The notes under the pieces were generated by a model that saw nothing but the letters and a program-made list of their open reading frames with translations, searched no databases and had not been told where the DNA came from. Of a DNA stretch of 64,000 nt, positions 1 through 64,000 are shown piece by piece. Made by a program: the position numbers and the translations under genes. The stretch comes from Marinomonas pollencensis (lineage in GTDB: Bacteria; Pseudomonadota; Gammaproteobacteria; Pseudomonadales; Marinomonadaceae), in the NCBI RefSeq assembly GCF_003387375.1, contig NZ_QUNG01000005.1, positions 186,001 through 250,000 on the forward strand. The letters are read 5' to 3'. Position 1 is the stretch's first letter. Every line of letters begins with the position of its first letter.

Positions 1-1683
1 AGAGATAGTAGGGATCTTCGCAAAGTTGTAGTACTGCGGTGGAGAAGCAGTAGACCACTCAAGAGTATGACCATTCCATGGATCACCAGTAGTGTCCAAG
101 TTTTGTGCGCGGTCACGGAAGCTGACATACAATTGTAGCAACTGGCAAATAATACCGGCCATGATGATAAACGCACCCACCAAAGCAATGTACAACCAGA
201 TGTTCCAATCAGGGTTATCAGTATGATTCAAACGACGAGTCATACCTAGGAAACCCAATACATACAAAGGCATGAAGGCCATGAAGAAGCCGATTAACCA
301 GCACCAGAAAGCCGCTTTACCCAACTTAACGTTAAGGTGGAAGCCCATTACTTTAGGGAACCAGAAAGCAAAACCTGCAAGATAACCAAATACCGCACCA
401 CCGATGATGGTGTTGTGGAAGTGAGCAATCAAGAACAAGCTGTTATGCAATACATAGTCAGCACCAGGTACAGCTAGAAGTACCCCAGTCATACCACCGA
501 TGGTGAAGGTCACCATGAAACCAAGTGTCCAAAGAACCGGTACTGTCACACGAAGGCGACCGCGGTACATAGTGAACAACCAGTTAAACAGTTTCACACC
601 CGTTGGTACGGAAATGACCATTGTCGCCACACCGAAGAAGGCGTTAACGTTGGCACTTGAACCCATGGTAAAGAAGTGATGCAGCCATACGATGAAACCA
701 AGAATCGCAATAGCACCACTCGCCCAAATCATAGATTTATGACCAAACAAGCGCTTACCAGTAAAGGTAGAGACAACCTCAGAGAAGATACCAAATGCTG
801 GAAGTACAAGTATGTACACCTCAGGGTGACCCCATGCCCAGAACAAGTTGATATACATCATTGAGTTACCGCCGCCATCATTCGTGAAGAAGTGGAAGTC
901 AAGGTAACGATCAAGCGTTAGCATTGCCAATACAGCAGTCAAAATTGGGAAAGAGGCAGCGATCAGGATGTTGGCCCAAGTACAGGTCCAAGTGAAGATC
1001 GGCATATCCATCAATTTCATGCCAGGAGCACGCATTTTGAACACAGTAACCAAGAAGTTAACGGCCGTTAAGGTCGTTCCTATCCCGGATATCTGCAGTG
1101 CCCATATGTAGTAATCAACCCCCACGTCCGGACTGAACTGCAACCCGGCCAATGGCGGATACGCCACCCAACCTGTTTTTGCAAATTCACCCACGAAAAG
1201 AGAGATGTTAATTAGGATCGCACCACCAGCCGTTAGCCAGAAGCTAAGGTTGTTTAGGAACGGGAAGGCAACATCACGCGCACCAACTTGTAGCGGTACA
1301 ACAATGTTCATCAAACCAATCATAAATGGCATTGCCATAAAGATGATCATGATGACACCGTGTGCCGTAAAGACTTGGTCATAGTGATGGGGCGGTAGGT
1401 AACCTGGGTCACCATTGGTCGCCAATGCGAGCTGCAAACGCATCATGATAGCGTCCGAGAACCCTCGGAGTAGCATGATAAGTGCTAGTACTATGTACAT
1501 AACACCAAGACGTTTATGGTCAATAGACGTGATCCAGTCGCGCCATAACACACCTAGCAAGTTGTACTTGATAAGCAAGTAGGCCAGTGCCAATGCGCCA
1601 ACAACAATAACGCAAAAAGTCGTTACTAGGATTGGCTCATGGTATGGAATCGCGTCTAACGATAATTTACCTAGAATAGACAT
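1..1683 (-). CDS. cyoB: Cytochrome bo3 ubiquinol oxidase subunit I (partial)
   Basis: Subunit I of the haem-copper quinol oxidase, which oxidises ubiquinol, reduces oxygen to water and pumps protons across the inner membrane. The first 561 codons are present; the family is about 660 residues, so roughly the last 100 lie outside the window. The frame opens [19 protein letters not shown] and continues with [16 protein letters not shown] and [12 protein letters not shown], both typical of CyoB, then many membrane helices without a stop. The ATG shares one base with the cyoA stop codon, so the two genes are translationally coupled, as in the usual cyoABCD order. The 3' partners would lie beyond the left edge. 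Confidence 0.97.
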
Positions 1684-2714
1684 TACTTGTCTTCCTCCAC
1701 GTGTTCAGGCGATTCATGGCTCATTTCACTATGATTCATGCTGCCGTGGTCCATATCGCTATGATCCATGCTGCCTTTAATCATTGTAGAATCAAAAGGG
1801 GTACCTTTTAGAAGCTCAACTTTGCCGTGATCTTTCATGAATTTCATGACATTGTCATGGAAGATGCCTGGTTTGATTGAGTTGTAGTACTGAACAGGAG
1901 TCGCTACATGTACATGATGAGGATCGGCATCATACTCAGCAAGCTTGTCATAAGACGCTTGATCCAACATGGCATGATTAATTACATCGCCATGAGTACC
2001 TGCTTTCACGCCCTCAACCCAAGCATCAAAATCAGCCTCAGTTGGAGTAGCGATGGCATTAAACTTCATGCCTGTGAAACCTGGGCCACTGTAGTTTGCA
2101 GAGATGCCTTTGTAAGTACCAGGCTCATTTGCAATCAAGTGCAGCTTAGTCACCATGCCAGCCATTGAGTAAATTTGACTACCCAATTGCGGAATGAAGA
2201 ACGAATTCATAGTTCCTTCTGAAGAAATTCTAAATGAAACAGGAACATCGGTTGGGAATACCAACTGGTTCACTGTCGCAATTCCTTGCTCTGGATAGAT
2301 GAACAACCACTTCCAGTTCATAGAAACAACTTCAACCGTGATGTGATCTTTATCAGATTTCAACGGTTTGTAAGGATCTAGTGAATGGGTAGTTTTCCAA
2401 GTAATTACGCCCAAAATTAGGACGATAATAATTGGCACAGTCCATACAACTACTTCAATTTTAGTGGAGTGGGACCACTTAGGTTCGTAAGCCTCATCAC
2501 GACCTTCACGATATTTCCAAGCGAAATAAAGTGTCATAAAGATCACTGGGATTACTACAAGTAGCATTAGCAAAGTCGCAATTATAATTAATTGCTTCTC
2601 TTCAATACCAACTTGTCCTTTTGGATCAAGCACGCCACCTTGGCAACCAGCAAGCAAGCCTACTGCAATAGCCAACGCGATTTTACTTAGGATACGAGTT
2701 AACAAAAGAATCAT
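1683..2714 (-). CDS. cyoA: Cytochrome bo3 ubiquinol oxidase subunit II
   Basis: Lipoprotein subunit II of the bo-type quinol oxidase. A signal peptide ends in the lipobox LAGC (Cys24), two membrane helices follow (about 40-65 and 85-107), then a periplasmic cupredoxin-like domain with [18 protein letters not shown], typical of CyoA, which lacks the CuA ligands of cytochrome c oxidases. At 343 residues it is longer than E. coli CyoA (315). The extra length is a C-terminal tail rich in Met, His, Asp and Ser (for example [18 protein letters not shown]), resembling copper-binding repeats. The ATG sits right behind AGAGG; an AGGG slightly further upstream may serve as ribosome binding site. Confidence 0.96.
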
Positions 2715-2911
2715 CCTCTAACCCTGAGGTTCACAACACTGCATCTTTACCATTAAAAATGCAGAACGAAAAATCCGGTCTAAACCGGGTATTTCAGCAA
2801 AGATGCTCCGCACACTGAAATCAGTATTACAAAGATCCCTACTTCATTAATTTATATTAACGAGGTAAGTTTCTTGTTGGATCACCTAAATCTGAAAAAG
2901 GGTGCTCTAAA

Positions 2912-3259
2912 TCATCCCGTCGTGGGTCGTGCCGCAACACGCACCAGCTGCTCTTTTAAAGAGTCATCACGATTATTAAAGGAGGCCAGTATCTGGCGAG
3001 CTAGGTTGATATGCGCATTTTTGCACCAATATCTAACCAATAAACAGGTAATGCTTGCGCTCATAAACAGCACAAACATAAAAATAGGGGAGGTGAAGAA
3101 AGACGCTGGAGTTGGATAAGTAAGAAAGGTCACAACACAAAGCGTGCTAACGATAAACGACAGGCACAACAAAACCGTCAACCAAATAGGTGACATTTGC
3201 TGAGAAAGTAGGGCTTTCTTATGCAAAACTGTTTGTAGTGAGTCCAATTTTTCGTCCAA
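2912..3259 (-). CDS. Small two-helix membrane protein, unknown function
   Basis: 115 residues, not recognised. Two hydrophobic segments are clear (about residues 24-48 and 53-76), separated by a short Pro-rich loop, followed by a basic cytoplasmic-looking tail. The reading frame begins with TTG and has no good ribosome binding site, so the true start may be internal. It lies upstream of cyoA on the same strand with about 200 bases between, so it could be a leader gene of the oxidase locus or independent. An overlapping plus-strand frame (2874-3119) lacks features and is treated as a shadow. The membrane pattern is what supports this call. Confidence 0.5.
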   Translation of the reverse strand: MDEKLDSLQTVLHKKALLSQQMSPIWLTVLLCLSFIVSTLCVVTFLTYPTPASFFTSPIFMFVLFMSASITCLLVRYWCKNAHINLARQILASFNNRDDSLKEQLVRVAARPTTG

Positions 3260-3488
3260 ATTTATTAACTATTAACCGTGCTAAAACGGCGATCTCTGCA
3301 TTACACGCAATTCTTGTGCGCGGAATATATCAAAAATTATACAATCGCACAAAGCGTAGTTTAGCCTTTGTCAGCCTTGTCTTCACGGCCTTTTTATAAA
3401 AAAGCCTCTTATTCATCATAAAGAAAGCTTATGCTGGCCATTCAACCTACGTTATAAAGAAAATTCCTTACAATTGTAAGACTAAGCA

Positions 3489-5006
3489 TCACCGATTGTG
3501 GCTCAAAAACCACTTTTTTAGCACATTAATAGACTGGCGCATTGTTTCTATTGATGATCCACTGAAACCTAAAATAAATCCCTGCCTCTCATAACTAATT
3601 GAAAAATGATGAGTTAATGGTGATAAAACGACTCCTTCCTTTACTAAATCCTGAGTGATTTTCTGGTCCCATTTAATATCTTCCCGTGACCCTAACCAGG
3701 TCGATTTTATTTCTACCAATACGTGCATTCCACCTTGTGGCTTTTGCCATTCACACCACTCGGATAACTGCTCACTTAATAGTGTCAGCAGAGCATCGCG
3801 CTTTAAACGGTAATGTCGGCGCATACGATTTAGGTGCCGGTCAAAGCCACCTCGTTGCATAAAATCCGCCACCGCGGGTTGGATCGGCAAAGAAGCAGAA
3901 AAACCTATGGTGCGTTGGGTGTCACTAAGGTGTGCCAGATAAACCCGTGGTGCAACAATAAACCCTAAGCGTAACCCTCGGAAAAGCACCTTAGAAAAAC
4001 TGCCCATAAAAAAGGTGCGATCCATTGCACCTTCATGCAAGGCCGCAGTTTGCATAAAAGGCACGTCCACTCGGCCTTGATAGACGAATTCATTGTCATA
4101 ATCGTCTTCGATAAACCACCAATTCTCAGCACTAGATTGCAGCTTCAATAGCCATTGCTGACGGCGAGAAGGGCTCATATTAAGACCTAAGGGATACTGC
4201 CTATTTGGCGTCAACAGCGCGACATTAGTCGCCTGCTGCTTGGCACGCTTAGTCTTAAGCACCGTCGGCAATCTAGCACCTTCTTCATCTATTGGTAGAA
4301 AAGAAAGCGTCCCTTGTTGAGAAAGCACTTCTCGCAGCGGTGGATAAGTAGGGTCTTCAAGCCACCAAGAAAGGGCCGCTACCTCGCTGTGCGCTGACGG
4401 AGCTGCTATCGTCGCATTAGGCGTTGGCAAGGAGGCAAGCGCGTGATGCAATAAGATCAAACTATCTCGACTTCCTGCCGTGACGATAATTTGCTCAGCA
4501 CTGCAACGCATGCCACGCACTCGGTAGAGATAATCTACAATGGCTACTTTGAGATCTGGCAATCCAGTGTGGTACTTGCCTTGCAATACTCCAGAGTCAG
4601 GGTTCAACCAACTCCTGCGCATGCTTGCTGCCCATTCTTTGTTTGGAAAAACCGCCACATCAACGCCGGAGTCGAACCGCCATGCTTGTGTTTGAGGCTC
4701 TTTTTCAGCCACTAAGCCCGCTGTGTCATGTCTCACTTGTCTTGCAAGAGGCTGAGCGGCCACAAACACACCGCGCTTTTCCTCACTTAGCAGAATACCT
4801 TCTGCCACGAGATGCTCGTAGGCTTTTGATGTCGTGCTCCGAGAGACACCTAATGTGCTGGCCAATGCTCGTGATGAGGGCAATTTATCGCCCACGGACA
4901 AGGCCCCAGAGACAATGCCTTGTTGAATTTGAGTCATCAGTTGTTGGTAATACGCCGCTCCATGGTTATCCAAAGAGAAACGTAAACTGGCGCTGGCGTG
5001 CTTCAT
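3489..5006 (-). CDS. MocR/PdxR-type GntR regulator with aminotransferase domain
   Basis: 505-residue MocR-family regulator. Residues about 15-80 form a GntR winged helix (KLPSSRALASTLGVSRSTTS). The rest is a fold-type I aminotransferase domain with the PLP-binding lysine in GSFSKVLFRG (Lys339) and the EDDYDNEF motif. Family members sense PLP or related amines and usually control a divergent gene. Here the divergent neighbour encodes a PNPOx-like flavin protein 105 bases away, and the gap carries CTGGCTAT half-sites. The target is therefore probably that gene, and possibly itself. The effector cannot be read from sequence. Confidence 0.9.
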   Translation of the reverse strand: MKHASASLRFSLDNHGAAYYQQLMTQIQQGIVSGALSVGDKLPSSRALASTLGVSRSTTSKAYEHLVAEGILLSEEKRGVFVAAQPLARQVRHDTAGLVAEKEPQTQAWRFDSGVDVAVFPNKEWAASMRRSWLNPDSGVLQGKYHTGLPDLKVAIVDYLYRVRGMRCSAEQIIVTAGSRDSLILLHHALASLPTPNATIAAPSAHSEVAALSWWLEDPTYPPLREVLSQQGTLSFLPIDEEGARLPTVLKTKRAKQQATNVALLTPNRQYPLGLNMSPSRRQQWLLKLQSSAENWWFIEDDYDNEFVYQGRVDVPFMQTAALHEGAMDRTFFMGSFSKVLFRGLRLGFIVAPRVYLAHLSDTQRTIGFSASLPIQPAVADFMQRGGFDRHLNRMRRHYRLKRDALLTLLSEQLSEWCEWQKPQGGMHVLVEIKSTWLGSREDIKWDQKITQDLVKEGVVLSPLTHHFSISYERQGFILGFSGSSIETMRQSINVLKKWFLSHNR

Positions 5007-5032
5007 ATCTGGCCTGCTTTTTTATCTTCATT

Positions 5033-5082
5033 CTGGCTATTTTTATAAATACCAGATCACTTTAGAGTCTTGTTATAGCCAG
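5033..5082. promoter_or_regulatory. Probable MocR operator cluster
   Basis: Between the divergent MocR gene and the PNPOx-like gene lies an inverted repeat with CTGGCTAT at 5033-5040 and ATACCAG at 5049-5055. A further ATAGCCAG at 5075-5082 is the exact reverse complement of the first half-site. The outer two copies are 42 bases apart centre to centre, about four helical turns, as expected for a dimeric MocR regulator. Binding is inferred. Confidence 0.5.
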
Positions 5083-5111
5083 TCACTCAACAAGAAACAA
5101 GGAGAGAAGCC

Positions 5112-5759
5112 ATGCGCCAGTCATTAGAAACGCCCCTTAGTAAGGTAAAACGTGGACCCAATCGAGCACAATACGATGCAGAAACGGCCTTTCGAATCAT
5201 AGATAACACGCTTATGTGCCATGTGGGACAGAGTAAAAACGGCCAGGTGTTTGTCACACCCACTTGCCATTGGCGTGAGGGGGAATACTTTTATTGGCAT
5301 GGGCATGCGAAAGCGAGAAACATCAAAGCGCCGATCGATGACGCTGAAAAGGTGTGCATCAATCTTTGTCAGTTAGATGGTTTGGTATTGGCTCGCTCTG
5401 CCATGCACCATTCTGTTAACTACCGTTCAGTGACGCTATTTGGCGTACCTGAGTTGATCGAAGATACTGAAGAAAAAGTCCGTCAGTTTAAAATCTTCCT
5501 CGATAAAGTTAGCCCTGGTCGTTGGGATGCGCTCAGGCCGATCAATGACATTGAAATCAAAGCGACAGGCTTATTAAGAATCAAAATAGAAGAGGCGTCG
5601 ATTAAAGTTAGAGCGGAACCTCCTGTGGATGACCCAGACGACAATGATTGGCCGGTTTGGGCTGGCGTAGTGCCGCTGCAACAGCAATGGGGGCCGCTAG
5701 AGCAAGACCCCATTCAAACTGAGTTATTTGACACACCCACGCCACCCGATGCCTTCTAG
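5112..5759 (+). CDS. PNPOx-like flavin-binding protein
   Basis: 215-residue protein of the pyridoxamine-5'-phosphate-oxidase-like split-barrel superfamily (COG3467 type, flavin-nucleotide-binding). The family signature is seen in the N-terminal half: strands around HVGQSKNGQVFVTPTCHW, YFYWHGHAKARN and VCINLCQLDGLVLARSAMHH, then YRSVTLFG. Such proteins bind FMN or other flavins and are often reductases of unknown substrate; true PdxH function is not implied. Start ATG follows AAGGAGAGAAGCC. It is transcribed divergently from a MocR regulator, suggesting control by PLP or an amine. The tail after about residue 180 is acidic and Pro-rich. Confidence 0.85.
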   Translation: MRQSLETPLSKVKRGPNRAQYDAETAFRIIDNTLMCHVGQSKNGQVFVTPTCHWREGEYFYWHGHAKARNIKAPIDDAEKVCINLCQLDGLVLARSAMHHSVNYRSVTLFGVPELIEDTEEKVRQFKIFLDKVSPGRWDALRPINDIEIKATGLLRIKIEEASIKVRAEPPVDDPDDNDWPVWAGVVPLQQQWGPLEQDPIQTELFDTPTPPDAF

Positions 5760-5783
5760 GATAGTCTTTTAGAGTACAGCCTC

Positions 5784-8645
5784 TTAACGGGGCTGGCTTA
5801 ACTCATCCACCAGATACACGATGGATTGATAATCCAAGCCACTGTGTTCACTCAAGCCAATTTCACAGGTGCGGCTATTGGAGTAACCCGCGTCACATCC
5901 CGCTACCGCTTTGGGTAAGGTTTTCAGCGCGCTCGCGTTCAGTTCCGGGGTGGAAAAGCCCTTATCTCCAGCGAAACCACAACAAGTAATGTCTGGCGGA
6001 AGCACCACTTCATCAGCAAGCTGTTGCGCAAGCGAAACAAAACTATCGGCTAATCCCATACGAGTAGTACTGCAGGTAACGTGCACCGCAATACGAGCTG
6101 ACTTTTTGCTGATCTGTAAATGTGGCAAAGCAAATTCATTTATAAACGACACCTGCTCGTACAGCTTCAGTTTCTCGTCCAAGGTTTCTTTCATACGCAG
6201 CAAACAAGGGCTGGTATCACAGACAATGGGATAGCGACCATTTTCACTGGCGGCTAATAACAATGTATTGAGGTCATTGGCTTTTTGCTCTGCGACAGCG
6301 AACTGCCCTTTACTCTGAAAAGCCAAACCACAGCAGCTACTTTCTACGCCGTCGGGAATAATCACTCGATATCCCGATTTGTTCAGCACACTCAACATCA
6401 CTTCCATCACTGAACGCTGATCTTTCGATGCAGGGCTACTGCCCATTACTCGTGTGGCACAGCTGGGTAAATACACCACCGTAAGTTGGTCACTCTCAGT
6501 GGCGCTACAATCACTGTTTTCAAGCAAGGTTTTCAGAGGAATGGACGCCTTCGGCATAGTTGAACGCCACTTAGGTACGACACCGGCTGAGACTTTATTC
6601 GCAGCCCCAGTGAGTACTTTCATACCGGCATCACCCACTATGTTCTTCATGACTGATGCCGAAGCAAGTCCTAAGCGCGCGGTTTTTGTAACTCCTTCAA
6701 AGTGATCTCCAATCCAATATCCCACCTTACTATCTGGAATACGGTCGTGTCGCAGCTCTCGAGTTAAATCGCCAGTATTGATACCAACCGGACATTGCAT
6801 AGAACACAGACCACAGCCTGCACAAGTATCAACACCTTGATAATCATAGTCTTTTTTCAATAGAGCTAAGCGCTCTGGCTGATCCTTTGTCACACTTAGA
6901 CGTTGGATCTCACGCCAAATAACGATGCGTTGACGAGGGGTCAAGGTCAGGGATTTAGAAGGGCACGATGATTCGCAGAAGCCGCATTCTATACAAGTAT
7001 CCACCTTGTCGTTTGCCTTGGGTAAGGGTTTCAAGTTTTGTACATGAAGGTTGGCATTGTGGGTCAAAATCACATCAGGATTGAGCAAGCCTTCAGGGTC
7101 AAATGCCCGTTTAATCTCCCACATAATGTCGTAGGCTTCTTGCCCCCATTCAAGGGAGACATAAGGCGCCATATTACGACCAGTGCCATGCTCAGCCTTC
7201 AGGGAGCCTTGGTATTTTACCGCCACTAACTGAGCTACTTCATCCATCAGTTTTTCGTAGCGGATCACTTCGGCTGGGGCATCAAAACCTTGGGTAAAAA
7301 CAAAATGAAGATTGCCCTCTAAAGCATGACCAAACAAAATCGCCTCGTCATAACCATGTTTTTGAAACACACCTTGTAGCTCTAATACGCCTTCGGCTAA
7401 TTGCTCAACGGGAAAAGCCACGTCTTCGATAATCACCGTTGTTCCAACAGGGCGAACCGCGCCTACAGCGGGAAAGAGCCCTTTACGAATTTTCCAATAG
7501 GAGTCGTAAATGTCTTTCTGTTGGGTAAATTCAATCGGATTCAAAGGCTCGCAGCCTGTCAGGGAAGAGGACACCAACTCAAGATTATGGGCCAACTCTT
7601 GGGCGTCTGCTGCGCGCACATCAATCAATAAGCCTGCGGCTTGATCGCCCAATGTTGTCAGCATGTCTGGCATTCCAGGCTTCCCTTCAACCGCACGCAA
7701 ACCAGCACGATCAATCAGCTCTACAGCAGAAACAGGGGCACTTTTTAATGCCGTTACGGCACGGCAGGTTCTTTCCATGTCGTCAAAAAACAGCATGGCC
7801 GCGGCTTTAATAGGGTGATCCACGACGGTTTGATAAGTCACTTCACTTAAAAAGCCCAACGTCCCTTCAGAGCCAATCATCAGGTGCAACAGGATATCAA
7901 AGGGATCTTGGTAATCCACCAGGCTGTTTAGGCTGTATCCTGTTGTGTTTTTTAATCGATATTTGTGTCTTATTTTGTCGGCAAGCGCCGCATTTCCTCG
8001 GGTTTTTTCACCCAACCCTTTTAAGGTCGCCAGCAACTCCCCGTGGGTTTGGGCAAAGCTTGCCTTGCTCGACTCATCGGCTGTGTCGAGAAGCGTGCCA
8101 TCGGCTAATAAAATTCGTGCGCTTTGAATGGTGTTATAGCTGTTTTGCGCGGTACCACAGCACATACCACTGGCATTATTAGCCGCAATCCCCCCTATCA
8201 TACAGGCGTTAATGGAGGCGGGATCTGGGCCTATTTTGCGCTGAAAAGGGGCCAGCAATTGATTGGCTCGGGCTCCGATAATACCTGGCTGCAGCGAAAT
8301 GATTTGCCCATGCTGATGAATCGCGTGGCTTTTCCAGTTATCGGAAAGCTGAATTAAGATGGAATCGGTTACCGCCTGACCAGATAAGCTCGTACCAGCA
8401 GCTCTAAAGGTCACAGGTAGCTTTCTCAACTGTGCCTCTTTTAATACCAAACGTACTTCTTCTTCGTTGTCCACGCGCACCACCAACTGTGGTACTAAGC
8501 GATAAAAGCTGGCGTCTGTGCCATAGGCCAAAGTCCGTAAAGGATCTCGTATCAAACGCGCCTCGTCTATGCTGTTCAGCAGCACACGGTACAGTGCTTC
8601 ATAATGAAAGTCGGTATTTTTTGAGGCTAACAATGGAGAAGTCAT
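5784..8645 (-). CDS. dld: FAD/iron-sulfur D-lactate dehydrogenase (GlcD-GlpC fusion)
   Basis: Membrane-associated 2-hydroxyacid dehydrogenase, most likely D-lactate to pyruvate with electrons passed to the respiratory chain. The first half is an FAD-binding PCMH domain (FRAAGTSLSGQAV, GGIAANNASGMCCG) plus FAD-oxidase C domain with FGHALEGNLHFVF and KAEHGTGRN. Then come two ferredoxin clusters (CIECGFCESSCP and CAGCGLCSMQCP) and two CCG domains (SSCCGLAFQ, CCGFAGDKG). At 953 residues from this start it matches the Pseudomonas-type iron-sulfur Dld. A TTG at 8666 is the upstream alternative; ATG at 8645 gives MTSPLLASK. D-2-hydroxyglutarate dehydrogenase (YdiJ type) is the main alternative. The divergent LldR-like regulator and operator favour lactate. 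Confidence 0.8.
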   Translation of the reverse strand: MTSPLLASKNTDFHYEALYRVLLNSIDEARLIRDPLRTLAYGTDASFYRLVPQLVVRVDNEEEVRLVLKEAQLRKLPVTFRAAGTSLSGQAVTDSILIQLSDNWKSHAIHQHGQIISLQPGIIGARANQLLAPFQRKIGPDPASINACMIGGIAANNASGMCCGTAQNSYNTIQSARILLADGTLLDTADESSKASFAQTHGELLATLKGLGEKTRGNAALADKIRHKYRLKNTTGYSLNSLVDYQDPFDILLHLMIGSEGTLGFLSEVTYQTVVDHPIKAAAMLFFDDMERTCRAVTALKSAPVSAVELIDRAGLRAVEGKPGMPDMLTTLGDQAAGLLIDVRAADAQELAHNLELVSSSLTGCEPLNPIEFTQQKDIYDSYWKIRKGLFPAVGAVRPVGTTVIIEDVAFPVEQLAEGVLELQGVFQKHGYDEAILFGHALEGNLHFVFTQGFDAPAEVIRYEKLMDEVAQLVAVKYQGSLKAEHGTGRNMAPYVSLEWGQEAYDIMWEIKRAFDPEGLLNPDVILTHNANLHVQNLKPLPKANDKVDTCIECGFCESSCPSKSLTLTPRQRIVIWREIQRLSVTKDQPERLALLKKDYDYQGVDTCAGCGLCSMQCPVGINTGDLTRELRHDRIPDSKVGYWIGDHFEGVTKTARLGLASASVMKNIVGDAGMKVLTGAANKVSAGVVPKWRSTMPKASIPLKTLLENSDCSATESDQLTVVYLPSCATRVMGSSPASKDQRSVMEVMLSVLNKSGYRVIIPDGVESSCCGLAFQSKGQFAVAEQKANDLNTLLLAASENGRYPIVCDTSPCLLRMKETLDEKLKLYEQVSFINEFALPHLQISKKSARIAVHVTCSTTRMGLADSFVSLAQQLADEVVLPPDITCCGFAGDKGFSTPELNASALKTLPKAVAGCDAGYSNSRTCEIGLSEHSGLDYQSIVYLVDELSQPR

Positions 8646-8740
8646 AACAATGCATCCCAGGCACAAGGGCCAGCTAACTTTTTATTATTTTGGTTATTTA
8701 AACAGATAAATAACTGGACAGAGATAGGGCAAAAATAATA

Positions 8741-8757
8741 AATTGGTAATACCAATT
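8741..8757. promoter_or_regulatory. LldR/PdhR-type operator 1
   Basis: AATTGGTAATACCAATT is a perfect palindrome with a 3-base centre and matches the known PdhR/LldR consensus AATTGGTnnnACCAATT exactly. It lies about 95 bases upstream of the dld start and 205 upstream of the regulator gene. Confidence 0.8.
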
Positions 8758-8848
8758 TACCTTATAAACCTGAGCTACAATAAAAATCCCGACCACATTT
8801 GTCAACCTATAAGATACTTGAGAGTTAGAGGATTTTAGCGTCATTTTA

Positions 8849-8865
8849 TATTGGTTTTACCACTT
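8849..8865. promoter_or_regulatory. LldR/PdhR-type operator 2
   Basis: TATTGGTTTTACCACTT repeats the core TTGGTnnnACCA of operator 1 with weaker flanks. The centres of the two sites are 108 bases apart, which would allow repression by looping between the divergent promoters, as known for E. coli lldR. Confidence 0.65.
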
Positions 8866-8962
8866 TTAATCTTATCAACAGGAAGCATTTCAAGCCGTTA
8901 ATAAGACCAAAAGTGCTTCTGTAACTGGCGTTTACTTAACCACCATATGGACCAATAAGCCG

Positions 8963-9736
8963 ATGGAAACCAATCGCTTTGCCCGTGTTAAACAGGCCAA
9001 AATCTCAGATATTATTATGCAGCAGTTAGAAAGCATGATTTTAGAAGGTAGCTTCACCCCAGGCCAGAAATTACCACCAGAGCGTGAGCTGGCGACACGA
9101 TTTGAGGTTTCTCGCCCTTCATTAAGAGAGGCAATTCAGAAATTAATCGCCCGCGGTATTCTCTATAGTCGTCACGGTGGCGGCACCTATGTCTCAGAGC
9201 AAATAGGAAGCTCATTTGCCGATCCTTTGCACGACTTACTGAGCGCCCACGATGAGTTTTTATACGATCAACTTGAGTTTCGTGACGCGCTAGAAGGTCT
9301 GTCCGCGTATTATGCGGCACATCGAAGTACTGAAGCAGACAAAGCACGATTAGGCCAATGTTTTGAGCAATTAGAACAGGCCAATCGGCAACAGAATTTC
9401 GCCTTAGAAGCTAAGTTAGATGCAGAATTTCATATGATCATCGCCGAATCTGCGCACAACGTTGTATTGCTTCATACCTTACGCAGCTTATTTTCTATTT
9501 TAGCCAGCAGCATTTCGGCAAATTTAAAAAACCTGTTTGAAAAGAAAGCAGCACGTAAGCAAATTATGGATCAGCATCGCGCTATGTATAAGGCTATTAT
9601 GTCAGGTGATGCGGAAGGAGCACGTAACGCTGCCCATGCTCACTTGGTGTTTGTGGAGGAAAATCTGCTCAAAATGCGTCAAGAGGAAACCCGTATCCAG
9701 CGCTCCCTCAGACGTAACGAGAGCCTCAAACCTTAA
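8963..9736 (+). CDS. FadR-subfamily GntR regulator (LldR/PdhR-like)
   Basis: 257-residue regulator. The N-terminal winged helix (about residues 10-75) has the family core GQKLPPERELATRFEVSRPS followed by LREAIQKLIARG and the wing GGGTYVSE. The C-terminal helical FCD domain (about 90-240) has FRDALEG and the metal-ligand pattern of this family (DAEFHMIIAESAHN, HRAMYKAIMSGDAEGA). It is divergent from dld, with two PdhR/LldR-consensus palindromes between. It probably represses D-lactate oxidation in the absence of lactate or pyruvate. No lactate permease or L-lactate dehydrogenase gene is adjacent, so the regulon differs from the classical lldPRD arrangement. Confidence 0.85.
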   Translation: METNRFARVKQAKISDIIMQQLESMILEGSFTPGQKLPPERELATRFEVSRPSLREAIQKLIARGILYSRHGGGTYVSEQIGSSFADPLHDLLSAHDEFLYDQLEFRDALEGLSAYYAAHRSTEADKARLGQCFEQLEQANRQQNFALEAKLDAEFHMIIAESAHNVVLLHTLRSLFSILASSISANLKNLFEKKAARKQIMDQHRAMYKAIMSGDAEGARNAAHAHLVFVEENLLKMRQEETRIQRSLRRNESLKP

Positions 9737-9761
9737 TCACCTAAAGGCAACAGAGCAGCGA

Positions 9762-11153
9762 CTAATTTGGCTCGCTGCTGCCTGCCTTATGAGTATCACT
9801 AAACCACACCCCTTTCTTCATATTTTGTAGGTAGCACCAATATAAGGTGACGCCACGAGCAATAAACAACAGCGCCTGGCTAAGCCATAATCCATGATTG
9901 CCTAACCCCTGAGTAACATACCAGACAGGGAAAAAGACGCCGATAACACACACTATCATGGTATTTTGCATCTGTTTAACACTCGTTGTACCAATAAATA
10001 CGCCATCCAACATAAAGGACCAAATACCTAACAGAGGGAAGACAATAAGCCAGGGTAGGTACAGAGCTGCGTCCTCTCGAACAGATTCTACACTGGTCAA
10101 AAGACCTATAATTTGATTTCCAAATAGCCAAAATACAAAGACCAATATTAACGCCGCAAAGCATGCCCAATAGGTAGAAAGACGCAATACTTTTTGAAAC
10201 GAAGCTTTATCCTTGCGTCCATAATATTCGCCACATAAGGCTTCCACCGAAAAAGCGAAACCATCTAAGCCATTGGAAATAATCATTAAAAATGTCAGCA
10301 ATACCGCATTGGCAGCCAGAATCGAATCGCCCTGACGAGCGCCTTGCGCAGTAAAGAAGAGCATAACGAGTAACAATAAAATGGTGCGCACAAACAAGTA
10401 GCGGTTAACCCGAATCAAAGCCATGTATTCACGCCATTTTGCCAAGGCTTTAAGCGGTACATGGCCCTTAAAACCTTTTAGCTTATGCCATGCCAGCACG
10501 GCGGCGACAGTGACACCAATATAGTGTGCAATCACAGTCGCCCAAGCGACGCCATCGCTGGCCATCCCCAAGCCATACACTGCGGCATAGTCTAAGATCA
10601 TGTTCGCAATATTGATGATCAGCAACATCCATAATGGGCCCTTGGAATATTGCACGCCAAAAAACCAACCCATTAATGCATAACCAGCCAATACCGCTGG
10701 CGCACTGTAAATTCGAGCTTCGCAATACAAACGTGCCCAAGGCTCCACATCGGCACTGGGGGCCATTAAGCGAATCGCCAAATCGATAATCGGCTGACGA
10801 AAGAGAATCAGCATTAAGCCAATGAAGACACCCATAAGAATGGACTGTAATAGCAACTCGCGAACACGCCGATCATCACCTTGACCTAAGGCTTGTGCCG
10901 TCAGTCCGGTTGATCCCATGCGCAAAAAGCCAAATGCCCAGAATAGAAAGCTGAAAATACTCGCGCCAATCGCCACTGCGCCAAGGTGCGTCGCGGTTCC
11001 TAAATGGCCAACAACAGCGGTATCAACCAATCCTAATAACGGCGTCGTAATATTGGATACCATAGGAGGCCACGCCATGCGCCAAATTTTTTGATGTAAA
11101 GCGGCATCGTTTTTATAAGAGTGGATAATCTGTTGAAAACTAAAAAAAGGCAC
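9762..11153 (-). CDS. MATE-family efflux transporter (DinF branch)
   Basis: 463-residue integral membrane protein with about twelve hydrophobic segments and the MATE signature near the N terminus (WPPMVSNITTPLLGLVDTAVV, then GHLGTATHLGAVAIG). The spacing resembles the DinF branch, Na+ or H+ antiporters exporting cationic compounds; substrate unknown. Translation starts at a GTG with AAGGACG about ten bases upstream, the only well-placed start. It lies alone on the minus strand, tail to tail with the GntR regulator gene (26 bases apart). Confidence 0.9.
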   Translation of the reverse strand: MPFFSFQQIIHSYKNDAALHQKIWRMAWPPMVSNITTPLLGLVDTAVVGHLGTATHLGAVAIGASIFSFLFWAFGFLRMGSTGLTAQALGQGDDRRVRELLLQSILMGVFIGLMLILFRQPIIDLAIRLMAPSADVEPWARLYCEARIYSAPAVLAGYALMGWFFGVQYSKGPLWMLLIINIANMILDYAAVYGLGMASDGVAWATVIAHYIGVTVAAVLAWHKLKGFKGHVPLKALAKWREYMALIRVNRYLFVRTILLLLVMLFFTAQGARQGDSILAANAVLLTFLMIISNGLDGFAFSVEALCGEYYGRKDKASFQKVLRLSTYWACFAALILVFVFWLFGNQIIGLLTSVESVREDAALYLPWLIVFPLLGIWSFMLDGVFIGTTSVKQMQNTMIVCVIGVFFPVWYVTQGLGNHGLWLSQALLFIARGVTLYWCYLQNMKKGVWFSDTHKAGSSEPN

Positions 11154-11484
11154 CGAAATGACGTCCTTGTGGATACTTTAACTTCTGTGGATAAAAATAC
11201 GGAGAGATTGCCTCGCCGGTTTTCTTTTCTGTGTGGGTAATTTACCTATTTATACACAAATAGCCACTTCAAAGCGGTATTTTTAACAGATTCTGCCTTG
11301 CTCAACGCCAGTTTTTCTCGATTTCTTCGTATTTTTGGGAATAAGTCATTTTTATAGAGAAAAAGTTATCCCATTAAATATTGTCTTTTTTTCTGGGATA
11401 ACTGATGCTTTTTTCCACAATAAGGACTACAAGGTCTGAAAATTTTGCTAAACTCGCGCTTATTTTTTATGCACCGGAGACTCT
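11154..11484. other. AT-rich gap with DnaA-box-like cluster and inverted repeat
   Basis: 331 bases between the divergent MATE and small-membrane-protein genes. It holds two consensus DnaA boxes (TGTGGATAA at 11186-11194; TTATACACA at 11250-11258) and three one-mismatch relatives (11168-11176, 11232-11240, 11411-11419). There is also a perfect 10-bp inverted repeat, AGTTATCCCA at 11364-11373 and TGGGATAACT at 11394-11403. No open frame of interest. Confidence 0.6.
11364..11403. repeat. 10-bp perfect inverted repeat
   Basis: AGTTATCCCA (11364-11373) and TGGGATAACT (11394-11403) with a 20-base T-rich spacer, about 80 bases upstream of the small membrane protein and truncated haemoglobin genes. 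It could be an operator pair or a hairpin in their leader. Confidence 0.55.
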
Positions 11485-11688
11485 ATGAAAAAGCAACTTA
11501 GACCTTTAATCGAAGGATTGGCCGTAGGTTGTGTGTTTATCAGCATCACCATGCTGTTCCAAATTCCGCTCTATATGAGCTTTATTATTGGTGCATTAGC
11601 CGCAGTGGGTGGCTATCGTAATTCCATCAAGATGGATCGTGCTAAAAATGACAAAAAAGCCGATAGCAGCACATCGGATACAGAGTAA
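11485..11688 (+). CDS. Small membrane protein upstream of truncated haemoglobin
   Basis: 67 residues, not assigned to a named family. Residues about 10-45 are hydrophobic with a Gly-rich second part (MSFIIGALAAVGGY), consistent with one or two membrane helices, followed by a charged tail (KMDRAKNDKKADSS). The start ATG has CGGAG seven bases upstream. Its stop TAA directly abuts the ATG of the truncated haemoglobin gene, so the two are an operon and probably translationally coupled. A role next to the haemoglobin, for example membrane anchoring, is only a guess. Confidence 0.75.
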   Translation: MKKQLRPLIEGLAVGCVFISITMLFQIPLYMSFIIGALAAVGGYRNSIKMDRAKNDKKADSSTSDTE

Positions 11689-12123
11689 ATGACAGACTCT
11701 TTTCGTCCACCTTATGGCGAAGGCGATGGAACATTGCAAGCCGTCGGAGGATTATCGGGGTTACAAACATTGGTCGAAACCTTCTATCGACTGATGGAAA
11801 ATACGCCAGAATTTCGGCCGTTATTTGACATGCACCCCAATAATATCGAACTGACCATCGAAAAACTCGTGGCTTTCTTATCCGGTTGGATGGGAGGAGA
11901 ACGTTTATTTTCGAAAAAATTTGGCCCTATTAGCCTACCGCAAGCCCATGCTCACTTGGTCGTCACTGAGAAAGAAAAGGCCATGTGGCTCAATTGCATG
12001 GAAGCGGCGTTAATAGAGCTAGGTTATCAAGACGAGCTACGGTCTTATTTGCTTACTCAGCTTGAGTTTCCTGCAGAACGGGTCCGTCAGGTCAGTGCCG
12101 CCCGCCATGGTCAGAGCGACTAA
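11689..12123 (+). CDS. Group II truncated haemoglobin
   Basis: 144-residue truncated haemoglobin of the 2-on-2 fold, group II (GlbO/YjbI type). Family signs are LVETFYRLMENTPEFRPLF (Tyr B10 in FY), LVAFLSGWMGG, the proximal histidine in QAHAHLVV and the Trp in EKAMWLNCM. Such proteins bind oxygen or nitric oxide and may detoxify or sense them. It is the second gene of a two-gene unit and overlaps the 3' end of norR by four bases (convergent). That position beside norR and hmp suggests a shared nitrosative-stress theme, but no NorR site precedes it. Confidence 0.9.
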   Translation: MTDSFRPPYGEGDGTLQAVGGLSGLQTLVETFYRLMENTPEFRPLFDMHPNNIELTIEKLVAFLSGWMGGERLFSKKFGPISLPQAHAHLVVTEKEKAMWLNCMEAALIELGYQDELRSYLLTQLEFPAERVRQVSAARHGQSD

Positions 12124-13706
12124 CTTTTTATCGCTTTGCCTACACTAATGCCTAAGCGCTTCGCCAAGCGCGCTAGATTAGCGCGATCCATGGACAAATA
12201 GCGCGCAGCTTGCGACCAATTACCACCGCTAGCTTCTAATGCTCGACGAATTCTATCCTTTTGATAACGTTCAGTTTCTGCTCGTAAATCAATGGCTTCG
12301 ACAAAGCTTTCTTGAGGGGGTTCTGAGTCAATTTCTTGCTTCTGTATCTGGTTTTTATAAGCAGGATCTATTTGTAACCCAGTAAGATGCTGAGGCGTAA
12401 TAACGGTAATGCCAGTCGGCGCATCGGCTTTAGCAAATAACGCGGCTCGAGAAATCACATGCTCTAGCTCACGCACATTACCCGGCCAATGATAGGCTTC
12501 TAACAAAGAAATCGCAGCAGCAGATAATGTCAGTTGTTGAAGCCCTAGTTTGCGACGAAAACTTTCCGCAAAATAACCTGCCAACAATGGTACATCGCCA
12601 CTGCGTTCTTTTAAGGCAGGCACTTGAATAGGAAACACACTAAGGCGATGAAACAAATCTGAGCGAAAGCGGTGCTCCGCTACTTCCTGTTCTAAACGAC
12701 GATTAGTCGCAGCAATAATCCGTACATCAACTTTGCGGATTTCATCCTTGCCCACCGCCTGAATTTCTTGGTTTTGAATCGCTCGCAATAAACTGCCTTG
12801 CACTTCTAATGGCAGCTCACCAATTTCATCCAAAAAGAGCGTGCCACCATCGGCAAGCACAAACTTTCCTTCGCGGTCACGATCGGCGCCAGTAAAGGCT
12901 CCTTTTACATGGCCAAAAAGCTCACTTTCAATCAAGTTCTGCGGAATGGCAGCACAATTTACATACACCATAGGTGACTGGCTACGATGAGAGGCATGAT
13001 GCAGCGAACGCGCCACCAGCTCTTTGCCCACGCCAGTTTCGCCTTCAATTAAAATGGCAAAGTCGGAAGGAGCAACCAACTGAATCGCTTGTTGCAGCGC
13101 TTTCATCACGTCACTTTGCCCAATCATTTCATGGCCATTTTTGCTTGTGGCTTGTTCACTCATGGCCTGCAGGGCGTGTTCTGCGCGTTGCGATTTCGTC
13201 TCTAATTGCTCCATTAACATCGCGGTATTTAGAGTCATTGCCGCCATGGTGCCAATGATCTCCAGTGCTCTGGAATCAATATCATCAAATACATTAGGGG
13301 TAATACTGTCTAACGTTACCACTCCAATAAGCTTGCCTGATAAATACAAGGGAACACCCATACATGAGTGCACTCGTAAATGCTCATCATGACCTAACAC
13401 CATGCCGTCATAAGGGTCAGGCAAAGGAGAATCCGCAGGAAAGCGTACTGGGTAATGGCCCGCACAGATTTCCTTTAACCTAGGATGCTCGGTAATGGTA
13501 AAACGCCGTCCCATTAAGTCTTCTGACAAACCGCGCTGAGCGATCGGAGTCAATACACCGTGATGATGGATCAGCAATACCACCGCATCACAATTAATCG
13601 TTGCGCGCACCGCATAGACTAATTGCTCGAATCGATTCGCTTGCGTAACGGCGCTGGCCAGATCCAGTGCAAAACTCAGCAAAGCATTGTTTGAAACCTG
13701 ATTCAT
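12120..13706 (-). CDS. norR: Nitric oxide-responsive sigma-54 activator NorR
   Basis: 528-residue enhancer-binding protein. An N-terminal GAF domain (about 15-165) in NorR binds nitric oxide at a non-haem iron. The central AAA+ domain (about 195-430) has Walker A GETGVGKE, the sigma-54 contact loop GAFTGAD and Walker B GGTLFLDEIGELP. The C-terminal Fis-type helix-turn-helix contains GGNWSQAARYLSMDRANLAR. ATG at 13706 is preferred over an upstream TTG (13715). It is divergent from hmp, with two NorR-type GT-N7-AC sites and a sigma-54 promoter in the gap, so it should activate hmp. Confidence 0.92.
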   Translation of the reverse strand: MNQVSNNALLSFALDLASAVTQANRFEQLVYAVRATINCDAVVLLIHHHGVLTPIAQRGLSEDLMGRRFTITEHPRLKEICAGHYPVRFPADSPLPDPYDGMVLGHDEHLRVHSCMGVPLYLSGKLIGVVTLDSITPNVFDDIDSRALEIIGTMAAMTLNTAMLMEQLETKSQRAEHALQAMSEQATSKNGHEMIGQSDVMKALQQAIQLVAPSDFAILIEGETGVGKELVARSLHHASHRSQSPMVYVNCAAIPQNLIESELFGHVKGAFTGADRDREGKFVLADGGTLFLDEIGELPLEVQGSLLRAIQNQEIQAVGKDEIRKVDVRIIAATNRRLEQEVAEHRFRSDLFHRLSVFPIQVPALKERSGDVPLLAGYFAESFRRKLGLQQLTLSAAAISLLEAYHWPGNVRELEHVISRAALFAKADAPTGITVITPQHLTGLQIDPAYKNQIQKQEIDSEPPQESFVEAIDLRAETERYQKDRIRRALEASGGNWSQAARYLSMDRANLARLAKRLGISVGKAIKS

Positions 13707-13734
13707 CTTCTTCAACCTATGAAATCACTTTAAT

Positions 13735-13795
13735 AGAGTCATTTTGACACAAAGGAAATAAAACGACCTATTTATATTTGTGTCAAAATGACTCT
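13735..13795. promoter_or_regulatory. Two NorR enhancer sites in a 19-bp inverted repeat
   Basis: AGAGTCATTTTGACACAAA (13735-13753) is repeated as an exact inverted copy at 13777-13795, spacer 23 bases. Each arm holds one site of the known NorR form GT-N7-AC: GTCATTTTGAC at 13738-13748 and GTCAAAATGAC at 13782-13792. They lie about 50-110 bases upstream of the sigma-54 promoter of hmp, as expected for enhancers. Confidence 0.8.
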
Positions 13796-13845
13796 TTATA
13801 ATTATGATATTTTTTAAGCAATTGAAATATATGGCTTTATTTTGT

Positions 13846-13861
13846 TGGCACGACTTTCGCT
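13846..13861 (+). promoter_or_regulatory. Sigma-54 promoter of hmp
   Basis: TGGCACGACTTTCGCT fits TGGCACnnnnnTTGCT with one mismatch in the -12 element (TCGC for TTGC). It lies 55 bases before the hmp start codon and downstream of the two NorR sites. Confidence 0.75.
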
Positions 13862-13916
13862 ATAGAAAGAGTAATTAAGATTTAACAACGATATTTCTGT
13901 AGAAAGGAGCACCACC

Positions 13917-15110
13917 ATGCTATCTCAAAAACACATAGACACAGTAAAAGCGACTATCCCATTATTGGCCTCTGCAGGCCCTGCTATTACTGAATACTTC
14001 TACAAACGCATGTTTACTCACAACCCAGAGTTGAGCGATATCTTCAACATGACAAACCAGAAAACAGGTCGCCAACCTGCGGCCTTGTTTAATGCGATTG
14101 CGGCTTACGCGACTCATATCGACAATCTGGAAGTATTAACCGGCGCAGTGATGCGCATTGCTCACAAACACACTAGCTTCAACATCCAGCCAGATCAATA
14201 CGACATTGTCGGCCACCACTTGATTGAAACCCTGCGTGAACTTGCGCCAGAGGCTTTCACTCCTGACGTGGAAGAAGCTTGGGTAGCAGCTTATGCTCAA
14301 TTAGCCGAAATCTTTATCAAGGTCGAAGGTGATCTATACGCGAAAAATGCCGCTGAAACCGGTGGCTGGAAAGATTTTCGTGAATTCCGTGTTGCGTCTA
14401 AAACAGCAGAATCTGAATTGGTTACTAGCTTCGTTCTAGAGCCGGTAGATGGTAATCCTGTAATTGACTATATTCCTGGCCAATACTTAGGCATTAAAGT
14501 GCACCCTAAAGGCAATCAGTATGATGAAATTCGCCAGTATTCTTTGTCTACTACTGCCAATGGCAAAAACTACCGCATCAGTGTCAAACGCGAAGGGCGT
14601 GATGAAATGGCCGGTGTGATGTCTAACTATCTGCATGATCACATCAATGTTGGCGACATTGTCGAAGCGATGCCACCAGCAGGTGACTTTGTTTTCGAAG
14701 ACAAAGCAAAGCCGGTTGTACTGATCTCTGGTGGCGTTGGCTTAACACCGATGCAAGCCATTTTGGACACACTTGCCAAACAAGGTTACAGCCAGCCAAT
14801 TAGCTACTTACATGCTTGTGCTCACGAAGGTCAGCATTCTTTTAAAGCGCATGTAAACAGCTTTAAAGCGCAGTTGCCTCAACTGTCTGTTCATACTTGG
14901 TATGAGCGTGCTAACGAAACAGAAGAAGGTGTGTACGAAGGCAATATGCAGCTGGCAGACATCAAAGACGCTTTGCCATTAGCCGATGGGGAGTTTTACC
15001 TTTGTGGGCCAGTTGGTTTCATGATGTTTGTTAAGCAGCAGCTACTGACATTAGGCGTGGAAGCCGACCGTATTCATTACGAACTGTTCGGCCCACACCA
15101 AGACGTTTAA
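13917..15110 (+). CDS. hmp: Flavohaemoglobin (nitric oxide dioxygenase)
   Basis: 397-residue flavohaemoglobin that converts NO and O2 to nitrate with NAD(P)H. The globin domain (1-140) has Tyr29 (B10) and proximal His85 in IAHKHTSF. The FAD domain (about 150-255) has RQYSLS, and the NAD domain (about 265-397) has LISGGVGLTPM and YLCGPVGFM. A strong ribosome binding site (AAAGGAGCACCACC) precedes the ATG. It is divergently paired with norR. NorR sites plus a sigma-54 promoter upstream indicate NO induction, instead of NorR driving norVW as in E. coli. Confidence 0.97.
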   Translation: MLSQKHIDTVKATIPLLASAGPAITEYFYKRMFTHNPELSDIFNMTNQKTGRQPAALFNAIAAYATHIDNLEVLTGAVMRIAHKHTSFNIQPDQYDIVGHHLIETLRELAPEAFTPDVEEAWVAAYAQLAEIFIKVEGDLYAKNAAETGGWKDFREFRVASKTAESELVTSFVLEPVDGNPVIDYIPGQYLGIKVHPKGNQYDEIRQYSLSTTANGKNYRISVKREGRDEMAGVMSNYLHDHINVGDIVEAMPPAGDFVFEDKAKPVVLISGGVGLTPMQAILDTLAKQGYSQPISYLHACAHEGQHSFKAHVNSFKAQLPQLSVHTWYERANETEEGVYEGNMQLADIKDALPLADGEFYLCGPVGFMMFVKQQLLTLGVEADRIHYELFGPHQDV

Positions 15111-15159
15111 GCCATCTTTATCGTGGCATTCTTAAGCATCAGTCTGGCGGGCGACGAGC

Positions 15160-16335
15160 TTAGTGAGACTCTTGCTTAAACGGCAACAAGGCGTGAGTAT
15201 CTTGATGGTACTCGCGCACCGCTTCGGCTTCTTCCTCACAGAAGTTCCCAATCGCTTCTCGAAACCCTGAATGAGCAATGTAATGCACACTGTAACTAAA
15301 GACAGGTTCAAAGCCACGAGCAATCTTGTGTTCCCCTTGAGTACCTGGATCGAAATGCTGTAACCCTTTTTCTAAGCAGAACTCGATACCTTGGTAGTAA
15401 CAGGCTTCAAAGTGCAGGCAATCCACTTCTTCCATGCAGCCCCAATAGCGCCCATATAAAGAATGGTCGTCAAAGAAACACCACGAGGCAGCAATCGCTT
15501 CGCCTGCTCTGTAGGCCTGCACCAAGAGGATTTGATCGCCCATGGTCTCGGCCAGCAAGCCAAAGAATTCTCGCGTCAGATAACCTTGCTGACCACGTTT
15601 AGCATAAGTTGATTGATAACACAGATAAAAGAAGTCGATTTCAGCGGCCGTCAGTTCATTACCCAGAGTACGGGTTAAGGTCACGCCTTGTTTGACAACC
15701 TTATCTCGTTCTTTGCGCGCCGCTTTACGCTTACGACTCGAGAAGTGCGAGAAATAGTCATCCATGTCGCGATAATCACGATTAAACCAATGAAACTGAC
15801 AGGAAATACGCTGTAATAGAGTTTTATCGTGACGAAATAAGTCAGCGTGTTCAGGCTTAGTAAAGAGCAAATGCCAGCTTGAAAAATGACGCTCTTGATT
15901 GGCGTCCGTCATCAGTTTCGCCAATGCAGGATACATATTGGCAAAGTCGGCATCGTCACCTTTTGGATCAAGGTGAGAGAAGATTCGCAGCCCAGTGACA
16001 GGAGAAAAGGGAATCGCCCAAATGCGCTTAGGGTAGTATTCCATACCATAACGCTGGTAAGCATCCGCCCATGACCAATCGAAGACAAACTCGCCTTGTG
16101 AGTGGATTTTAAGATAAGTTGGGGCAATGGCTAATGGTCGATCCTCGCCCAGCTCATCTGCATCAGTAATCAGCAGGTATTCTGGGTACCAGCCGGTGCC
16201 TTCACCAATACTACGACTTTGTTCCAAAGCGAGGTGAAAGGCGTATTGCGCAAAGGGATAACGGGTCTCACCAATAGCCGCTTGCCAGTTGGCTTCACCT
16301 ATCTGGTCAACGCGATTAAACCACTGCGCTTTCAT
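15160..16335 (-). CDS. FemAB-like / GNAT-fold protein (COG3146)
   Basis: 391-residue protein of the COG3146 (FemAB-like, PF04339) family. It matches by PFAQYAFHLALEQS near the N terminus, FVFDWSWADAYQRYG, and the C-terminal GRYWGCMEEVDCLHFE followed by CYYQGIEFCLEKGLQHFDPG. The fold is a double GNAT acyltransferase; the substrate is unknown, with peptidoglycan or amino-acyl transfer proposed for relatives. Its ATG lies two bases after the aroE stop, so the two form an operon. Confidence 0.85.
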   Translation of the reverse strand: MKAQWFNRVDQIGEANWQAAIGETRYPFAQYAFHLALEQSRSIGEGTGWYPEYLLITDADELGEDRPLAIAPTYLKIHSQGEFVFDWSWADAYQRYGMEYYPKRIWAIPFSPVTGLRIFSHLDPKGDDADFANMYPALAKLMTDANQERHFSSWHLLFTKPEHADLFRHDKTLLQRISCQFHWFNRDYRDMDDYFSHFSSRKRKAARKERDKVVKQGVTLTRTLGNELTAAEIDFFYLCYQSTYAKRGQQGYLTREFFGLLAETMGDQILLVQAYRAGEAIAASWCFFDDHSLYGRYWGCMEEVDCLHFEACYYQGIEFCLEKGLQHFDPGTQGEHKIARGFEPVFSYSVHYIAHSGFREAIGNFCEEEAEAVREYHQDTHALLPFKQESH

Positions 16336-16337
16336 CT

Positions 16338-17144
16338 TTAGGCTTCCATTTCTTGGCGCATTTTAGCGACTAAAGAGCGTGTCTCAGGGCGTACTTGGCG
16401 CCATAAATAAAACGACTCAGCGGCCTGACAAACCAACATACCTAAACCATCTACACCTTGTGCTCCGTGTTGTTCCGCCCAGTTTAAAAACAACGTCTGT
16501 TCTTTACTGTAGGCCATGTCATAGCACCAAGTATCCGCATCGATAATGCTGTCTTTTAACGGCGGTAAGCTGCCTGAAATGCTGCTCGCAGAACCATTAA
16601 TAATGATATCAAAGCGTCCTTCTAGATCGTCAAATGAAGACGCCAGACAAGCGTATTGCTCAGCCAATGCTTCGGCTTTTGACACAGTGCGGTTCACTAC
16701 TGTAACTGACGCTGGCTGCTCGGCTAATACTGGCTCTAATACACCACGTACTGCACCACCAGCGCCAATAATCAGCACGCGCTTGCCTTGCAAAGACTGC
16801 CCATGGTTCTTAGTAATGTCGTTGACCATGCCTACGCCATCTGTGGTATCACCAAAAATGTCGCCATTGCGGCCTAGCATTAGCGTATTCACCGCACCCG
16901 CTTGCTTGGCTCGCTTGCTCAGCACATCACACATATCATAAGCACGACCTTTAAACGGCATAGTCACGTTCAGGCCTTTACCACCGTTTTGAAAAAACTC
17001 TTTAACTTGTTCTTCAAAGCGTTCTTCGTCGCCTAAAAGCGTCGAATAGCTTAAGTTTTGCTGAGTTTGTTGCGCAAAATACGTATGAATACTTGGCGAC
17101 TTACTGTGTGCTATAGGGTTACCAACAACGGCGTATGAATCCAC
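16338..17144 (-). CDS. aroE: Shikimate dehydrogenase
   Basis: NADP-dependent reduction of 3-dehydroshikimate to shikimate, in aromatic amino acid synthesis. 268 residues as usual. Seen are VGNPIAHSKSPSIH (substrate serines), GLNVTMPFKG with the catalytic lysine, DGVGM with the catalytic aspartate, and the nucleotide motif IIGAGGAVRGV followed by NRT (NADP preference). The start is GTG with AGAGG eight bases upstream. It follows hemF on the same strand, the order also found in Pseudomonas. Confidence 0.97.
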   Translation of the reverse strand: MDSYAVVGNPIAHSKSPSIHTYFAQQTQQNLSYSTLLGDEERFEEQVKEFFQNGGKGLNVTMPFKGRAYDMCDVLSKRAKQAGAVNTLMLGRNGDIFGDTTDGVGMVNDITKNHGQSLQGKRVLIIGAGGAVRGVLEPVLAEQPASVTVVNRTVSKAEALAEQYACLASSFDDLEGRFDIIINGSASSISGSLPPLKDSIIDADTWCYDMAYSKEQTLFLNWAEQHGAQGVDGLGMLVCQAAESFYLWRQVRPETRSLVAKMRQEMEA

Positions 17145-17211
17145 GATTTAGCCTCTTTATCTCAATATTTTTTGCCACTGGATCGCAGCCTAGTGGCACT
17201 GTTTTAACTAG

Positions 17212-18180
<969 letters not shown>

Positions 18181-18331
18181 CTAGTCGTTAATAACAGGCA
18201 ATCGATGAGCCGTAGTTCATCATTGAAAGTGAAAGCATATGAAGCGGAGAAGCGGCGTTTCAACGAAGAAAAAACGCTTCTACAACAACATCATATTTTA
18301 CGTTTCGTTTTTGAGTGTCGTCTCTTTGAAG

Positions 18332-19270
18332 TTAATAAAGCTTGCTGCCGTCTGGGCGGCTGCGCAGCAGGTTTAAAATCCACATATACTGCTCTGGGTG
18401 CTCTGCGATCAAGGTTTCCATCGCTTGGTTCATCGCAATGGCATCTTGTTCTTCATCTCCAGTTGGAAAATTTTCCAGAGCGGGCAGAATAAACAGTTCG
18501 TATTTACCATTTTTCGCGTTATAGGTCGGTAACATTGGCACCACAACCGCTTTTGTCAGCTTGGCAAATTTGCCCAAGCCCTTCATAGTCGCTTTGGTTT
18601 CACCAAAGAAAGGCACAAACACAGAATGCTGTGGGCCGAGATCTTCATCCGGTAAATAGTAGCCCAAATAGCCTTCTTTAACGGACTTCAAAAAAGGTTT
18701 AATACCCGCTGATCTTGGGTAGATTTTACCGCCAAACTGCATTCGCTGTTTGTGTATCAACCAATCGACAATTTCTTTCTTTTGCGGCTTCATCATGGTG
18801 GAAACTTGATAGCCTTTAGCGGCAATCATTACCGCGGCATAATCGATCGCCCAGCAATGGGGGACTAAGGCAATGACCTTCTCTCCTCGATCAAGAAGCG
18901 GGAGTAAGTGCTCACCTCCTATCATCACCCCTTTGGCTTGTGTGTGCTTTTTACTGCGCACCAACAAGCCTGCATAGCCCAGAAAAAACTGCACGGCGGT
19001 TTCAAAACAGCGTGTCAGAATGTCTTCTCGTTCTGCAAGGGATTTTTCTGGAAAGCAGTGCTGCAAGTTTAAACGAGCACGCTTCAACGCGCTGTTATCA
19101 CGCTTAACGAGGAAATGAGCAATTTTAGCGCCCATTTTATCGCGTAAACGAAATGGGACAAATGCCAGTAATGCGGCAAAAAAAAGGCCGATCCAAGTCA
19201 GCCAATGCTGAGGAAGAAGAAAACGCCACTTAAACGTAGGATTATGTAAATGTTTGTCTGTTGTGCTCAT
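18332..19270 (-). CDS. lpxM: Lipid A late acyltransferase (LpxM type)
   Basis: Inner-membrane acyltransferase of the LpxL/LpxM family adding a secondary acyl chain to Kdo2-lipid IVA. An N-terminal membrane anchor (WLTWIGLFFAALLAFVPF) precedes the catalytic HX4D box HCWAID. GYYLPDEDLGPQHSVFVPFF and ATMKGLGKFAKLTKAVVVPM are closer to LpxM than LpxL, as is the ending PEQYMWILNLLRSRP. About 312 residues from ATG 19270; the longer frame from 19318 adds a hydrophobic-poor leader without support. Confidence 0.88.
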   Translation of the reverse strand: MSTTDKHLHNPTFKWRFLLPQHWLTWIGLFFAALLAFVPFRLRDKMGAKIAHFLVKRDNSALKRARLNLQHCFPEKSLAEREDILTRCFETAVQFFLGYAGLLVRSKKHTQAKGVMIGGEHLLPLLDRGEKVIALVPHCWAIDYAAVMIAAKGYQVSTMMKPQKKEIVDWLIHKQRMQFGGKIYPRSAGIKPFLKSVKEGYLGYYLPDEDLGPQHSVFVPFFGETKATMKGLGKFAKLTKAVVVPMLPTYNAKNGKYELFILPALENFPTGDEEQDAIAMNQAMETLIAEHPEQYMWILNLLRSRPDGSKLY

Positions 19271-19400
19271 CTTTAACAATATCTTGCCTGAATGAAATAA
19301 GCCCACATAGTACATCAAGGCGAATTAGCCTCAAAACAACCACCTCATTTAAATCGGCAAATAACCGCGGAAAACACACTATTTGCCATTCTTTACCTGT

Positions 19401-19991
19401 CTAGTCCGCTGGCTGACGCCAACTAGATGCCACTTTTTCATACCAAGCTGGCTCGCCAGTTGCCTGCACCAAGACAGATGCACCGTGCAAAGCAGCAATA
19501 AATTGTCCGGCGCGGTTCTGTGCCGCGGTTTCAGTTCCACCCTCTAAGCGCTTAAACACGCTTGTTAACCAGTCTAATTTAACTTGATAGAAATCCGCTA
19601 AGGACTGGCTAACCACGTCAGATAACTGATGTTTATCCGCTGTTAGCATGGTGCAGATGCTCATATTATGGTGCTCTACATTTTGCGCTCTAAAGCCATC
19701 AATAAAAGCATTGAGCGTACGTTTAGCGTCGAAATCAGGGGTATTGGGATCGGGTAATGCGGCCTGAAAATCGTGGGTAAAGCGCACCATAACAGCCACC
19801 ACAAGGTCAGCTTTAGTCGGGTAATGATAGTGCACGCTCGCACTTTTAATACCCACTTCTTCCGCAATATCTCGGAAACTAAAGGCGCCATAGCCTCCTT
19901 TAACGATTGCCGCTTCAGCCGCATTCAATATTTTGCTTTTTGTGTCCATACTAGGAAGACGTTTGTGAGAAAACATATTTTCTGCAGACAT
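19401..19991 (-). CDS. TetR-family regulator divergent from lpdA
   Basis: About 196 residues. N-terminal TetR helix-turn-helix: ILNAAEAAIVKGGYGAFSFR, DIAEEVGIKSASVHYHYPTK. The C-terminal ligand domain has no recognised signature. The reading frame extends up to 20096, but those codons run through two palindromic operators, so a start at 19991 (MSAENMFSH) or 19949 is more likely. It is divergent from lpdA and probably regulates it and itself. Confidence 0.85.
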   Translation of the reverse strand: MSAENMFSHKRLPSMDTKSKILNAAEAAIVKGGYGAFSFRDIAEEVGIKSASVHYHYPTKADLVVAVMVRFTHDFQAALPDPNTPDFDAKRTLNAFIDGFRAQNVEHHNMSICTMLTADKHQLSDVVSQSLADFYQVKLDWLTSVFKRLEGGTETAAQNRAGQFIAALHGASVLVQATGEPAWYEKVASSWRQPAD

Positions 19992-20011
19992 TGCATTATC
20001 CAACTTTATAA

Positions 20012-20086
20012 ATCTATCTATAGGTAGGTATTTTATTGACCTTAGCGAAAGTGACAAGTTATATTTACACCTATCAAGTGATAGGT
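20012..20086. promoter_or_regulatory. Twin TetR operators between tetR and lpdA
   Basis: Site A at 20069-20086 is ACCTATCAAGTGATAGGT, perfect 7-bp arms around 4 bases. Site B at 20012-20029 is ATCTATCTATAGGTAGGT, matching site A in six of seven positions in each arm. The two are 57 bases apart in the divergent gap, a typical autoregulated TetR layout. Confidence 0.7.
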
Positions 20087-20124
20087 AGTCTCTCACTCTT
20101 AATATAGAATATAGAGGACATATA

Positions 20125-21525
20125 ATGAAATACGATCTTTTGGTTCTTGGCAGTGGTCCTGGTGGTTATGCTGCCGCCTTTCGTGCAGCCGATCTAGGGT
20201 TGTCTGTTGCAATGGTCGAGCGTCACGAACGCATCGGTGGCGTTTGTTTAAACGTGGGCTGTATTCCATCCAAGGCGCTATTGCATGTAGCGGGGAAAAT
20301 CCTCTCGGCTGATGAGCCAAGTCATGGTGTTGAATTCCCTAAACCAAAAATTGATTTAGATGCTATTCGCCATCACCGTCAATCCACCGTTGATACCCTA
20401 ACCGGTAATTTGGCGCTCATGGCAAAAGGTCGTAAAGTTGACATACTGCAAGGTGAAGGTGTATTTGATTCGACGCACTCTATTGTTGTCAGTAAAGACG
20501 GCAAAGACGAGAAAGTTGAATTCGAAAACGCCATCATTGCGGTCGGCTCTCGTGCTATTCGCTTACCTTTCGTACCTTATGATGACCCACGTATTCTAGA
20601 CGCCACCAGCGCACTGCAATTGGAACGTATTCCAGAGCATTTATTGGTGCTAGGCGGCGGGATTATTGGTTTGGAAATGGCCACTGTCTATCAATCTCTA
20701 GGCTCGAAAATTACCGTAGCTGAGCTGGGCGACCAAATTATGACGGGGGCCGATAAAGATTTGGTGCGCGTTTTTGAGCAAGTGAACAAAGATCGCATGA
20801 CGTTTTTAACGAAAACACAAGTGACCAACATCGAAGCGACTCCTGAAGCGCTAAACATCACCTTAGAAGATAAAGATGGTGCTCGGAATCTAGCGGTTGA
20901 TGCTGTGTTAGTGGCGGTAGGGCGTTCACCTAATGGCCGCAAAGCCGGCATTCCAGAAATGGGCGTTGAACTGGATGAGCGTGGTTTTGTATTGACCGAT
21001 ACCCAAGGCAGAACCAATATACCTAATATCTTTGCCATTGGTGATGTGACTCATGGCCCTATGCTGGCCCACAAAGCGTCTCATCAAGGTCATATTACCG
21101 CAGAGGTTATCGCTGGACACAAGGTTGATTTCCAACCATTGGCTATTCCTTCTATTGCTTATACTTTCCCTGAAGTAGCTTGGGTTGGTTTAACTGAAAC
21201 AGAAGCGAAAAAACAAGATATTGCCGTTAAATCCGCTGTTTTCCCATGGACTGCGAGTGGTCGCGCTATCGCTTCTGGCGTTACTAAAGGCAAAACTAAG
21301 TTGATCTACGACGACGAAAGCCAACGTGTGCTTGGCGCTGGTATTGTGGGCTCTCATGCTGGTGAACTTCTGGGTGAGCTGACGCTGGCTATTGAGTTTG
21401 GGGCCACGTTAGAAGACATCGCCTTAACCATCCATGCTCACCCAAGCTTACACGAAAGCGTTGGCTTAGCAGCCGAACTAGGGGCTGGAACCATTACTGA
21501 CTTGCCGAATAAAAAGCGCCGTTAA
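20125..21525 (+). CDS. lpdA: Dihydrolipoyl dehydrogenase
   Basis: FAD-dependent oxidation of dihydrolipoamide, the E3 step of 2-oxoacid dehydrogenase complexes or the glycine cleavage system. 466 residues. FAD motif GSGPGGYAA, redox disulfide CLNVGC (Cys41, Cys46), NAD motif GGGIIGLEMA, FAIGDVTHGPMLAHKA, and the C-terminal HAHPSLHES with the catalytic His-Glu pair. It is not next to E1 or E2 genes, unusual for lpdA, and is paired with a divergent TetR gene, so it may serve several complexes or a stress role. Ribosome binding site AGAGGA. Confidence 0.93.
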   Translation: MKYDLLVLGSGPGGYAAAFRAADLGLSVAMVERHERIGGVCLNVGCIPSKALLHVAGKILSADEPSHGVEFPKPKIDLDAIRHHRQSTVDTLTGNLALMAKGRKVDILQGEGVFDSTHSIVVSKDGKDEKVEFENAIIAVGSRAIRLPFVPYDDPRILDATSALQLERIPEHLLVLGGGIIGLEMATVYQSLGSKITVAELGDQIMTGADKDLVRVFEQVNKDRMTFLTKTQVTNIEATPEALNITLEDKDGARNLAVDAVLVAVGRSPNGRKAGIPEMGVELDERGFVLTDTQGRTNIPNIFAIGDVTHGPMLAHKASHQGHITAEVIAGHKVDFQPLAIPSIAYTFPEVAWVGLTETEAKKQDIAVKSAVFPWTASGRAIASGVTKGKTKLIYDDESQRVLGAGIVGSHAGELLGELTLAIEFGATLEDIALTIHAHPSLHESVGLAAELGAGTITDLPNKKRR

Positions 21526-21572
21526 CGGCTTTTTATAACCCAGGCGAGCCCACTCTTACAGGGCAAGATAAC

Positions 21573-21605
21573 CGCCTCCATTGCACCACGCAGTGGGGGC
21601 GTTTT
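21573..21605 (+). terminator. Terminator after lpdA
   Basis: CGCCTCCATTGC (21573-21584) pairs with GCAGTGGGGGCG (21590-21601), including two G-T pairs, loop ACCAC, followed by TTTT. A second small palindrome GCCGTTAACGGC overlaps the lpdA stop codon. Confidence 0.85.
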
Positions 21606-21797
21606 GCTTTCGGGCACATACCTTTAGTTACAAATCTGTCACAAAAAATGCCATAAAAATGTCTAATATTGATGCCCTTAACTCATTCACTTACTGTATA
21701 TTTAGTAAACGCTAGAAGCACTCCAATAAACTACTTTAACGCAGCCCCAAAGCGCTAAAGATCATCCATTGGAAAAGATTTACGAGAGACATATGGC

Positions 21798-23198
21798 ATG
21801 ATGAAATTGGCAGAGACGAATCCAATAACACAGTTAGAAAATCTATTAGAATTTGCTCCCATCGCAATTGGTGTATTTGACGCTGAATCACAAAAAACCC
21901 TATTGCTCAATGATGCCTTCCAAAGACTATTTGGCTATACCCTCAGCGATATTCCAGACATGGACACTTGGCACACTAAATCCTTTGCTACTAGCGACTC
22001 AAGCACGCCAGCTTTTTCAACATGGTTAACCAAAGCTGAACTCAATACACCTTCCTCCTGCCTCACGGCAAGTGTACGTATCAAAGACGGTAGAATTCGA
22101 CAAATCAGCGTGTCTTTGACCCTAGCGGAAGGAAAAAAATTCTTTTATGTGAATGACATTACCGATCACTTGATCATTGAGCAACGCCTACAAGCCCACA
22201 ATGATATGCTAGAAATGGTCGCGAAAAGCTCTTCTCTTAAAGATGTGCTAACTGTGATTGTTCAACAGGTACAGAGGGAAAGCCCTCCGTCCCTATGCAG
22301 CGTTTTATTATACGACAAGCAAAAACAATGCTTATGGTTAGGGGCAGCGCCGAATTTCCCAGAGTATTACAACCAAGCGATACATGGTATTCAAGTAGGA
22401 CCTAATATCGGCTCTTGTGGCGCTGCGGCGTATCATAATCGACACATCATAGTGGAAGACATTAATACACACCCTAATTGGCAAGCCTTTACTGAATTGA
22501 CTCAAAAAGCAGGGCTTACTTCTTGTTGGTCAGACCCTATTAGAGCTGCTGACGGTACATTACTCGGTACTTTTGCCATTTATAACAGCCCGTCTCCTTC
22601 ACCTAGCCAAAAAGATATTGAGCAAATTCAATTCGCCAGCAACCTCGCCAGTATCGCCATCGAGAATCACAATGCTCACCAAGAATTAGAACGCCGCGCT
22701 TACTTTGACTACTTAACAGGACTTGCCAATCGCCGCTCCTTCTTTGAACTCAGTAGTAACATGCTAAAACAAGCTAGCGTCTTAAAAGAAAATTGCGCGC
22801 TACTTATGATGGACGTCGACCATTTCAAAAAGATAAACGATATTCATGGTCACGACCTCGGTGACCTAGTGTTAAAACATCTGGCAAAAAACAGTCTCAG
22901 CAACCTGCCTGAAGGCGCTATTATGGGCCGTATCGGTGGCGAAGAGTTCGCTATTCTATTGCCAGACACAGACCGAGCAGCAGCCTCAAACATCGCAGAG
23001 TCGCTGCGTAAATCACTTTCAGATACCAGTTTTATCAGCCATGAAGGGCAGACAATTCACTACACCGTTTCCATTGGAATGACCTTCAGTCTTGGATTGC
23101 ATTGCTATATTGATGAACTCCTACGAGAAGCGGACTCTGCACTTTATAAAGCAAAGCAGACAGGGCGGAATCGCGTCTGCACATTCACTGCTTGCTAG
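21798..23198 (+). CDS. PAS-GAF-GGDEF diguanylate cyclase
   Basis: 466-residue signalling protein. An N-terminal PAS domain (about 12-125) is followed by a GAF domain (about 145-295, VGPNIGSCGAAAYHNRHIIVED) and a C-terminal GGDEF domain (about 300-463). The active-site loop reads GGEEF, which is catalytically competent, so synthesis of cyclic di-GMP is expected. The usual inhibitory RxxD site five residues before the loop is absent (sequence there is GAIMGR). No membrane segments or EAL domain. Ligands of PAS and GAF are unknown. Convergent with the next gene. Confidence 0.92.
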   Translation: MMKLAETNPITQLENLLEFAPIAIGVFDAESQKTLLLNDAFQRLFGYTLSDIPDMDTWHTKSFATSDSSTPAFSTWLTKAELNTPSSCLTASVRIKDGRIRQISVSLTLAEGKKFFYVNDITDHLIIEQRLQAHNDMLEMVAKSSSLKDVLTVIVQQVQRESPPSLCSVLLYDKQKQCLWLGAAPNFPEYYNQAIHGIQVGPNIGSCGAAAYHNRHIIVEDINTHPNWQAFTELTQKAGLTSCWSDPIRAADGTLLGTFAIYNSPSPSPSQKDIEQIQFASNLASIAIENHNAHQELERRAYFDYLTGLANRRSFFELSSNMLKQASVLKENCALLMMDVDHFKKINDIHGHDLGDLVLKHLAKNSLSNLPEGAIMGRIGGEEFAILLPDTDRAAASNIAESLRKSLSDTSFISHEGQTIHYTVSIGMTFSLGLHCYIDELLREADSALYKAKQTGRNRVCTFTAC

Positions 23199-23211
23199 CC
23201 CCCTTCCGCGG

Positions 23212-23565
23212 CTAACTCACATACACAATATGCTGCTCATTATCGTAACTAAAATTGAGAGAGATCTGGATTTGAGTAGTATCAATGTGCAACTTAGCAG
23301 CAAGATTAGATGTACCTACCTCGGCTTTACGCGCAAGCGCTGATAATTGTTTTTCTAACATAGTCCAAGCCAGATCATCCCTTGAGTCATCCAGACTATT
23401 AAGTGTCGTAGACGTTTCTCTTAAAGCACGAAAATAGGCTAACGAGTTCACCTTAACATCCAAATCATCACCACTATCTGTTTCTACATAGCTCAGCCCA
23501 AAATGGGAAAGATGTTGTTTTAAATACATTTTCCACTGCTGCATAAATTCTTCTAAATAAGACAA
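23212..23565 (-). CDS. Hypothetical cytoplasmic protein
   Basis: 117 residues, not recognised. No membrane segment; acidic, predicted mixed helix, with a central stretch FRALRETSTTLNSLDDSRDD and a C-terminal beta-like segment. It starts at TTG, and AGGAG seven bases upstream makes this start convincing although the codon is rare. It is tail to tail with the GGDEF gene (13 bases between stops), with no sign of shared function. Confidence 0.7.
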   Translation of the reverse strand: MSYLEEFMQQWKMYLKQHLSHFGLSYVETDSGDDLDVKVNSLAYFRALRETSTTLNSLDDSRDDLAWTMLEKQLSALARKAEVGTSNLAAKLHIDTTQIQISLNFSYDNEQHIVYVS

Positions 23566-23647
23566 AGTCTTCTCCTAACGTCATAAGCCTCTAATTTAGA
23601 GACATGCGTTATAGATTATCACGTTATATTGATGGCTATTTTTTACT

Positions 23648-23675
23648 CAAAATATATTTTGTATCCAATATCCAA
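23648..23675. promoter_or_regulatory. Possible operator of the hydroxyproline operon
   Basis: CAAAATATATTTTG at 23648-23661 is a perfect 14-bp palindrome. It overlaps TTGTATCCAA (23659-23668), one base from the TTGTATACAA form used by some FCD-type GntR regulators, and a direct repeat TATCCAATATCCAA (23662-23675). It lies 45-75 bases before the first gene of the operon. The GntR regulator at the operon's far end is the natural candidate to bind. Confidence 0.4.
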
Positions 23676-23721
23676 TTGTGAGATAACAGAACAAACACAA
23701 TGGCAATGATAGGGGCGGACA

Positions 23722-24681
23722 ATGAATAAATCTGTTTTTAACGGTGTAATGCCGGCGCTAATGACTCCATGTAAAGCCAATCGCACACCAGATTTCGATG
23801 CCTTGGTAAAAAAAGGGCAAGAGATGATGCAGGCTGGAATGTCCGCTGTTGTCTATTGTGGCTCAATGGGAGATTGGCCTTTGCTAACGGATGCAGAGCG
23901 CATGGAAGGTGTCGAGCGTTTAGTGAAAGCTGGTATTCCTGTGGTGGTTGGTACTGGCGCCATTAATACTAAATCTGCTGTGGCATTGGCCGCCCACGCA
24001 GAAAAAGTTGGTGCCGCAGGCCTCATGGTTATCCCACGTGTGTTGTCTCGAGGCTCTGTGATTGCCGCACAAAAACAGCATTTTAAAGCCATTCTGGCCG
24101 CCGCGCCTTCGGTGCCTGCCATTATTTACAACAGCCCTGTGTATGGCTTTGAAACTCGCGCAGACTTATTTTTTGAGCTACGTTCTGAACACGCTAATTT
24201 AGTTGGCTTTAAAGAGTTTGGTAGCAAAGAAGCCATGCGCTATGCGGCGGAAAATATCACCTCAAAAGACGCAGATGTTTTATTAATGGTTGGGGTCGAT
24301 ACCGCTGTGTATCACGGTTTTGTGAAGTGCGGTGCGGTTGGCGCCATTACCGGAATAGGAACCGCTTTGCCGAAAGAAGTGCTGTTGCTGGCAGAGCTGT
24401 CGAAACGCGCTGCGGCTGGCAATGCAGAAGCTCGGCTCCGTGCCCAAGAGCTAGAAGAGGCCATGTCTGTGTTGGCCAGTTTTGATGAAGGCCCAGAGCT
24501 CGTTTTGTTCTTCAAATATCTCTTAGTATTAAATGGCGAACAGGCCTACCGCCTACATTTTAATGAAACGGATGAACTCAACACCGCGCAACGCACCTAT
24601 TGTGAAGAGCAATATGCCTTGTTTAAGGCATGGTTCGCGGATTGGTTTAAACAAGCTGGAGTGATAGCAGAATGTTGGTAA
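23722..24681 (+). CDS. DapA-family lyase, likely 1-pyrroline-4-hydroxy-2-carboxylate deaminase
   Basis: 319-residue class I aldolase-fold protein of the DHDPS/NAL family with Tyr136 (IIYNSPVYG) and the Schiff-base lysine Lys164 (VGFKEFG). The context decides the role. It is co-directional with a 4-hydroxyproline epimerase (overlap 10 bases) and a D-amino acid oxidase-like gene, as in hydroxyproline operons where this enzyme converts 1-pyrroline-4-hydroxy-2-carboxylate to alpha-ketoglutarate semialdehyde plus ammonia. First gene of a four-gene operon. Another sugar-acid aldolase role cannot be fully excluded. Confidence 0.85.
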   Translation: MNKSVFNGVMPALMTPCKANRTPDFDALVKKGQEMMQAGMSAVVYCGSMGDWPLLTDAERMEGVERLVKAGIPVVVGTGAINTKSAVALAAHAEKVGAAGLMVIPRVLSRGSVIAAQKQHFKAILAAAPSVPAIIYNSPVYGFETRADLFFELRSEHANLVGFKEFGSKEAMRYAAENITSKDADVLLMVGVDTAVYHGFVKCGAVGAITGIGTALPKEVLLLAELSKRAAAGNAEARLRAQELEEAMSVLASFDEGPELVLFFKYLLVLNGEQAYRLHFNETDELNTAQRTYCEEQYALFKAWFADWFKQAGVIAECW

Positions 24682-25616
24682 TCGATAGCCATACCGAAGG
24701 GGAACCTACTCGAGTTATTGTGGAAGGGGGCCCAGACCTTGGCTCTGGGCCTTTGTCTGAGCGTGCCGCCCGCTTAGGGAGTGAGTTTACCGACTTTTAT
24801 CGTTCGATCGTAGCGGAACCCTATGGACAAGAAGCCATGGTCGGAGCTTTATTGACCGAACCAACGAACCCTGAATGCGTCGCTGGTGTTATCTATTTTG
24901 ATGCTGCCGCCGTCATTGGCATGTGTGGTCACGGCACGATTGGCTTAGCGGTGACCTTGGCGCATCTTGGCAAAATAGGCCCAGGGACGCACAAGATCGA
25001 AACACCTGTCGGTATTGTCGACGTCACACTGAAAGATAAAAACACCGTCACCGTGACCAATATCGACAGTTATCGCTCCCAAAAAACAGTAACAGTTGAA
25101 GTAAGTGGTATTGGAAAGGTAACAGGTGACATCGCTTACGGCGGTAACTGGTGCTTTATAATTGACCACAGTCCTGTCCCTGTTATTCCTAGTAACATCA
25201 TGGCGTTAACTGAAGTTGGCGTGGCAATTCGCGAGGCCATTTATGCTCAAGGTATTAGCGGTGAAGAAGGCGGCGTTATTGATCATATTCTTTTTTATGG
25301 CTCTCCTCTAAACCCTAACAATCATTCCCGAAATTTTGTTTTGTGTCCTGATAATGCCTACGACCGCTCGCCTTGTGGTACTGGCAGCTCTGCGCGGTTA
25401 GCCTGTTTAGCCGCTGATGGCTTACTGCAAGCTGGCAAGCAGATTTATCAGGAAAGCATTATTGGTAGTGGCTACACACTGAGTTACCAGGCTTCACCCA
25501 AGACGCACGGCGCGGTTGTCGCTTCCATTACAGGCTCGGCTTTCGTAACACGAGAAGCCAAGCTAATAAACAACCCAACCGACCCTCTGCGTCATGGCGT
25601 TACGTTAACGCAATAG
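24672..25616 (+). CDS. 4-hydroxyproline 2-epimerase
   Basis: 314-residue member of the proline racemase superfamily that inverts C2 of trans-4-hydroxy-L-proline to give cis-4-hydroxy-D-proline. Both catalytic cysteines are present, Cys85 in GMCGHGTIG and Cys235 in DRSPCGTGSSARLA, which excludes the Thr/Ser-containing dehydratase branch. It begins inside the end of the previous gene (10-base overlap) and is followed by a D-hydroxyproline dehydrogenase candidate. Confidence 0.93.
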   Translation: MLVIDSHTEGEPTRVIVEGGPDLGSGPLSERAARLGSEFTDFYRSIVAEPYGQEAMVGALLTEPTNPECVAGVIYFDAAAVIGMCGHGTIGLAVTLAHLGKIGPGTHKIETPVGIVDVTLKDKNTVTVTNIDSYRSQKTVTVEVSGIGKVTGDIAYGGNWCFIIDHSPVPVIPSNIMALTEVGVAIREAIYAQGISGEEGGVIDHILFYGSPLNPNNHSRNFVLCPDNAYDRSPCGTGSSARLACLAADGLLQAGKQIYQESIIGSGYTLSYQASPKTHGAVVASITGSAFVTREAKLINNPTDPLRHGVTLTQ

Positions 25617-25634
25617 TCATCAAAAGGAGTTTGC

Positions 25635-26888
25635 TTGAAGCATCAAGGTATTCACGATGTGATTGTTATCGGTGCCGGTATTATCGGTATTAGCATTGCA
25701 TTAAAGCTGCAATCTGAGGGGCTCCAAGTGTTAGTACTGGAGCGAAAAGGGGTCGCTGCTGAGACCTCTGCAGGTAATGCTGGTGCTTTTGCCTTCGCTG
25801 ATGTTGTTCCGCTGGCAACGCCTGGCATTATGAAAAAAGCCCCTAAATGGCTGTTCGACCCATTAGGGCCACTGTCTCTGCGTCCCGCTTATGCCTTTAA
25901 CATACTCCCTTGGATGCTGCGTTTTTGGCGCGCCAGTCGAGCGGATAGATACCAAGCAGCCTTGGTTGCCCAAGCGAACCTAATGGCCCTTTCAAAAGAT
26001 GCTCTTGAGCGACAAATCCGTGCGGTGAACGGCGAAGCACTGATTCGCCGTGAAGGGCAGCTGCAACTCTATGAAGGCAAGGCCGAGTTCCAGGCAAGCC
26101 TAGCTAGCTGGCAAACCCGCAAAGAACACGGTGTGATCTTTGAGTTACTAGAGAGCCCGGAGGCAATTGAAAATATACAACCAGGCATTCATCCTAGATT
26201 TACTCATGGAGGATATACGCCTGAATGGAAGAACGTTGTAGACCCTGCTCAATGGACCCAACATTTAGCGGATCAATTCCAGAAAAATGGCGGCAGAATA
26301 ATAACTTCAGAAGCCTACCGCATTGATTTTAAAGAAAATATTGTCGAATTAAAAAGTGACTCTTGTGACTATCAATGCCGTAATCTGGTCATTGCGGCTG
26401 GTGCTTGGTCGAAAACATTAGCCCAATCAGTAGGAGACAATTTACCTCTTGATACAGAAAGAGGGTACAACACTACGTTACCCGCCCAAGACTTTCCGTT
26501 AAAAACTCATATTACTTTTGCTCATCATGGCTTTGTTGTTAGCAAGGTGGGGGAAGGGATTCGCGTTGGAGGTGCTGTGGAGTTTGCAGGGTTAAAGCTA
26601 AAACCGAATTATCGACGAGCAGACGTATTACTGCAAAAAGCCGCATCATTCCTGCCAGATTTAGACATCCGCTTCGGCAAGCAATGGATGGGGTTTCGTC
26701 CTTCTCTGCCAGACAGCTTGCCAGTGATCGATTATTCCAGTAAATCTAAACGCATTATTTATGCTTTTGGGCACGGTCATTTAGGCTTAACACAGTCAGC
26801 AGGCACCGCCGAGCTGGTTTCTGATTTGCTCGCAGAGAAAAAACCGCAGATACCAATGAAGGCATATTCGGCTGCCCGTTTTTTATAA
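25635..26888 (+). CDS. DadA-like FAD oxidoreductase, probable D-hydroxyproline dehydrogenase
   Basis: 417-residue FAD-dependent amine oxidoreductase of the DAO/DadA family: N-terminal dinucleotide motif VIGAGIIGISIALKL, ERKGVAAETSAGNAG, and the C-terminal FGHGHLGLTQSAGTAEL. It should oxidise cis-4-hydroxy-D-proline to 1-pyrroline-4-hydroxy-2-carboxylate, feeding the DapA-family deaminase. The start is TTG, supported by AAAAGGAG five bases upstream. It lies 18 bases after the epimerase gene. Confidence 0.88.
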   Translation: MKHQGIHDVIVIGAGIIGISIALKLQSEGLQVLVLERKGVAAETSAGNAGAFAFADVVPLATPGIMKKAPKWLFDPLGPLSLRPAYAFNILPWMLRFWRASRADRYQAALVAQANLMALSKDALERQIRAVNGEALIRREGQLQLYEGKAEFQASLASWQTRKEHGVIFELLESPEAIENIQPGIHPRFTHGGYTPEWKNVVDPAQWTQHLADQFQKNGGRIITSEAYRIDFKENIVELKSDSCDYQCRNLVIAAGAWSKTLAQSVGDNLPLDTERGYNTTLPAQDFPLKTHITFAHHGFVVSKVGEGIRVGGAVEFAGLKLKPNYRRADVLLQKAASFLPDLDIRFGKQWMGFRPSLPDSLPVIDYSSKSKRIIYAFGHGHLGLTQSAGTAELVSDLLAEKKPQIPMKAYSAARFL

Positions 26889-26930
26889 TCTTTGGCATTT
26901 CATCAACTTTCATAAGCAATGGAGAACGGC

Positions 26931-27947
26931 ATGAGCGATAACATTAGTCTCAGCTTGGCAGAAATGCGTGAGCTAAGCGAAAACATTCTAATAGACAATG
27001 GGTTCAGCAAGGATCACGCTAAATCTATTACTGATGTCATGGCTGCGTGCCAACAAGATGACTGTCACTCTCATGGCTTATTCCGTCTTTTTATGTGTAC
27101 CCAAAGCATGAAACTTGGTCGAATTAGTGGCTCCGCTCAGCCTGATGTAATAGATGCCGCACCTTCTGTCGTCAGAGCAAACGCCAATGGCGGCATCTCC
27201 TTATTAGCATTAGACGCGGCTTTGCCATTATTAATCGAGAAAACAAAGAAAAATGGCATTGCCGCATTGGCGATAAATCATTGCTATCACTTTTCCGCTC
27301 TTTGGCCCGAAGTCGAAAAGCTATCGGCCGTCGGATTAGCCGGGCTAGCCATGGTGCCTAGTCATGCTTGGGTTGCACCGGCTGGCGGAAAGCGAGGCAC
27401 GCTGGGGACCAACCCTTTGGCCTTTAGCTGGCCACGTCCAGGCCAACATCCGTTCACCTTTGATTTTGCCACCAGCCAGTTTGCCCGGGGCGAAATAGAA
27501 CTATATCGTCGTGCCGGAAAGCCTCTTCCTGAAGGCGTAGCCATTGATAAAGAAGGTCAGCCAACGACCGATGCCGAAGCCGCTATGGCAGGAGCCATGA
27601 TGACATTTGGTGGTTATAAAGGCTCCGCTTTGTCGATTATGATCGAACTACTGGCCGGTCCGCTGATTGATGATTTGACCAGTAAAGAAAGCATGGAAGC
27701 GGCGGATGGTCAGCCTGAAGCCCCATACCACGGAGAAATTATTATTGCCTTTGACCCAAACCTCTTCAGCGCCGGAAAGGCAGTAGCCAATAACGACAGA
27801 GCAGAGCGCCTATTTGCGGATATTATTGATCAAGGAGCTCGCTTGCCATCGCAACGCCGCTATCAAGCGCGCGAACGTAACTTGGCCCGCAACGCGGTAG
27901 AGATACCCAGAACCCTGTATAACGACCTGTTAGCCTTGCGCAAATAA
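26931..27947 (+). CDS. Ldh2/YlbC-family imine reductase, possible pyrroline-2-carboxylate reductase
   Basis: 338-residue NAD(P)H oxidoreductase of the malate/lactate dehydrogenase-2 family (catalytic histidine in CHSHGLFRL, SHAWVAPAGGKRGTLGTNPL). In proline and hydroxyproline gene groups such members reduce 1-pyrroline-2-carboxylate to L-proline, so it may handle 3-hydroxyproline or side products. The ATG at 26931 has GGAG six bases upstream and is preferred over ATG 26919, which lies in the ribosome binding site region. Last gene of the operon. Confidence 0.8.
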   Translation: MSDNISLSLAEMRELSENILIDNGFSKDHAKSITDVMAACQQDDCHSHGLFRLFMCTQSMKLGRISGSAQPDVIDAAPSVVRANANGGISLLALDAALPLLIEKTKKNGIAALAINHCYHFSALWPEVEKLSAVGLAGLAMVPSHAWVAPAGGKRGTLGTNPLAFSWPRPGQHPFTFDFATSQFARGEIELYRRAGKPLPEGVAIDKEGQPTTDAEAAMAGAMMTFGGYKGSALSIMIELLAGPLIDDLTSKESMEAADGQPEAPYHGEIIIAFDPNLFSAGKAVANNDRAERLFADIIDQGARLPSQRRYQARERNLARNAVEIPRTLYNDLLALRK

Positions 27948-27968
27948 TGGCCGGATGACGATCGAAGA

Positions 27969-28637
27969 CTAAGCTCGAGCGGCATTAATCAGTGCTAGAA
28001 CCTGATGTTTGGTTTGGTCGATATGCACACGCAATGCCTCTGCTGCGGCGTCAACCTTACCTTGGCGGGCTAAGGTTAACAAAGTGGCATGGTCTTGCTG
28101 TGCGCTGTCCGATTTCTTTAACCGATCAATATGCATACTCACATATCGGTTAGCTTGTAGACTGACTCGCGCTAATAAATGGGTGGTTAATTCACGGCCT
28201 GCAGCAGAGTACAAAGCGGCATGATAACGAGCATTCAGAGGTCCCCAATCTGCCACGTTACCAGAGCGATACGAATGCTCCATCTCCAATAAAATGGCTT
28301 CACAGCGCGCAAAATCATCGGTTTGCATTAAAGGAATAGCTCGCTTGAATAGGTCGACTTCTAACACCGCTCGAATATCAAAGATTTCACTAATTTCATC
28401 CACCGTGTGAGTCGTTACCGTCGCACCACGGTTGTTCATAAAAACAACTAAGCCTTCTGCGTCTAAGCGTCTAAGCGCTTCGCGCACCGGCATCCTAGAA
28501 ACTTGATACTCGTCGGCAAGCACTTCTTGGCGAATCAGTTCTCCCTCAGCAAGGTCGCCCGATAAAATCCGCTGTCGAAGATCTGCAACAATAACATCCG
28601 GTAAGCTTTGGCGGATAACCGCTCGATTCTGAGCCAA
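27969..28637 (-). CDS. FCD-type GntR regulator of hydroxyproline use
   Basis: About 222 residues. N-terminal winged helix (QRILSGDLAEGELIRQEVLA, then SRMPVREALRRLDAEGLV) and C-terminal FCD domain (IFDIRAVLEVDLF). It is convergent with the operon end (gap 21 bases) and divergent from gabD. TTG at 28637, with AAAGAGGAA upstream, is the best start; the frame upstream to 28685 (also TTG) has poor support. It likely senses hydroxyproline or a product and controls the operon at 23.7-27.9 kb, by position. Confidence 0.83.
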   Translation of the reverse strand: MAQNRAVIRQSLPDVIVADLRQRILSGDLAEGELIRQEVLADEYQVSRMPVREALRRLDAEGLVVFMNNRGATVTTHTVDEISEIFDIRAVLEVDLFKRAIPLMQTDDFARCEAILLEMEHSYRSGNVADWGPLNARYHAALYSAAGRELTTHLLARVSLQANRYVSMHIDRLKKSDSAQQDHATLLTLARQGKVDAAAEALRVHIDQTKHQVLALINAARA

Positions 28638-29007
28638 TATTCTTTCCTCTTTGAAATCTCTGTGTAGTAGGTTAAACACACACAATCGCCTCTATTATAC
28701 GCAAAAGTTCGTCTAAAGAAGGGCTAAAGTTTTTCTGGTCTTAGCGTATTTTTCACCTTTTACGTGCCTTTATCTCATTCAGGGATAGACTGAAAGAAAA
28801 GGGCTACCTTTTAGAAAAAAGCCATCAAGAACAAAGAAGATGGCAGCAGCAAATTGTGCTTTCGCGCGAATGTTTGAGAAACTTCAAACATTGCGTTGAT
28901 AGCTTTTCATTTTTCTATCCCTACGCTTTATCTACTATCGAAGAACGCGGTTATTTCTACCTTAATGACACTTTACAACATTTTCCGCAGCGAACTTGGA
29001 GCCATTT
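28638..29007. other. Intergenic region upstream of gabD with 9-bp inverted repeat
   Basis: About 370 bases between divergent gntR and gabD. AATGTTTGA (28869-28877) and TCAAACATT (28884-28892) form a perfect 9-bp inverted repeat with a 6-base centre, about 115 bases before gabD, a likely regulator site. No gene was recognised in the stretch. Confidence 0.5.
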
Positions 29008-30471
29008 ATGCCAGTACAATTAACACAGCCAACCCTTCTTAAAAGCCAGTCTTATATTGGCGGTCAATGGGTGTCTTCGGCATCAAGCAAGACCTTTGCG
29101 ATCACCAACCCATCTAATGGTGAACACCTGATCGATGTTCAAGATTTAGGAGCGCAAGAGACAACCCAAGCGGTTGAAGCCGCGGCGGTTGCCCAGAAAG
29201 AATGGCAAGCTCGTACCGCAAAAGAGCGAGCTACACTAATGCGTCGTTGGAACCAACTGATTCTAGACAATCAAGACGACCTTGCCACGCTAATGACACT
29301 GGAGCAAGGCAAACCCTTCGCAGAAGCAAAAGGTGAAGTGTTATACGGTGCATCTTTCATTGACTGGTTCGCTGATGAAGCGCGCCGTCTTAATGGCGAT
29401 ACTATTCCTACCTTTGCCAAAGACAAACGCGTGTTAACCATCAAACAGCCTATTGGTGTGGTTGCGGCCATTACGCCTTGGAACTTTCCAATCGCTATGA
29501 TCACTCGTAAAGCAGGCCCTGCACTGGCAGCAGGGTGTTCCATCGTGATCAAACCATCCGATGAAACCCCATTATGCGCCTTGGCGTTAGCTGAGTTAGC
29601 ACATCAAGCGGGCATTCCTGCTGGCGTGTTAAACGTCGTTGTAGGTACAGATGCAAAAGCCATTGGCGGTGTACTAACAGGCCATCCTACAGTGCGTAAA
29701 CTGTCTTTCACCGGCTCAACACCAGTCGGCAAACTTCTGCTTTCCCAGTGTGCGCAAACGGTAAAACGAACCTCAATGGAGCTAGGCGGCAATGCGCCTT
29801 TCATCGTCTTTGATGATGCTGATCTCGACGCGGCAGTGGAAGGGGCTATTGCCTCCAAATACCGTAATGCAGGACAAACTTGTGTTTGCGCCAATCGTTT
29901 GTTGATTCAAGAAGGTGTGTATGACGCCTTTGCGGAAAAGCTAGCCAAACGAGTAGCGGAATTTAAAACTGGGGATGGTTTCTCAGATGGCGTGACCATT
30001 GGCCCCTTGATCAACAACGCCGCTATCGGAAAAGTCGAACAGTTAGTAAATGACGCGGTTCAACAGGGTGCAAAAGCATTGGTGGGCGGTTCTAAGTCCG
30101 ACGTTGGTGAGCGTTTCTTTGAACCGACTATTTTGACCGGTGTCACCGACGACATGGAAATTTTCTCTAATGAGATTTTTGGCCCGGTAGCCCCACTGTT
30201 TAAGTTTAAAACGGAAGAAGAGGCCGTTGCCATGGCAAACAATACCCCATTTGGCTTAGCTTCTTATTTCTATTCCCAAAATATTGCTCGTATTTGGCGT
30301 GTTTCTGAGGCCTTAGAGTACGGCATGGTCGGTATTAATGAAGGCATTATTTCTAGCGAAGTCGCGCCATTCGGTGGTGTAAAAGAGTCAGGCAGTGGCC
30401 GTGAAGGTTCTCAATACGGCATCGACGAATACGTTGAAATCAAATACTTGTGCATGGGTGGCTTGGCGTAA
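29008..30471 (+). CDS. gabD: NAD(P)-dependent succinate-semialdehyde dehydrogenase
   Basis: 487-residue aldehyde dehydrogenase of the GabD branch. Seen are ITPWNFPIAMITRKAGPALA, the glutamate in MELGGNAPFIVFDDADLD and the catalytic cysteine in GQTCVCANR. It oxidises succinate semialdehyde to succinate, and relatives also oxidise glutarate or alpha-ketoglutarate semialdehyde. The ATG at 29008 has GGAG seven bases upstream and is preferred over the in-frame TTG at 28996. gabT follows. Because the hydroxyproline operon next door lacks its own ketoglutarate-semialdehyde dehydrogenase, a shared role is possible. Confidence 0.9.
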   Translation: MPVQLTQPTLLKSQSYIGGQWVSSASSKTFAITNPSNGEHLIDVQDLGAQETTQAVEAAAVAQKEWQARTAKERATLMRRWNQLILDNQDDLATLMTLEQGKPFAEAKGEVLYGASFIDWFADEARRLNGDTIPTFAKDKRVLTIKQPIGVVAAITPWNFPIAMITRKAGPALAAGCSIVIKPSDETPLCALALAELAHQAGIPAGVLNVVVGTDAKAIGGVLTGHPTVRKLSFTGSTPVGKLLLSQCAQTVKRTSMELGGNAPFIVFDDADLDAAVEGAIASKYRNAGQTCVCANRLLIQEGVYDAFAEKLAKRVAEFKTGDGFSDGVTIGPLINNAAIGKVEQLVNDAVQQGAKALVGGSKSDVGERFFEPTILTGVTDDMEIFSNEIFGPVAPLFKFKTEEEAVAMANNTPFGLASYFYSQNIARIWRVSEALEYGMVGINEGIISSEVAPFGGVKESGSGREGSQYGIDEYVEIKYLCMGGLA

Positions 30472-30568
30472 GGTTTTACCTCACTCAACCTCTCTTTATC
30501 GTTAACAAATAAGCGGTGATAGCGCCGCTTCATGTACATAGAGCTTGCTCTAAAAGGTGAAAGACAAA

Positions 30569-31846
30569 ATGAACAACGCTGATCTACAAAAACGCAAAGA
30601 AAGCGCCATCGCTCGTGGCCAAGGCAACATGGCTCCGGTTTATGTTGACCGAGCTCTAAACGCTGAAATCTGGGATGTTGAAGGCAAACGCCATATTGAT
30701 TTTGGCGCCGGTATTGCGGTGGTCAACACAGGTCATAACCACCCAAAAGTCAAAGCGGCCGTACAGGCTCAGCTTGAGCGCTTCACTCACACTTGCGTGA
30801 TGGTCAGCCCTTATGAATCTGCCGTCGCGTTAGCGGAAAAACTAAATGCGGCTGCACCAGGTGATACTCCGAAAAAGTCCATCTTTGTCACTACCGGTGC
30901 TGAAGCGGTTGAAAACTGTGTGAAAATCGCCCGCGCTTACACTGGCCGCCCTGGTATTATTGCCTTTAACGGTGGTTTCCACGGACGTACTAACATGACC
31001 ATGGGATTAACTGGCAAAGTCAATCCATACAAAATTGGCTTTGGTCCTTTCCCAAGTGATATTTACCATATTCCTTATCCAAACGAATACCTTGGCATTA
31101 CTGAAGAGCAAGCGCTTGCTGACCTTCAAATGCGCTTCACTTGTGACATTGAGCCATCTCGCGTTGCTGCTATCATCATTGAACCAGTACAAGGCGAGGG
31201 TGGTTTCTACCAAGCGTCTGCTAGCTTCTTACAAACGCTTCGTAAACTGTGTGACGAGCATGGCATTCTATTGATTATGGATGAAATCCAATCAGGCTTT
31301 GCTCGTACTGGCACCATGTTCTGTCACGAGCAAGCGGGCATAGAAGCCGATCTAATGACTGCTGCCAAAGGCATTGCCGGTGGCTTCCCTATCGCAGCCG
31401 TCGTCGGTAAAGCAGACATCATGGATGCCCCTATCCCTGGTGGGCTAGGTGGTACTTATGGCGGCTCTCCTGTGGGATGTGCTGCTGGTCTTGCGGTGTT
31501 TGATGTGATCGAAGAAGAGCAGTTGTGCGCTCGTGCAACACAAGTCGGCGCCTACTTTGTCGAGCACCTAAAAGGCCTTCAAGCTGAATACCCGCACATT
31601 ATCGGTGAAGTCCGTAATGCCGGCGCTATGATCGCGGTTGAGTTCGTACACGATGGGGATGTGAATAAGCCATACCCTGAACTGGCTAAGAAATTGTCTG
31701 CAAAAGCCGCTGAAAATGGCTTAGTGCTTTTGTCTTGTGGTATCCGCGGCAATGTCATTCGCTTCTTACCAGCCTTGACCATAGAGACGGATATTATTGA
31801 TGAAGGCATGGCGATCTTTAAGCGTTGCTTTGCTGAACTTGTCTAA
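30569..31846 (+). CDS. gabT: 4-aminobutyrate aminotransferase
   Basis: PLP enzyme that transfers the amino group of GABA to alpha-ketoglutarate, giving succinate semialdehyde for gabD. About 425 residues. Class III signs: FVTTGAEAVENCVKIARAYT, GFHGRTNMTMGLTGK, IIIEPVQGEGGF, the LLIMDEIQSGFARTG block and the PLP lysine in TAAKGIAGGFP. The ATG at 30569 is preferred over GTG 30557, which lies in the AAAAGG ribosome binding site. It lies 97 bases after gabD, with a weak hairpin between (AAGCGG 30511, CCGCTT 30525), and is followed by a terminator. Confidence 0.95.
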   Translation: MNNADLQKRKESAIARGQGNMAPVYVDRALNAEIWDVEGKRHIDFGAGIAVVNTGHNHPKVKAAVQAQLERFTHTCVMVSPYESAVALAEKLNAAAPGDTPKKSIFVTTGAEAVENCVKIARAYTGRPGIIAFNGGFHGRTNMTMGLTGKVNPYKIGFGPFPSDIYHIPYPNEYLGITEEQALADLQMRFTCDIEPSRVAAIIIEPVQGEGGFYQASASFLQTLRKLCDEHGILLIMDEIQSGFARTGTMFCHEQAGIEADLMTAAKGIAGGFPIAAVVGKADIMDAPIPGGLGGTYGGSPVGCAAGLAVFDVIEEEQLCARATQVGAYFVEHLKGLQAEYPHIIGEVRNAGAMIAVEFVHDGDVNKPYPELAKKLSAKAAENGLVLLSCGIRGNVIRFLPALTIETDIIDEGMAIFKRCFAELV

Positions 31847-31890
31847 AAGCGAAATTGATATCTAGTTAGCACTAGGGTGCTCTCCCTTTG

Positions 31891-31923
31891 GCCACAGGTC
31901 CCCATAGCCCTGTGGCTTTTTTT
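31891..31923 (+). terminator. Terminator after gabT
   Basis: GCCACAGG (31891-31898) pairs with CCTGTGGC (31909-31916), followed by seven T. Confidence 0.9.
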
Positions 31924-32090
31924 ATCTATTATTTCATTGTTTTTAATTGGCATTCTTACCTGTATCACTTAACTAAAAAGGTGTTTGACTAGGTCCTCTA
32001 ATCCACACTTATTGAGCGTTTCACGTCTTTTTTCTATGGTACTATTTAGTCATATATGTTTCGTTAAAATAACTTAAGACTAATGCCTGT

Positions 32091-33944
32091 ATGACTGTTA
32101 TCAACTACCAACCTAAAAAGACATTGCGCTGGAGTCTCAAAATGAGCAGCGTCGTGTTGCTGATCATTTATGCTATTGGCACACGCTATTACAGCAACAT
32201 TCCTTTACCTGATGACTTTTTAGGGTACAGCTATTTTATCTCTGCCTATATAGGACACTTTGGCTTCCTTGCCATTATTGCTTGGCTGTTCATAGCGCTT
32301 CCCATCAGCCTCATAGTGCCTAATCAATGGCTCGCTCGGACTCTTATTACATTGGCGTCCATTGCCATTATTGTCCTACTGCTGCTCGATACGTTTGTCT
32401 TCCAACAGTATCACTATCATCTGAATTCATTTGTCTGGGCACTGGTGGTCAATAACGGTAAAAATGATATTTTTACCTTTTCTGTACTGATGCAAAGCAT
32501 TGCGATAGCCGCTATTGCAGTGATTTTGATCATCATGTTTATGATAAACCGTACCCTTTGGCGCCATAATAACAAGCCGGTGCCGGCGAAAAGAACCATG
32601 GCGGGTATTATCTTTTTGTACTTAATCGCCAACTTTATTCATATTTGGGCATCCGCACAAAACCTACAAGGTGTCACTCGGTACGACGCTGGGCTGCCTA
32701 TTTTTTACCCTGCCACAGCCAATGGCTTTATGAGCCGACACGGTTGGATTGACCACGAAGCTCAAAAAGCCAATGCGGCTATTAAAATAAAAAGTAATCA
32801 ATCTACGGTTAACTACCCGTTAAAACCCTTGACCATTATTCCGCCGACACAGCCGATGAACATTCTTATCGTCGCTTTAGATTGCTGGCGCAGTGATGAT
32901 ATGAACCCGCGCAACACCCCAAATATGTGGGCAATGGCGCAACAATCTACCTTGTACAAAAATCATTACAGTGGCGGAAATGCAACTCAGACAGGGATTT
33001 TCTCGCTCTTTTATGGCCTACCAGGAAAGTATTGGAATGCCATGCTTGGCAACAAGAAAGCGCCCGCTCTTATGGATGTTATGAAGCAGCAGGGTTATGA
33101 CTTTGGTATTTTTGGTAGCGCAGGCTTAACCAGCCCAGCCTTCAACGAGACGGTATTTCGTAACATTGATAACTTGCGTCTTTATTCAAAAGGTAACTCA
33201 CCCATTGAGCGTGACACCAATACCACACAAGATTACCTTGATTGGATGCAGCAACATCAAACGAATAAACCCAACACGCCATTTTTCAGCTTTATCTTCT
33301 ACGATGCGCCACACGGTTATTCGGTCGATAAAAGTAAGCCTATGCCTTTCCAACCAGACGAAGACATGGACTACCTGACGCTCACCAATAATACCGATCC
33401 TACGCCATATCATAACCGTTACCGCAACGCCGTGTATCAGGATGATATGCTCGTCGGCAAAGTGATGGACGACCTTAAAAAGCGTGGTCTATTAGACAAT
33501 ACCATTGTGGTGTTTACTGGCGATCATGGCCAAGAATTTAACGATAATAAACACAACTTTTGGGGCCACTCTAGTAACTTTAGTGCGGCGCAAACCCATG
33601 TTCCTTTCATTATGTATTGGCCAAACAAGCCAGCTAAAGTGGTAGAACAAACCACCACTCATTTTGCGCTAGCACCGACGCTACTTAAATACGCTTTGGG
33701 TGTGACCAATGATAAGCGCGATTACTCTGTGGGCAACGACCTAATGGATGTACAGCCAAAACCTTGGCGCTTAGTAAGCAGTTATCATAATTTTGCCATC
33801 ATAGATAACGAGCAAATTATTCTGTCGGACTACAACAGCAAGCTGCAGGTGTATGACATGCATATGAATAAAATTGAAAAGCCCACGTTGAACTATGCCC
33901 ATATGGCGGAAGCAATGGACGAACTAAGCCGCTTCTATAAATAG
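32091..33944 (+). CDS. PbgA/YejM-like inner-membrane sulfatase-fold protein
   Basis: 617 residues. Five hydrophobic segments in the first 200 residues, then a periplasmic alkaline-phosphatase/sulfatase-like domain (about 250-600): MNILIVALDCWRSDDM, NHYSGGNATQTGIFSLFYGLPG, FFSFIFYDAPHGY, VVFTGDHGQEFND. This layout matches PbgA/YejM (LapC), which in E. coli regulates LpxC turnover and lipopolysaccharide supply. Here it is alone, convergent with a LysR gene. The start ATG lacks a strong ribosome binding site. A phosphoethanolamine-type transferase is less likely. Confidence 0.85.
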   Translation: MTVINYQPKKTLRWSLKMSSVVLLIIYAIGTRYYSNIPLPDDFLGYSYFISAYIGHFGFLAIIAWLFIALPISLIVPNQWLARTLITLASIAIIVLLLLDTFVFQQYHYHLNSFVWALVVNNGKNDIFTFSVLMQSIAIAAIAVILIIMFMINRTLWRHNNKPVPAKRTMAGIIFLYLIANFIHIWASAQNLQGVTRYDAGLPIFYPATANGFMSRHGWIDHEAQKANAAIKIKSNQSTVNYPLKPLTIIPPTQPMNILIVALDCWRSDDMNPRNTPNMWAMAQQSTLYKNHYSGGNATQTGIFSLFYGLPGKYWNAMLGNKKAPALMDVMKQQGYDFGIFGSAGLTSPAFNETVFRNIDNLRLYSKGNSPIERDTNTTQDYLDWMQQHQTNKPNTPFFSFIFYDAPHGYSVDKSKPMPFQPDEDMDYLTLTNNTDPTPYHNRYRNAVYQDDMLVGKVMDDLKKRGLLDNTIVVFTGDHGQEFNDNKHNFWGHSSNFSAAQTHVPFIMYWPNKPAKVVEQTTTHFALAPTLLKYALGVTNDKRDYSVGNDLMDVQPKPWRLVSSYHNFAIIDNEQIILSDYNSKLQVYDMHMNKIEKPTLNYAHMAEAMDELSRFYK

Positions 33945-33979
33945 AGTGGGGGGTAATAAAAGTAGCCGCAGCGCCTAGA

Positions 33980-34918
33980 TTAATAAGGCGCTGTGTCTAA
34001 CTCTTGAAAGGTTTGAGTGAGAAGGTTAAGAAACAGTTCTTGGGGCTTATTAGGTTGAGAAGACTTCTTACAAATCACCGCCACACCTAAGGTGTAAGAG
34101 CGCTGTTGTGGCGCAACCTTCACTATCTTACCTTGATCGACATAGGGTTGGGCGTACAAGTCAGGCAAAAATCCAATGTACTTGCCCGATAGTAGTAACG
34201 CTAAACGACTGTCGTAAAAATAAGACACCGCGGTCATATTCATTCTGGCGATCTGATTGCTGATCGCTTCATGGGGTTTCAGCCCTGCATGGGTTGCTGG
34301 ATGGAGATCGGCCGTATTATTTTGCTCAACGTCTGACAAGCAGGCCAATGGGTGATGGCTACTGCAATATAGATAACAAACATCGCTATAAAGATGAATG
34401 TAATCCAAACCTTCTAACTTTCTATGATAAGGGATAAAGCCAATATCCGCCTCGTCATTGAGTATCATACGTTCGATGTTCGACATGGAGGCGACATTCG
34501 TCGTGATAGAAACCTCAGGCGCATCATTAGAAAAACGCTGAATCAGCTCTGGAAACTGGCTACGAGGATCCAAACTGACGGTATCGGACAAGGCTATTCT
34601 CAATTTACCAGTTAAGCTAGCATTGAGATTGTTCACCGTGGTCCGAAAGGCATCCAGAGAGTCCAGTAACTTCTCTGTCATTTGATAAATAACCACACCT
34701 TCCTCGGTCAAAGAAAAGCCACCTCGTCCGCGCTTACACAACACCAGATTTAGCCGCGACTCTAAATTAGAGATGTGCAAACTAATGGTCGAACGGCCGA
34801 TGTTTAATGCCGTTTCAGCCGCCGAGAAACCGCCGCAATCGACCACGGTTTTAAATACCTTTAATTGCTTAATCTCATAGTCGCCGACCTGACCCAATGA
34901 GTAATTTTTTGCGCTCAT
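33980..34918 (-). CDS. LysR-family regulator
   Basis: 312 residues. The N-terminal LysR winged helix reads LKVFKTVVDCGGFSAAETAL then RSTISLHISNLESRLNLVLC, GGFSLTEEG. The C-terminal substrate-binding domain resembles periplasmic binding folds (LRIALSDTVSLDPRSQFPE). No divergent or operonic gene identifies its target: it lies between the PbgA-like gene (convergent) and fabF (same strand, separated by a terminator). Ligand unknown. Confidence 0.88.
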   Translation of the reverse strand: MSAKNYSLGQVGDYEIKQLKVFKTVVDCGGFSAAETALNIGRSTISLHISNLESRLNLVLCKRGRGGFSLTEEGVVIYQMTEKLLDSLDAFRTTVNNLNASLTGKLRIALSDTVSLDPRSQFPELIQRFSNDAPEVSITTNVASMSNIERMILNDEADIGFIPYHRKLEGLDYIHLYSDVCYLYCSSHHPLACLSDVEQNNTADLHPATHAGLKPHEAISNQIARMNMTAVSYFYDSRLALLLSGKYIGFLPDLYAQPYVDQGKIVKVAPQQRSYTLGVAVICKKSSQPNKPQELFLNLLTQTFQELDTAPY

Positions 34919-35030
34919 GGCAACTCATTCCTCTACTCAAAACTCATCTATTTTCCCGTATTCTCTTATACCCCTTAGCAGAAGGCGAGCATTATCCGGC
35001 GTTACTTTTTCAAGCGGGATAAAAACACAA

Positions 35031-35057
35031 AAAAGGCGACTCTATAAGTCGCCTTTT
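35031..35057 (-). terminator. Terminator after fabF
   Basis: AAAAGGCGACT (35031-35041) is an exact inverted copy of AGTCGCCTTTT (35047-35057) with a 5-base loop. Read on the minus strand it lies 35 bases after the fabF stop and ends in a T run. Confidence 0.88.
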
Positions 35058-35091
35058 GTCAGTGAGTACACACTTACTAGTCTTTAGTTTG

Positions 35092-36366
35092 TTAAGCCGT
35101 ATAGCGCTTAAGGATCAAGGCAGCATTCACACCACCAAAACCAAAGCCGTTTGAAAGCACATATTCCACGTCTTTTTTACGGGCAACTAAAGGCACCAGA
35201 TCTAAATCTTCCATGCCTTCATCTGGTTCATGCAAATTCAAGGTTGGCGGAAGCGTAGAGGTTAGGATAGCCTGCGCACTGAAAATGCTTTCCATACCAC
35301 CTGCTGCTCCTAGTAAATGCCCAGTGGCTGATTTGGTAGAAGAAATAGCCACGTCTTTCACCCCTTCACCAAAGATACTGCGCAAGGCATTAATTTCGCC
35401 ACGATCACCCACTGGCGTCGATGTAGCATGCGCGTTCACATAACCAATTTTACTCGGCTCAAGATCCGCCATTTTCAACGCTTGTTTCACCGCTCGGGCA
35501 GCGCCTTCTCCGCTTTCTGGACCAGAAGTTAAGTGATAGGCATCACCACTGGTGCCGTAGCCAACAATCTCCACAAGCGGCGTAGCGCCACGTTCCAAAG
35601 CATGCTCTAGTGTTTCAATCACTAATAAACCCGCGCCTTCGCCAATGACAAAACCATCACGGTCCTTACTAAACGGGCGTGACGCGTGTTCTGGTGCTTC
35701 GTTTAACGTCGACAAGGCTTTTAATGCACCGAAGCCGGCAAGCGATAAGGGATCAATACACGCCTCTGTACCACCCGCAAGGGCGACTTTCGCTTCACCT
35801 GTCAGCAACATACGAACCGCATCGCCGATCGCTTGTACACCTGCTGCACACGCGGTGACAGGTGTTCCTAATGGCCCTTTAAAGCCATATTTAATCGATA
35901 CATTGCCTGCCGCTAAGTTGGCAAGGAAAGAAGGAACCGTAAAAGGAGACAAACGACGTGGACCTTGTGCATCCAGGACTTTTTGCGCATTGGTTAACGC
36001 TGGTAACCCACCGATGCCAGTACCGATGATTGTAGCCGTTGCTTCTTTGTCTTCATCTGAGGTTGGAAACCAGTTTGCTTGTGCCAAAGCTTCGTCGGCT
36101 GCGGCTAACGCAAATAAGGTAAATAAATCGATGCGTTTACGCTCTTTTGGCGTCATATAGTCTGCTTCGTTGAGACCATTTTCTTGTTCGGTATGGCTAG
36201 GTACTTGCCCTGCTATCTGAGTAGCTAAAGGCTCTGAGCCTTCCATCACTAAGCGACGGATACCTGACTCACCTTTCGTTATACGATCCCAGACAGCGTT
36301 CACTCCCAAGCCTAAAGGAGATACTAAGCCCATGCCCGTGATCACAATTCTTTGTTTAATTGACAT
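35092..36366 (-). CDS. fabF: Beta-ketoacyl-ACP synthase II
   Basis: 424-residue condensing enzyme for fatty acid elongation. The Cys-His-His triad is visible: VTACAAGVQAIG, NAHATSTPVGD and KSATGHLLGAAG, with GFGFGGVNAALIL near the end. It is not in a fab cluster (no acpP, fabD or fabG beside it) and is divergent from a TetR regulator with a shared control region, so it is probably an additional FabF under special control, not the core copy. Confidence 0.92.
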   Translation of the reverse strand: MSIKQRIVITGMGLVSPLGLGVNAVWDRITKGESGIRRLVMEGSEPLATQIAGQVPSHTEQENGLNEADYMTPKERKRIDLFTLFALAAADEALAQANWFPTSDEDKEATATIIGTGIGGLPALTNAQKVLDAQGPRRLSPFTVPSFLANLAAGNVSIKYGFKGPLGTPVTACAAGVQAIGDAVRMLLTGEAKVALAGGTEACIDPLSLAGFGALKALSTLNEAPEHASRPFSKDRDGFVIGEGAGLLVIETLEHALERGATPLVEIVGYGTSGDAYHLTSGPESGEGAARAVKQALKMADLEPSKIGYVNAHATSTPVGDRGEINALRSIFGEGVKDVAISSTKSATGHLLGAAGGMESIFSAQAILTSTLPPTLNLHEPDEGMEDLDLVPLVARKKDVEYVLSNGFGFGGVNAALILKRYTA

Positions 36367-36419
36367 AAGAAAACCTCTTATACTTTCGACTCAAGGAAAC
36401 ATGTCATGCTAAAGTAGAT

Positions 36420-36457
36420 CTAAATATGATCAAGATAATATTTAGGAGACTAAATAT
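36420..36457. promoter_or_regulatory. Probable TetR operator between fabF and tetR
   Basis: CTAAATAT (36420-36427) and ATATTTAG (36438-36445) form a perfect inverted repeat with a 10-base centre, and a third CTAAATAT follows at 36450-36457, overlapping the TetR gene start. Autoregulation is inferred. Confidence 0.5.
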
Positions 36458-37067
36458 GCCTTACACGCCACAGCACAAAGAACAAACCCGCCAACGCATT
36501 CTACAAACGGCGGCAAAACTGTTTTGTACCTATGGATTTGACCGCGTCACGCTAGATCAAATCATGAAGAAGGCGAACATGACTCGTGGGGCGTTTTACG
36601 CTCACTTCTCAGGGAAAAGTAGCCTCTACGAGGCGGCATTGCAATTTGCCGCGTCAACTTCTTTTTGGGCACGTAGAGAAAAACAATCAGAAGACAAAGA
36701 GACTCATATTAAAGCGCTGGTCACTCGTTACTTGAGCTGGACACATAATGATAACAACTCACCATCACCATTAGAATTTCTAGTGACGGATGCAGCTCAC
36801 AAAGAAGAAAAAGTCCGTAAAGCCTACCAGGCTTGCTTAGACAGTTTGGTCGAGCGGTTAACAGTGATTCTTCAAAAGCAGGGTACCACAGGAGACATCA
36901 AAGAGCTGGCGGAAGAAACCGTTGTTTCTCTAGTCGGCACGGTGGCCATTGCGCGTTCGATTAACCACCCACTTCAAGAAGACTTTTTGAAGCGGGCACA
37001 AAACCGTATTTTTAATCGCATCAATTCAGCGATCAAAAAACCTCAGACAATGTCTAATAATACTTAA
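36456..37067 (+). CDS. TetR-family regulator divergent from fabF
   Basis: About 203 residues. TetR helix-turn-helix: RILQTAAKLFCTYGFDRVTL, DQIMKKANMTRGAFYAHFSGK, in the AcrR/TtgR style. The start at 36456 is set by AGGAG eight bases upstream; the in-frame ATG at 36426 would lie in the operator. Likely controls fabF and itself; the ligand is unknown, and a fatty acyl compound would suit its neighbour. Confidence 0.87.
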   Translation: MPYTPQHKEQTRQRILQTAAKLFCTYGFDRVTLDQIMKKANMTRGAFYAHFSGKSSLYEAALQFAASTSFWARREKQSEDKETHIKALVTRYLSWTHNDNNSPSPLEFLVTDAAHKEEKVRKAYQACLDSLVERLTVILQKQGTTGDIKELAEETVVSLVGTVAIARSINHPLQEDFLKRAQNRIFNRINSAIKKPQTMSNNT

Positions 37068-37089
37068 TTCGCGAGAAGAGTGGTGAGCA

Positions 37090-37941
37090 CTACTCTTCTT
37101 CGTCTGCTTTTTGTTGGTACCATGCCATCACATTGGGGGCAATTTCTGGACCCGATACAAAAAAGTGGCCATTCAATAGTGTTTCTCTTTGGTTATATCG
37201 AAAAGGAAGCCCTTTAGGTGACACCAACATACCACCTGCAGCTTCGACAATAGCTTGTTGTGCCGCGGTGTCCCATTCACTGGTAGGACCTCGACGTAAG
37301 TGTAAATCCGCCACACCTTCTGCAATACGACACGCTTTGATTGAGCTGCCTTTGGGGATTTCTCGAACCGATTGGTAACGGGCTTTAAGCTCGTCTTTTA
37401 ACTCGACCGGAAGGGAAGGGCCATGACTGCGGCTGGTCATCGCAATGAGCGGGGTATTAGGTTTACGCACGTTAATGCTTTCCACTTCGTGCCCCTGCCA
37501 TTTGACAGCGCCCAACGGCAAATCACGCCAACTTTGCGTTACCCCAAAATAGCCTTCAGAGGTTGTCGGTAAATACACCATACCCAAGATAGGCACACCA
37601 TTTTCAACCAGCGCAATGTTGATACTGAACTCTCCATTACGCTTAATAAACTCTTTAGTACCGTCTAGTGGGTCAACAATCCATAACAAAGGCCATTGAG
37701 AGCGCTCTTCGAAAGGCACCACGCCTTCCTCCGATAATACTGGCACATCGGGCGCCATCGCGTTCAGCCCTGCCAAAATCGTCCTGTGAGCGGCAATGTC
37801 TGCAGCCGTTACTGGACTATGGTCTGACTTTTGTTCAATACCCAAATCGGCACGCTGATAAATTTCCATGATCACATCGGCAGCATCGTGTATTATTTTT
37901 TGTAACGCTTGGAAAATAGGGTGATGACTTACATCCCTCAT
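37090..37941 (-). CDS. cysQ: 3'(2'),5'-bisphosphate nucleotidase
   Basis: Magnesium-dependent phosphatase that removes the 3' phosphate of PAP, a by-product of sulfate assimilation. About 283 residues. The metal-binding motifs VLSEEG, DPLDGTKEF and TSEWDTAA are present. The ATG at 37941 has GAGG six bases upstream, favouring it over ATG 37956 and TTG 37968. Divergent from hslR. Confidence 0.9.
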   Translation of the reverse strand: MRDVSHHPIFQALQKIIHDAADVIMEIYQRADLGIEQKSDHSPVTAADIAAHRTILAGLNAMAPDVPVLSEEGVVPFEERSQWPLLWIVDPLDGTKEFIKRNGEFSINIALVENGVPILGMVYLPTTSEGYFGVTQSWRDLPLGAVKWQGHEVESINVRKPNTPLIAMTSRSHGPSLPVELKDELKARYQSVREIPKGSSIKACRIAEGVADLHLRRGPTSEWDTAAQQAIVEAAGGMLVSPKGLPFRYNQRETLLNGHFFVSGPEIAPNVMAWYQQKADEEE

Positions 37942-37988
37942 AACAGCCTCGAACATGACAATAAACAAATTGGATCTATACGTAACTT

Positions 37989-38408
37989 ATGAGTAAAGCA
38001 GAAAAACAACCAGCACCACAAGCAGTACGTTTGGATAAATGGCTTTGGGCCGCACGATTCTTTAAAACACGCTCTTTGTGCAAAGACGCGATTGATGGCG
38101 GCAAGGTCACTTATAACGGCAGTAAAGGCAAAGCCAGTCGCAACGTAGAAGTCGGTGCCTTAGTTGGCTTACGCCTTGGTTGGGATGAAAAGATTGTCGA
38201 GATCAAAGCCATTAGTGGACAACGTCGAGGCGCACCAGAAGCCCAACTACTCTATGAAGAAACACCTGAGTCAGCAGCTAAACGGGAAAAGAGAGCACAA
38301 GAGCACAAATCATTTGGCGGTCGCATCATGTCTGATCACAAACCAAATAAAAAAGAGCGTCGTGATATTAAACAACTTAAAAAAGATATCTTCAGCAATG
38401 TCGACTAA
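37989..38408 (+). CDS. hslR: Heat shock protein 15 (Hsp15)
   Basis: 139-residue S4-domain RNA-binding protein that in E. coli recycles stalled 50S subunits carrying peptidyl-tRNA. VRLDKWLWAARFFKTRSLCK and DAIDGGKVTYNG mark the S4 domain (about 14-80). The basic C-terminal tail is typical. Confidence 0.93.
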   Translation: MSKAEKQPAPQAVRLDKWLWAARFFKTRSLCKDAIDGGKVTYNGSKGKASRNVEVGALVGLRLGWDEKIVEIKAISGQRRGAPEAQLLYEETPESAAKREKRAQEHKSFGGRIMSDHKPNKKERRDIKQLKKDIFSNVD

Positions 38409-38525
38409 TCGCCTCTTTCCGCCTACTAACACTTAGCTTGATGACAGCCATTGCTTGATTGAACATATCGGCCTTGGCTGGCTCACTAAATAAATGAGTC
38501 TTGCCGAGTTAACCGTCCTGTTGAG

Positions 38526-39878
38526 TTAGCTGCGGATATAAACCCCATGACGATTTTCAATACACTGACAAAGCTCGAGCTCCATTAACACTTGCATCAT
38601 CGCCGGGGCAGTTAAGTTACTGTGACGAACTAAAGCATCAAAGTCCATCGCTTGAGATTCCTTTTCCAACAACTCAGCAACACCGCGAGCCTGGTTTGAA
38701 ATATGATCAGGCAAAGGGGTTATTCGATCGAGCTTAAGCAGGGATAAAGTACTGGTATCTCTGTCCATTACTTTTTGGGCAGGTTGTTTATTTGCTTGTT
38801 TTAACAATGTTTCCCGTGAAACATCAGATTCTTTTTTGGCGCTTTTAAAGGTGCGTTGCTGGATGTTTGTTGTCAGCCCCTGATGGCAAGATTGCGCGAC
38901 AGGTAAAATATCGCCCAAGATATCCTCTACATGACGAACCAGCACAGCCCCTTGACGTATCAATTGGTGACAGCCTTCGGCTTGCGCGTCTTTCACTCTA
39001 CCTGGTAGTGCAAATACCTCACGGTTTTGCTGAAGAGCATAATTAGCACTGATCAAGGAGCCACTTTTAAGTGAGGCCTCTGTCACCAATACCCCCAAAC
39101 TCAAGCCACTAATAATCCGATTTCGGGGAGGAAATAGGTGAGGGCGAACTCCTGTCTGTAATGGGTATTCGCTAACTAAGCATCCCCCTTGTGACAAGAT
39201 TTCTTCGAACAAGGCTTTATTCTGCACGGGGTAATGCACTAATAAACCCGTCCCCATCACAGCTATCGTTGGACTAGCTTGCGCAGAGAGCGCCCCTTGA
39301 TGAGCTGCCGTATCGATACCTCGCGCCCCACCGCTAACGATGGAAATACCATGCTGGGCTAACTGACTGGCGAGCTGTCGCGTCACTTCTCGCCCGTAAC
39401 CAGTACAACGCCGTGCACCAACTATGCCTAATTTAGGATAAGCCAGGGCATCGAGCTTACCTTCTACATATAAAAAGGCTGGTGCAACACTTATTTGCTT
39501 TAGCATACTGGGATATTGCGCATCGCTTTGGAGCAGTAAATGATGATTCTCTTCCGCTAGCCAGTCTAGAGTTTGCTGCTTTTTGGCGGCTTGCTCATCC
39601 AAAAGAGTACCATGATGCAAGTAAGCCATCGCTTCGCGTGCTGTCACTTCAGGCCATTTTAGCTGGCGTAACAGTTCATAATTTACCTCTTCAGGAAAAG
39701 CACCAGCCTCGCAGTCTGATAGCAAGTCTTCAGTTTGCATCGCTTCCAGTTCGCTAAAATAAGTAAACAAGCGAGATAATCTCGATGGCCCAATGGAAGA
39801 TAAGAAACTTAGGCTGAGCCAATCCTCATGAGTTAGCCCTCCTAGTGGTTGAATAGAAGTAGTCATATTGCTGTGCAT
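38526..39878 (-). CDS. dprA: DNA processing protein DprA
   Basis: Loads RecA on incoming single-stranded DNA in natural transformation. 450 residues. The Rossmann-like core is seen in LGIVGARRCTGYGREVTRQL, IVSGGARGIDTAAHQGAL and FPPRNRIISGLS. A C-terminal winged helix (about 385-445) follows. The linker carries the peptide DVSRET, encoded by a parS-like palindrome. The first ATG has AAGG directly in front; the ATG four codons later (39866) is equally plausible. The tsaC and LysM genes that flank dprA in Pseudomonas are not here. Confidence 0.93.
   Translation of the reverse strand: MHSNMTTSIQPLGGLTHEDWLSLSFLSSIGPSRLSRLFTYFSELEAMQTEDLLSDCEAGAFPEEVNYELLRQLKWPEVTAREAMAYLHHGTLLDEQAAKKQQTLDWLAEENHHLLLQSDAQYPSMLKQISVAPAFLYVEGKLDALAYPKLGIVGARRCTGYGREVTRQLASQLAQHGISIVSGGARGIDTAAHQGALSAQASPTIAVMGTGLLVHYPVQNKALFEEILSQGGCLVSEYPLQTGVRPHLFPPRNRIISGLSLGVLVTEASLKSGSLISANYALQQNREVFALPGRVKDAQAEGCHQLIRQGAVLVRHVEDILGDILPVAQSCHQGLTTNIQQRTFKSAKKESDVSRETLLKQANKQPAQKVMDRDTSTLSLLKLDRITPLPDHISNQARGVAELLEKESQAMDFDALVRHSNLTAPAMMQVLMELELCQCIENRHGVYIRS
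38808..38823. promoter_or_regulatory. parS-like site 1 (in dprA)
   Basis: TGTTTCCCGTGAAACA differs from the parS consensus TGTTTCACGTGAAACA at one position. It lies about 24 kb from oriC, inside dprA, where it encodes VSRET on the minus strand. Confidence 0.75.
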
Positions 39879-40125
39879 CCTTGCGACAGTGAAATTTACG
39901 GGTAAGAAATTTATTAATGTCCTCCTCTTGGTCTAGATTGAAAATCCGTTTTTCGCCATTAAAATCCTTTAAATAGGCAGATTCTATTAACTCGATATGA
40001 AGGAATTGCCTAAAAAATCGGCATCACAGCAATGCCCATCTTCACCACTTGCGGTACAATATAGGTAAGAAAAGGTCGCGCTGAAAATAGTGTGGCAAAG
40101 AATATAAGACATATTGGAAAAGATC

Positions 40126-40638
40126 ATGGCCGTTTTACCCGTACTCGAATATCCAGATCCACGCCTGCGCAAAGTCGCAGAACCGATCACAGAATTTACT
40201 CCTGAGCTGCAAACTCAAATCGATGACATGTTAGACACCATGTACGATGAGAATGGTTTGGGGCTAGCTGCCACTCAGGTAGATTATCACTATCGTCTTG
40301 TTGTTATGGACTTTTCAGAAGAACGTAATGAACCACTGGTGTTCATTAACCCTGAATTCGAAATCGTCAACGACGAACCGAACGAGTTTCAAGAAGGCTG
40401 CTTATCAGTACCTGGTTTTTACGAACACATTTACCGCGCAGCGGAAGTGATTGTGAAAGCATTAGATCGCAATGGTAAGCCTTTTGAAATGAAAGTTGAT
40501 GAGCTACTAGCGGTATGCGTGCAGCATGAAATTGACCACCTAGATGGCAAATTAATGGTTGATTACTTGTCACCATTAAAACGCAACCGTATCAAAACGA
40601 AACTGCTCAAGGCTCAAAAAAACGCAGCTAAATCTTGA
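40126..40638 (+). CDS. def: Peptide deformylase
   Basis: Removes the formyl group from the N-terminal methionine of new proteins. About 170 residues. The three family motifs are [16 protein letters not shown] (Cys92) and QHEIDH (His134, Glu135, His138). ATG 40126 with GGAAAAG upstream is preferred over TTG 40114. fmt lies downstream but a terminator separates them. Confidence 0.97.
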
Positions 40639-40725
40639 TGCTACAGCACACTCTTCGATGGCGACGACATTCACAACTAATACTGATGCAAGAATGTCGT
40701 TGAGCCTCTGAATACCCATTTAGTG

Positions 40726-40749
40726 AATCAGGCTTCGGCCTGATTTTTT
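40726..40749 (+). terminator. Terminator after def
   Basis: AATCAGGC and GCCTGATT pair across a TTCG tetraloop and are followed by a T run. A looser 9-bp inverted repeat (ACGACATTC 40664-40672, GAATGTCGT 40692-40700) precedes it. Confidence 0.9.
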
Positions 40750-40764
40750 CGTTAAGGAAACCAA

Positions 40765-41742
40765 ATGACAACTTCTCCGTTACGTATTGTATTTGCAGGC
40801 ACCCCTGAATTTGCCGCGGTCAGCCTACAAGCGTTATTAGACAAGCAACAACAAAACAACTACCAACTAGTCGGTGTTTACACCCAACCTGACCGCCCAT
40901 CCGGTCGTGGTCATAAATTGGTAGCAAGCCCAGTAAAGCAACTTGCTATTGAACATGACATTCCTGTATTTCAGCCGCTTAATTTTAAAGCGGAAGAAGA
41001 CAAAACAGCACTGGCTCAACTTAACGCAGACATTATGATAGTCGCCGCTTACGGTATCATCTTACCTAAAGCCGTTCTCGATACTCCTAAACTTGGCTGT
41101 CTAAACGTCCATGGTTCAATTCTACCTAGATGGCGTGGTGCTGCACCCATTCACAGAGCCTTGATAGCTGGAGACAAAACCACTGGTATCACTATCATGC
41201 AAATGGATGTCGGCTTAGACACCGGCGATATGTTGTTGAAAGCCTATTGTGATATCAAACCAACAGATACCTCTGCCAGCCTACATGACCAGTTAGCTAA
41301 ACTGGGTGGTGAGGCCTTGGTCGAAGCATTAGAAAAACTCAAAAAAGGCGAGCTAGTCGCAGAGAAGCAGGACGATAGTTTGAGCAACTATGCTGCAAAA
41401 CTCACTAAGCAAGAAGGGGACATTCAATGGAACCAGGACGCGGAATTAATCGAGCGTCAGGTTCGGGGTTTGTCACCATGGCCATCTGCTTTCACAAAAA
41501 CTAGCGAAGGTGTAATGAAGATTCATGGGGCCGAATTAGCGAGCCTAGATGCAAGCAGTGCAACGCCAGGTGAAGTCCTAGTGGTTAGCAAAGAGGGTGT
41601 CATCGTCGCTACCGGACAGGGAAGCGTTCGAATTACTGAGGTGCAATTCGCCGGAGGCAAACGCATGAAAGTGCAAGATGCTCTAAATGGTAAACACAAA
41701 GCAGCCTTACAAATAGGCCAACACTTCGGCTCAGTAGAGTAA
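40765..41742 (+). CDS. fmt: Methionyl-tRNA formyltransferase
   Basis: Formylates initiator Met-tRNA with 10-formyl-tetrahydrofolate. 325 residues. FAGTPEFAAVSLQAL at the N terminus, the catalytic NVHGSILPRWRGAAPI block with Asn and His, and the C-terminal OB-fold domain (about 210-320). RBS AAGGAAA. Five bases separate it from rsmB. Confidence 0.97.
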   Translation: MTTSPLRIVFAGTPEFAAVSLQALLDKQQQNNYQLVGVYTQPDRPSGRGHKLVASPVKQLAIEHDIPVFQPLNFKAEEDKTALAQLNADIMIVAAYGIILPKAVLDTPKLGCLNVHGSILPRWRGAAPIHRALIAGDKTTGITIMQMDVGLDTGDMLLKAYCDIKPTDTSASLHDQLAKLGGEALVEALEKLKKGELVAEKQDDSLSNYAAKLTKQEGDIQWNQDAELIERQVRGLSPWPSAFTKTSEGVMKIHGAELASLDASSATPGEVLVVSKEGVIVATGQGSVRITEVQFAGGKRMKVQDALNGKHKAALQIGQHFGSVE

Positions 41743-41747
41743 TCATA

Positions 41748-43118
41748 ATGAAACCAACAGACGTTCCTTCTATCCAACACAGTGCGCGACAAGTTGCCAT
41801 TCAAGTAGTGACAAATATCTTGCTGCAACAAGGTTCTTTAAGCACTCAGTTAGCCCGCCATCAACATGATGTCGCCAGTGAACATATTCCTCTACTTAAA
41901 GAGCTATGCTTTGGTGTCTGCCGCCAATACCCTCTATTAAATAGTATTGCTCTGCACCTTTTGAACCACCCTTTTGAAGAAAAGGACATGGACCTTTATG
42001 CCGCACTCTTGATCGGCCTATACCAACTTGGTTACATGAACACTCCCGACCATGCCGCGGTTAATGAAACGGTTGAAGCCTGTCGTTTATTAAATAAAGA
42101 CTGGGCCACCAAACTTATCAATGCCGTCTTACGTCGTTATCAACGGGAAGCTGATGATATTATTGAAGCCCTCGAAGCCATGCCATCGGTGGAATACAAC
42201 CAGCCAAAATGGCTTGTGAAACGCTTTAAGAAACATTGGCCTGAACAGCTTGAACAAATAATAGAAGCAAGCAATACACATCCTCCTATGTGTATTCGCA
42301 TTAACGAAAGCCAAGTTTCACGTGAAACATACAAGATTCAATTGGCAGAACAAGGTATAGAATCACAAGATGGCGTGCTTTCTCCTTCGGCTTTGTACCT
42401 AAGATCAGCAGTACGAGTAAATGAGTTACCTGATTTCGATGATGGTTTTTCAAGTGTACAAGATGAATCTGCTCAATTAGCTGCACACATATTAGCGCCG
42501 GAAATAGGGGAGCGAGTGCTAGATGCTTGCGCAGCCCCTGGTGGAAAAACCGGGCATTTGCTTGAATTTGCCGCAGCAAAAGAAAACGCGGAACAAACAC
42601 TTGATCTCACTGCTGTCGAACTAGAGCCTTGGCGACTAGAGAAAATTGAAGCCAACCTAGAACGAATTGGCCTTATGGCAAACTTACAGTGTGCTGATGC
42701 TGGTGACCTTGATGCTTGGTGGGATGGAATTCAATTCGATAAAATTCTTCTAGATGTGCCTTGTTCAGCAACGGGCGTTATTCGTCGTAACCCTGACATC
42801 AAAATTAACCGAAAACCCGCAGAGATAGATGAACTAACAAGCATCCAAAAAAACATTGTGGATCAGGTATGGAAAACATTAAAACCCGGTGGTTATCTTC
42901 TATATGCTACTTGCTCTCTGATGCCCGAAGAAAACGAACAGCAAGTAGCGGCGTTTCTTGCTACTCACGATGACGCAATAGAAAAACCTTTAAACAGCCT
43001 AAACTCAGAGCTCGATATATCACTTGGCCTTCCTGTCTCCCATGGCCATCAATTGTTCCCAACAGTAAAAGGCAATGATGGTTTTTACTATTGCTTGATT
43101 CAAAAAGTGATTGCTTAA
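41748..43118 (+). CDS. rsmB: 16S rRNA (cytosine-967-C5)-methyltransferase
   Basis: 456 residues. An N-terminal NusB-like RNA-binding domain (about 10-140) is followed by the SAM-dependent domain with LDACAAPGGKTGHLLE, DVPCSATGVIRRNPDIK (Pro-Cys loop) and the catalytic cysteine in YATCSLMPEEN. The linker around residue 190 includes QVSRETY, encoded by a parS-like palindrome. Operon with fmt, as in most gammaproteobacteria. Confidence 0.97.
   Translation: MKPTDVPSIQHSARQVAIQVVTNILLQQGSLSTQLARHQHDVASEHIPLLKELCFGVCRQYPLLNSIALHLLNHPFEEKDMDLYAALLIGLYQLGYMNTPDHAAVNETVEACRLLNKDWATKLINAVLRRYQREADDIIEALEAMPSVEYNQPKWLVKRFKKHWPEQLEQIIEASNTHPPMCIRINESQVSRETYKIQLAEQGIESQDGVLSPSALYLRSAVRVNELPDFDDGFSSVQDESAQLAAHILAPEIGERVLDACAAPGGKTGHLLEFAAAKENAEQTLDLTAVELEPWRLEKIEANLERIGLMANLQCADAGDLDAWWDGIQFDKILLDVPCSATGVIRRNPDIKINRKPAEIDELTSIQKNIVDQVWKTLKPGGYLLYATCSLMPEENEQQVAAFLATHDDAIEKPLNSLNSELDISLGLPVSHGHQLFPTVKGNDGFYYCLIQKVIA
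42314..42329. promoter_or_regulatory. parS-like site 2 (in rsmB)
   Basis: AGTTTCACGTGAAACA matches the parS consensus in 15 of 16 bases (first base A for T) with the central 14 bases perfect. It sits inside rsmB and encodes VSRET, about 20 kb from oriC. Confidence 0.8.
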
Positions 43119-43244
43119 CATAACGACTGTTTAACATGGCTAATATTTACCAAACCTACTGTGCGTAGATCATTAGCCTTATTAGTTTAAAAACCAACAG
43201 ATTTTCAGCTAACAGGTTTAATAGCTAAGAAGTCTTGTTTACCG

Positions 43245-43300
43245 AAAATGCTCAGGCTGCTGTTGTTTCACATGAAACAGTTAGTTGCATGAGCATTTTT
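43245..43300 (+). terminator. Terminator-like hairpin enclosing a parS-like palindrome
   Basis: AAAATGCTCA (43245-43254) and TGAGCATTTT (43290-43299) are exact inverted arms. Between them is the palindrome at 43264-43279. The right arm ends in a T run, so a rho-independent terminator for fmt-rsmB is possible. Confidence 0.55.
43264..43279. promoter_or_regulatory. parS-like site 3
   Basis: TGTTTCACATGAAACA has a single mismatch to the parS consensus (A for G at the centre). It is intergenic, about 19 kb from oriC. Confidence 0.6.
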
Positions 43301-43403
43301 ATTCCACTTCCCTTACCCCTATAAGAAATTAGAAATGGCAGTAGGGGCTAGCCACTTTGACTGATCATGACAAGCTATTCTAATAGAAAGAGCTTCTGTC
43401 TTT

Positions 43404-43451
43404 GTCTTGGTGTCTTGGTGTCTTGGTGTCTTGGTGTCTTGGTGTCTTGGT
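43404..43451. repeat. Tandem repeat, six copies of an 8-bp unit
   Basis: Six exact consecutive copies of GTCTTGGT, 48 bases in total, between rsmB and trkA. Copy number is probably variable by slippage. It is too short and lacks spacers to be a CRISPR. Confidence 0.95.
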
Positions 43452-43695
43452 AAAGACTAGTAATAAGGTTAACAAACTCCAAAGTGCTTAGAAGAATCTA
43501 TGTTTTTTGCGCATCGAATAAAGCCAAATTGATTTTTTTTAACGATTTCATCCATGTCGTTAAATAAGTAGTTGAAGTGGCTAAATTTCGGCCTAACATA
43601 GAAGGCAAATCGAAATCAGTTTTGGCGTTTCTCTAAGCCAACAAGAACAAACAAAATAAAGAGCTAGATTTCTCTATTATGCTCTAAGGCAAACT

Positions 43696-45069
43696 ATGAA
43701 AATCATCATTATTGGAGCAGGCCAAGTTGGCGCTACTCTGGCTGAAAATCTCGCGAATGAGGACAATGATATAACCGTCATTGATCCTGACTTAACCCGT
43801 TTAAGAGAACTTCAAGATCGTTTAGACATTCAAACAGTGGAAGGCAGTGGCTCTCATCCAGCAATCCTAGCTCAAGCAGGTTGTAATGATGCCGATATGT
43901 TGATCGCTGTAAGCAACCAAGATGAAACCAATATGGTGGCTTGTCAGGTTGCACATACTTTATTTAAAACGCCAACAAAAATCGGTCGTGTTCGCTCTAG
44001 TGCCTATGCAGGCTATCCTGAACTATTCAACGATCAAGCTCTCCCCATTGATGTTCGTATCAGCCCAGAAAAAGAAGTCACCAAACATTTAAGCCGTCTG
44101 ATTCGTTATCCGGGTGCATTACAAGTAATGGAGTTTGCCGACGGCAAAGTTCAGCTGGTTGTGGTCAAAGCAGAAAAAGGCGGTCCACTGATCGATCAGC
44201 CGATCAGTTTTCTGCGCGAACATATGCCTTCTATTCAAACCCGAATAGCCGCTATTTATCGCGACGGTAAATCGATCAAACCGGATGGCAATACTTGTAT
44301 TCGAGCCAACGACGAAGTCTTCTTTCTAACACCACAACGCGATGTGTTAGACGTGATGAGTGAGCTACGACCTTTGGATACCCCTTACCGTCGCATTATT
44401 ATTGCCGGCGGCGGTAATATTGGGGAGCGCCTAGCTCACAGCTTAGAGAAAGAGTACCGCGTCAAAATTATAGAACGCGACCTAGAGCGCTGTCGCTATT
44501 TGTCAGAGAACTTGGACAGCACGATTGTTCTTAACGGCGACGCTTCAAAAAAAGAATTGCTGCTAGAAGAAAACATAGAGTCTACTGATGTGTTCTGTGC
44601 ACTGACTAACAATGATGAGGCAAATATTATGTCGTCAATGTTGGCTAAAGTATTGGGTGTTCGCACGGTTATGACCATCATCAACAACCCAGCTTACGTC
44701 GACATAGTGCAAGAAGGGATGATCGATATTGCTATCTCTCCTCAGCAGACTACGATCAGCTCTCTGCTAAGCTATATTCGCCGAGGAGATGTTGTCAACG
44801 TACACTCTATGCGTAAAGGTGCTGCAGAAGCGTTAGAGGCCGTTGCTCATGGGGATATGCGATCATCTAAAGTGGTTGGTCGTAGCATAGCCAAAATTAA
44901 CCTACCTGAAGGTGCGACAATCGGGGCGGTGGTTCGCGGTGACGATATCATTCTCGCGACCGGAGATGTGGTAATTCAAGCAGAAGATCACGTCATCATT
45001 TTTGTCTCTAATAAAAAACAAATACCCGCCGTGGAGCAATTATTCCAAGTGGGATTAACCTTCTTTTAA
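43696..45069 (+). CDS. trkA: Trk potassium uptake regulatory subunit TrkA
   Basis: Cytosolic NAD-binding gating subunit of the Trk K+ transporter. 457 residues with two RCK units: the first Rossmann motif IIGAGQVGATLAENLA (residue 5 on), the second IAGGGNIGERLAHSLE (about 236). Each is followed by a TrkA-C domain. Followed by trkH, 128 bases downstream. Confidence 0.97.
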   Translation: MKIIIIGAGQVGATLAENLANEDNDITVIDPDLTRLRELQDRLDIQTVEGSGSHPAILAQAGCNDADMLIAVSNQDETNMVACQVAHTLFKTPTKIGRVRSSAYAGYPELFNDQALPIDVRISPEKEVTKHLSRLIRYPGALQVMEFADGKVQLVVVKAEKGGPLIDQPISFLREHMPSIQTRIAAIYRDGKSIKPDGNTCIRANDEVFFLTPQRDVLDVMSELRPLDTPYRRIIIAGGGNIGERLAHSLEKEYRVKIIERDLERCRYLSENLDSTIVLNGDASKKELLLEENIESTDVFCALTNNDEANIMSSMLAKVLGVRTVMTIINNPAYVDIVQEGMIDIAISPQQTTISSLLSYIRRGDVVNVHSMRKGAAEALEAVAHGDMRSSKVVGRSIAKINLPEGATIGAVVRGDDIILATGDVVIQAEDHVIIFVSNKKQIPAVEQLFQVGLTFF

Positions 45070-45197
45070 ACAGCCAACCTTGCTCATCCCGTGGGCCATT
45101 TTTATTGGCCCACGGGAAGGGCGCTGAAAATAACATTACCTTCTACTAGGTGAATAAATTAAGCCAGATTTGGCAAAGTCTGAGCTAGGAAGCAAGT

Positions 45198-46646
45198 ATG
45201 CACATAAAAGTAATATTGCGGGTTATTGGTTTGTTGGTCATGGTGTTTAGCCTCTCCTTGATTCCACCCATGATTGTCTCCTTAATTTACGCCGATGGCG
45301 TATTGGACTCTTTTGTTTATGCTATGTGTATCAACCTAGTAGGCGGCTTTCTACTCTGGCTGCCGGTAAGAAATCACCGTGGGGAGCTGAAGATCCGTGA
45401 TGGCTTTTTGATTACGGTTTTGTTCTGGACCGTTCTAGGCTTTTTCGGTTCGGTACCTTTCTTCTTGGCGGATACTCCAGACCTGTCTTTTACCGATGCC
45501 TTATTTGAATCCATTTCTGGTTTAACCACGACAGGGGCAACCATACTGACGGGGATAGATGATCTTCCAAAATCCATCCTTTTTTATCGTCAGTTGCTCA
45601 CCTGGTTAGGTGGTATGGGTATTATCGTGTTGGCGGTTGCCATCATGCCTATGCTTGGCATTGGTGGTATGCAGCTTTACCGAGCTGAAACACCTGGTCC
45701 GGTTAAAGACACCAAGCTGACACCCCGTATTGCAGAGACAGCAAAAGCACTCTGGTATATCTATGCCACGCTAACCTGTGTATGTGCGGTAGGATATTGG
45801 GCTGCAGGAATGAGCTTATTTGATGCCATTTGCCATAGCTTTTCGACTGTTGCTATTGGCGGTTTCTCGACTCATGACGACAGTATTGGTTACTTTAATA
45901 GTGTGCCAATAGAAATGATTGCTACTTTTTTCATGGTGGTTTCTGCGTTTAATTTCGCTTTGCATTTTCACGCTTGGCGACACAAAAGTGTACTGCATTA
46001 TTTGATGGACCCAGAAGCCAGATTCTTTCTTTTCATCTTGCTTTGCACCATTTCTTTATCGACATTTGTCCTGGCAATGACCTCCACTTACGATTGGGGT
46101 TCATCATTGCGCTACGCTGTTTTTGAGAGTGTTTCGATCGCCACAACATCAGGCTTTGGTACTTCGGATTTCTCCGCCTGGCCGCATTTCTTACCTTTCC
46201 TATTAATCGTCACCTCATTTGCTGGGGGCTGTGCTAGCTCTACCGGTGGCGGTATGAAGGTGATTCGAATTCTATTAATCCTTAAACAAGGCATCCGGGA
46301 AATCCAACGTTTAGTTCACCCTAATGCGGTGATCCCCGTAAAGGTAGGAGGCAAAGCGATTCAGGAACGCGTGGTCTCCGCCGTTTGGGGGTTCTTCTCT
46401 GCCTACCTATTAGTGTATGTCATCTTGATGATAGGGCTGATGGCCACAGGATTGGATCAAGTAACCGCCTGGTCAGCGGTGGCGGCTACCTTGAATAATT
46501 TAGGTCCAGGGCTTGGCGATGTCTCTAGCACCTTTGCCGGAGTCAATGATTCGGCAAAATGGATGCTGTGCTTTTCTATGTTATTGGGCCGTTTGGAAGT
46601 CTTCACCTTACTGGTATTATTTACTCCTATGTTTTGGCAGAAATAA
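45198..46646 (+). CDS. trkH: Trk potassium uptake membrane subunit
   Basis: Integral K+ translocating subunit. 482 residues, about ten membrane segments and four pore loops; seen are SISGLTTTGATILTG, SFSTVAIGGFSTHD, TTSGFGTSDF and LNNLGPGLGDV, the selectivity-filter glycines. Together with TrkA it forms the low-affinity K+ uptake system. RBS AGGAAG. Confidence 0.96.
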   Translation: MHIKVILRVIGLLVMVFSLSLIPPMIVSLIYADGVLDSFVYAMCINLVGGFLLWLPVRNHRGELKIRDGFLITVLFWTVLGFFGSVPFFLADTPDLSFTDALFESISGLTTTGATILTGIDDLPKSILFYRQLLTWLGGMGIIVLAVAIMPMLGIGGMQLYRAETPGPVKDTKLTPRIAETAKALWYIYATLTCVCAVGYWAAGMSLFDAICHSFSTVAIGGFSTHDDSIGYFNSVPIEMIATFFMVVSAFNFALHFHAWRHKSVLHYLMDPEARFFLFILLCTISLSTFVLAMTSTYDWGSSLRYAVFESVSIATTSGFGTSDFSAWPHFLPFLLIVTSFAGGCASSTGGGMKVIRILLILKQGIREIQRLVHPNAVIPVKVGGKAIQERVVSAVWGFFSAYLLVYVILMIGLMATGLDQVTAWSAVAATLNNLGPGLGDVSSTFAGVNDSAKWMLCFSMLLGRLEVFTLLVLFTPMFWQK

Positions 46647-46659
46647 ATAAGAGGTTGTC

Positions 46660-47133
46660 ATGACACCGGCTATTAACCTGTTAAAAAAACACAAGATCGC
46701 GGTTTCGATTCATGAGTATGAACACGATGCGGAGTGCCATAATTTTGGTGAAGAGGCTGCGACTAAGCTAAATCTAGATCCAAAATCTGTGTTTAAAACA
46801 CTGCTTGTCAGCGATGATAAGCACTTCTTTGTCGCTATCGTACCGGTTACTGGTACACTCAATTTAAAGCGCGCCGCAGCGGCCTTTAAAGTAAAAAAAC
46901 TGCGCATGGCCGATCCTAAAGAAGCAGAAAGGCTGACCGGCTACTTGGTCGGCGGCATCAGCCCTATTGGGCAAAAAAAACGTTTAATCACCTGTATTGA
47001 TAGCACGGCCAAAGAGTTTCCAAAAATCTATGTTAGTGGCGGTAAGCGCGGTTTAGATATTGGCCTAGCACCCGATGACTTAAGCAGAGTGTGTCAGCAG
47101 GCTTTGTTTGCGGATATTCGCGACGAAAAATAA
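46660..47133 (+). CDS. ybaK: Cys-tRNA(Pro)/Cys-tRNA(Cys) deacylase
   Basis: 157-residue trans-editing enzyme of the YbaK/EbsC type that hydrolyses Cys mischarged on tRNA-Pro. The family core is [30 protein letters not shown] and [16 protein letters not shown] with the key lysine and glycines. It lies 13 bases after trkH. Confidence 0.94.
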
Positions 47134-47191
47134 CCCACGATTCTTTCGGCCTTTTGATTAGGCCAATCACGTTCCAAAAAGGTATACCATC

Positions 47192-47749
47192 ATGGCGCAA
47201 GCTAAACCCATTATTTTACTAGACCGAGACGGCGTCATTAACCAAGACTCTGATGACTATGTGAAATCTGTCGACGAATGGATTCCGTTAGCAGGCAGTA
47301 TCAAATCGATTGCCGCGTTATCAAAAGCAGGCTTCCAAGTCTTTGTCGTCACTAACCAATCAGGTATCGCGCGTGGCTATTACGATGAAGCTACGCTTAA
47401 TGCGATGCATGACAAAATGAGAAATTTGGTTGAGGCTGAAGGCGGTTCTATTGCTGGGATCGAATATTGCCCCCATGGCCCAGATGATAATTGCCAATGC
47501 CGTAAGCCCAAAAGCGGCATGATTGAAGCCATTGAAACCCAGCTTGGCGTTTCCTTTGAAACCACACCCGCAATTATGGTTGGTGATTCATTACGAGATT
47601 TGCAAGCAGGCAAAGCAAGAGGCTGTGCCCCTGTACTTGTGCTAACGGGAAATGGACGTGAGACACAGTATAAAGAGATCGATTTCTACTTCGATATCTA
47701 TACAGACCTAGCAGCTTTTACAATCGCGACATTGCAAAAGTACAGCTAA
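47192..47749 (+). CDS. gmhB: D-glycero-beta-D-manno-heptose-1,7-bisphosphate 7-phosphatase
   Basis: 185-residue HAD-family phosphatase in ADP-heptose synthesis for the lipopolysaccharide core. LLDRDGVINQDS holds the nucleophilic aspartate, VVTNQSGIARG motif II, CPHGPDDNCQCRKPKSGM the zinc loop and GDSLRDLQAG motif IV. In many gammaproteobacteria gmhB lies close to gyrB. Here an 8.3-kb accessory block is between them. Confidence 0.95.
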   Translation: MAQAKPIILLDRDGVINQDSDDYVKSVDEWIPLAGSIKSIAALSKAGFQVFVVTNQSGIARGYYDEATLNAMHDKMRNLVEAEGGSIAGIEYCPHGPDDNCQCRKPKSGMIEAIETQLGVSFETTPAIMVGDSLRDLQAGKARGCAPVLVLTGNGRETQYKEIDFYFDIYTDLAAFTIATLQKYS

Positions 47750-47761
47750 CAAAGCCGAAAT

Positions 47762-47809
47762 AAATAGAGCAAGAAGTTAGTAAGTAATTACTTTATTCTT
47801 GCTCTATTT
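47762..47809. terminator. Bidirectional terminator gmhB / CGNR gene
   Basis: AAATAGAGCAAGAA (47762-47775) and its exact inverted copy (47796-47809) form a 14-bp stem, with an inner palindrome AAGTAATTACTT. It lies between two convergent genes and can serve both. Confidence 0.85.
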
Positions 47810-47819
47810 GTTATTCCTA

Positions 47820-48395
47820 TTACTTGTTTGCCTGATAGAAGCTCGCCGCTTTAGCGCGATTACCGCAGCTTTCCATGCTGCACCAACGACGTCTTTTTGC
47901 TCTCGATGTATCAACAAACATCAAAATACACTTCTCATTCGAGCAACGTTTAAGCTGCTTAATCTGCGATGAAGCTAATAGATTAGCGGCTTCATCAGCA
48001 ATTTTTCCTAACAATTGCGCTATCGATAATGCCTGATCAAGAGGCTGCAAAATGAGCTCTTGCTCTACTACCTTGAGCTGCTGTTGCAGTGGCGCATTCT
48101 TTAGCTGCTGATTAACCACCGCCAGAGCCTCTTCCGATAATGCTTGCTCATCAACATAACTCGTTAGTAATTGTTTTATGCTACTCCTAAATTGCCAAAT
48201 ATCTTCCATAGCTATGCTGGAGAACTCTTTTTTTAACGTTATTCCAGACTCATTAGCCCATTGATATACGTCTTCCATGGATGTGAGCATCTCGGCTATC
48301 ACGCCCTGGTTCATATATTGTGTATTGGTAAAATCCACTGCCAGGTTGTTAGCTACATGGAGAAAGGTGTTTTTATCATTCATCATACTAACCAT
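47820..48395 (-). CDS. CGNR zinc-finger regulator
   Basis: 191 residues. N-terminal ABATE-type domain (FLHVANNLAVDFTNT) and C-terminal zinc finger with RCSNEKC, RRRWCSMESCGNRAK (about 148-180). Such proteins are proposed stress-related transcription regulators. Start choice is open (48395, 48386 or 48383). It is divergent from the glyoxalase-fold gene, with a perfect 13-bp inverted repeat in the 93-base gap, which supports local regulation. Confidence 0.85.
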   Translation of the reverse strand: MVSMMNDKNTFLHVANNLAVDFTNTQYMNQGVIAEMLTSMEDVYQWANESGITLKKEFSSIAMEDIWQFRSSIKQLLTSYVDEQALSEEALAVVNQQLKNAPLQQQLKVVEQELILQPLDQALSIAQLLGKIADEAANLLASSQIKQLKRCSNEKCILMFVDTSRAKRRRWCSMESCGNRAKAASFYQANK

Positions 48396-48429
48396 TATAA
48401 TTTATCTTTACAGGTTATAAAAGAGAATC

Positions 48430-48472
48430 TAATATATAACCGTTAAAACACTATTTAATCGGTTATATATTA
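48430..48472. promoter_or_regulatory. 13-bp inverted repeat, probable CGNR operator
   Basis: TAATATATAACCG (48430-48442) and CGGTTATATATTA (48460-48472) are exact inverted copies separated by 17 bases in the divergent gap. The right arm ends 16 bases before the start of the glyoxalase-fold gene, so it overlaps or sits beside its promoter. Confidence 0.65.
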
Positions 48473-48488
48473 TTGAAAAGGAAACATC

Positions 48489-48884
48489 ATGGCACAAACT
48501 CAAGGTATCCATCATCTTGGTCTTACCGTCCCTAATATAAAAGAGGCCAGTGCGTTTTTTATCGACGCTCTTGGCTTTACTCAAGTAGGGGACGTTCCTA
48601 GTTACCCTGCCATTTTTGTGAGCGATGGCACAGTCATGCTCACTTTATGGCAAGCAGAGGAAACTGAGCAGGCAACCCCTTTTGACCGCACCAAGAATAT
48701 CGGTTTGCATCATTTCGCGTTGCGCATTGCCGACTCGATTACTTTGGATGACGTCTACCAGCAGTTAAAAAACCGCTCTGACGTCACTATTGAATTCGCA
48801 CCAGAAGCGCTTGGTGAAAACGGCATACAACACATGATGTGCCGTATTCCTGGCAACATTCGTCTCGAATTAATTGCCCTTTAG
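48489..48884 (+). CDS. VOC/glyoxalase-fold protein
   Basis: 131 residues of the vicinal oxygen chelate family: GIHHLGLTVPNIKEASAFF opens the first motif and HHFALRIAD the second; HMMCRIPGNIRLELI closes it. Metal-ligand candidates are His8, His75 and Glu at the end. Could be a glyoxalase, a dioxygenase or a bleomycin-resistance type binding protein. Probable operon with the next gene (67-base gap). Confidence 0.82.
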   Translation: MAQTQGIHHLGLTVPNIKEASAFFIDALGFTQVGDVPSYPAIFVSDGTVMLTLWQAEETEQATPFDRTKNIGLHHFALRIADSITLDDVYQQLKNRSDVTIEFAPEALGENGIQHMMCRIPGNIRLELIAL

Positions 48885-48951
48885 GTGAGTTTTAAAGCAA
48901 CTATGATGCTTGCTAATACTTTGATGCTCTAGAACAAAGGAGGTGATGACC

Positions 48952-50604
48952 TTGGAAATACCCCATGAACCACATTCTGCTTTCCATGCAGGTGAACAAG
49001 CGGCACAAGAGCGCGTCGGCGTCCGTTCGACACTGGCTCATTGGGGCGAGAAAGCCATCCGTCCTTTTTTTCTAGAGCAGCATCAATCCTTCTTTTGTCA
49101 GCTGCCTTTTGTAGTGGCTTCTGCCCGAGATCAAGAGGGTTTGCCTTGGCTAACCTTGCTAGCTGACAGCATGGGATTTATTCACTCTCCAGATAACACC
49201 CACCTATATTTAGCGACACATCCTATAAAAGGCGATGCATTAGAAAAGGCATTCACTAAAGGGGCAGAGGTTGGGCTGGTCGGTATCGAACTCAGTACTC
49301 GCCGACGTAATCGAACCAATGGCAGAATAGAAGCTCATGATGAAGACGGCATAACCTTCATCGTGTCTCAATCCTATGGTAACTGCCCACAATACATATC
49401 AGAACGAGACTGGCGTTATGTTGATGTCGATGAATCGCAGACATCCGTAACTCATCATCAATCATTAACCGCCAGAATGAAGGATTGGATAAGCTCAGCA
49501 GACACGCTGTTTCTAGCCAGTGGTCACCCCGACAAAAGCGACCCTACAAGTGGTGTTGTCAACAAGGGAATGGACGCATCTCATCGCGGTGGAGCGCCTG
49601 GCTTTGTTACTATTTTGAATGATAATAAATTAGTTATACCTGATTATTCCGGCAATAACTTTTTTAATACCCTAGGCAATTTACTGCTAGATCCGTCTAT
49701 CGGCTTATTATTCATCGACTTTGAAAACGGTAGTTTATTGCAGCTAACGGGGAGGGCTGGCATAGACTGGGAATCAGAAGAAATACAAAAGCACCCAGGC
49801 GCATTGCGCTTGCTGACCATCACTATTGATAAAATAGTACAGTTAGACGGAGTTTTACCATTGCGCTGGTATTTACCAGAAGGCATCAAAGGTGGGTTGA
49901 GGGTGAGCAATAAAACCGTTGAAAGCAATGAGGTAACTTCCTTTGAATTGGTTTCTAGCCTAGGAGAAAAGCTCCCTACATTTCGAGCGGGTCAGCATTT
50001 ACCCATCCAACTGTCTCTTGCTGACAAAACTCCCTTACTGGAACGTAGTTATTCCTTATCCAATTCACCACGAAATGACCATTACCGCATCAGTGTAAAG
50101 CGGGAGAGTAGAGGGCTAGGGTCATCTCATTTACACGAAACCATTCAAGTCGGTAATATTATCCAGGCTAAGAAGCCCAATGGAGATTTCCTGCTTAAAT
50201 TTCCCACCCGCCCAGTTGTATTGATCAGTGCTGGTATTGGTGTGACACCGTTAATGAGTATGCTATACGAAGCATTATCATTTAATAGCACGCCGTCAGT
50301 ACACTTCTTTTATGGTGCCCGTAATGGCGAACATGCTCCTTTATTAACTGAGATCAGAAACTTACAAGAAAAGCATAACAAGGTGAATCTCAGTGTATTT
50401 TTTAGCCAACCTAATGAGCACGACCGCCTTAATCAGGATTACGATAAACAGGGGCGTATTACCGCTCATGCTATACAGCAGCAATTAACCAATCTAGATG
50501 CGGACTTTTATTTATGTGGCCCGACGTCATTCCTCAACGAGCTTATTTCTGGGTTAGAAACCCTTGGTGCCACAAAAGAGCAGATTCATTATGAACACTT
50601 TTAG
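48952..50604 (+). CDS. PNPOx-like domain fused to FAD/NAD ferredoxin-reductase domain
   Basis: About 550 residues. The first 300 resemble a PNPOx-like split barrel (FVVASARDQEGLPWLTLLAD, RRRNRTNGRIEAHDEDG, NCPQYISERDW, FINF-like LLFIDFENG). Residues about 325-550 are an FNR-type reductase: FAD motif RSYSLSNSP, NAD motif LISAGIGVTPL, YLCGPTSFL near the end. No ferredoxin [2Fe-2S] domain follows. The C-terminal part resembles that of flavohaemoglobin. TTG 48952 is chosen because the full anti-16S match AAAGGAGGTGAT lies upstream; GTG 48943 and ATG 48946 would overlap it. The substrate is unknown. Confidence 0.8.
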   Translation: MEIPHEPHSAFHAGEQAAQERVGVRSTLAHWGEKAIRPFFLEQHQSFFCQLPFVVASARDQEGLPWLTLLADSMGFIHSPDNTHLYLATHPIKGDALEKAFTKGAEVGLVGIELSTRRRNRTNGRIEAHDEDGITFIVSQSYGNCPQYISERDWRYVDVDESQTSVTHHQSLTARMKDWISSADTLFLASGHPDKSDPTSGVVNKGMDASHRGGAPGFVTILNDNKLVIPDYSGNNFFNTLGNLLLDPSIGLLFIDFENGSLLQLTGRAGIDWESEEIQKHPGALRLLTITIDKIVQLDGVLPLRWYLPEGIKGGLRVSNKTVESNEVTSFELVSSLGEKLPTFRAGQHLPIQLSLADKTPLLERSYSLSNSPRNDHYRISVKRESRGLGSSHLHETIQVGNIIQAKKPNGDFLLKFPTRPVVLISAGIGVTPLMSMLYEALSFNSTPSVHFFYGARNGEHAPLLTEIRNLQEKHNKVNLSVFFSQPNEHDRLNQDYDKQGRITAHAIQQQLTNLDADFYLCGPTSFLNELISGLETLGATKEQIHYEHF

Positions 50605-50679
50605 CTGCCAATAGGGTTAATATAGGCTGCTTCATTGTTTTAAATAGACACAAAAGTTGGTATTTTACAGGCTCATAGA

Positions 50680-50694
50680 TGATAATGGTTATTA
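50680..50694. promoter_or_regulatory. Possible Fur box upstream of araC-type gene
   Basis: TGATAATGGTTATTA matches the Fur 7-1-7 form TGATAATnATTATCA perfectly in the left half and in five of seven bases on the right. It is 21 bases before the AraC-type gene. Confidence 0.45.
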
Positions 50695-50715
50695 TTAATT
50701 TTATCGTGTTCTATT

Positions 50716-51588
50716 ATGGCCCAGCAAAACAGACTCACCCGCATCGAGAAGGTTTTAGATTACATCCATGACAACCTGGATGAGCCTATTCATGTGGCGA
50801 ACCTAGCAGAAAAAAGCTGTTGGTCTCGCTGGCAATTCCAACGTGTCTTTGGTGAAGCAACAGGCTTGACCGTCGCCCAATACATTAGGGAACTACGCCT
50901 TAGTAAAGCTGCTGAGTTACTACTTTCTAGCACAGGCCGCCAAATGGATGTCGCAATGCAATGTGGGTTTGATTCAGAGATCAGCTTCTCGCGTGCTTTT
51001 AAGCAGATGTTTGGCTGTACCCCTCGCGCCTATCGTCAAAGAGGCAAGCGCCAAGGGCTAAGAACCCCCTTACACTACCGCACTGACAATGGGCTATCAG
51101 TAAACCAGAGCAAAGCCTTTACACAAGTCCGTATAGAGAATCATGAACCTCTTTGTCTATACGGTATGCACGACTGGATTCGTGGGCCTTTCTCTTCTGC
51201 ACCAAACTTTCTTGAACGTGTTCCTAAACTCTGGAGTAAAGTTGAAAAACACGCTGCAGCCATAAAAAGCAAAAAACCCATCGGCATAATAGACACTCAT
51301 TATAATGCGCAGCACCCTGAGCAAATGCAGTATTGGGCTGGGTATCTAGATGAACAACTAGAAGGCCAAGAACAAATTCTAGTACCAGCTCAAGAATATG
51401 CCGTCATCCCAGTATACGGACCAGTCACAGAAGTTGAGAAGGCAGTAGGGTGGTTTTTACACCATTGGTTACCTGACTCACATTACTACAGTGTTTCAGG
51501 CTATGAATTGGAGAGATACAGTCCTAATTACGAGCCAAATAGTGTACACAGCTACATGGAGTACTGGCTGCCAATTCAGCCAAGATAG
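50716..51588 (+). CDS. AraC-family regulator with GyrI-like domain
   Basis: 290 residues. Two helix-turn-helix units at the N terminus (LDYIHDNLDEPIHVANLAEK; GFDSEISFSRAFKQMFGCTP) of the MarA/Rob type, then a GyrI-like ligand-binding domain (about 125-285). Located just upstream of the siderophore receptor, which it may activate; relatives respond to small hydrophobic ligands. No clear ribosome binding site. Confidence 0.85.
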   Translation: MAQQNRLTRIEKVLDYIHDNLDEPIHVANLAEKSCWSRWQFQRVFGEATGLTVAQYIRELRLSKAAELLLSSTGRQMDVAMQCGFDSEISFSRAFKQMFGCTPRAYRQRGKRQGLRTPLHYRTDNGLSVNQSKAFTQVRIENHEPLCLYGMHDWIRGPFSSAPNFLERVPKLWSKVEKHAAAIKSKKPIGIIDTHYNAQHPEQMQYWAGYLDEQLEGQEQILVPAQEYAVIPVYGPVTEVEKAVGWFLHHWLPDSHYYSVSGYELERYSPNYEPNSVHSYMEYWLPIQPR

Positions 51589-51656
51589 AGTAAAGAGTTT
51601 TACTTATTTCATTCAAGATGCACCAAATCGTTAAGTTTTTCCTTTTCGAGAAAAAT

Positions 51657-51679
51657 ATAATGAGAGTCATTCTCATTAT
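51657..51679. promoter_or_regulatory. Fur box upstream of TonB receptor
   Basis: ATAATGAGAGTCATTCTC continues to 51679 as a palindrome with 9-bp perfect arms around GTCAT. The core TGAGAGTCATTCTCA fits the Fur 7-1-7 pattern. It lies 28 bases before the receptor start. Confidence 0.75.
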
Positions 51680-51706
51680 AAAATCAACAACACTCTCGGA
51701 GCCAAC

Positions 51707-53872
51707 ATGAAACCCTCTTTGCCGATTCAACCCACTTTACTCGCACTCGCGCTTGCCAGCGCTGCATCTCATTCATTTGCGGCGGAGTCCGTAAATACAG
51801 ATACCTCGGCAGGGAATACAGCCAACAGCGAAGAAGACGTTACCCTTTCAGCCGGACAACTTAGTCCATTAGTGGTGAAAGGAAAAACCTACCGAAATAC
51901 AGCGACCAAAACCCAATTGGATCCAGAAGAAACACCTCAGGGTATTTCGGTTGTTGATCAAGAAGCCTTACAGCAAAGAGGTACTGAAACCGTTGCTGAA
52001 GCGGTTCGCTATACATCTGGGGTGAATACCGAACTTCGTGGCGGCGCAGTGACACGCATAGATTTATTTAATATTCGTGGCTTCCAAAACTATCAAACCT
52101 ACTACGATGGTCTGCAATTATTATATAACGACTGGAACTTACAGCCGCAAATCGACATGGCCGCGGTTGAACAAGTGGAGGTCTTTAAAGGGCCCACCTC
52201 GACACTATATGGCTCCATGCCACCAGGCGGCATGGTAAACATGATCAGTAAATCACCACAAAAAGAAAGCAAAAGCAGTGTTGAAGTCACGCTTGGTAGT
52301 GACAATAAGCGCGAAACACAAATCGACAGCACAGGCGCTCTAACCGACGATATAAATTATCGAGTGATTGGTCTGTTCCGCAAGAAAGACGGCCAAGCAA
52401 CAACGACGGAAGAAGAGCGCATTATGATTGCGCCATCGATCGACTGGCAAATCAGTGACGACACGCTATTAAATATCAATATGTATTACCAAAAAGACCC
52501 AAGTATGGGTGCCTATACCTCATTACCTTCTAAAGGAACGGTATACAGCAACATTAATGGCTCATTGGATTCAGATGCATTTTCTGGAGACGCCGACTGG
52601 AATACCTATCGTCGTGAAGAGTTTTTACTTGGCTATAAAATAGATCACACCATTAATGATACATGGAGCTTCATGCAAAATGCTCGCTTCATGGATGCCA
52701 CTGCATATCAAGAGAATACCTATATAGGGAGCTTAAGTGACGACGAAACAACAGTATCAAGACGCGCTTATCTTACTGATGAATCGAGTAAAGGCATCAC
52801 TATTGATAACCAGTTTTCTGGTGTCCTTGACCTAGGTGAAACAGAGCATAACTTGCTTATTGGGGTAGATTATCTGAAGCTAAAATCAGATATTCTGTAT
52901 AAAGATGCGGCCACATCCAGTATTAATCTCTATGATCCAGACTACCACCAGATCAGCGCAAGTAATTTAGATTTCACTTTCACCCAAGATATTACCTTAG
53001 AAAAAGAGCAAACCGGTTTGTATATCCAAGACCAAATACGCCTTAACCAATGGATTCTTATCGCCGGTGGTCGTTACGACAAATATCACTCAACAGAGAA
53101 AGGGTATAAAACATCGGGAGACATTAATAACGAAGTCGAACAAAATCAATTTACTGGTCGTCTTGGTGTGCTCTATAAAATGGACAATGGCCTATCGCCC
53201 TTTATTAGCTACGCACAGAGCTTTGAACCTGTTTCAGGTAGCGACAAAGATGGCAATGCTTATGACACCTCCACTGCGAACCAATGGGAAGCGGGTATTA
53301 AATATGAATCAGGCCGTACCAAAGCAAGTTTGGCAGGTTTTCAGATTCTCAAAGAAAATGTGCTAACCCGTGATCCAAATGGTACTGCCAACGACAAAAT
53401 CCAAGTAGGTGAAATTCGCTCACGAGGCCTAGAACTTGAGATCCAACAGCAGCTCACGCCTGCCATTAACTGGCGCGCAGCTTATACATTACAAGATGTA
53501 GAAGTAACAAAAGACAACAGCGGCATTGAAGGCAACACGCCGATTTGGGTGCCGGACCAGCAGCTGTCTACTTGGCTTTCTTACGCACCACAAGATGGGC
53601 AACTAACAGGCGCGACGTTCGGGACTGGGGTTCGCTATGTTGGTGAAATGGAACTGAACTCAACCAATACCGATACTGTACCTTCTTATACTCTTGTTGA
53701 CTTCTCTGTAGGGTATGATTTGGCCATGCTCGGCTCAAAATGGAAAGGGGCAAGCGTTCGTTTCTCCATGAACAACGCCTTTGATAAAACCTACTACAGC
53801 TGTTACGACGAAGAGAACTGCTGGTATGGAGCAGACCGCTCCTTTGAATTAACAGGTCGTTATGAGTTTTAA
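51707..53872 (+). CDS. TonB-dependent siderophore receptor
   Basis: 721-residue outer-membrane receptor. Signal peptide ending SHSFAAES, plug domain (about 60-190: ETPQGISVVDQEAL, VEVFKGPTSTLYGSMPPGGM) and a beta barrel ending in the aromatic residue of GRYEF. The arrangement is that of the ferric-siderophore receptors (ferrichrome/FhuE-like). Fur box immediately upstream indicates iron repression. The 3' end overlaps the next gene by 11 bases, giving one transcription unit with an FhuF-like reductase. Confidence 0.94.
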   Translation: MKPSLPIQPTLLALALASAASHSFAAESVNTDTSAGNTANSEEDVTLSAGQLSPLVVKGKTYRNTATKTQLDPEETPQGISVVDQEALQQRGTETVAEAVRYTSGVNTELRGGAVTRIDLFNIRGFQNYQTYYDGLQLLYNDWNLQPQIDMAAVEQVEVFKGPTSTLYGSMPPGGMVNMISKSPQKESKSSVEVTLGSDNKRETQIDSTGALTDDINYRVIGLFRKKDGQATTTEEERIMIAPSIDWQISDDTLLNINMYYQKDPSMGAYTSLPSKGTVYSNINGSLDSDAFSGDADWNTYRREEFLLGYKIDHTINDTWSFMQNARFMDATAYQENTYIGSLSDDETTVSRRAYLTDESSKGITIDNQFSGVLDLGETEHNLLIGVDYLKLKSDILYKDAATSSINLYDPDYHQISASNLDFTFTQDITLEKEQTGLYIQDQIRLNQWILIAGGRYDKYHSTEKGYKTSGDINNEVEQNQFTGRLGVLYKMDNGLSPFISYAQSFEPVSGSDKDGNAYDTSTANQWEAGIKYESGRTKASLAGFQILKENVLTRDPNGTANDKIQVGEIRSRGLELEIQQQLTPAINWRAAYTLQDVEVTKDNSGIEGNTPIWVPDQQLSTWLSYAPQDGQLTGATFGTGVRYVGEMELNSTNTDTVPSYTLVDFSVGYDLAMLGSKWKGASVRFSMNNAFDKTYYSCYDEENCWYGADRSFELTGRYEF

Positions 53873-54653
53873 TTCCGTCAGTATGGAAAGACAGTTCACA
53901 CAGAAGGAGGGTAGACCCTATCAGGAAAACCCTCTGGATCTTCTTGTTCACACTGCTGTCTCTTTTATACCTATTCTAGAAGGGGACATACTCTTCACGC
54001 CTGAGGACAATGCCATCCTGTCGTTGTCCGCTGGTGAGCCTGAAAAGTCGCTAACAATTCTACACAGCACCCTCAAACAGGCACACCCGGAAGCGGGGGC
54101 GCCTTATTGGCGTGTACGCTGTTGGGGCTTAGTATGTTGGCAACCACTATACTTGGCGCTCATCTGTGTCTATCAACTAAAAAGCGTGCCACTCAATCTA
54201 CAACACCTAGTACAACGACAACAAAATACGATGGTTGCAGGCTATCAATTAGCCCCTGGACAATGGCAAACAGGCGCGCAGGGCGACTTAATACAAATGG
54301 TCTGCCAGTCACTGTCTATAATGTTTAAGACGCTCCAAGATGCTCATCTGGCTCTATTTGGCGGCAAACCCGTTCTCTACCAAACGTTATTAGCGGATCA
54401 GTTGTTGGCATCTCTTCTGGTTGCTGGGAAACTCTTACCAGAGTGCGATGAAGCGGCAATGACAACAGACTTTAGACACTGGGCAGAAGCGCTTAAACTG
54501 CCACTAACACCTCTCAAAGGGCTGCAAGTGAGCGCTGATCAAACCACACAATTTGTGCGTCAAAGCTGCTGTTTACATTTTCGTAGAGACGATGGTGCAC
54601 TCTGCTCAGACTGCCCAAGACAAAAAACAAAGAATCACAAAAAGGTAAATTAA
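53862..54653 (+). CDS. FhuF-like siderophore ferric iron reductase
   Basis: 263 residues. The C terminus carries the FhuF-type [2Fe-2S] motif CC-x10-C-x2-C (Cys236, Cys237, Cys248, Cys251) in SCCLHFRRDDGALCSDC. It reduces ferric iron to release it from the imported siderophore in the cytoplasm. Translation starts 11 bases before the end of the receptor gene, so coupling is likely. The rest is divergent from E. coli FhuF. Confidence 0.86.
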   Translation: MSFNSVSMERQFTQKEGRPYQENPLDLLVHTAVSFIPILEGDILFTPEDNAILSLSAGEPEKSLTILHSTLKQAHPEAGAPYWRVRCWGLVCWQPLYLALICVYQLKSVPLNLQHLVQRQQNTMVAGYQLAPGQWQTGAQGDLIQMVCQSLSIMFKTLQDAHLALFGGKPVLYQTLLADQLLASLLVAGKLLPECDEAAMTTDFRHWAEALKLPLTPLKGLQVSADQTTQFVRQSCCLHFRRDDGALCSDCPRQKTKNHKKVN

Positions 54654-54693
54654 AGTAAGTACTCACTATCTGATTGAGGCTAAGGCAGCTTTA

Positions 54694-55110
54694 TTACCCT
54701 ATATTCTGTGACGCCTGGGAAGCCAAAATATCAGTGATATTACTTTCTATCCAATCAGCTAGCCCCACAACATGCTCTGATACTTGTTTGCCGGTATCGG
54801 TTAAGCTGTATTCCACATGAGGTGGCACCACAGGATATGAAACACGCAATACAAAACCATCTTGCTCTAGTACCTGCAAAGTCTGTGCGAGCATCTTCTC
54901 ACTGACCCCATTAATAGTGCGACGCAATTCGCTAAAACGCTGCGTTTTTCCCTCTTTTAATGCCAATAACACCAGTACCGCCCAGCGGCTTGTCACATGT
55001 TTCAGGACATCGCGCGACGGACACTGATCCGAAAACACATTGCCGCGATCAAACTTTTGGCTTAATCCCATGTTTTCAGGCCCATTCATAGTATTTTGAT
55101 TATTTTCCAT
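54694..55110 (-). CDS. HxlR-family regulator (QorR-like)
   Basis: 138 residues with the HxlR winged helix: CPSRDVLKHVTSRWAVLVLL, FSELRRTINGVSEKMLAQTL, VPPHVEYSLTDTGK. The Cys following the N-terminal segment (DQCP) is the redox-sensing cysteine of the family. It is divergent from the qorB-like gene, as in E. coli ytfH/ytfG. RBS AAGG. Confidence 0.88.
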   Translation of the reverse strand: MENNQNTMNGPENMGLSQKFDRGNVFSDQCPSRDVLKHVTSRWAVLVLLALKEGKTQRFSELRRTINGVSEKMLAQTLQVLEQDGFVLRVSYPVVPPHVEYSLTDTGKQVSEHVVGLADWIESNITDILASQASQNIG

Positions 55111-55193
55111 ACTTACCTTTTTGTACGTACTTACTAAAAGTTTGTTAGTGAATTATTCTACTTCCATCAACGACAAACTCAAAGGAGATAGCC
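55111..55193. promoter_or_regulatory. Divergent control region hxlR-type / qorB
   Basis: Contains the palindrome GTACGTAC (55123-55130) and short inverted pieces ACTAA/TTAGT around 55132-55150, candidate operator for the HxlR-family regulator. Confidence 0.4.
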
Positions 55194-56045
55194 ATGATTT
55201 TAGTAACAGGTGCATCCGGTCAATTAGGCCGCCTTATCGTCGCAAGTTTACTCCAGCGCGGTACACCAGCAAGCCAAATCATCGCAGCGGTCCGCTCACC
55301 TGAAAAAGCACAGGACTTAGCAGAACAAGGTATTCTTGTGCGCCAAGCAGATTATATGGATACAGCGTCTTTAGCTGCTGCAATGGAAGGCGTAAAGCGA
55401 GTAGTACTGGTGTCATCCAGCGAAGTAGGGCAACGCACCGTTCAACATAAGAACCTGATTCAGGCAGCTCAAGAGGTTAAGGTAGAGCGGCTCGCGTACA
55501 CCAGCATGCTTAATGCTCAGCATTCTCCATTAGCTCTGGCAGCAGAACATGTAGAAACCGAGCAAGTGCTGCAAGACTCTGGCATCCCACATGTACTATT
55601 ACGCAATGGTTGGTATTCAGAAAACTACACAGGAACCGTCGCTATGGCCATCGAACATGGCGCCGTTTTAGGCTGTGCTGAAGAAGGCAAATACGCGACA
55701 GCAGCACGTGCAGACTACGCAGAAGCTGCCGCTGTTGCCATTACCGCAGAGAATCAAGCCGGAAAAGTATATGAATTAGCAGGAGACAATGCCTTTACAC
55801 TGGCCGAATACGCCCAGAAAGTCAGTCAGGTCAGTGGAAAAAACGTGGTCTACAAAAATTTATCTGAAGCAGAATACACCAACGCCTTGGTACAAGTCGG
55901 TTTACCAGAAGGCTTTGCTGGTATTCTAGCAGACTCGGATGCGGGTGCAGCAAAAGGCGCGTTATTCGACGACAGTAAAACACTATCGGCGCTGATTGGC
56001 CGACCAACTACCCCGATAGAAGACAGCATCAAAGCCGCGCTTTAA
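55194..56045 (+). CDS. qorB: NAD(P)H quinone oxidoreductase of the NmrA/SDR type
   Basis: 283 residues. N-terminal dinucleotide motif ILVTGASGQLGRLI, then VRSPEKAQDLAEQGILVRQADY, and the active-region ERLAYTSMLNAQ. Matches QorB/YtfG, an NADPH-dependent quinone reductase, in length and in pairing with a divergent HxlR regulator. RBS AAAGGAGATAGCC. Confidence 0.87.
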   Translation: MILVTGASGQLGRLIVASLLQRGTPASQIIAAVRSPEKAQDLAEQGILVRQADYMDTASLAAAMEGVKRVVLVSSSEVGQRTVQHKNLIQAAQEVKVERLAYTSMLNAQHSPLALAAEHVETEQVLQDSGIPHVLLRNGWYSENYTGTVAMAIEHGAVLGCAEEGKYATAARADYAEAAAVAITAENQAGKVYELAGDNAFTLAEYAQKVSQVSGKNVVYKNLSEAEYTNALVQVGLPEGFAGILADSDAGAAKGALFDDSKTLSALIGRPTTPIEDSIKAAL

Positions 56046-56061
56046 CGCCGTTTTTACCAAA

Positions 56062-56086
56062 AAAACCCCGCTTAACGCGGGGTTTT
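56062..56086. terminator. Bidirectional terminator qorB / gyrB
   Basis: AAAACCCCGC and GCGGGGTTTT pair across loop TTAAC between convergent qorB and gyrB. Confidence 0.92.
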
Positions 56087-56107
56087 ATTGATTACCAAAG
56101 CAAACGA

Positions 56108-58531
<2,424 letters not shown>

Positions 58532-59638
58532 TTAACTCTCCTGCAAACCTTTGCTCGATAAGGACAATTCGCCGTTATTCATAGAAAAGTGACGAACGTC
58601 TGTGGTGTCGGCCCACGCAAAATCCGTGGTATCTGGTCCAACACTTGTAATAAAAATTTGGCTCTCTAGAGACTCCAACAAACGACACAACTTTTGCCGA
58701 TGATTGGCATCCAGCTCTGCCGGTAGATCGTCCACTAAAAAAACCAATGGGCGGCCCATGTCGATCAGTAATTGCCCCTGGGCAATCTTCAGTGCGGACA
58801 CCACTAACTTCTGTTGTCCGCGTGACAGGGTATCCAAAGCATCGCCCGTTTCTGCTTTAACACGTAAATCCGCTCGCTGCGGTCCAGTGTGGGTATAACC
58901 AAGTTCAATATCTCGCTCACGACCCGCTACTACAGCCGCTTCTAACGACTTCTGCGAATCCCACCCTTGGAAGAATTGCAAAGAGACCTTTAGATCTTCG
59001 TTGAGTAACGATAACACCTTTAAAAAATAAGGTGTTAGGCGTTCGACATAGGCTTTACGCGAGGTATTAACCTGTTCACCAAGGCGGATTAATTCCTGAT
59101 CGAAAGCCGCCAATAAACTGGCTGATATTTTACCACGTCTGAGTAAGGTATTCCGCTGTTTTAATGCTTTTTGCCAGCCTCGCCATGCACGAATAAATTC
59201 ACTGTCGAAATGAAATACCCCCCAGTCTATAAATTGCCTTCTCACACTTGGCGACCCTTCCAGCAGTCGAAACGCATCAGGGTTAATCAGCTGTACAGGC
59301 AAACGTTCAGCGAGCTCAACAACAGACTGGGCGCGCTGGCCTTGAATACGCACCTCTATTTGCCCATCTCGATGACGCTGCAGCCCCACCGGCACTGGAT
59401 TACCTTGATCTTGATGCAATTGAGCAAACACCAAACAATGTTCGGTTTCGTGCTGTATATAGGTTTTGTGCTTATGACTGCGAAAAGAGCGACCAAAGGA
59501 AAGCAGGTGAATCGCCTCTAAAACCGAGGTTTTACCGCTGCCATTCTCACCAATAATCACATTGACTTGAGGCGAAGGTTCAAACCGCACACTTGACAGG
59601 TTGCGAACATGAGAGATGTCCAAACACACCAGTGGCAT
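58532..59638 (-). CDS. recF: DNA replication and repair protein RecF
   Basis: 368-residue SMC-like ATPase that helps RecOR load RecA at gaps. Walker A GENGSGKTSVLEAIHLL, signature LSRGQQKL and Walker B VFLVDDLPAELD. Order dnaN-recF-gyrB, as in most gammaproteobacteria; no overlap with gyrB. Confidence 0.97.
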   Translation of the reverse strand: MPLVCLDISHVRNLSSVRFEPSPQVNVIIGENGSGKTSVLEAIHLLSFGRSFRSHKHKTYIQHETEHCLVFAQLHQDQGNPVPVGLQRHRDGQIEVRIQGQRAQSVVELAERLPVQLINPDAFRLLEGSPSVRRQFIDWGVFHFDSEFIRAWRGWQKALKQRNTLLRRGKISASLLAAFDQELIRLGEQVNTSRKAYVERLTPYFLKVLSLLNEDLKVSLQFFQGWDSQKSLEAAVVAGRERDIELGYTHTGPQRADLRVKAETGDALDTLSRGQQKLVVSALKIAQGQLLIDMGRPLVFLVDDLPAELDANHRQKLCRLLESLESQIFITSVGPDTTDFAWADTTDVRHFSMNNGELSLSSKGLQES

Positions 59639-59668
59639 AAAGTTAAAACCTTAATCGAAGGGAGGGAA

Positions 59669-59706
59669 AAACCGCTTGAACTTGCTATCAGCAAGCCAAG
59701 CGGTTT
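59669..59706 (-). terminator. Hairpin between dnaN and recF
   Basis: AAACCGCTTG (59669-59678) and CAAGCGGTTT (59697-59706) with an inner CTTGCT/AGCAAG pair; on the minus strand it follows dnaN and is succeeded by TT and a purine run, so it may attenuate read-through into recF. Confidence 0.6.
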
Positions 59707-59716
59707 CAAATAAAGA

Positions 59717-60814
59717 TTACAGACGCATTGGCATCACAACATACTGTGCTGCATGGCTTTGTGCTTCTTCAATAAGAGCACTGCTGTTCGAATCATTCAA
59801 TGAGAGACGTACTTCTTGAGTATCGACCACACCTAATACATCCAACAAATAGCCCACATTAAAGCCCACTTCCAAATTGTCGCCTTGGTATTGAACCAAA
59901 ACGGATTCTTCCGCTTCTTCTTGCTCTGGGTTATTCGCAAACACTTGCAGCATGCCATTTGACAAGATCAAGCGCACACCACGGTATTTTTCGTTAGATA
60001 GAATCGAAGCGCGCAAGAAAACTTGGCGTAGCTCAAGACGATCCGCAATGATAATTTTTTCGTTATTACGAGGAATCACTCGGTGGTAATCAGGGAACTT
60101 GCCATCAACCAGTTTCGAAGTGAAGACATATTCACCCACTTTGGCACGAATATGATTGGAACCAACAGTAAGCTCTACGGTTTCTTCGCTGTCGTTTAAG
60201 AGGCGGTTTAATTCCAACACCCCTTTACGCGGTACGATCACTTGCGTTAGATCACCACTTACTTGAGCGTCTTCTACTGCTGTTGCCAAACGGTGTCCAT
60301 CAGTCGCAACAACGCGCAATTGACCATCTGCGACTTCAAACAGCATGCCGTTCAAGTAATAACGAACATCTTGGTTAGCCATCGCAAAGCCAGTACGATC
60401 GATCAAACGGCGCACATTTACTTGTGGGATAGCGACAACCAAATCGCCTTGCATATCTTGAATATTCGGGAACTCATCGGCCGGCAAAGTCGACAGGCTA
60501 AAGCGTGAACGTCCAGAACGAATCACCGCTTTTTGCTCATCCAGCGTAAATTCAATAACGGCACTGTCTGGCAAGCTTTTGCAGATATCCATGAGTTTAC
60601 GAGCAGGCACTGTGATGCGGCCATCTTCACACTCATCTAATGGTACATGGCCCACTAATTCCACTTCTAAATCCGAACCGGTCAAAGTTAATGTTTGGTC
60701 TTTTACTTCCACCAAGACATTGGCCAAAACTGGCATGGTCTGTTTACGCTCTACAACGCCCGCCACCAATTGAAGTGGCTTAAGAAGTGTCTCGCGGACA
60801 ACTGAAAATTTCAT
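59717..60814 (-). CDS. dnaN: DNA polymerase III sliding clamp (beta)
   Basis: 365 residues with three similar clamp domains. The ending AAQYVVMPMRL and the start MKFSVVRETLLKPLQLVAG are diagnostic. ATG preceded by GGGG. Transcribed leftward with dnaA, gap 32 bases. Confidence 0.98.
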   Translation of the reverse strand: MKFSVVRETLLKPLQLVAGVVERKQTMPVLANVLVEVKDQTLTLTGSDLEVELVGHVPLDECEDGRITVPARKLMDICKSLPDSAVIEFTLDEQKAVIRSGRSRFSLSTLPADEFPNIQDMQGDLVVAIPQVNVRRLIDRTGFAMANQDVRYYLNGMLFEVADGQLRVVATDGHRLATAVEDAQVSGDLTQVIVPRKGVLELNRLLNDSEETVELTVGSNHIRAKVGEYVFTSKLVDGKFPDYHRVIPRNNEKIIIADRLELRQVFLRASILSNEKYRGVRLILSNGMLQVFANNPEQEEAEESVLVQYQGDNLEVGFNVGYLLDVLGVVDTQEVRLSLNDSNSSALIEEAQSHAAQYVVMPMRL

Positions 60815-60846
60815 TATTTTCCCCGTTAACTCAATGTCTTAGACCA

Positions 60847-62403
60847 TCAAGTGGTCAGAATTCGCATCAATTGTTTGTAGTCTTCACGGATATCAGAATC
60901 CGTATCTTGTAGTTCTTTGATCTTACGAATCGCATGCAAAGCAGTGGTATGATCACGGCCACCAAAGGCATCGCCAATCTCAGGCAAACTGTGGTTGGTC
61001 AGTTCTTTCGCCAGTGACATAGCCACTTGACGAGGACGAGCAACAGACCGACTGCGACGTTTCGATAATAAGTCGCTGATTTTGATTTTATAATACTCAG
61101 CAACAATGCGCTGAATATTATCAATGTTCACCAACTTATCTTGCAAGGCCAAAAGGTCTTTTAGTGACTCGCGAACAAAATCTGGTGTAATGGCACGACC
61201 AGTGAAGTGAGAGTTCGCAATCACACGCTTTAATGCACCTTCCAATTCTCGCACATTAGAACGAATTTTTTGAGCGATAAAAAAGGCAGAGTCATAAGAC
61301 AATTTCACGCCACTTTCATCCGCTTTACGCATCAGGATAGCGACTCGGGTTTCCAGCTCTGGTGGCTCAATGGCAACGGTTAATCCCCATCCAAAACGAG
61401 ACTTTAAGCGGTCTTCCAAACCCTGAATTTCTTTCGGGTAACGGTCACAGGTTAAAATCATCTGTTGGCCGCCTTCCAATAAGGCATTAAAGGTATGGAA
61501 AAATTCCTCTTGGGTGCGATCTTTCCCCGCGAAAAACTGAATATCATCAATTAACAGCGCATCAACCGAACGATAATAACGCTTAAAATCGTTAATCGCG
61601 TTCAATTGCAACGCTTTAACCATGTCTGCCACAAAGCGCTCAGAATGCAGATAAACCACTTTCGCATTAGGATTATGGCGCATCATTTCTGTACCAACGG
61701 CTTGCATTAAGTGAGTTTTACCTAAGCCAACACCACCATATATAAAGAGTGGGTTGTACGCACCGCCAGGATTTTCCGCGACTTGTAACGCGGCAGCATG
61801 GGCAAGTTGGTTCGATTTACCTTCAATGAAGTTTTCGAAAGTAAAGGAGTTATTAAGATTAGCGCCGTGGTTGATTCCGCCTTCCACTTCCACTTTACGT
61901 TTCGGTGCTGTCAGCGGTAACTGACCTTGTTCATAAGGTTCCAAGTCATGGCCACGTAGCCCAGCTCCCGATAAGGTTAATGGCGCTTCGAATTCTAAAT
62001 CAGCATGCTGGCTGCCTTCGCCATCCATTAAGCCAAAGCCCACCCCTGGTCGATAACCGGATTCATTCGCCACTTCATTATTTAATGGGCTAGAAATAGG
62101 TTCGACTGGTGGTGCTGGCGGCGGCGGTGCAGATTGATTCGCTTGCGCAAAATTTTGCTCTTTAACAGCAAAACGTAAAGTCGGCGAAGGGTCGGTGCCA
62201 GCAAACTCTGACAACAACTCTTTGATACGCGCTTGATACTTGTTACTCACCCAATCTAAAACAAAACGGTTGGGTGCGCGTAGGCACAATTCGCCATTGG
62301 GCGTCATTTCAGCCTGTAACGGACGAATCCAAGTGTTGAACTGCGATGTGGAAAACTCATCCTGCAGGCGTTGCAGGCAAAGATTCCAATGCTCCAAAGA
62401 CAC
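60847..62403 (-). CDS. dnaA: Replication initiator DnaA
   Basis: 518 residues. Domain I (W-rich start [22 protein letters not shown]), a long variable linker, AAA+ with [14 protein letters not shown] and [13 protein letters not shown]-terminal DNA-binding [14 protein letters not shown] and [11 protein letters not shown]. The start codon is GTG with GAGGAG eleven bases upstream. First gene of the leftward replication operon; oriC lies directly upstream. Confidence 0.98.
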
Positions 62404-62917
62404 TGTAGACGTACTCCTCGGTTGAGTGACAGAAATAAGAAGCGGATTTTACCTCGCGAAAACCTAGTTATCCACACATAAATGGAAAAAGAAGGATTCT
62501 CTGTATGAAAATATATTTTTGTTAATAACAGGTAAGGTTATACACACCAGTAGATAAAATTGATTTGGTGTGCATAAAACAGGTACTTATACACATATTA
62601 ACAACGCTTTCTCGATTTTATTATCCACAGCTGGTTTCAAAGCTATCCTTTTGATTTTTATACACATAAATAACAGAAAAATCATTCTGTTTATAACTTT
62701 TGAAAACTCAAAAACAAACTGCCCACAGGGCAGGTAAAAGTCTGTGTGTAACTATTTAATGGAATGTGTGGTTATTTTTTTAACAATTAAGCCTTGCTAA
62801 TGATTGAATTCCTTAAGGAAAGGTTTTAAAATCCGCGCCCTGATTTTGAATCAAATGCTGAGGCTTGGCTAAGGCTAACCCTCAAAACTGAAACACTGCT
62901 TCAGTGAGTGAATAAAG
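62404..62917. other. oriC: Chromosomal replication origin oriC
   Basis: 514 AT-rich bases between dnaA and rpmH. DnaA boxes fitting TTATnCACA: 62468-62476, 62538-62546, 62587-62595, 62621-62629 and 62658-62666 (plus strand), and 62569-62577 (minus strand). Weaker boxes lie near 62743-62751 and 62765-62774. This matches oriC of Pseudomonas, which also lies between dnaA and rpmH. Confidence 0.9.
62804..62832 (+). promoter_or_regulatory. Promoter of rpmH-rnpA
   Basis: TTGAAT (62804-62809) and TAAAAT (62827-62832) at exactly 17 bases spacing fit a sigma-70 promoter, about 85 bases before rpmH. Confidence 0.55.
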
Positions 62918-63052
62918 ATGAAAAGAACTTTCCAACCTAGTGTTCTAAAACGCAAACGTAACCACGGTTTCCGTGCTCGTATGGCTACTAAAAGCGGACG
63001 TCAAATCGTTGCACGTCGTCGTGCTCGCGGCCGTAAGGTACTAAGCGCATAA
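62918..63052 (+). CDS. rpmH: 50S ribosomal protein L34
   Basis: 44 residues, very basic: [18 protein letters not shown] opens it and [17 protein letters not shown] ends it, matching L34 throughout. It heads the rightward rpmH-rnpA operon next to oriC; rnpA begins eight bases after the stop. Confidence 0.98.
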
Positions 63053-63060
63053 ACACGCTG

Positions 63061-63459
63061 ATGACCGAATATTGTTTTCCTCGGCATGTCAGACTTCTGA
63101 ATGCCGGGGATTATCAATCCGTATTTAATAACACCTCCTCCAAAGTCTTCGCAGGTGAATTCCTTCTATTGGCGACAAAACGAGATGATGACCAAACTCG
63201 CTTGGGTCTTATCGTTGCTAAAAAAACGGATAAACGTGCAGTAGGCCGGAATCGTATCAAACGCTTGGTACGTGATTCGTTTCGCCACCACAAAATTCCT
63301 CTTGCAGGTCTCGACATTGTCTTTCTAGCTCGTCAGGGCATTAAAGAATTAGACAACCCAACGTTGCACAAACGCCTCGATAAAGCGTGGGATCAACTGG
63401 CGAAAAAGTCGAAAAAATCATCACCTAATCAAAAACGCGGCCATTCGAGTCAGAAATAA
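63061..63459 (+). CDS. rnpA: Ribonuclease P protein component
   Basis: 132-residue protein that assists RNase P RNA in removing 5' leaders of tRNA. FPRHVRLLNAGDYQSVF and the RNR motif in KRAVGRNRIKRLVRDSFR are diagnostic. The C-terminal tail is Lys/Ser-rich. Confidence 0.97.
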   Translation: MTEYCFPRHVRLLNAGDYQSVFNNTSSKVFAGEFLLLATKRDDDQTRLGLIVAKKTDKRAVGRNRIKRLVRDSFRHHKIPLAGLDIVFLARQGIKELDNPTLHKRLDKAWDQLAKKSKKSSPNQKRGHSSQK

Positions 63460-63555
63460 GCTGAAAAAACAGTCAAAGGCTGGTTTAATAGCGCGTGTTT
63501 TTTTAAATAGGGTTCTGTGAACCCATTGTCCAACCAAACAAATTAGTTGAATACC

Positions 63556-64000
63556 ATGGATTTCAGACGTTACTTTTTATGGGGTGCGCTTTTTGTCAGT
63601 GGCTACCTGCTGTTTTTACAGTGGACCCAAGACTATGGTCCTCAGTCCCAACAAAGCGTAGTTCAAGCAACTCAAACAGAATCTGCGACGAATGCTTCGT
63701 CAGACACAGATTTACCTAACGCCGTTCACAGCAGTGACACCAGTGTTAATGCAATCCCTAGCAATGCTAAAACTATTGCTCCAGGAAAGCTTATCGAGGT
63801 AACAACCGATACACTAAAAGTGTCCATTGATCCTGTCGGCGGTGATATTGTTGGTGCTGCTCTTCTTAAATACACCAAAGAATTAGGCCAGCCTGATCCT
63901 TTCGTCATTTTAGAGAACGATGCTGCCCATACTTATATTACTCAAAGTGGATTAATTGGTCCTAACGGTCCTGATGCATCGCCTGATGGCCGCCCTGTGT
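63556..64000 (+). CDS. yidC: Membrane protein insertase YidC (partial)
   Basis: First 148 codons of YidC, which inserts proteins into the inner membrane. MDFRRYFLWGALFVSGYLLF is the N-terminal membrane anchor, followed by a Ser/Thr-rich linker and the start of the periplasmic domain (LKVSIDPVGGDIVGAALLKY). It runs off the right edge. No yidD gene lies between rnpA and yidC (97-base gap). Confidence 0.95.
   Translation, partial: MDFRRYFLWGALFVSGYLLFLQWTQDYGPQSQQSVVQATQTESATNASSDTDLPNAVHSSDTSVNAIPSNAKTIAPGKLIEVTTDTLKVSIDPVGGDIVGAALLKYTKELGQPDPFVILENDAAHTYITQSGLIGPNGPDASPDGRPV

Follow-up and report, generated by a model that had tools for sequence, protein, structure and literature searches.

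Three parS-like sites near the origin of Marinomonas pollencensis, with a probable genus-wide anchor inside rsmB

Why should two unrelated genes close to a chromosomal origin carry nearly the same palindrome and, through it, the same five amino acids? In this study, we analysed a window of 64,000 nucleotides from Marinomonas pollencensis (the whole stretch under analysis; positions 186,001 to 250,000 of contig NZ_QUNG01000005.1) in which three 16-mers, each one mismatch from the parS consensus TGTTTCACGTGAAACA, are found by scanning exactly where the initial annotation had placed them. As it had also reported, sites 1 and 2 lie within dprA (on the minus strand) and rsmB, and each is read in frame as VSRET. 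Judged from sequence comparisons, the three sites very probably form an origin-proximal parS cluster, that is, a centromere, in which the rsmB copy would be the fixed anchor of the genus, its codons frozen by selection at the level of DNA. The features on which the argument draws are as follows.

38526..39878, minus strand: dprA, host of site 1 (TIGR00732, over its cut-off)
38808..38823, minus strand: site 1, parS-like, TGTTTCACGGGAAACA on the dprA strand, in a variable DprA linker
41748..43118, plus strand: rsmB, 16S rRNA m5C967 methyltransferase, host of site 2 (TIGR00563, over its cut-off)
42314..42329, plus strand: site 2, the probable anchor, parS in rsmB, codons 190-194, VSRET
43244..43300, plus strand: predicted intrinsic terminator of rsmB, with an 11-bp outer stem, a T-rich 3' side and site 3 at its apex
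43264..43279, plus strand: site 3, parS-like, TGTTTCACATGAAACA, between rsmB and trkA, apical stem of the hairpin
43696..45069, plus strand: trkA, downstream of site 3
60847-62403, minus strand: dnaA
62404-62917: inferred oriC, the dnaA-rpmH gap (oriC itself and rpmH read by eye)

That such sites are not expected by chance, as had been claimed, holds for the genome and the genus; the window alone is evidence of only moderate strength, since 2 of 100 shuffled windows likewise hold at least three matches at up to three mismatches, the threshold at which the window contains no match to TGTTTCACGTGAAACA beyond the three sites. The proposed genome search for 15-of-16 matches returned only these three, clustered in 3.87 Mb: the 42 contigs, 3,870,684 bases in all, contain no perfect copy of TGTTTCACGTGAAACA, and exactly these three sites lie within one mismatch, compared with none for a reversed-pattern control. 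Three additional matches appear at two mismatches, giving six at that threshold against four for the control. Across 48 Marinomonas genomes, with one mismatch allowed, the forward pattern matches 113 times and the reversed pattern 8 times, and 108 of the 113 fall in the window and in the stretches around rsmB of 46 relatives. These whole-genome and genus-wide counts lead us to reject a chance origin.

The three sites span less than 4.5 kb and lie 19-24 kb from the dnaA-rpmH gap, in good agreement with the earlier figure of about 20 kb from oriC; the gap holds two TTATCCACA boxes, at 62468 and 62621. The genes for the partitioning proteins were found past the window and next to each other, as anticipated, with parA at C5:272129-272917 and the adjoining parB at C5:272956-273837, flanked on either side by rsmG and atp genes (named from their translations). 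ParB is encoded about 44-49 kb from the sites. It is extremely improbable that another ParB-family protein, e.g. Noc, or an unrelated palindrome-binding regulator binds these sites instead. As described in the excerpt of PMC7383237, half-site positions 1 and 6 distinguish parS from Noc-binding sites, and the specificity residues are R173 and G201 in ParB but Q173 and R201 in Noc. Site 1 (TGTTTCCCGTGAAACA) does have a Noc-like C in one half-site, and the best NCBIfam score of the M. pollencensis ParB is to the nucleoid_noc model, though under its cut-off. Against this, the whole genome has a single ParB_N match, parB neighbours parA, and the protein has the equivalents of R173 and G201 (read by eye from an alignment to 6t1f, with residue names from the same excerpt); no Noc protein with the Q173 and R201 equivalents emerged from the genome search and the ParB alignment. 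Noc and its binding sites are a related protein and palindrome, set apart by these residues and half-site positions. The parS reading is supported by a palindrome clustered near oriC, a cognate parA/parB pair, a sole ParB_N protein with parS-type residues and conservation across the genus beyond chance. By analogy with ParABS systems elsewhere, ParB would load on the three sites and, with ParA, segregate the origin region.

In rsmB the site is conserved throughout the genus: every one of the 46 Marinomonas genomes that cover this region of the gene has it at the same five codons (a count that omits L080 (G026), whose rsmB ends before the site region, and G041, with no rsmB match). It is within one mismatch in 45 of them; the remaining genome, L063, has two mismatches and an exact copy 45 bp further on. 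In the window's copy the only mismatch falls at position 1, which is the wobble position of the codon preceding VSRET and is free across the genus (A in 17, T in 11, C in 11 and G in 7 of the 46). The VSRET codons themselves are locked: their mean major-codon frequency, among sequences keeping the amino acid, is 0.991 against a null median of 0.547, a value that six nearby genes never reach in 200,000 matched draws, and VSRET is the most codon-conserved five-codon window within rsmB. Five genomes deviate in site bases 2-16, two of which are sister genomes with ACG instead of ACA. The other three have an altered protein: VSREI in L063, and VPRET (TGTTCCACGTGAAACA) and VSRGT (TGTTTCACGTGGAACA) in two that retain a parS. 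Since the S191P and E193G changes keep parS, it is the DNA that is conserved and not the peptide.

This bears on whether VSRET is instead kept for RsmB function, with the match to parS a by-product. In support of that idea, an alignment of RsmB to the E. coli-type SUN protein 1sqf places SRD of E. coli RsmB at this position, and SR[DE] is common there in outgroup RsmB (19 of 59 genomes, R being present in 49; G161, itself a carrier of the site, is counted among the 59). Protein selection, however, leaves synonymous bases free, yet the codon identity of VSRET is unmatched in the draws, and parS outlasts two amino-acid replacements. VSRET also recurs outside RsmB: 4 of 46 genomes have it in the unrelated DprA linker, always along with a parS-like site, and in a family of the same GTDB order (f15) other parS sites encode it within GlyS and GmhB. 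Codon conservation disfavours peptide function as the cause, and we regard it as very unlikely. The RsmB family itself supplies the SR[DE] core, and only V and T look imposed; the site would therefore have settled where the cost was small, parS lodging in rsmB because RsmB already tended to SR[DE] there. Selection on the DNA would then have frozen codons 190-194, leaving RsmB with VSRET throughout Marinomonas. The earlier proposal of a DNA signal imposed on the protein is supported for rsmB by the codon lock and the parS-keeping amino-acid changes, with V and T as the residues that look imposed. That both genes show the same peptide is partly mechanical, because an in-gene TTTCACGTGAAA has only two open frames, VSRET or xFHVKx, and the third holds TGA.

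For dprA the argument for imposition is weaker, since the site is younger than that in rsmB and a synonymous choice worsens its core. Site 1 reads GTT TCA CGG GAA ACA, and its mismatch is CGG for CGT, which spoils the CACGTG core. It lies in a hypervariable linker of DprA; the identical 16-mer occurs in L061 and L066, and an NVSHGT version in L096 and L097.

Beyond the genus, RsmB matched in 137 genomes, of which we compared 60, hand-picked with long contigs favoured, from 38 families with at most four genomes each (L129, with no residues aligned at the site, was excluded from the RsmB comparison of 59). In stretches running from about 11 kb before the rsmB start to 9 kb after it, 5 of the 60 match degenerate parS somewhere with two mismatches or fewer, and one, G161 of family f15, has parS at the rsmB codons. 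Its relative G193 (88% identical) has a two-mismatch form, and neither form occurs in the remaining 19 f15 genomes that were retrieved. Within f15 the rsmB site is thus confined to G161, among 24 genomes with an RsmB match (25 searched), and therefore probably represents a separate gain, in contrast to its genus-wide presence in Marinomonas. The family shares the consensus and carries several parS copies in this neighbourhood, in glyS, gmhB and recF; in genome L166 the glyS and gmhB copies read VSRET and the recF copy reads VFHVKH. A strict pattern search for the RsmB site in 369 genomes gave five genomes with a match, M. pollencensis itself (exact) and four at one mismatch, and tblastn of RsmB and 12 neighbouring proteins against those four 3-kb loci found nothing; convergent RsmB sites across Gammaproteobacteria are thus unsupported under this pattern.

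Site 3 was also correctly described as parS-like, but the initial annotation had missed that it caps a terminator-like hairpin. The site is likely the apex of the predicted rsmB terminator, with the same DNA carrying two messages: the 16-bp stretch would double as ParB site and inner stem. The hairpin has a minimum free energy of -27.5 kcal/mol (z -4.04; 0 of 200 shuffles equally stable) and is followed by T-rich DNA. A simple terminator scan found none at 43244..43300, probably because it allowed loops of only 3-8 bases. Between rsmB and trkA, a 16-mer within two mismatches is present in 35 of 47 loci, with arms that differ in sequence. Among 17 relatives, both partners have changed in 9 of the 13 arm pairs, and 5 of 6 parS pairs are invariant, the sixth being the Y5/R12 pair. 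These 17 are the sites among the 35 with CAG within four bases after the 16-mer, and the count therefore leans to one layout and omits the window's own hairpin; three of them (L059, L081 and L090) have other arms and were counted against. Enclosing pairs around the rsmB-trkA sites average 16.7 versus 10.1 in flank shuffles, and 10 of the 35 sites have no more than 3 of 60 flank shuffles reaching the observed pairing, a weak test for any one site. A rule requiring arms plus a T tract is passed by 9 of 35 loci, the window not among them. Stable hairpin, T tract and covariation are thus all found for an intrinsic terminator, the T tract being the weaker part.

A chance resemblance to parS in the inner stem of a plain terminator hairpin would account for the stable stem and the T-rich DNA after it, and for a core of CACATG in place of CACGTG. 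It would not explain why the 16-mer persists in most loci despite differing arms, why the tip letters stay while the arms covary, or why in four of the 35 loci (L071, L091, L096 and L097) the inner pairs are broken and the 16-mer is still 0-2 mismatches from degenerate parS; we consider a hairpin-only origin unlikely. Sites 1 and 3 are both mismatched within the CACGTG core, which, in the part of PMC4368675 consulted, is reported when intact to be important for ParB affinity in P. aeruginosa. Because the core is CACATG or CATGTG in 32 of the 35 rsmB-trkA sites of the genus, site 3 may be a poor ParB site or one of another kind.

Taking the sites as a parS cluster, extra copies would have been gained and lost around the rsmB anchor, both upstream and in the DprA linker, at a second place in rsmB and at the apex of its terminator. 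A tentative extension, which we hold somewhat less probable than its negation, is that a centromere spreads by nesting in elements that nearly spell it already (SR[DE] of RsmB), free linkers (DprA) and terminator tips, that a copy of sufficient importance freezes host codons genus-wide, the protein changing rather than the DNA, and that ParB loading at site 3 is coupled to transcription running out of rsmB, since ParB site and terminator apex would share one 16-bp stretch. The apex layout makes such a link directly testable. More broadly, rsmB offers a clean natural case of a segregation signal that appears to override coding; the two open frames of the TTTCACGTGAAA form, and native SR[DE] as a landing place, indicate where parS can arise; and related genomes allow the gain and loss of centromere copies to be traced around a fixed anchor.

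That parS lies inside genes is already known. In P. aeruginosa, according to the portions of PMC4368675 and PMC5521831 consulted, four high-affinity sites among parS1-parS10 are grouped near oriC, nine of the ten most likely lie within coding sequences (the two sources disagree on whether parS3 is coding or intergenic), and parS1 and parS2 lie inside recF, with neighbouring genes repressed by ParB. Marinomonas resembles it in having an origin-proximal cluster with sites inside genes, and differs in the consensus (TGTTCCACGTGGAACA in P. aeruginosa) and in the host genes, its anchor lying in rsmB; recF in the window reads GVFHFD and has no parS site. The literature collection searched contained no paper linking rsmB with parS, no relevant paper on Marinomonas with ParB and parS, and none on parS under codon or synonymous constraint; the comparative study of Livny and others (2007), cited in the excerpt of PMC7022226, may treat conservation of in-gene parS. 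We think that the genus-wide codon lock and the terminator nesting are new variations on this theme: compared with P. aeruginosa, Marinomonas has a codon lock measured over 46 genomes, and one of its sites caps a predicted terminator.

The three parS-like 16-mers proposed in the initial annotation, each one mismatch from TGTTTCACGTGAAACA, were recovered at 38808, 42314 and 43264, and a search of the whole genome (3.87 Mb, 42 contigs) found no other match at one mismatch. Three further matches occur at two mismatches, giving 6 at two or fewer versus 4 for the reversed pattern. The proposed proximity to the origin also holds, the sites lying 19-24 kb from the dnaA-rpmH gap, and parA and parB were located where they had been expected, beyond the window. 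On its contig the window spans C5:186001-250000; the features concerned, numbered within the window, are:

38808, minus strand: site 1, in dprA
42314: site 2, in rsmB (the anchor)
43264: site 3, between rsmB and trkA
43244-43300, plus strand: predicted rsmB terminator hairpin, site 3 at its apex
62404-62917: dnaA-rpmH gap, containing two DnaA boxes

The genome contains a single ParB_N match, and ParB retains the equivalents of R173 and G201, as read by eye from an alignment with Caulobacter ParB 6t1f; according to PMC7383237, ParB proteins keep these two residues without exception, and Noc has them altered. Clusters of parS near oriC and parS sites within genes are already known (PMC4368675, PMC5521831); for Pseudomonas aeruginosa, 9 of 10 sites are given as most likely in coding sequences (PMC4368675), and parS1 and parS2 are placed inside recF (PMC5521831). 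The literature searched, of which the main comparative paper was not a part, gave no report of a genus-wide parS codon lock or of parS at a terminator apex.

The genus is Marinomonas: of 43 named loci fetched with RsmB, 29 belong to it, every locus above 45% RsmB identity among them. Across Marinomonas (48 genomes), forward parS matches at one mismatch or fewer number 113, versus 8 for the control. The window and the rsmB surroundings of 46 relatives, taken in stretches of at most 20 kb, hold 108 matches between them. When sites were mapped onto a tree built from five proteins, the sole constant was the rsmB site, which starts at nt 563 or 566 of the gene (560 in the relative L063); it is present in all 46 genomes holding that part of rsmB, in 45 at one mismatch or fewer and in L063 at two. 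At two or fewer mismatches of degenerate parS, sites occur between rsmB and trkA in 35/47 loci, about 4.5-5.0 kb before rsmB in 22/47, and in the DprA linker in 8/46. Since the rsmB site is constant while the others come and go, we regard it as an anchor with changing satellites. One clade of 11 genomes (L058, L062, L063, L065, L068-L070, L074-L076 and L078) has a second rsmB copy exactly 45 bp (15 codons) further on, which also reads VSRET (VSHET in L070).

Of all five-codon windows in rsmB, VSRET, encoded by the anchor, has the strongest codon conservation: its major codons have a mean frequency of 0.978, against 0.749 for the highest-scoring window that does not overlap it. When codons for the same amino acids were drawn from amino-acid-conserved places in six nearby genes, 0 of 200,000 draws reached the observed conservation. 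Bases 2-16 of the site are GTTTCACGTGAAACA in 41 of 46 genomes, and the five deviating sites carry ACG for ACA (two sister genomes), S to P, E to G or T to I (one each). Under the Y5/R12 rule, the variants with S to P (TGTTCCACGTGAAACA) and E to G (TGTTTCACGTGGAACA) both still count as parS; the genome with T to I carries a second parS copy that is exact. Pseudomonas parS sites are given with C5 and G12 (PMC4368675).

Inside a gene, TTTCACGTGAAA reads VSRET or xFHVKx; the third frame is closed because of a TGA, unless base 12 is G. In-gene sites fit this rule, being VSRET-type in rsmB, dprA, glyS and gmhB and reading FHVK or FHVE in recF (glyS, gmhB and recF were identified in L166, recF also in L113). 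The one third-frame case, possible because its base 12 is G, lies at a different place in rsmB of another family, f37 (locus L131, nt 438, CFTWNH). At the RsmB position itself, 19 of 59 outgroup genomes have a native SR(D/E) and 49 of 59 the R, with SRD in E. coli; the V and T of VSRET look like additions to the native motif. In six loci of f15, a family of the same GTDB order (L164, L166, L169, L174, L179 and L180), a minus-strand parS-like site lies about 1.57 kb before rsmB; in an open frame it reads MFHVKH or LFHVKH, or LFHMKH in the case of L180, and it perhaps overlaps a gene start. L113 and L122 each carry a pair of exact TGTTCCACGTGGAACA sites, the two members 636 bp apart, that read FHVE and lie some 7.8-8.6 kb beyond the start of rsmB; the host gene in L113 is recF.

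The f15 genome G161 has AGTTTCACGTGAAACA at the same rsmB codons as the Marinomonas anchor, and in G193, a relative of it, the form there has two mismatches and reads ISRET. Neither form appears in the 19 other f15 genomes fetched, and the 60 fetched outgroups gave no further case at those codons. The G161 site reads as an independent gain, and the G193 form as an intermediate on the way to such a site or the remnant of one that has decayed.

The DprA linker is hypervariable, and its sites differ in position by lineage (the window clade with L096/L097; L087; L089; and L078, the last at two mismatches); all lie in the VSRET frame. VSRET occurs in 4 of 46 DprA proteins, all with a site, and VSRE in 0 of the 38 that lack one. 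DprA of L096/L097 reads VSHGT, in which amino-acid changes again follow parS-like variants. The window-clade dprA copy is probably weaker, because its CGG codon disrupts the parS core.

Site 3 forms the inner stem of a predicted hairpin (-27.5 kcal/mol, z -4.04). In relatives the arms vary in sequence while keeping complementarity, with perfect arms of at least 9 bases in 19/35 loci. Among 17 relatives sharing one hairpin layout, 9 of 13 arm pairs are altered on both sides, 5 of 6 parS pairs are invariant, and 0 of 500 shuffles reached the covariation score. Four observations count against this: the observed pairing was reached by 3 or fewer of 60 flank shuffles in only 10/35 loci; only 9/35 satisfy an arms-plus-T-tract rule; 32/35 rsmB-trkA copies have a CACATG or CATGTG core; and a simple terminator scan found no terminator at site 3. 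At the predicted terminator apex, 32/35 copies thus carry CA or TG in place of the central CG of parS, a change seen in 0/46 Marinomonas rsmB anchor copies. Six perfect tandem GTCTTGGT units lie at 43404-43451, past the predicted rsmB terminator and ahead of trkA.
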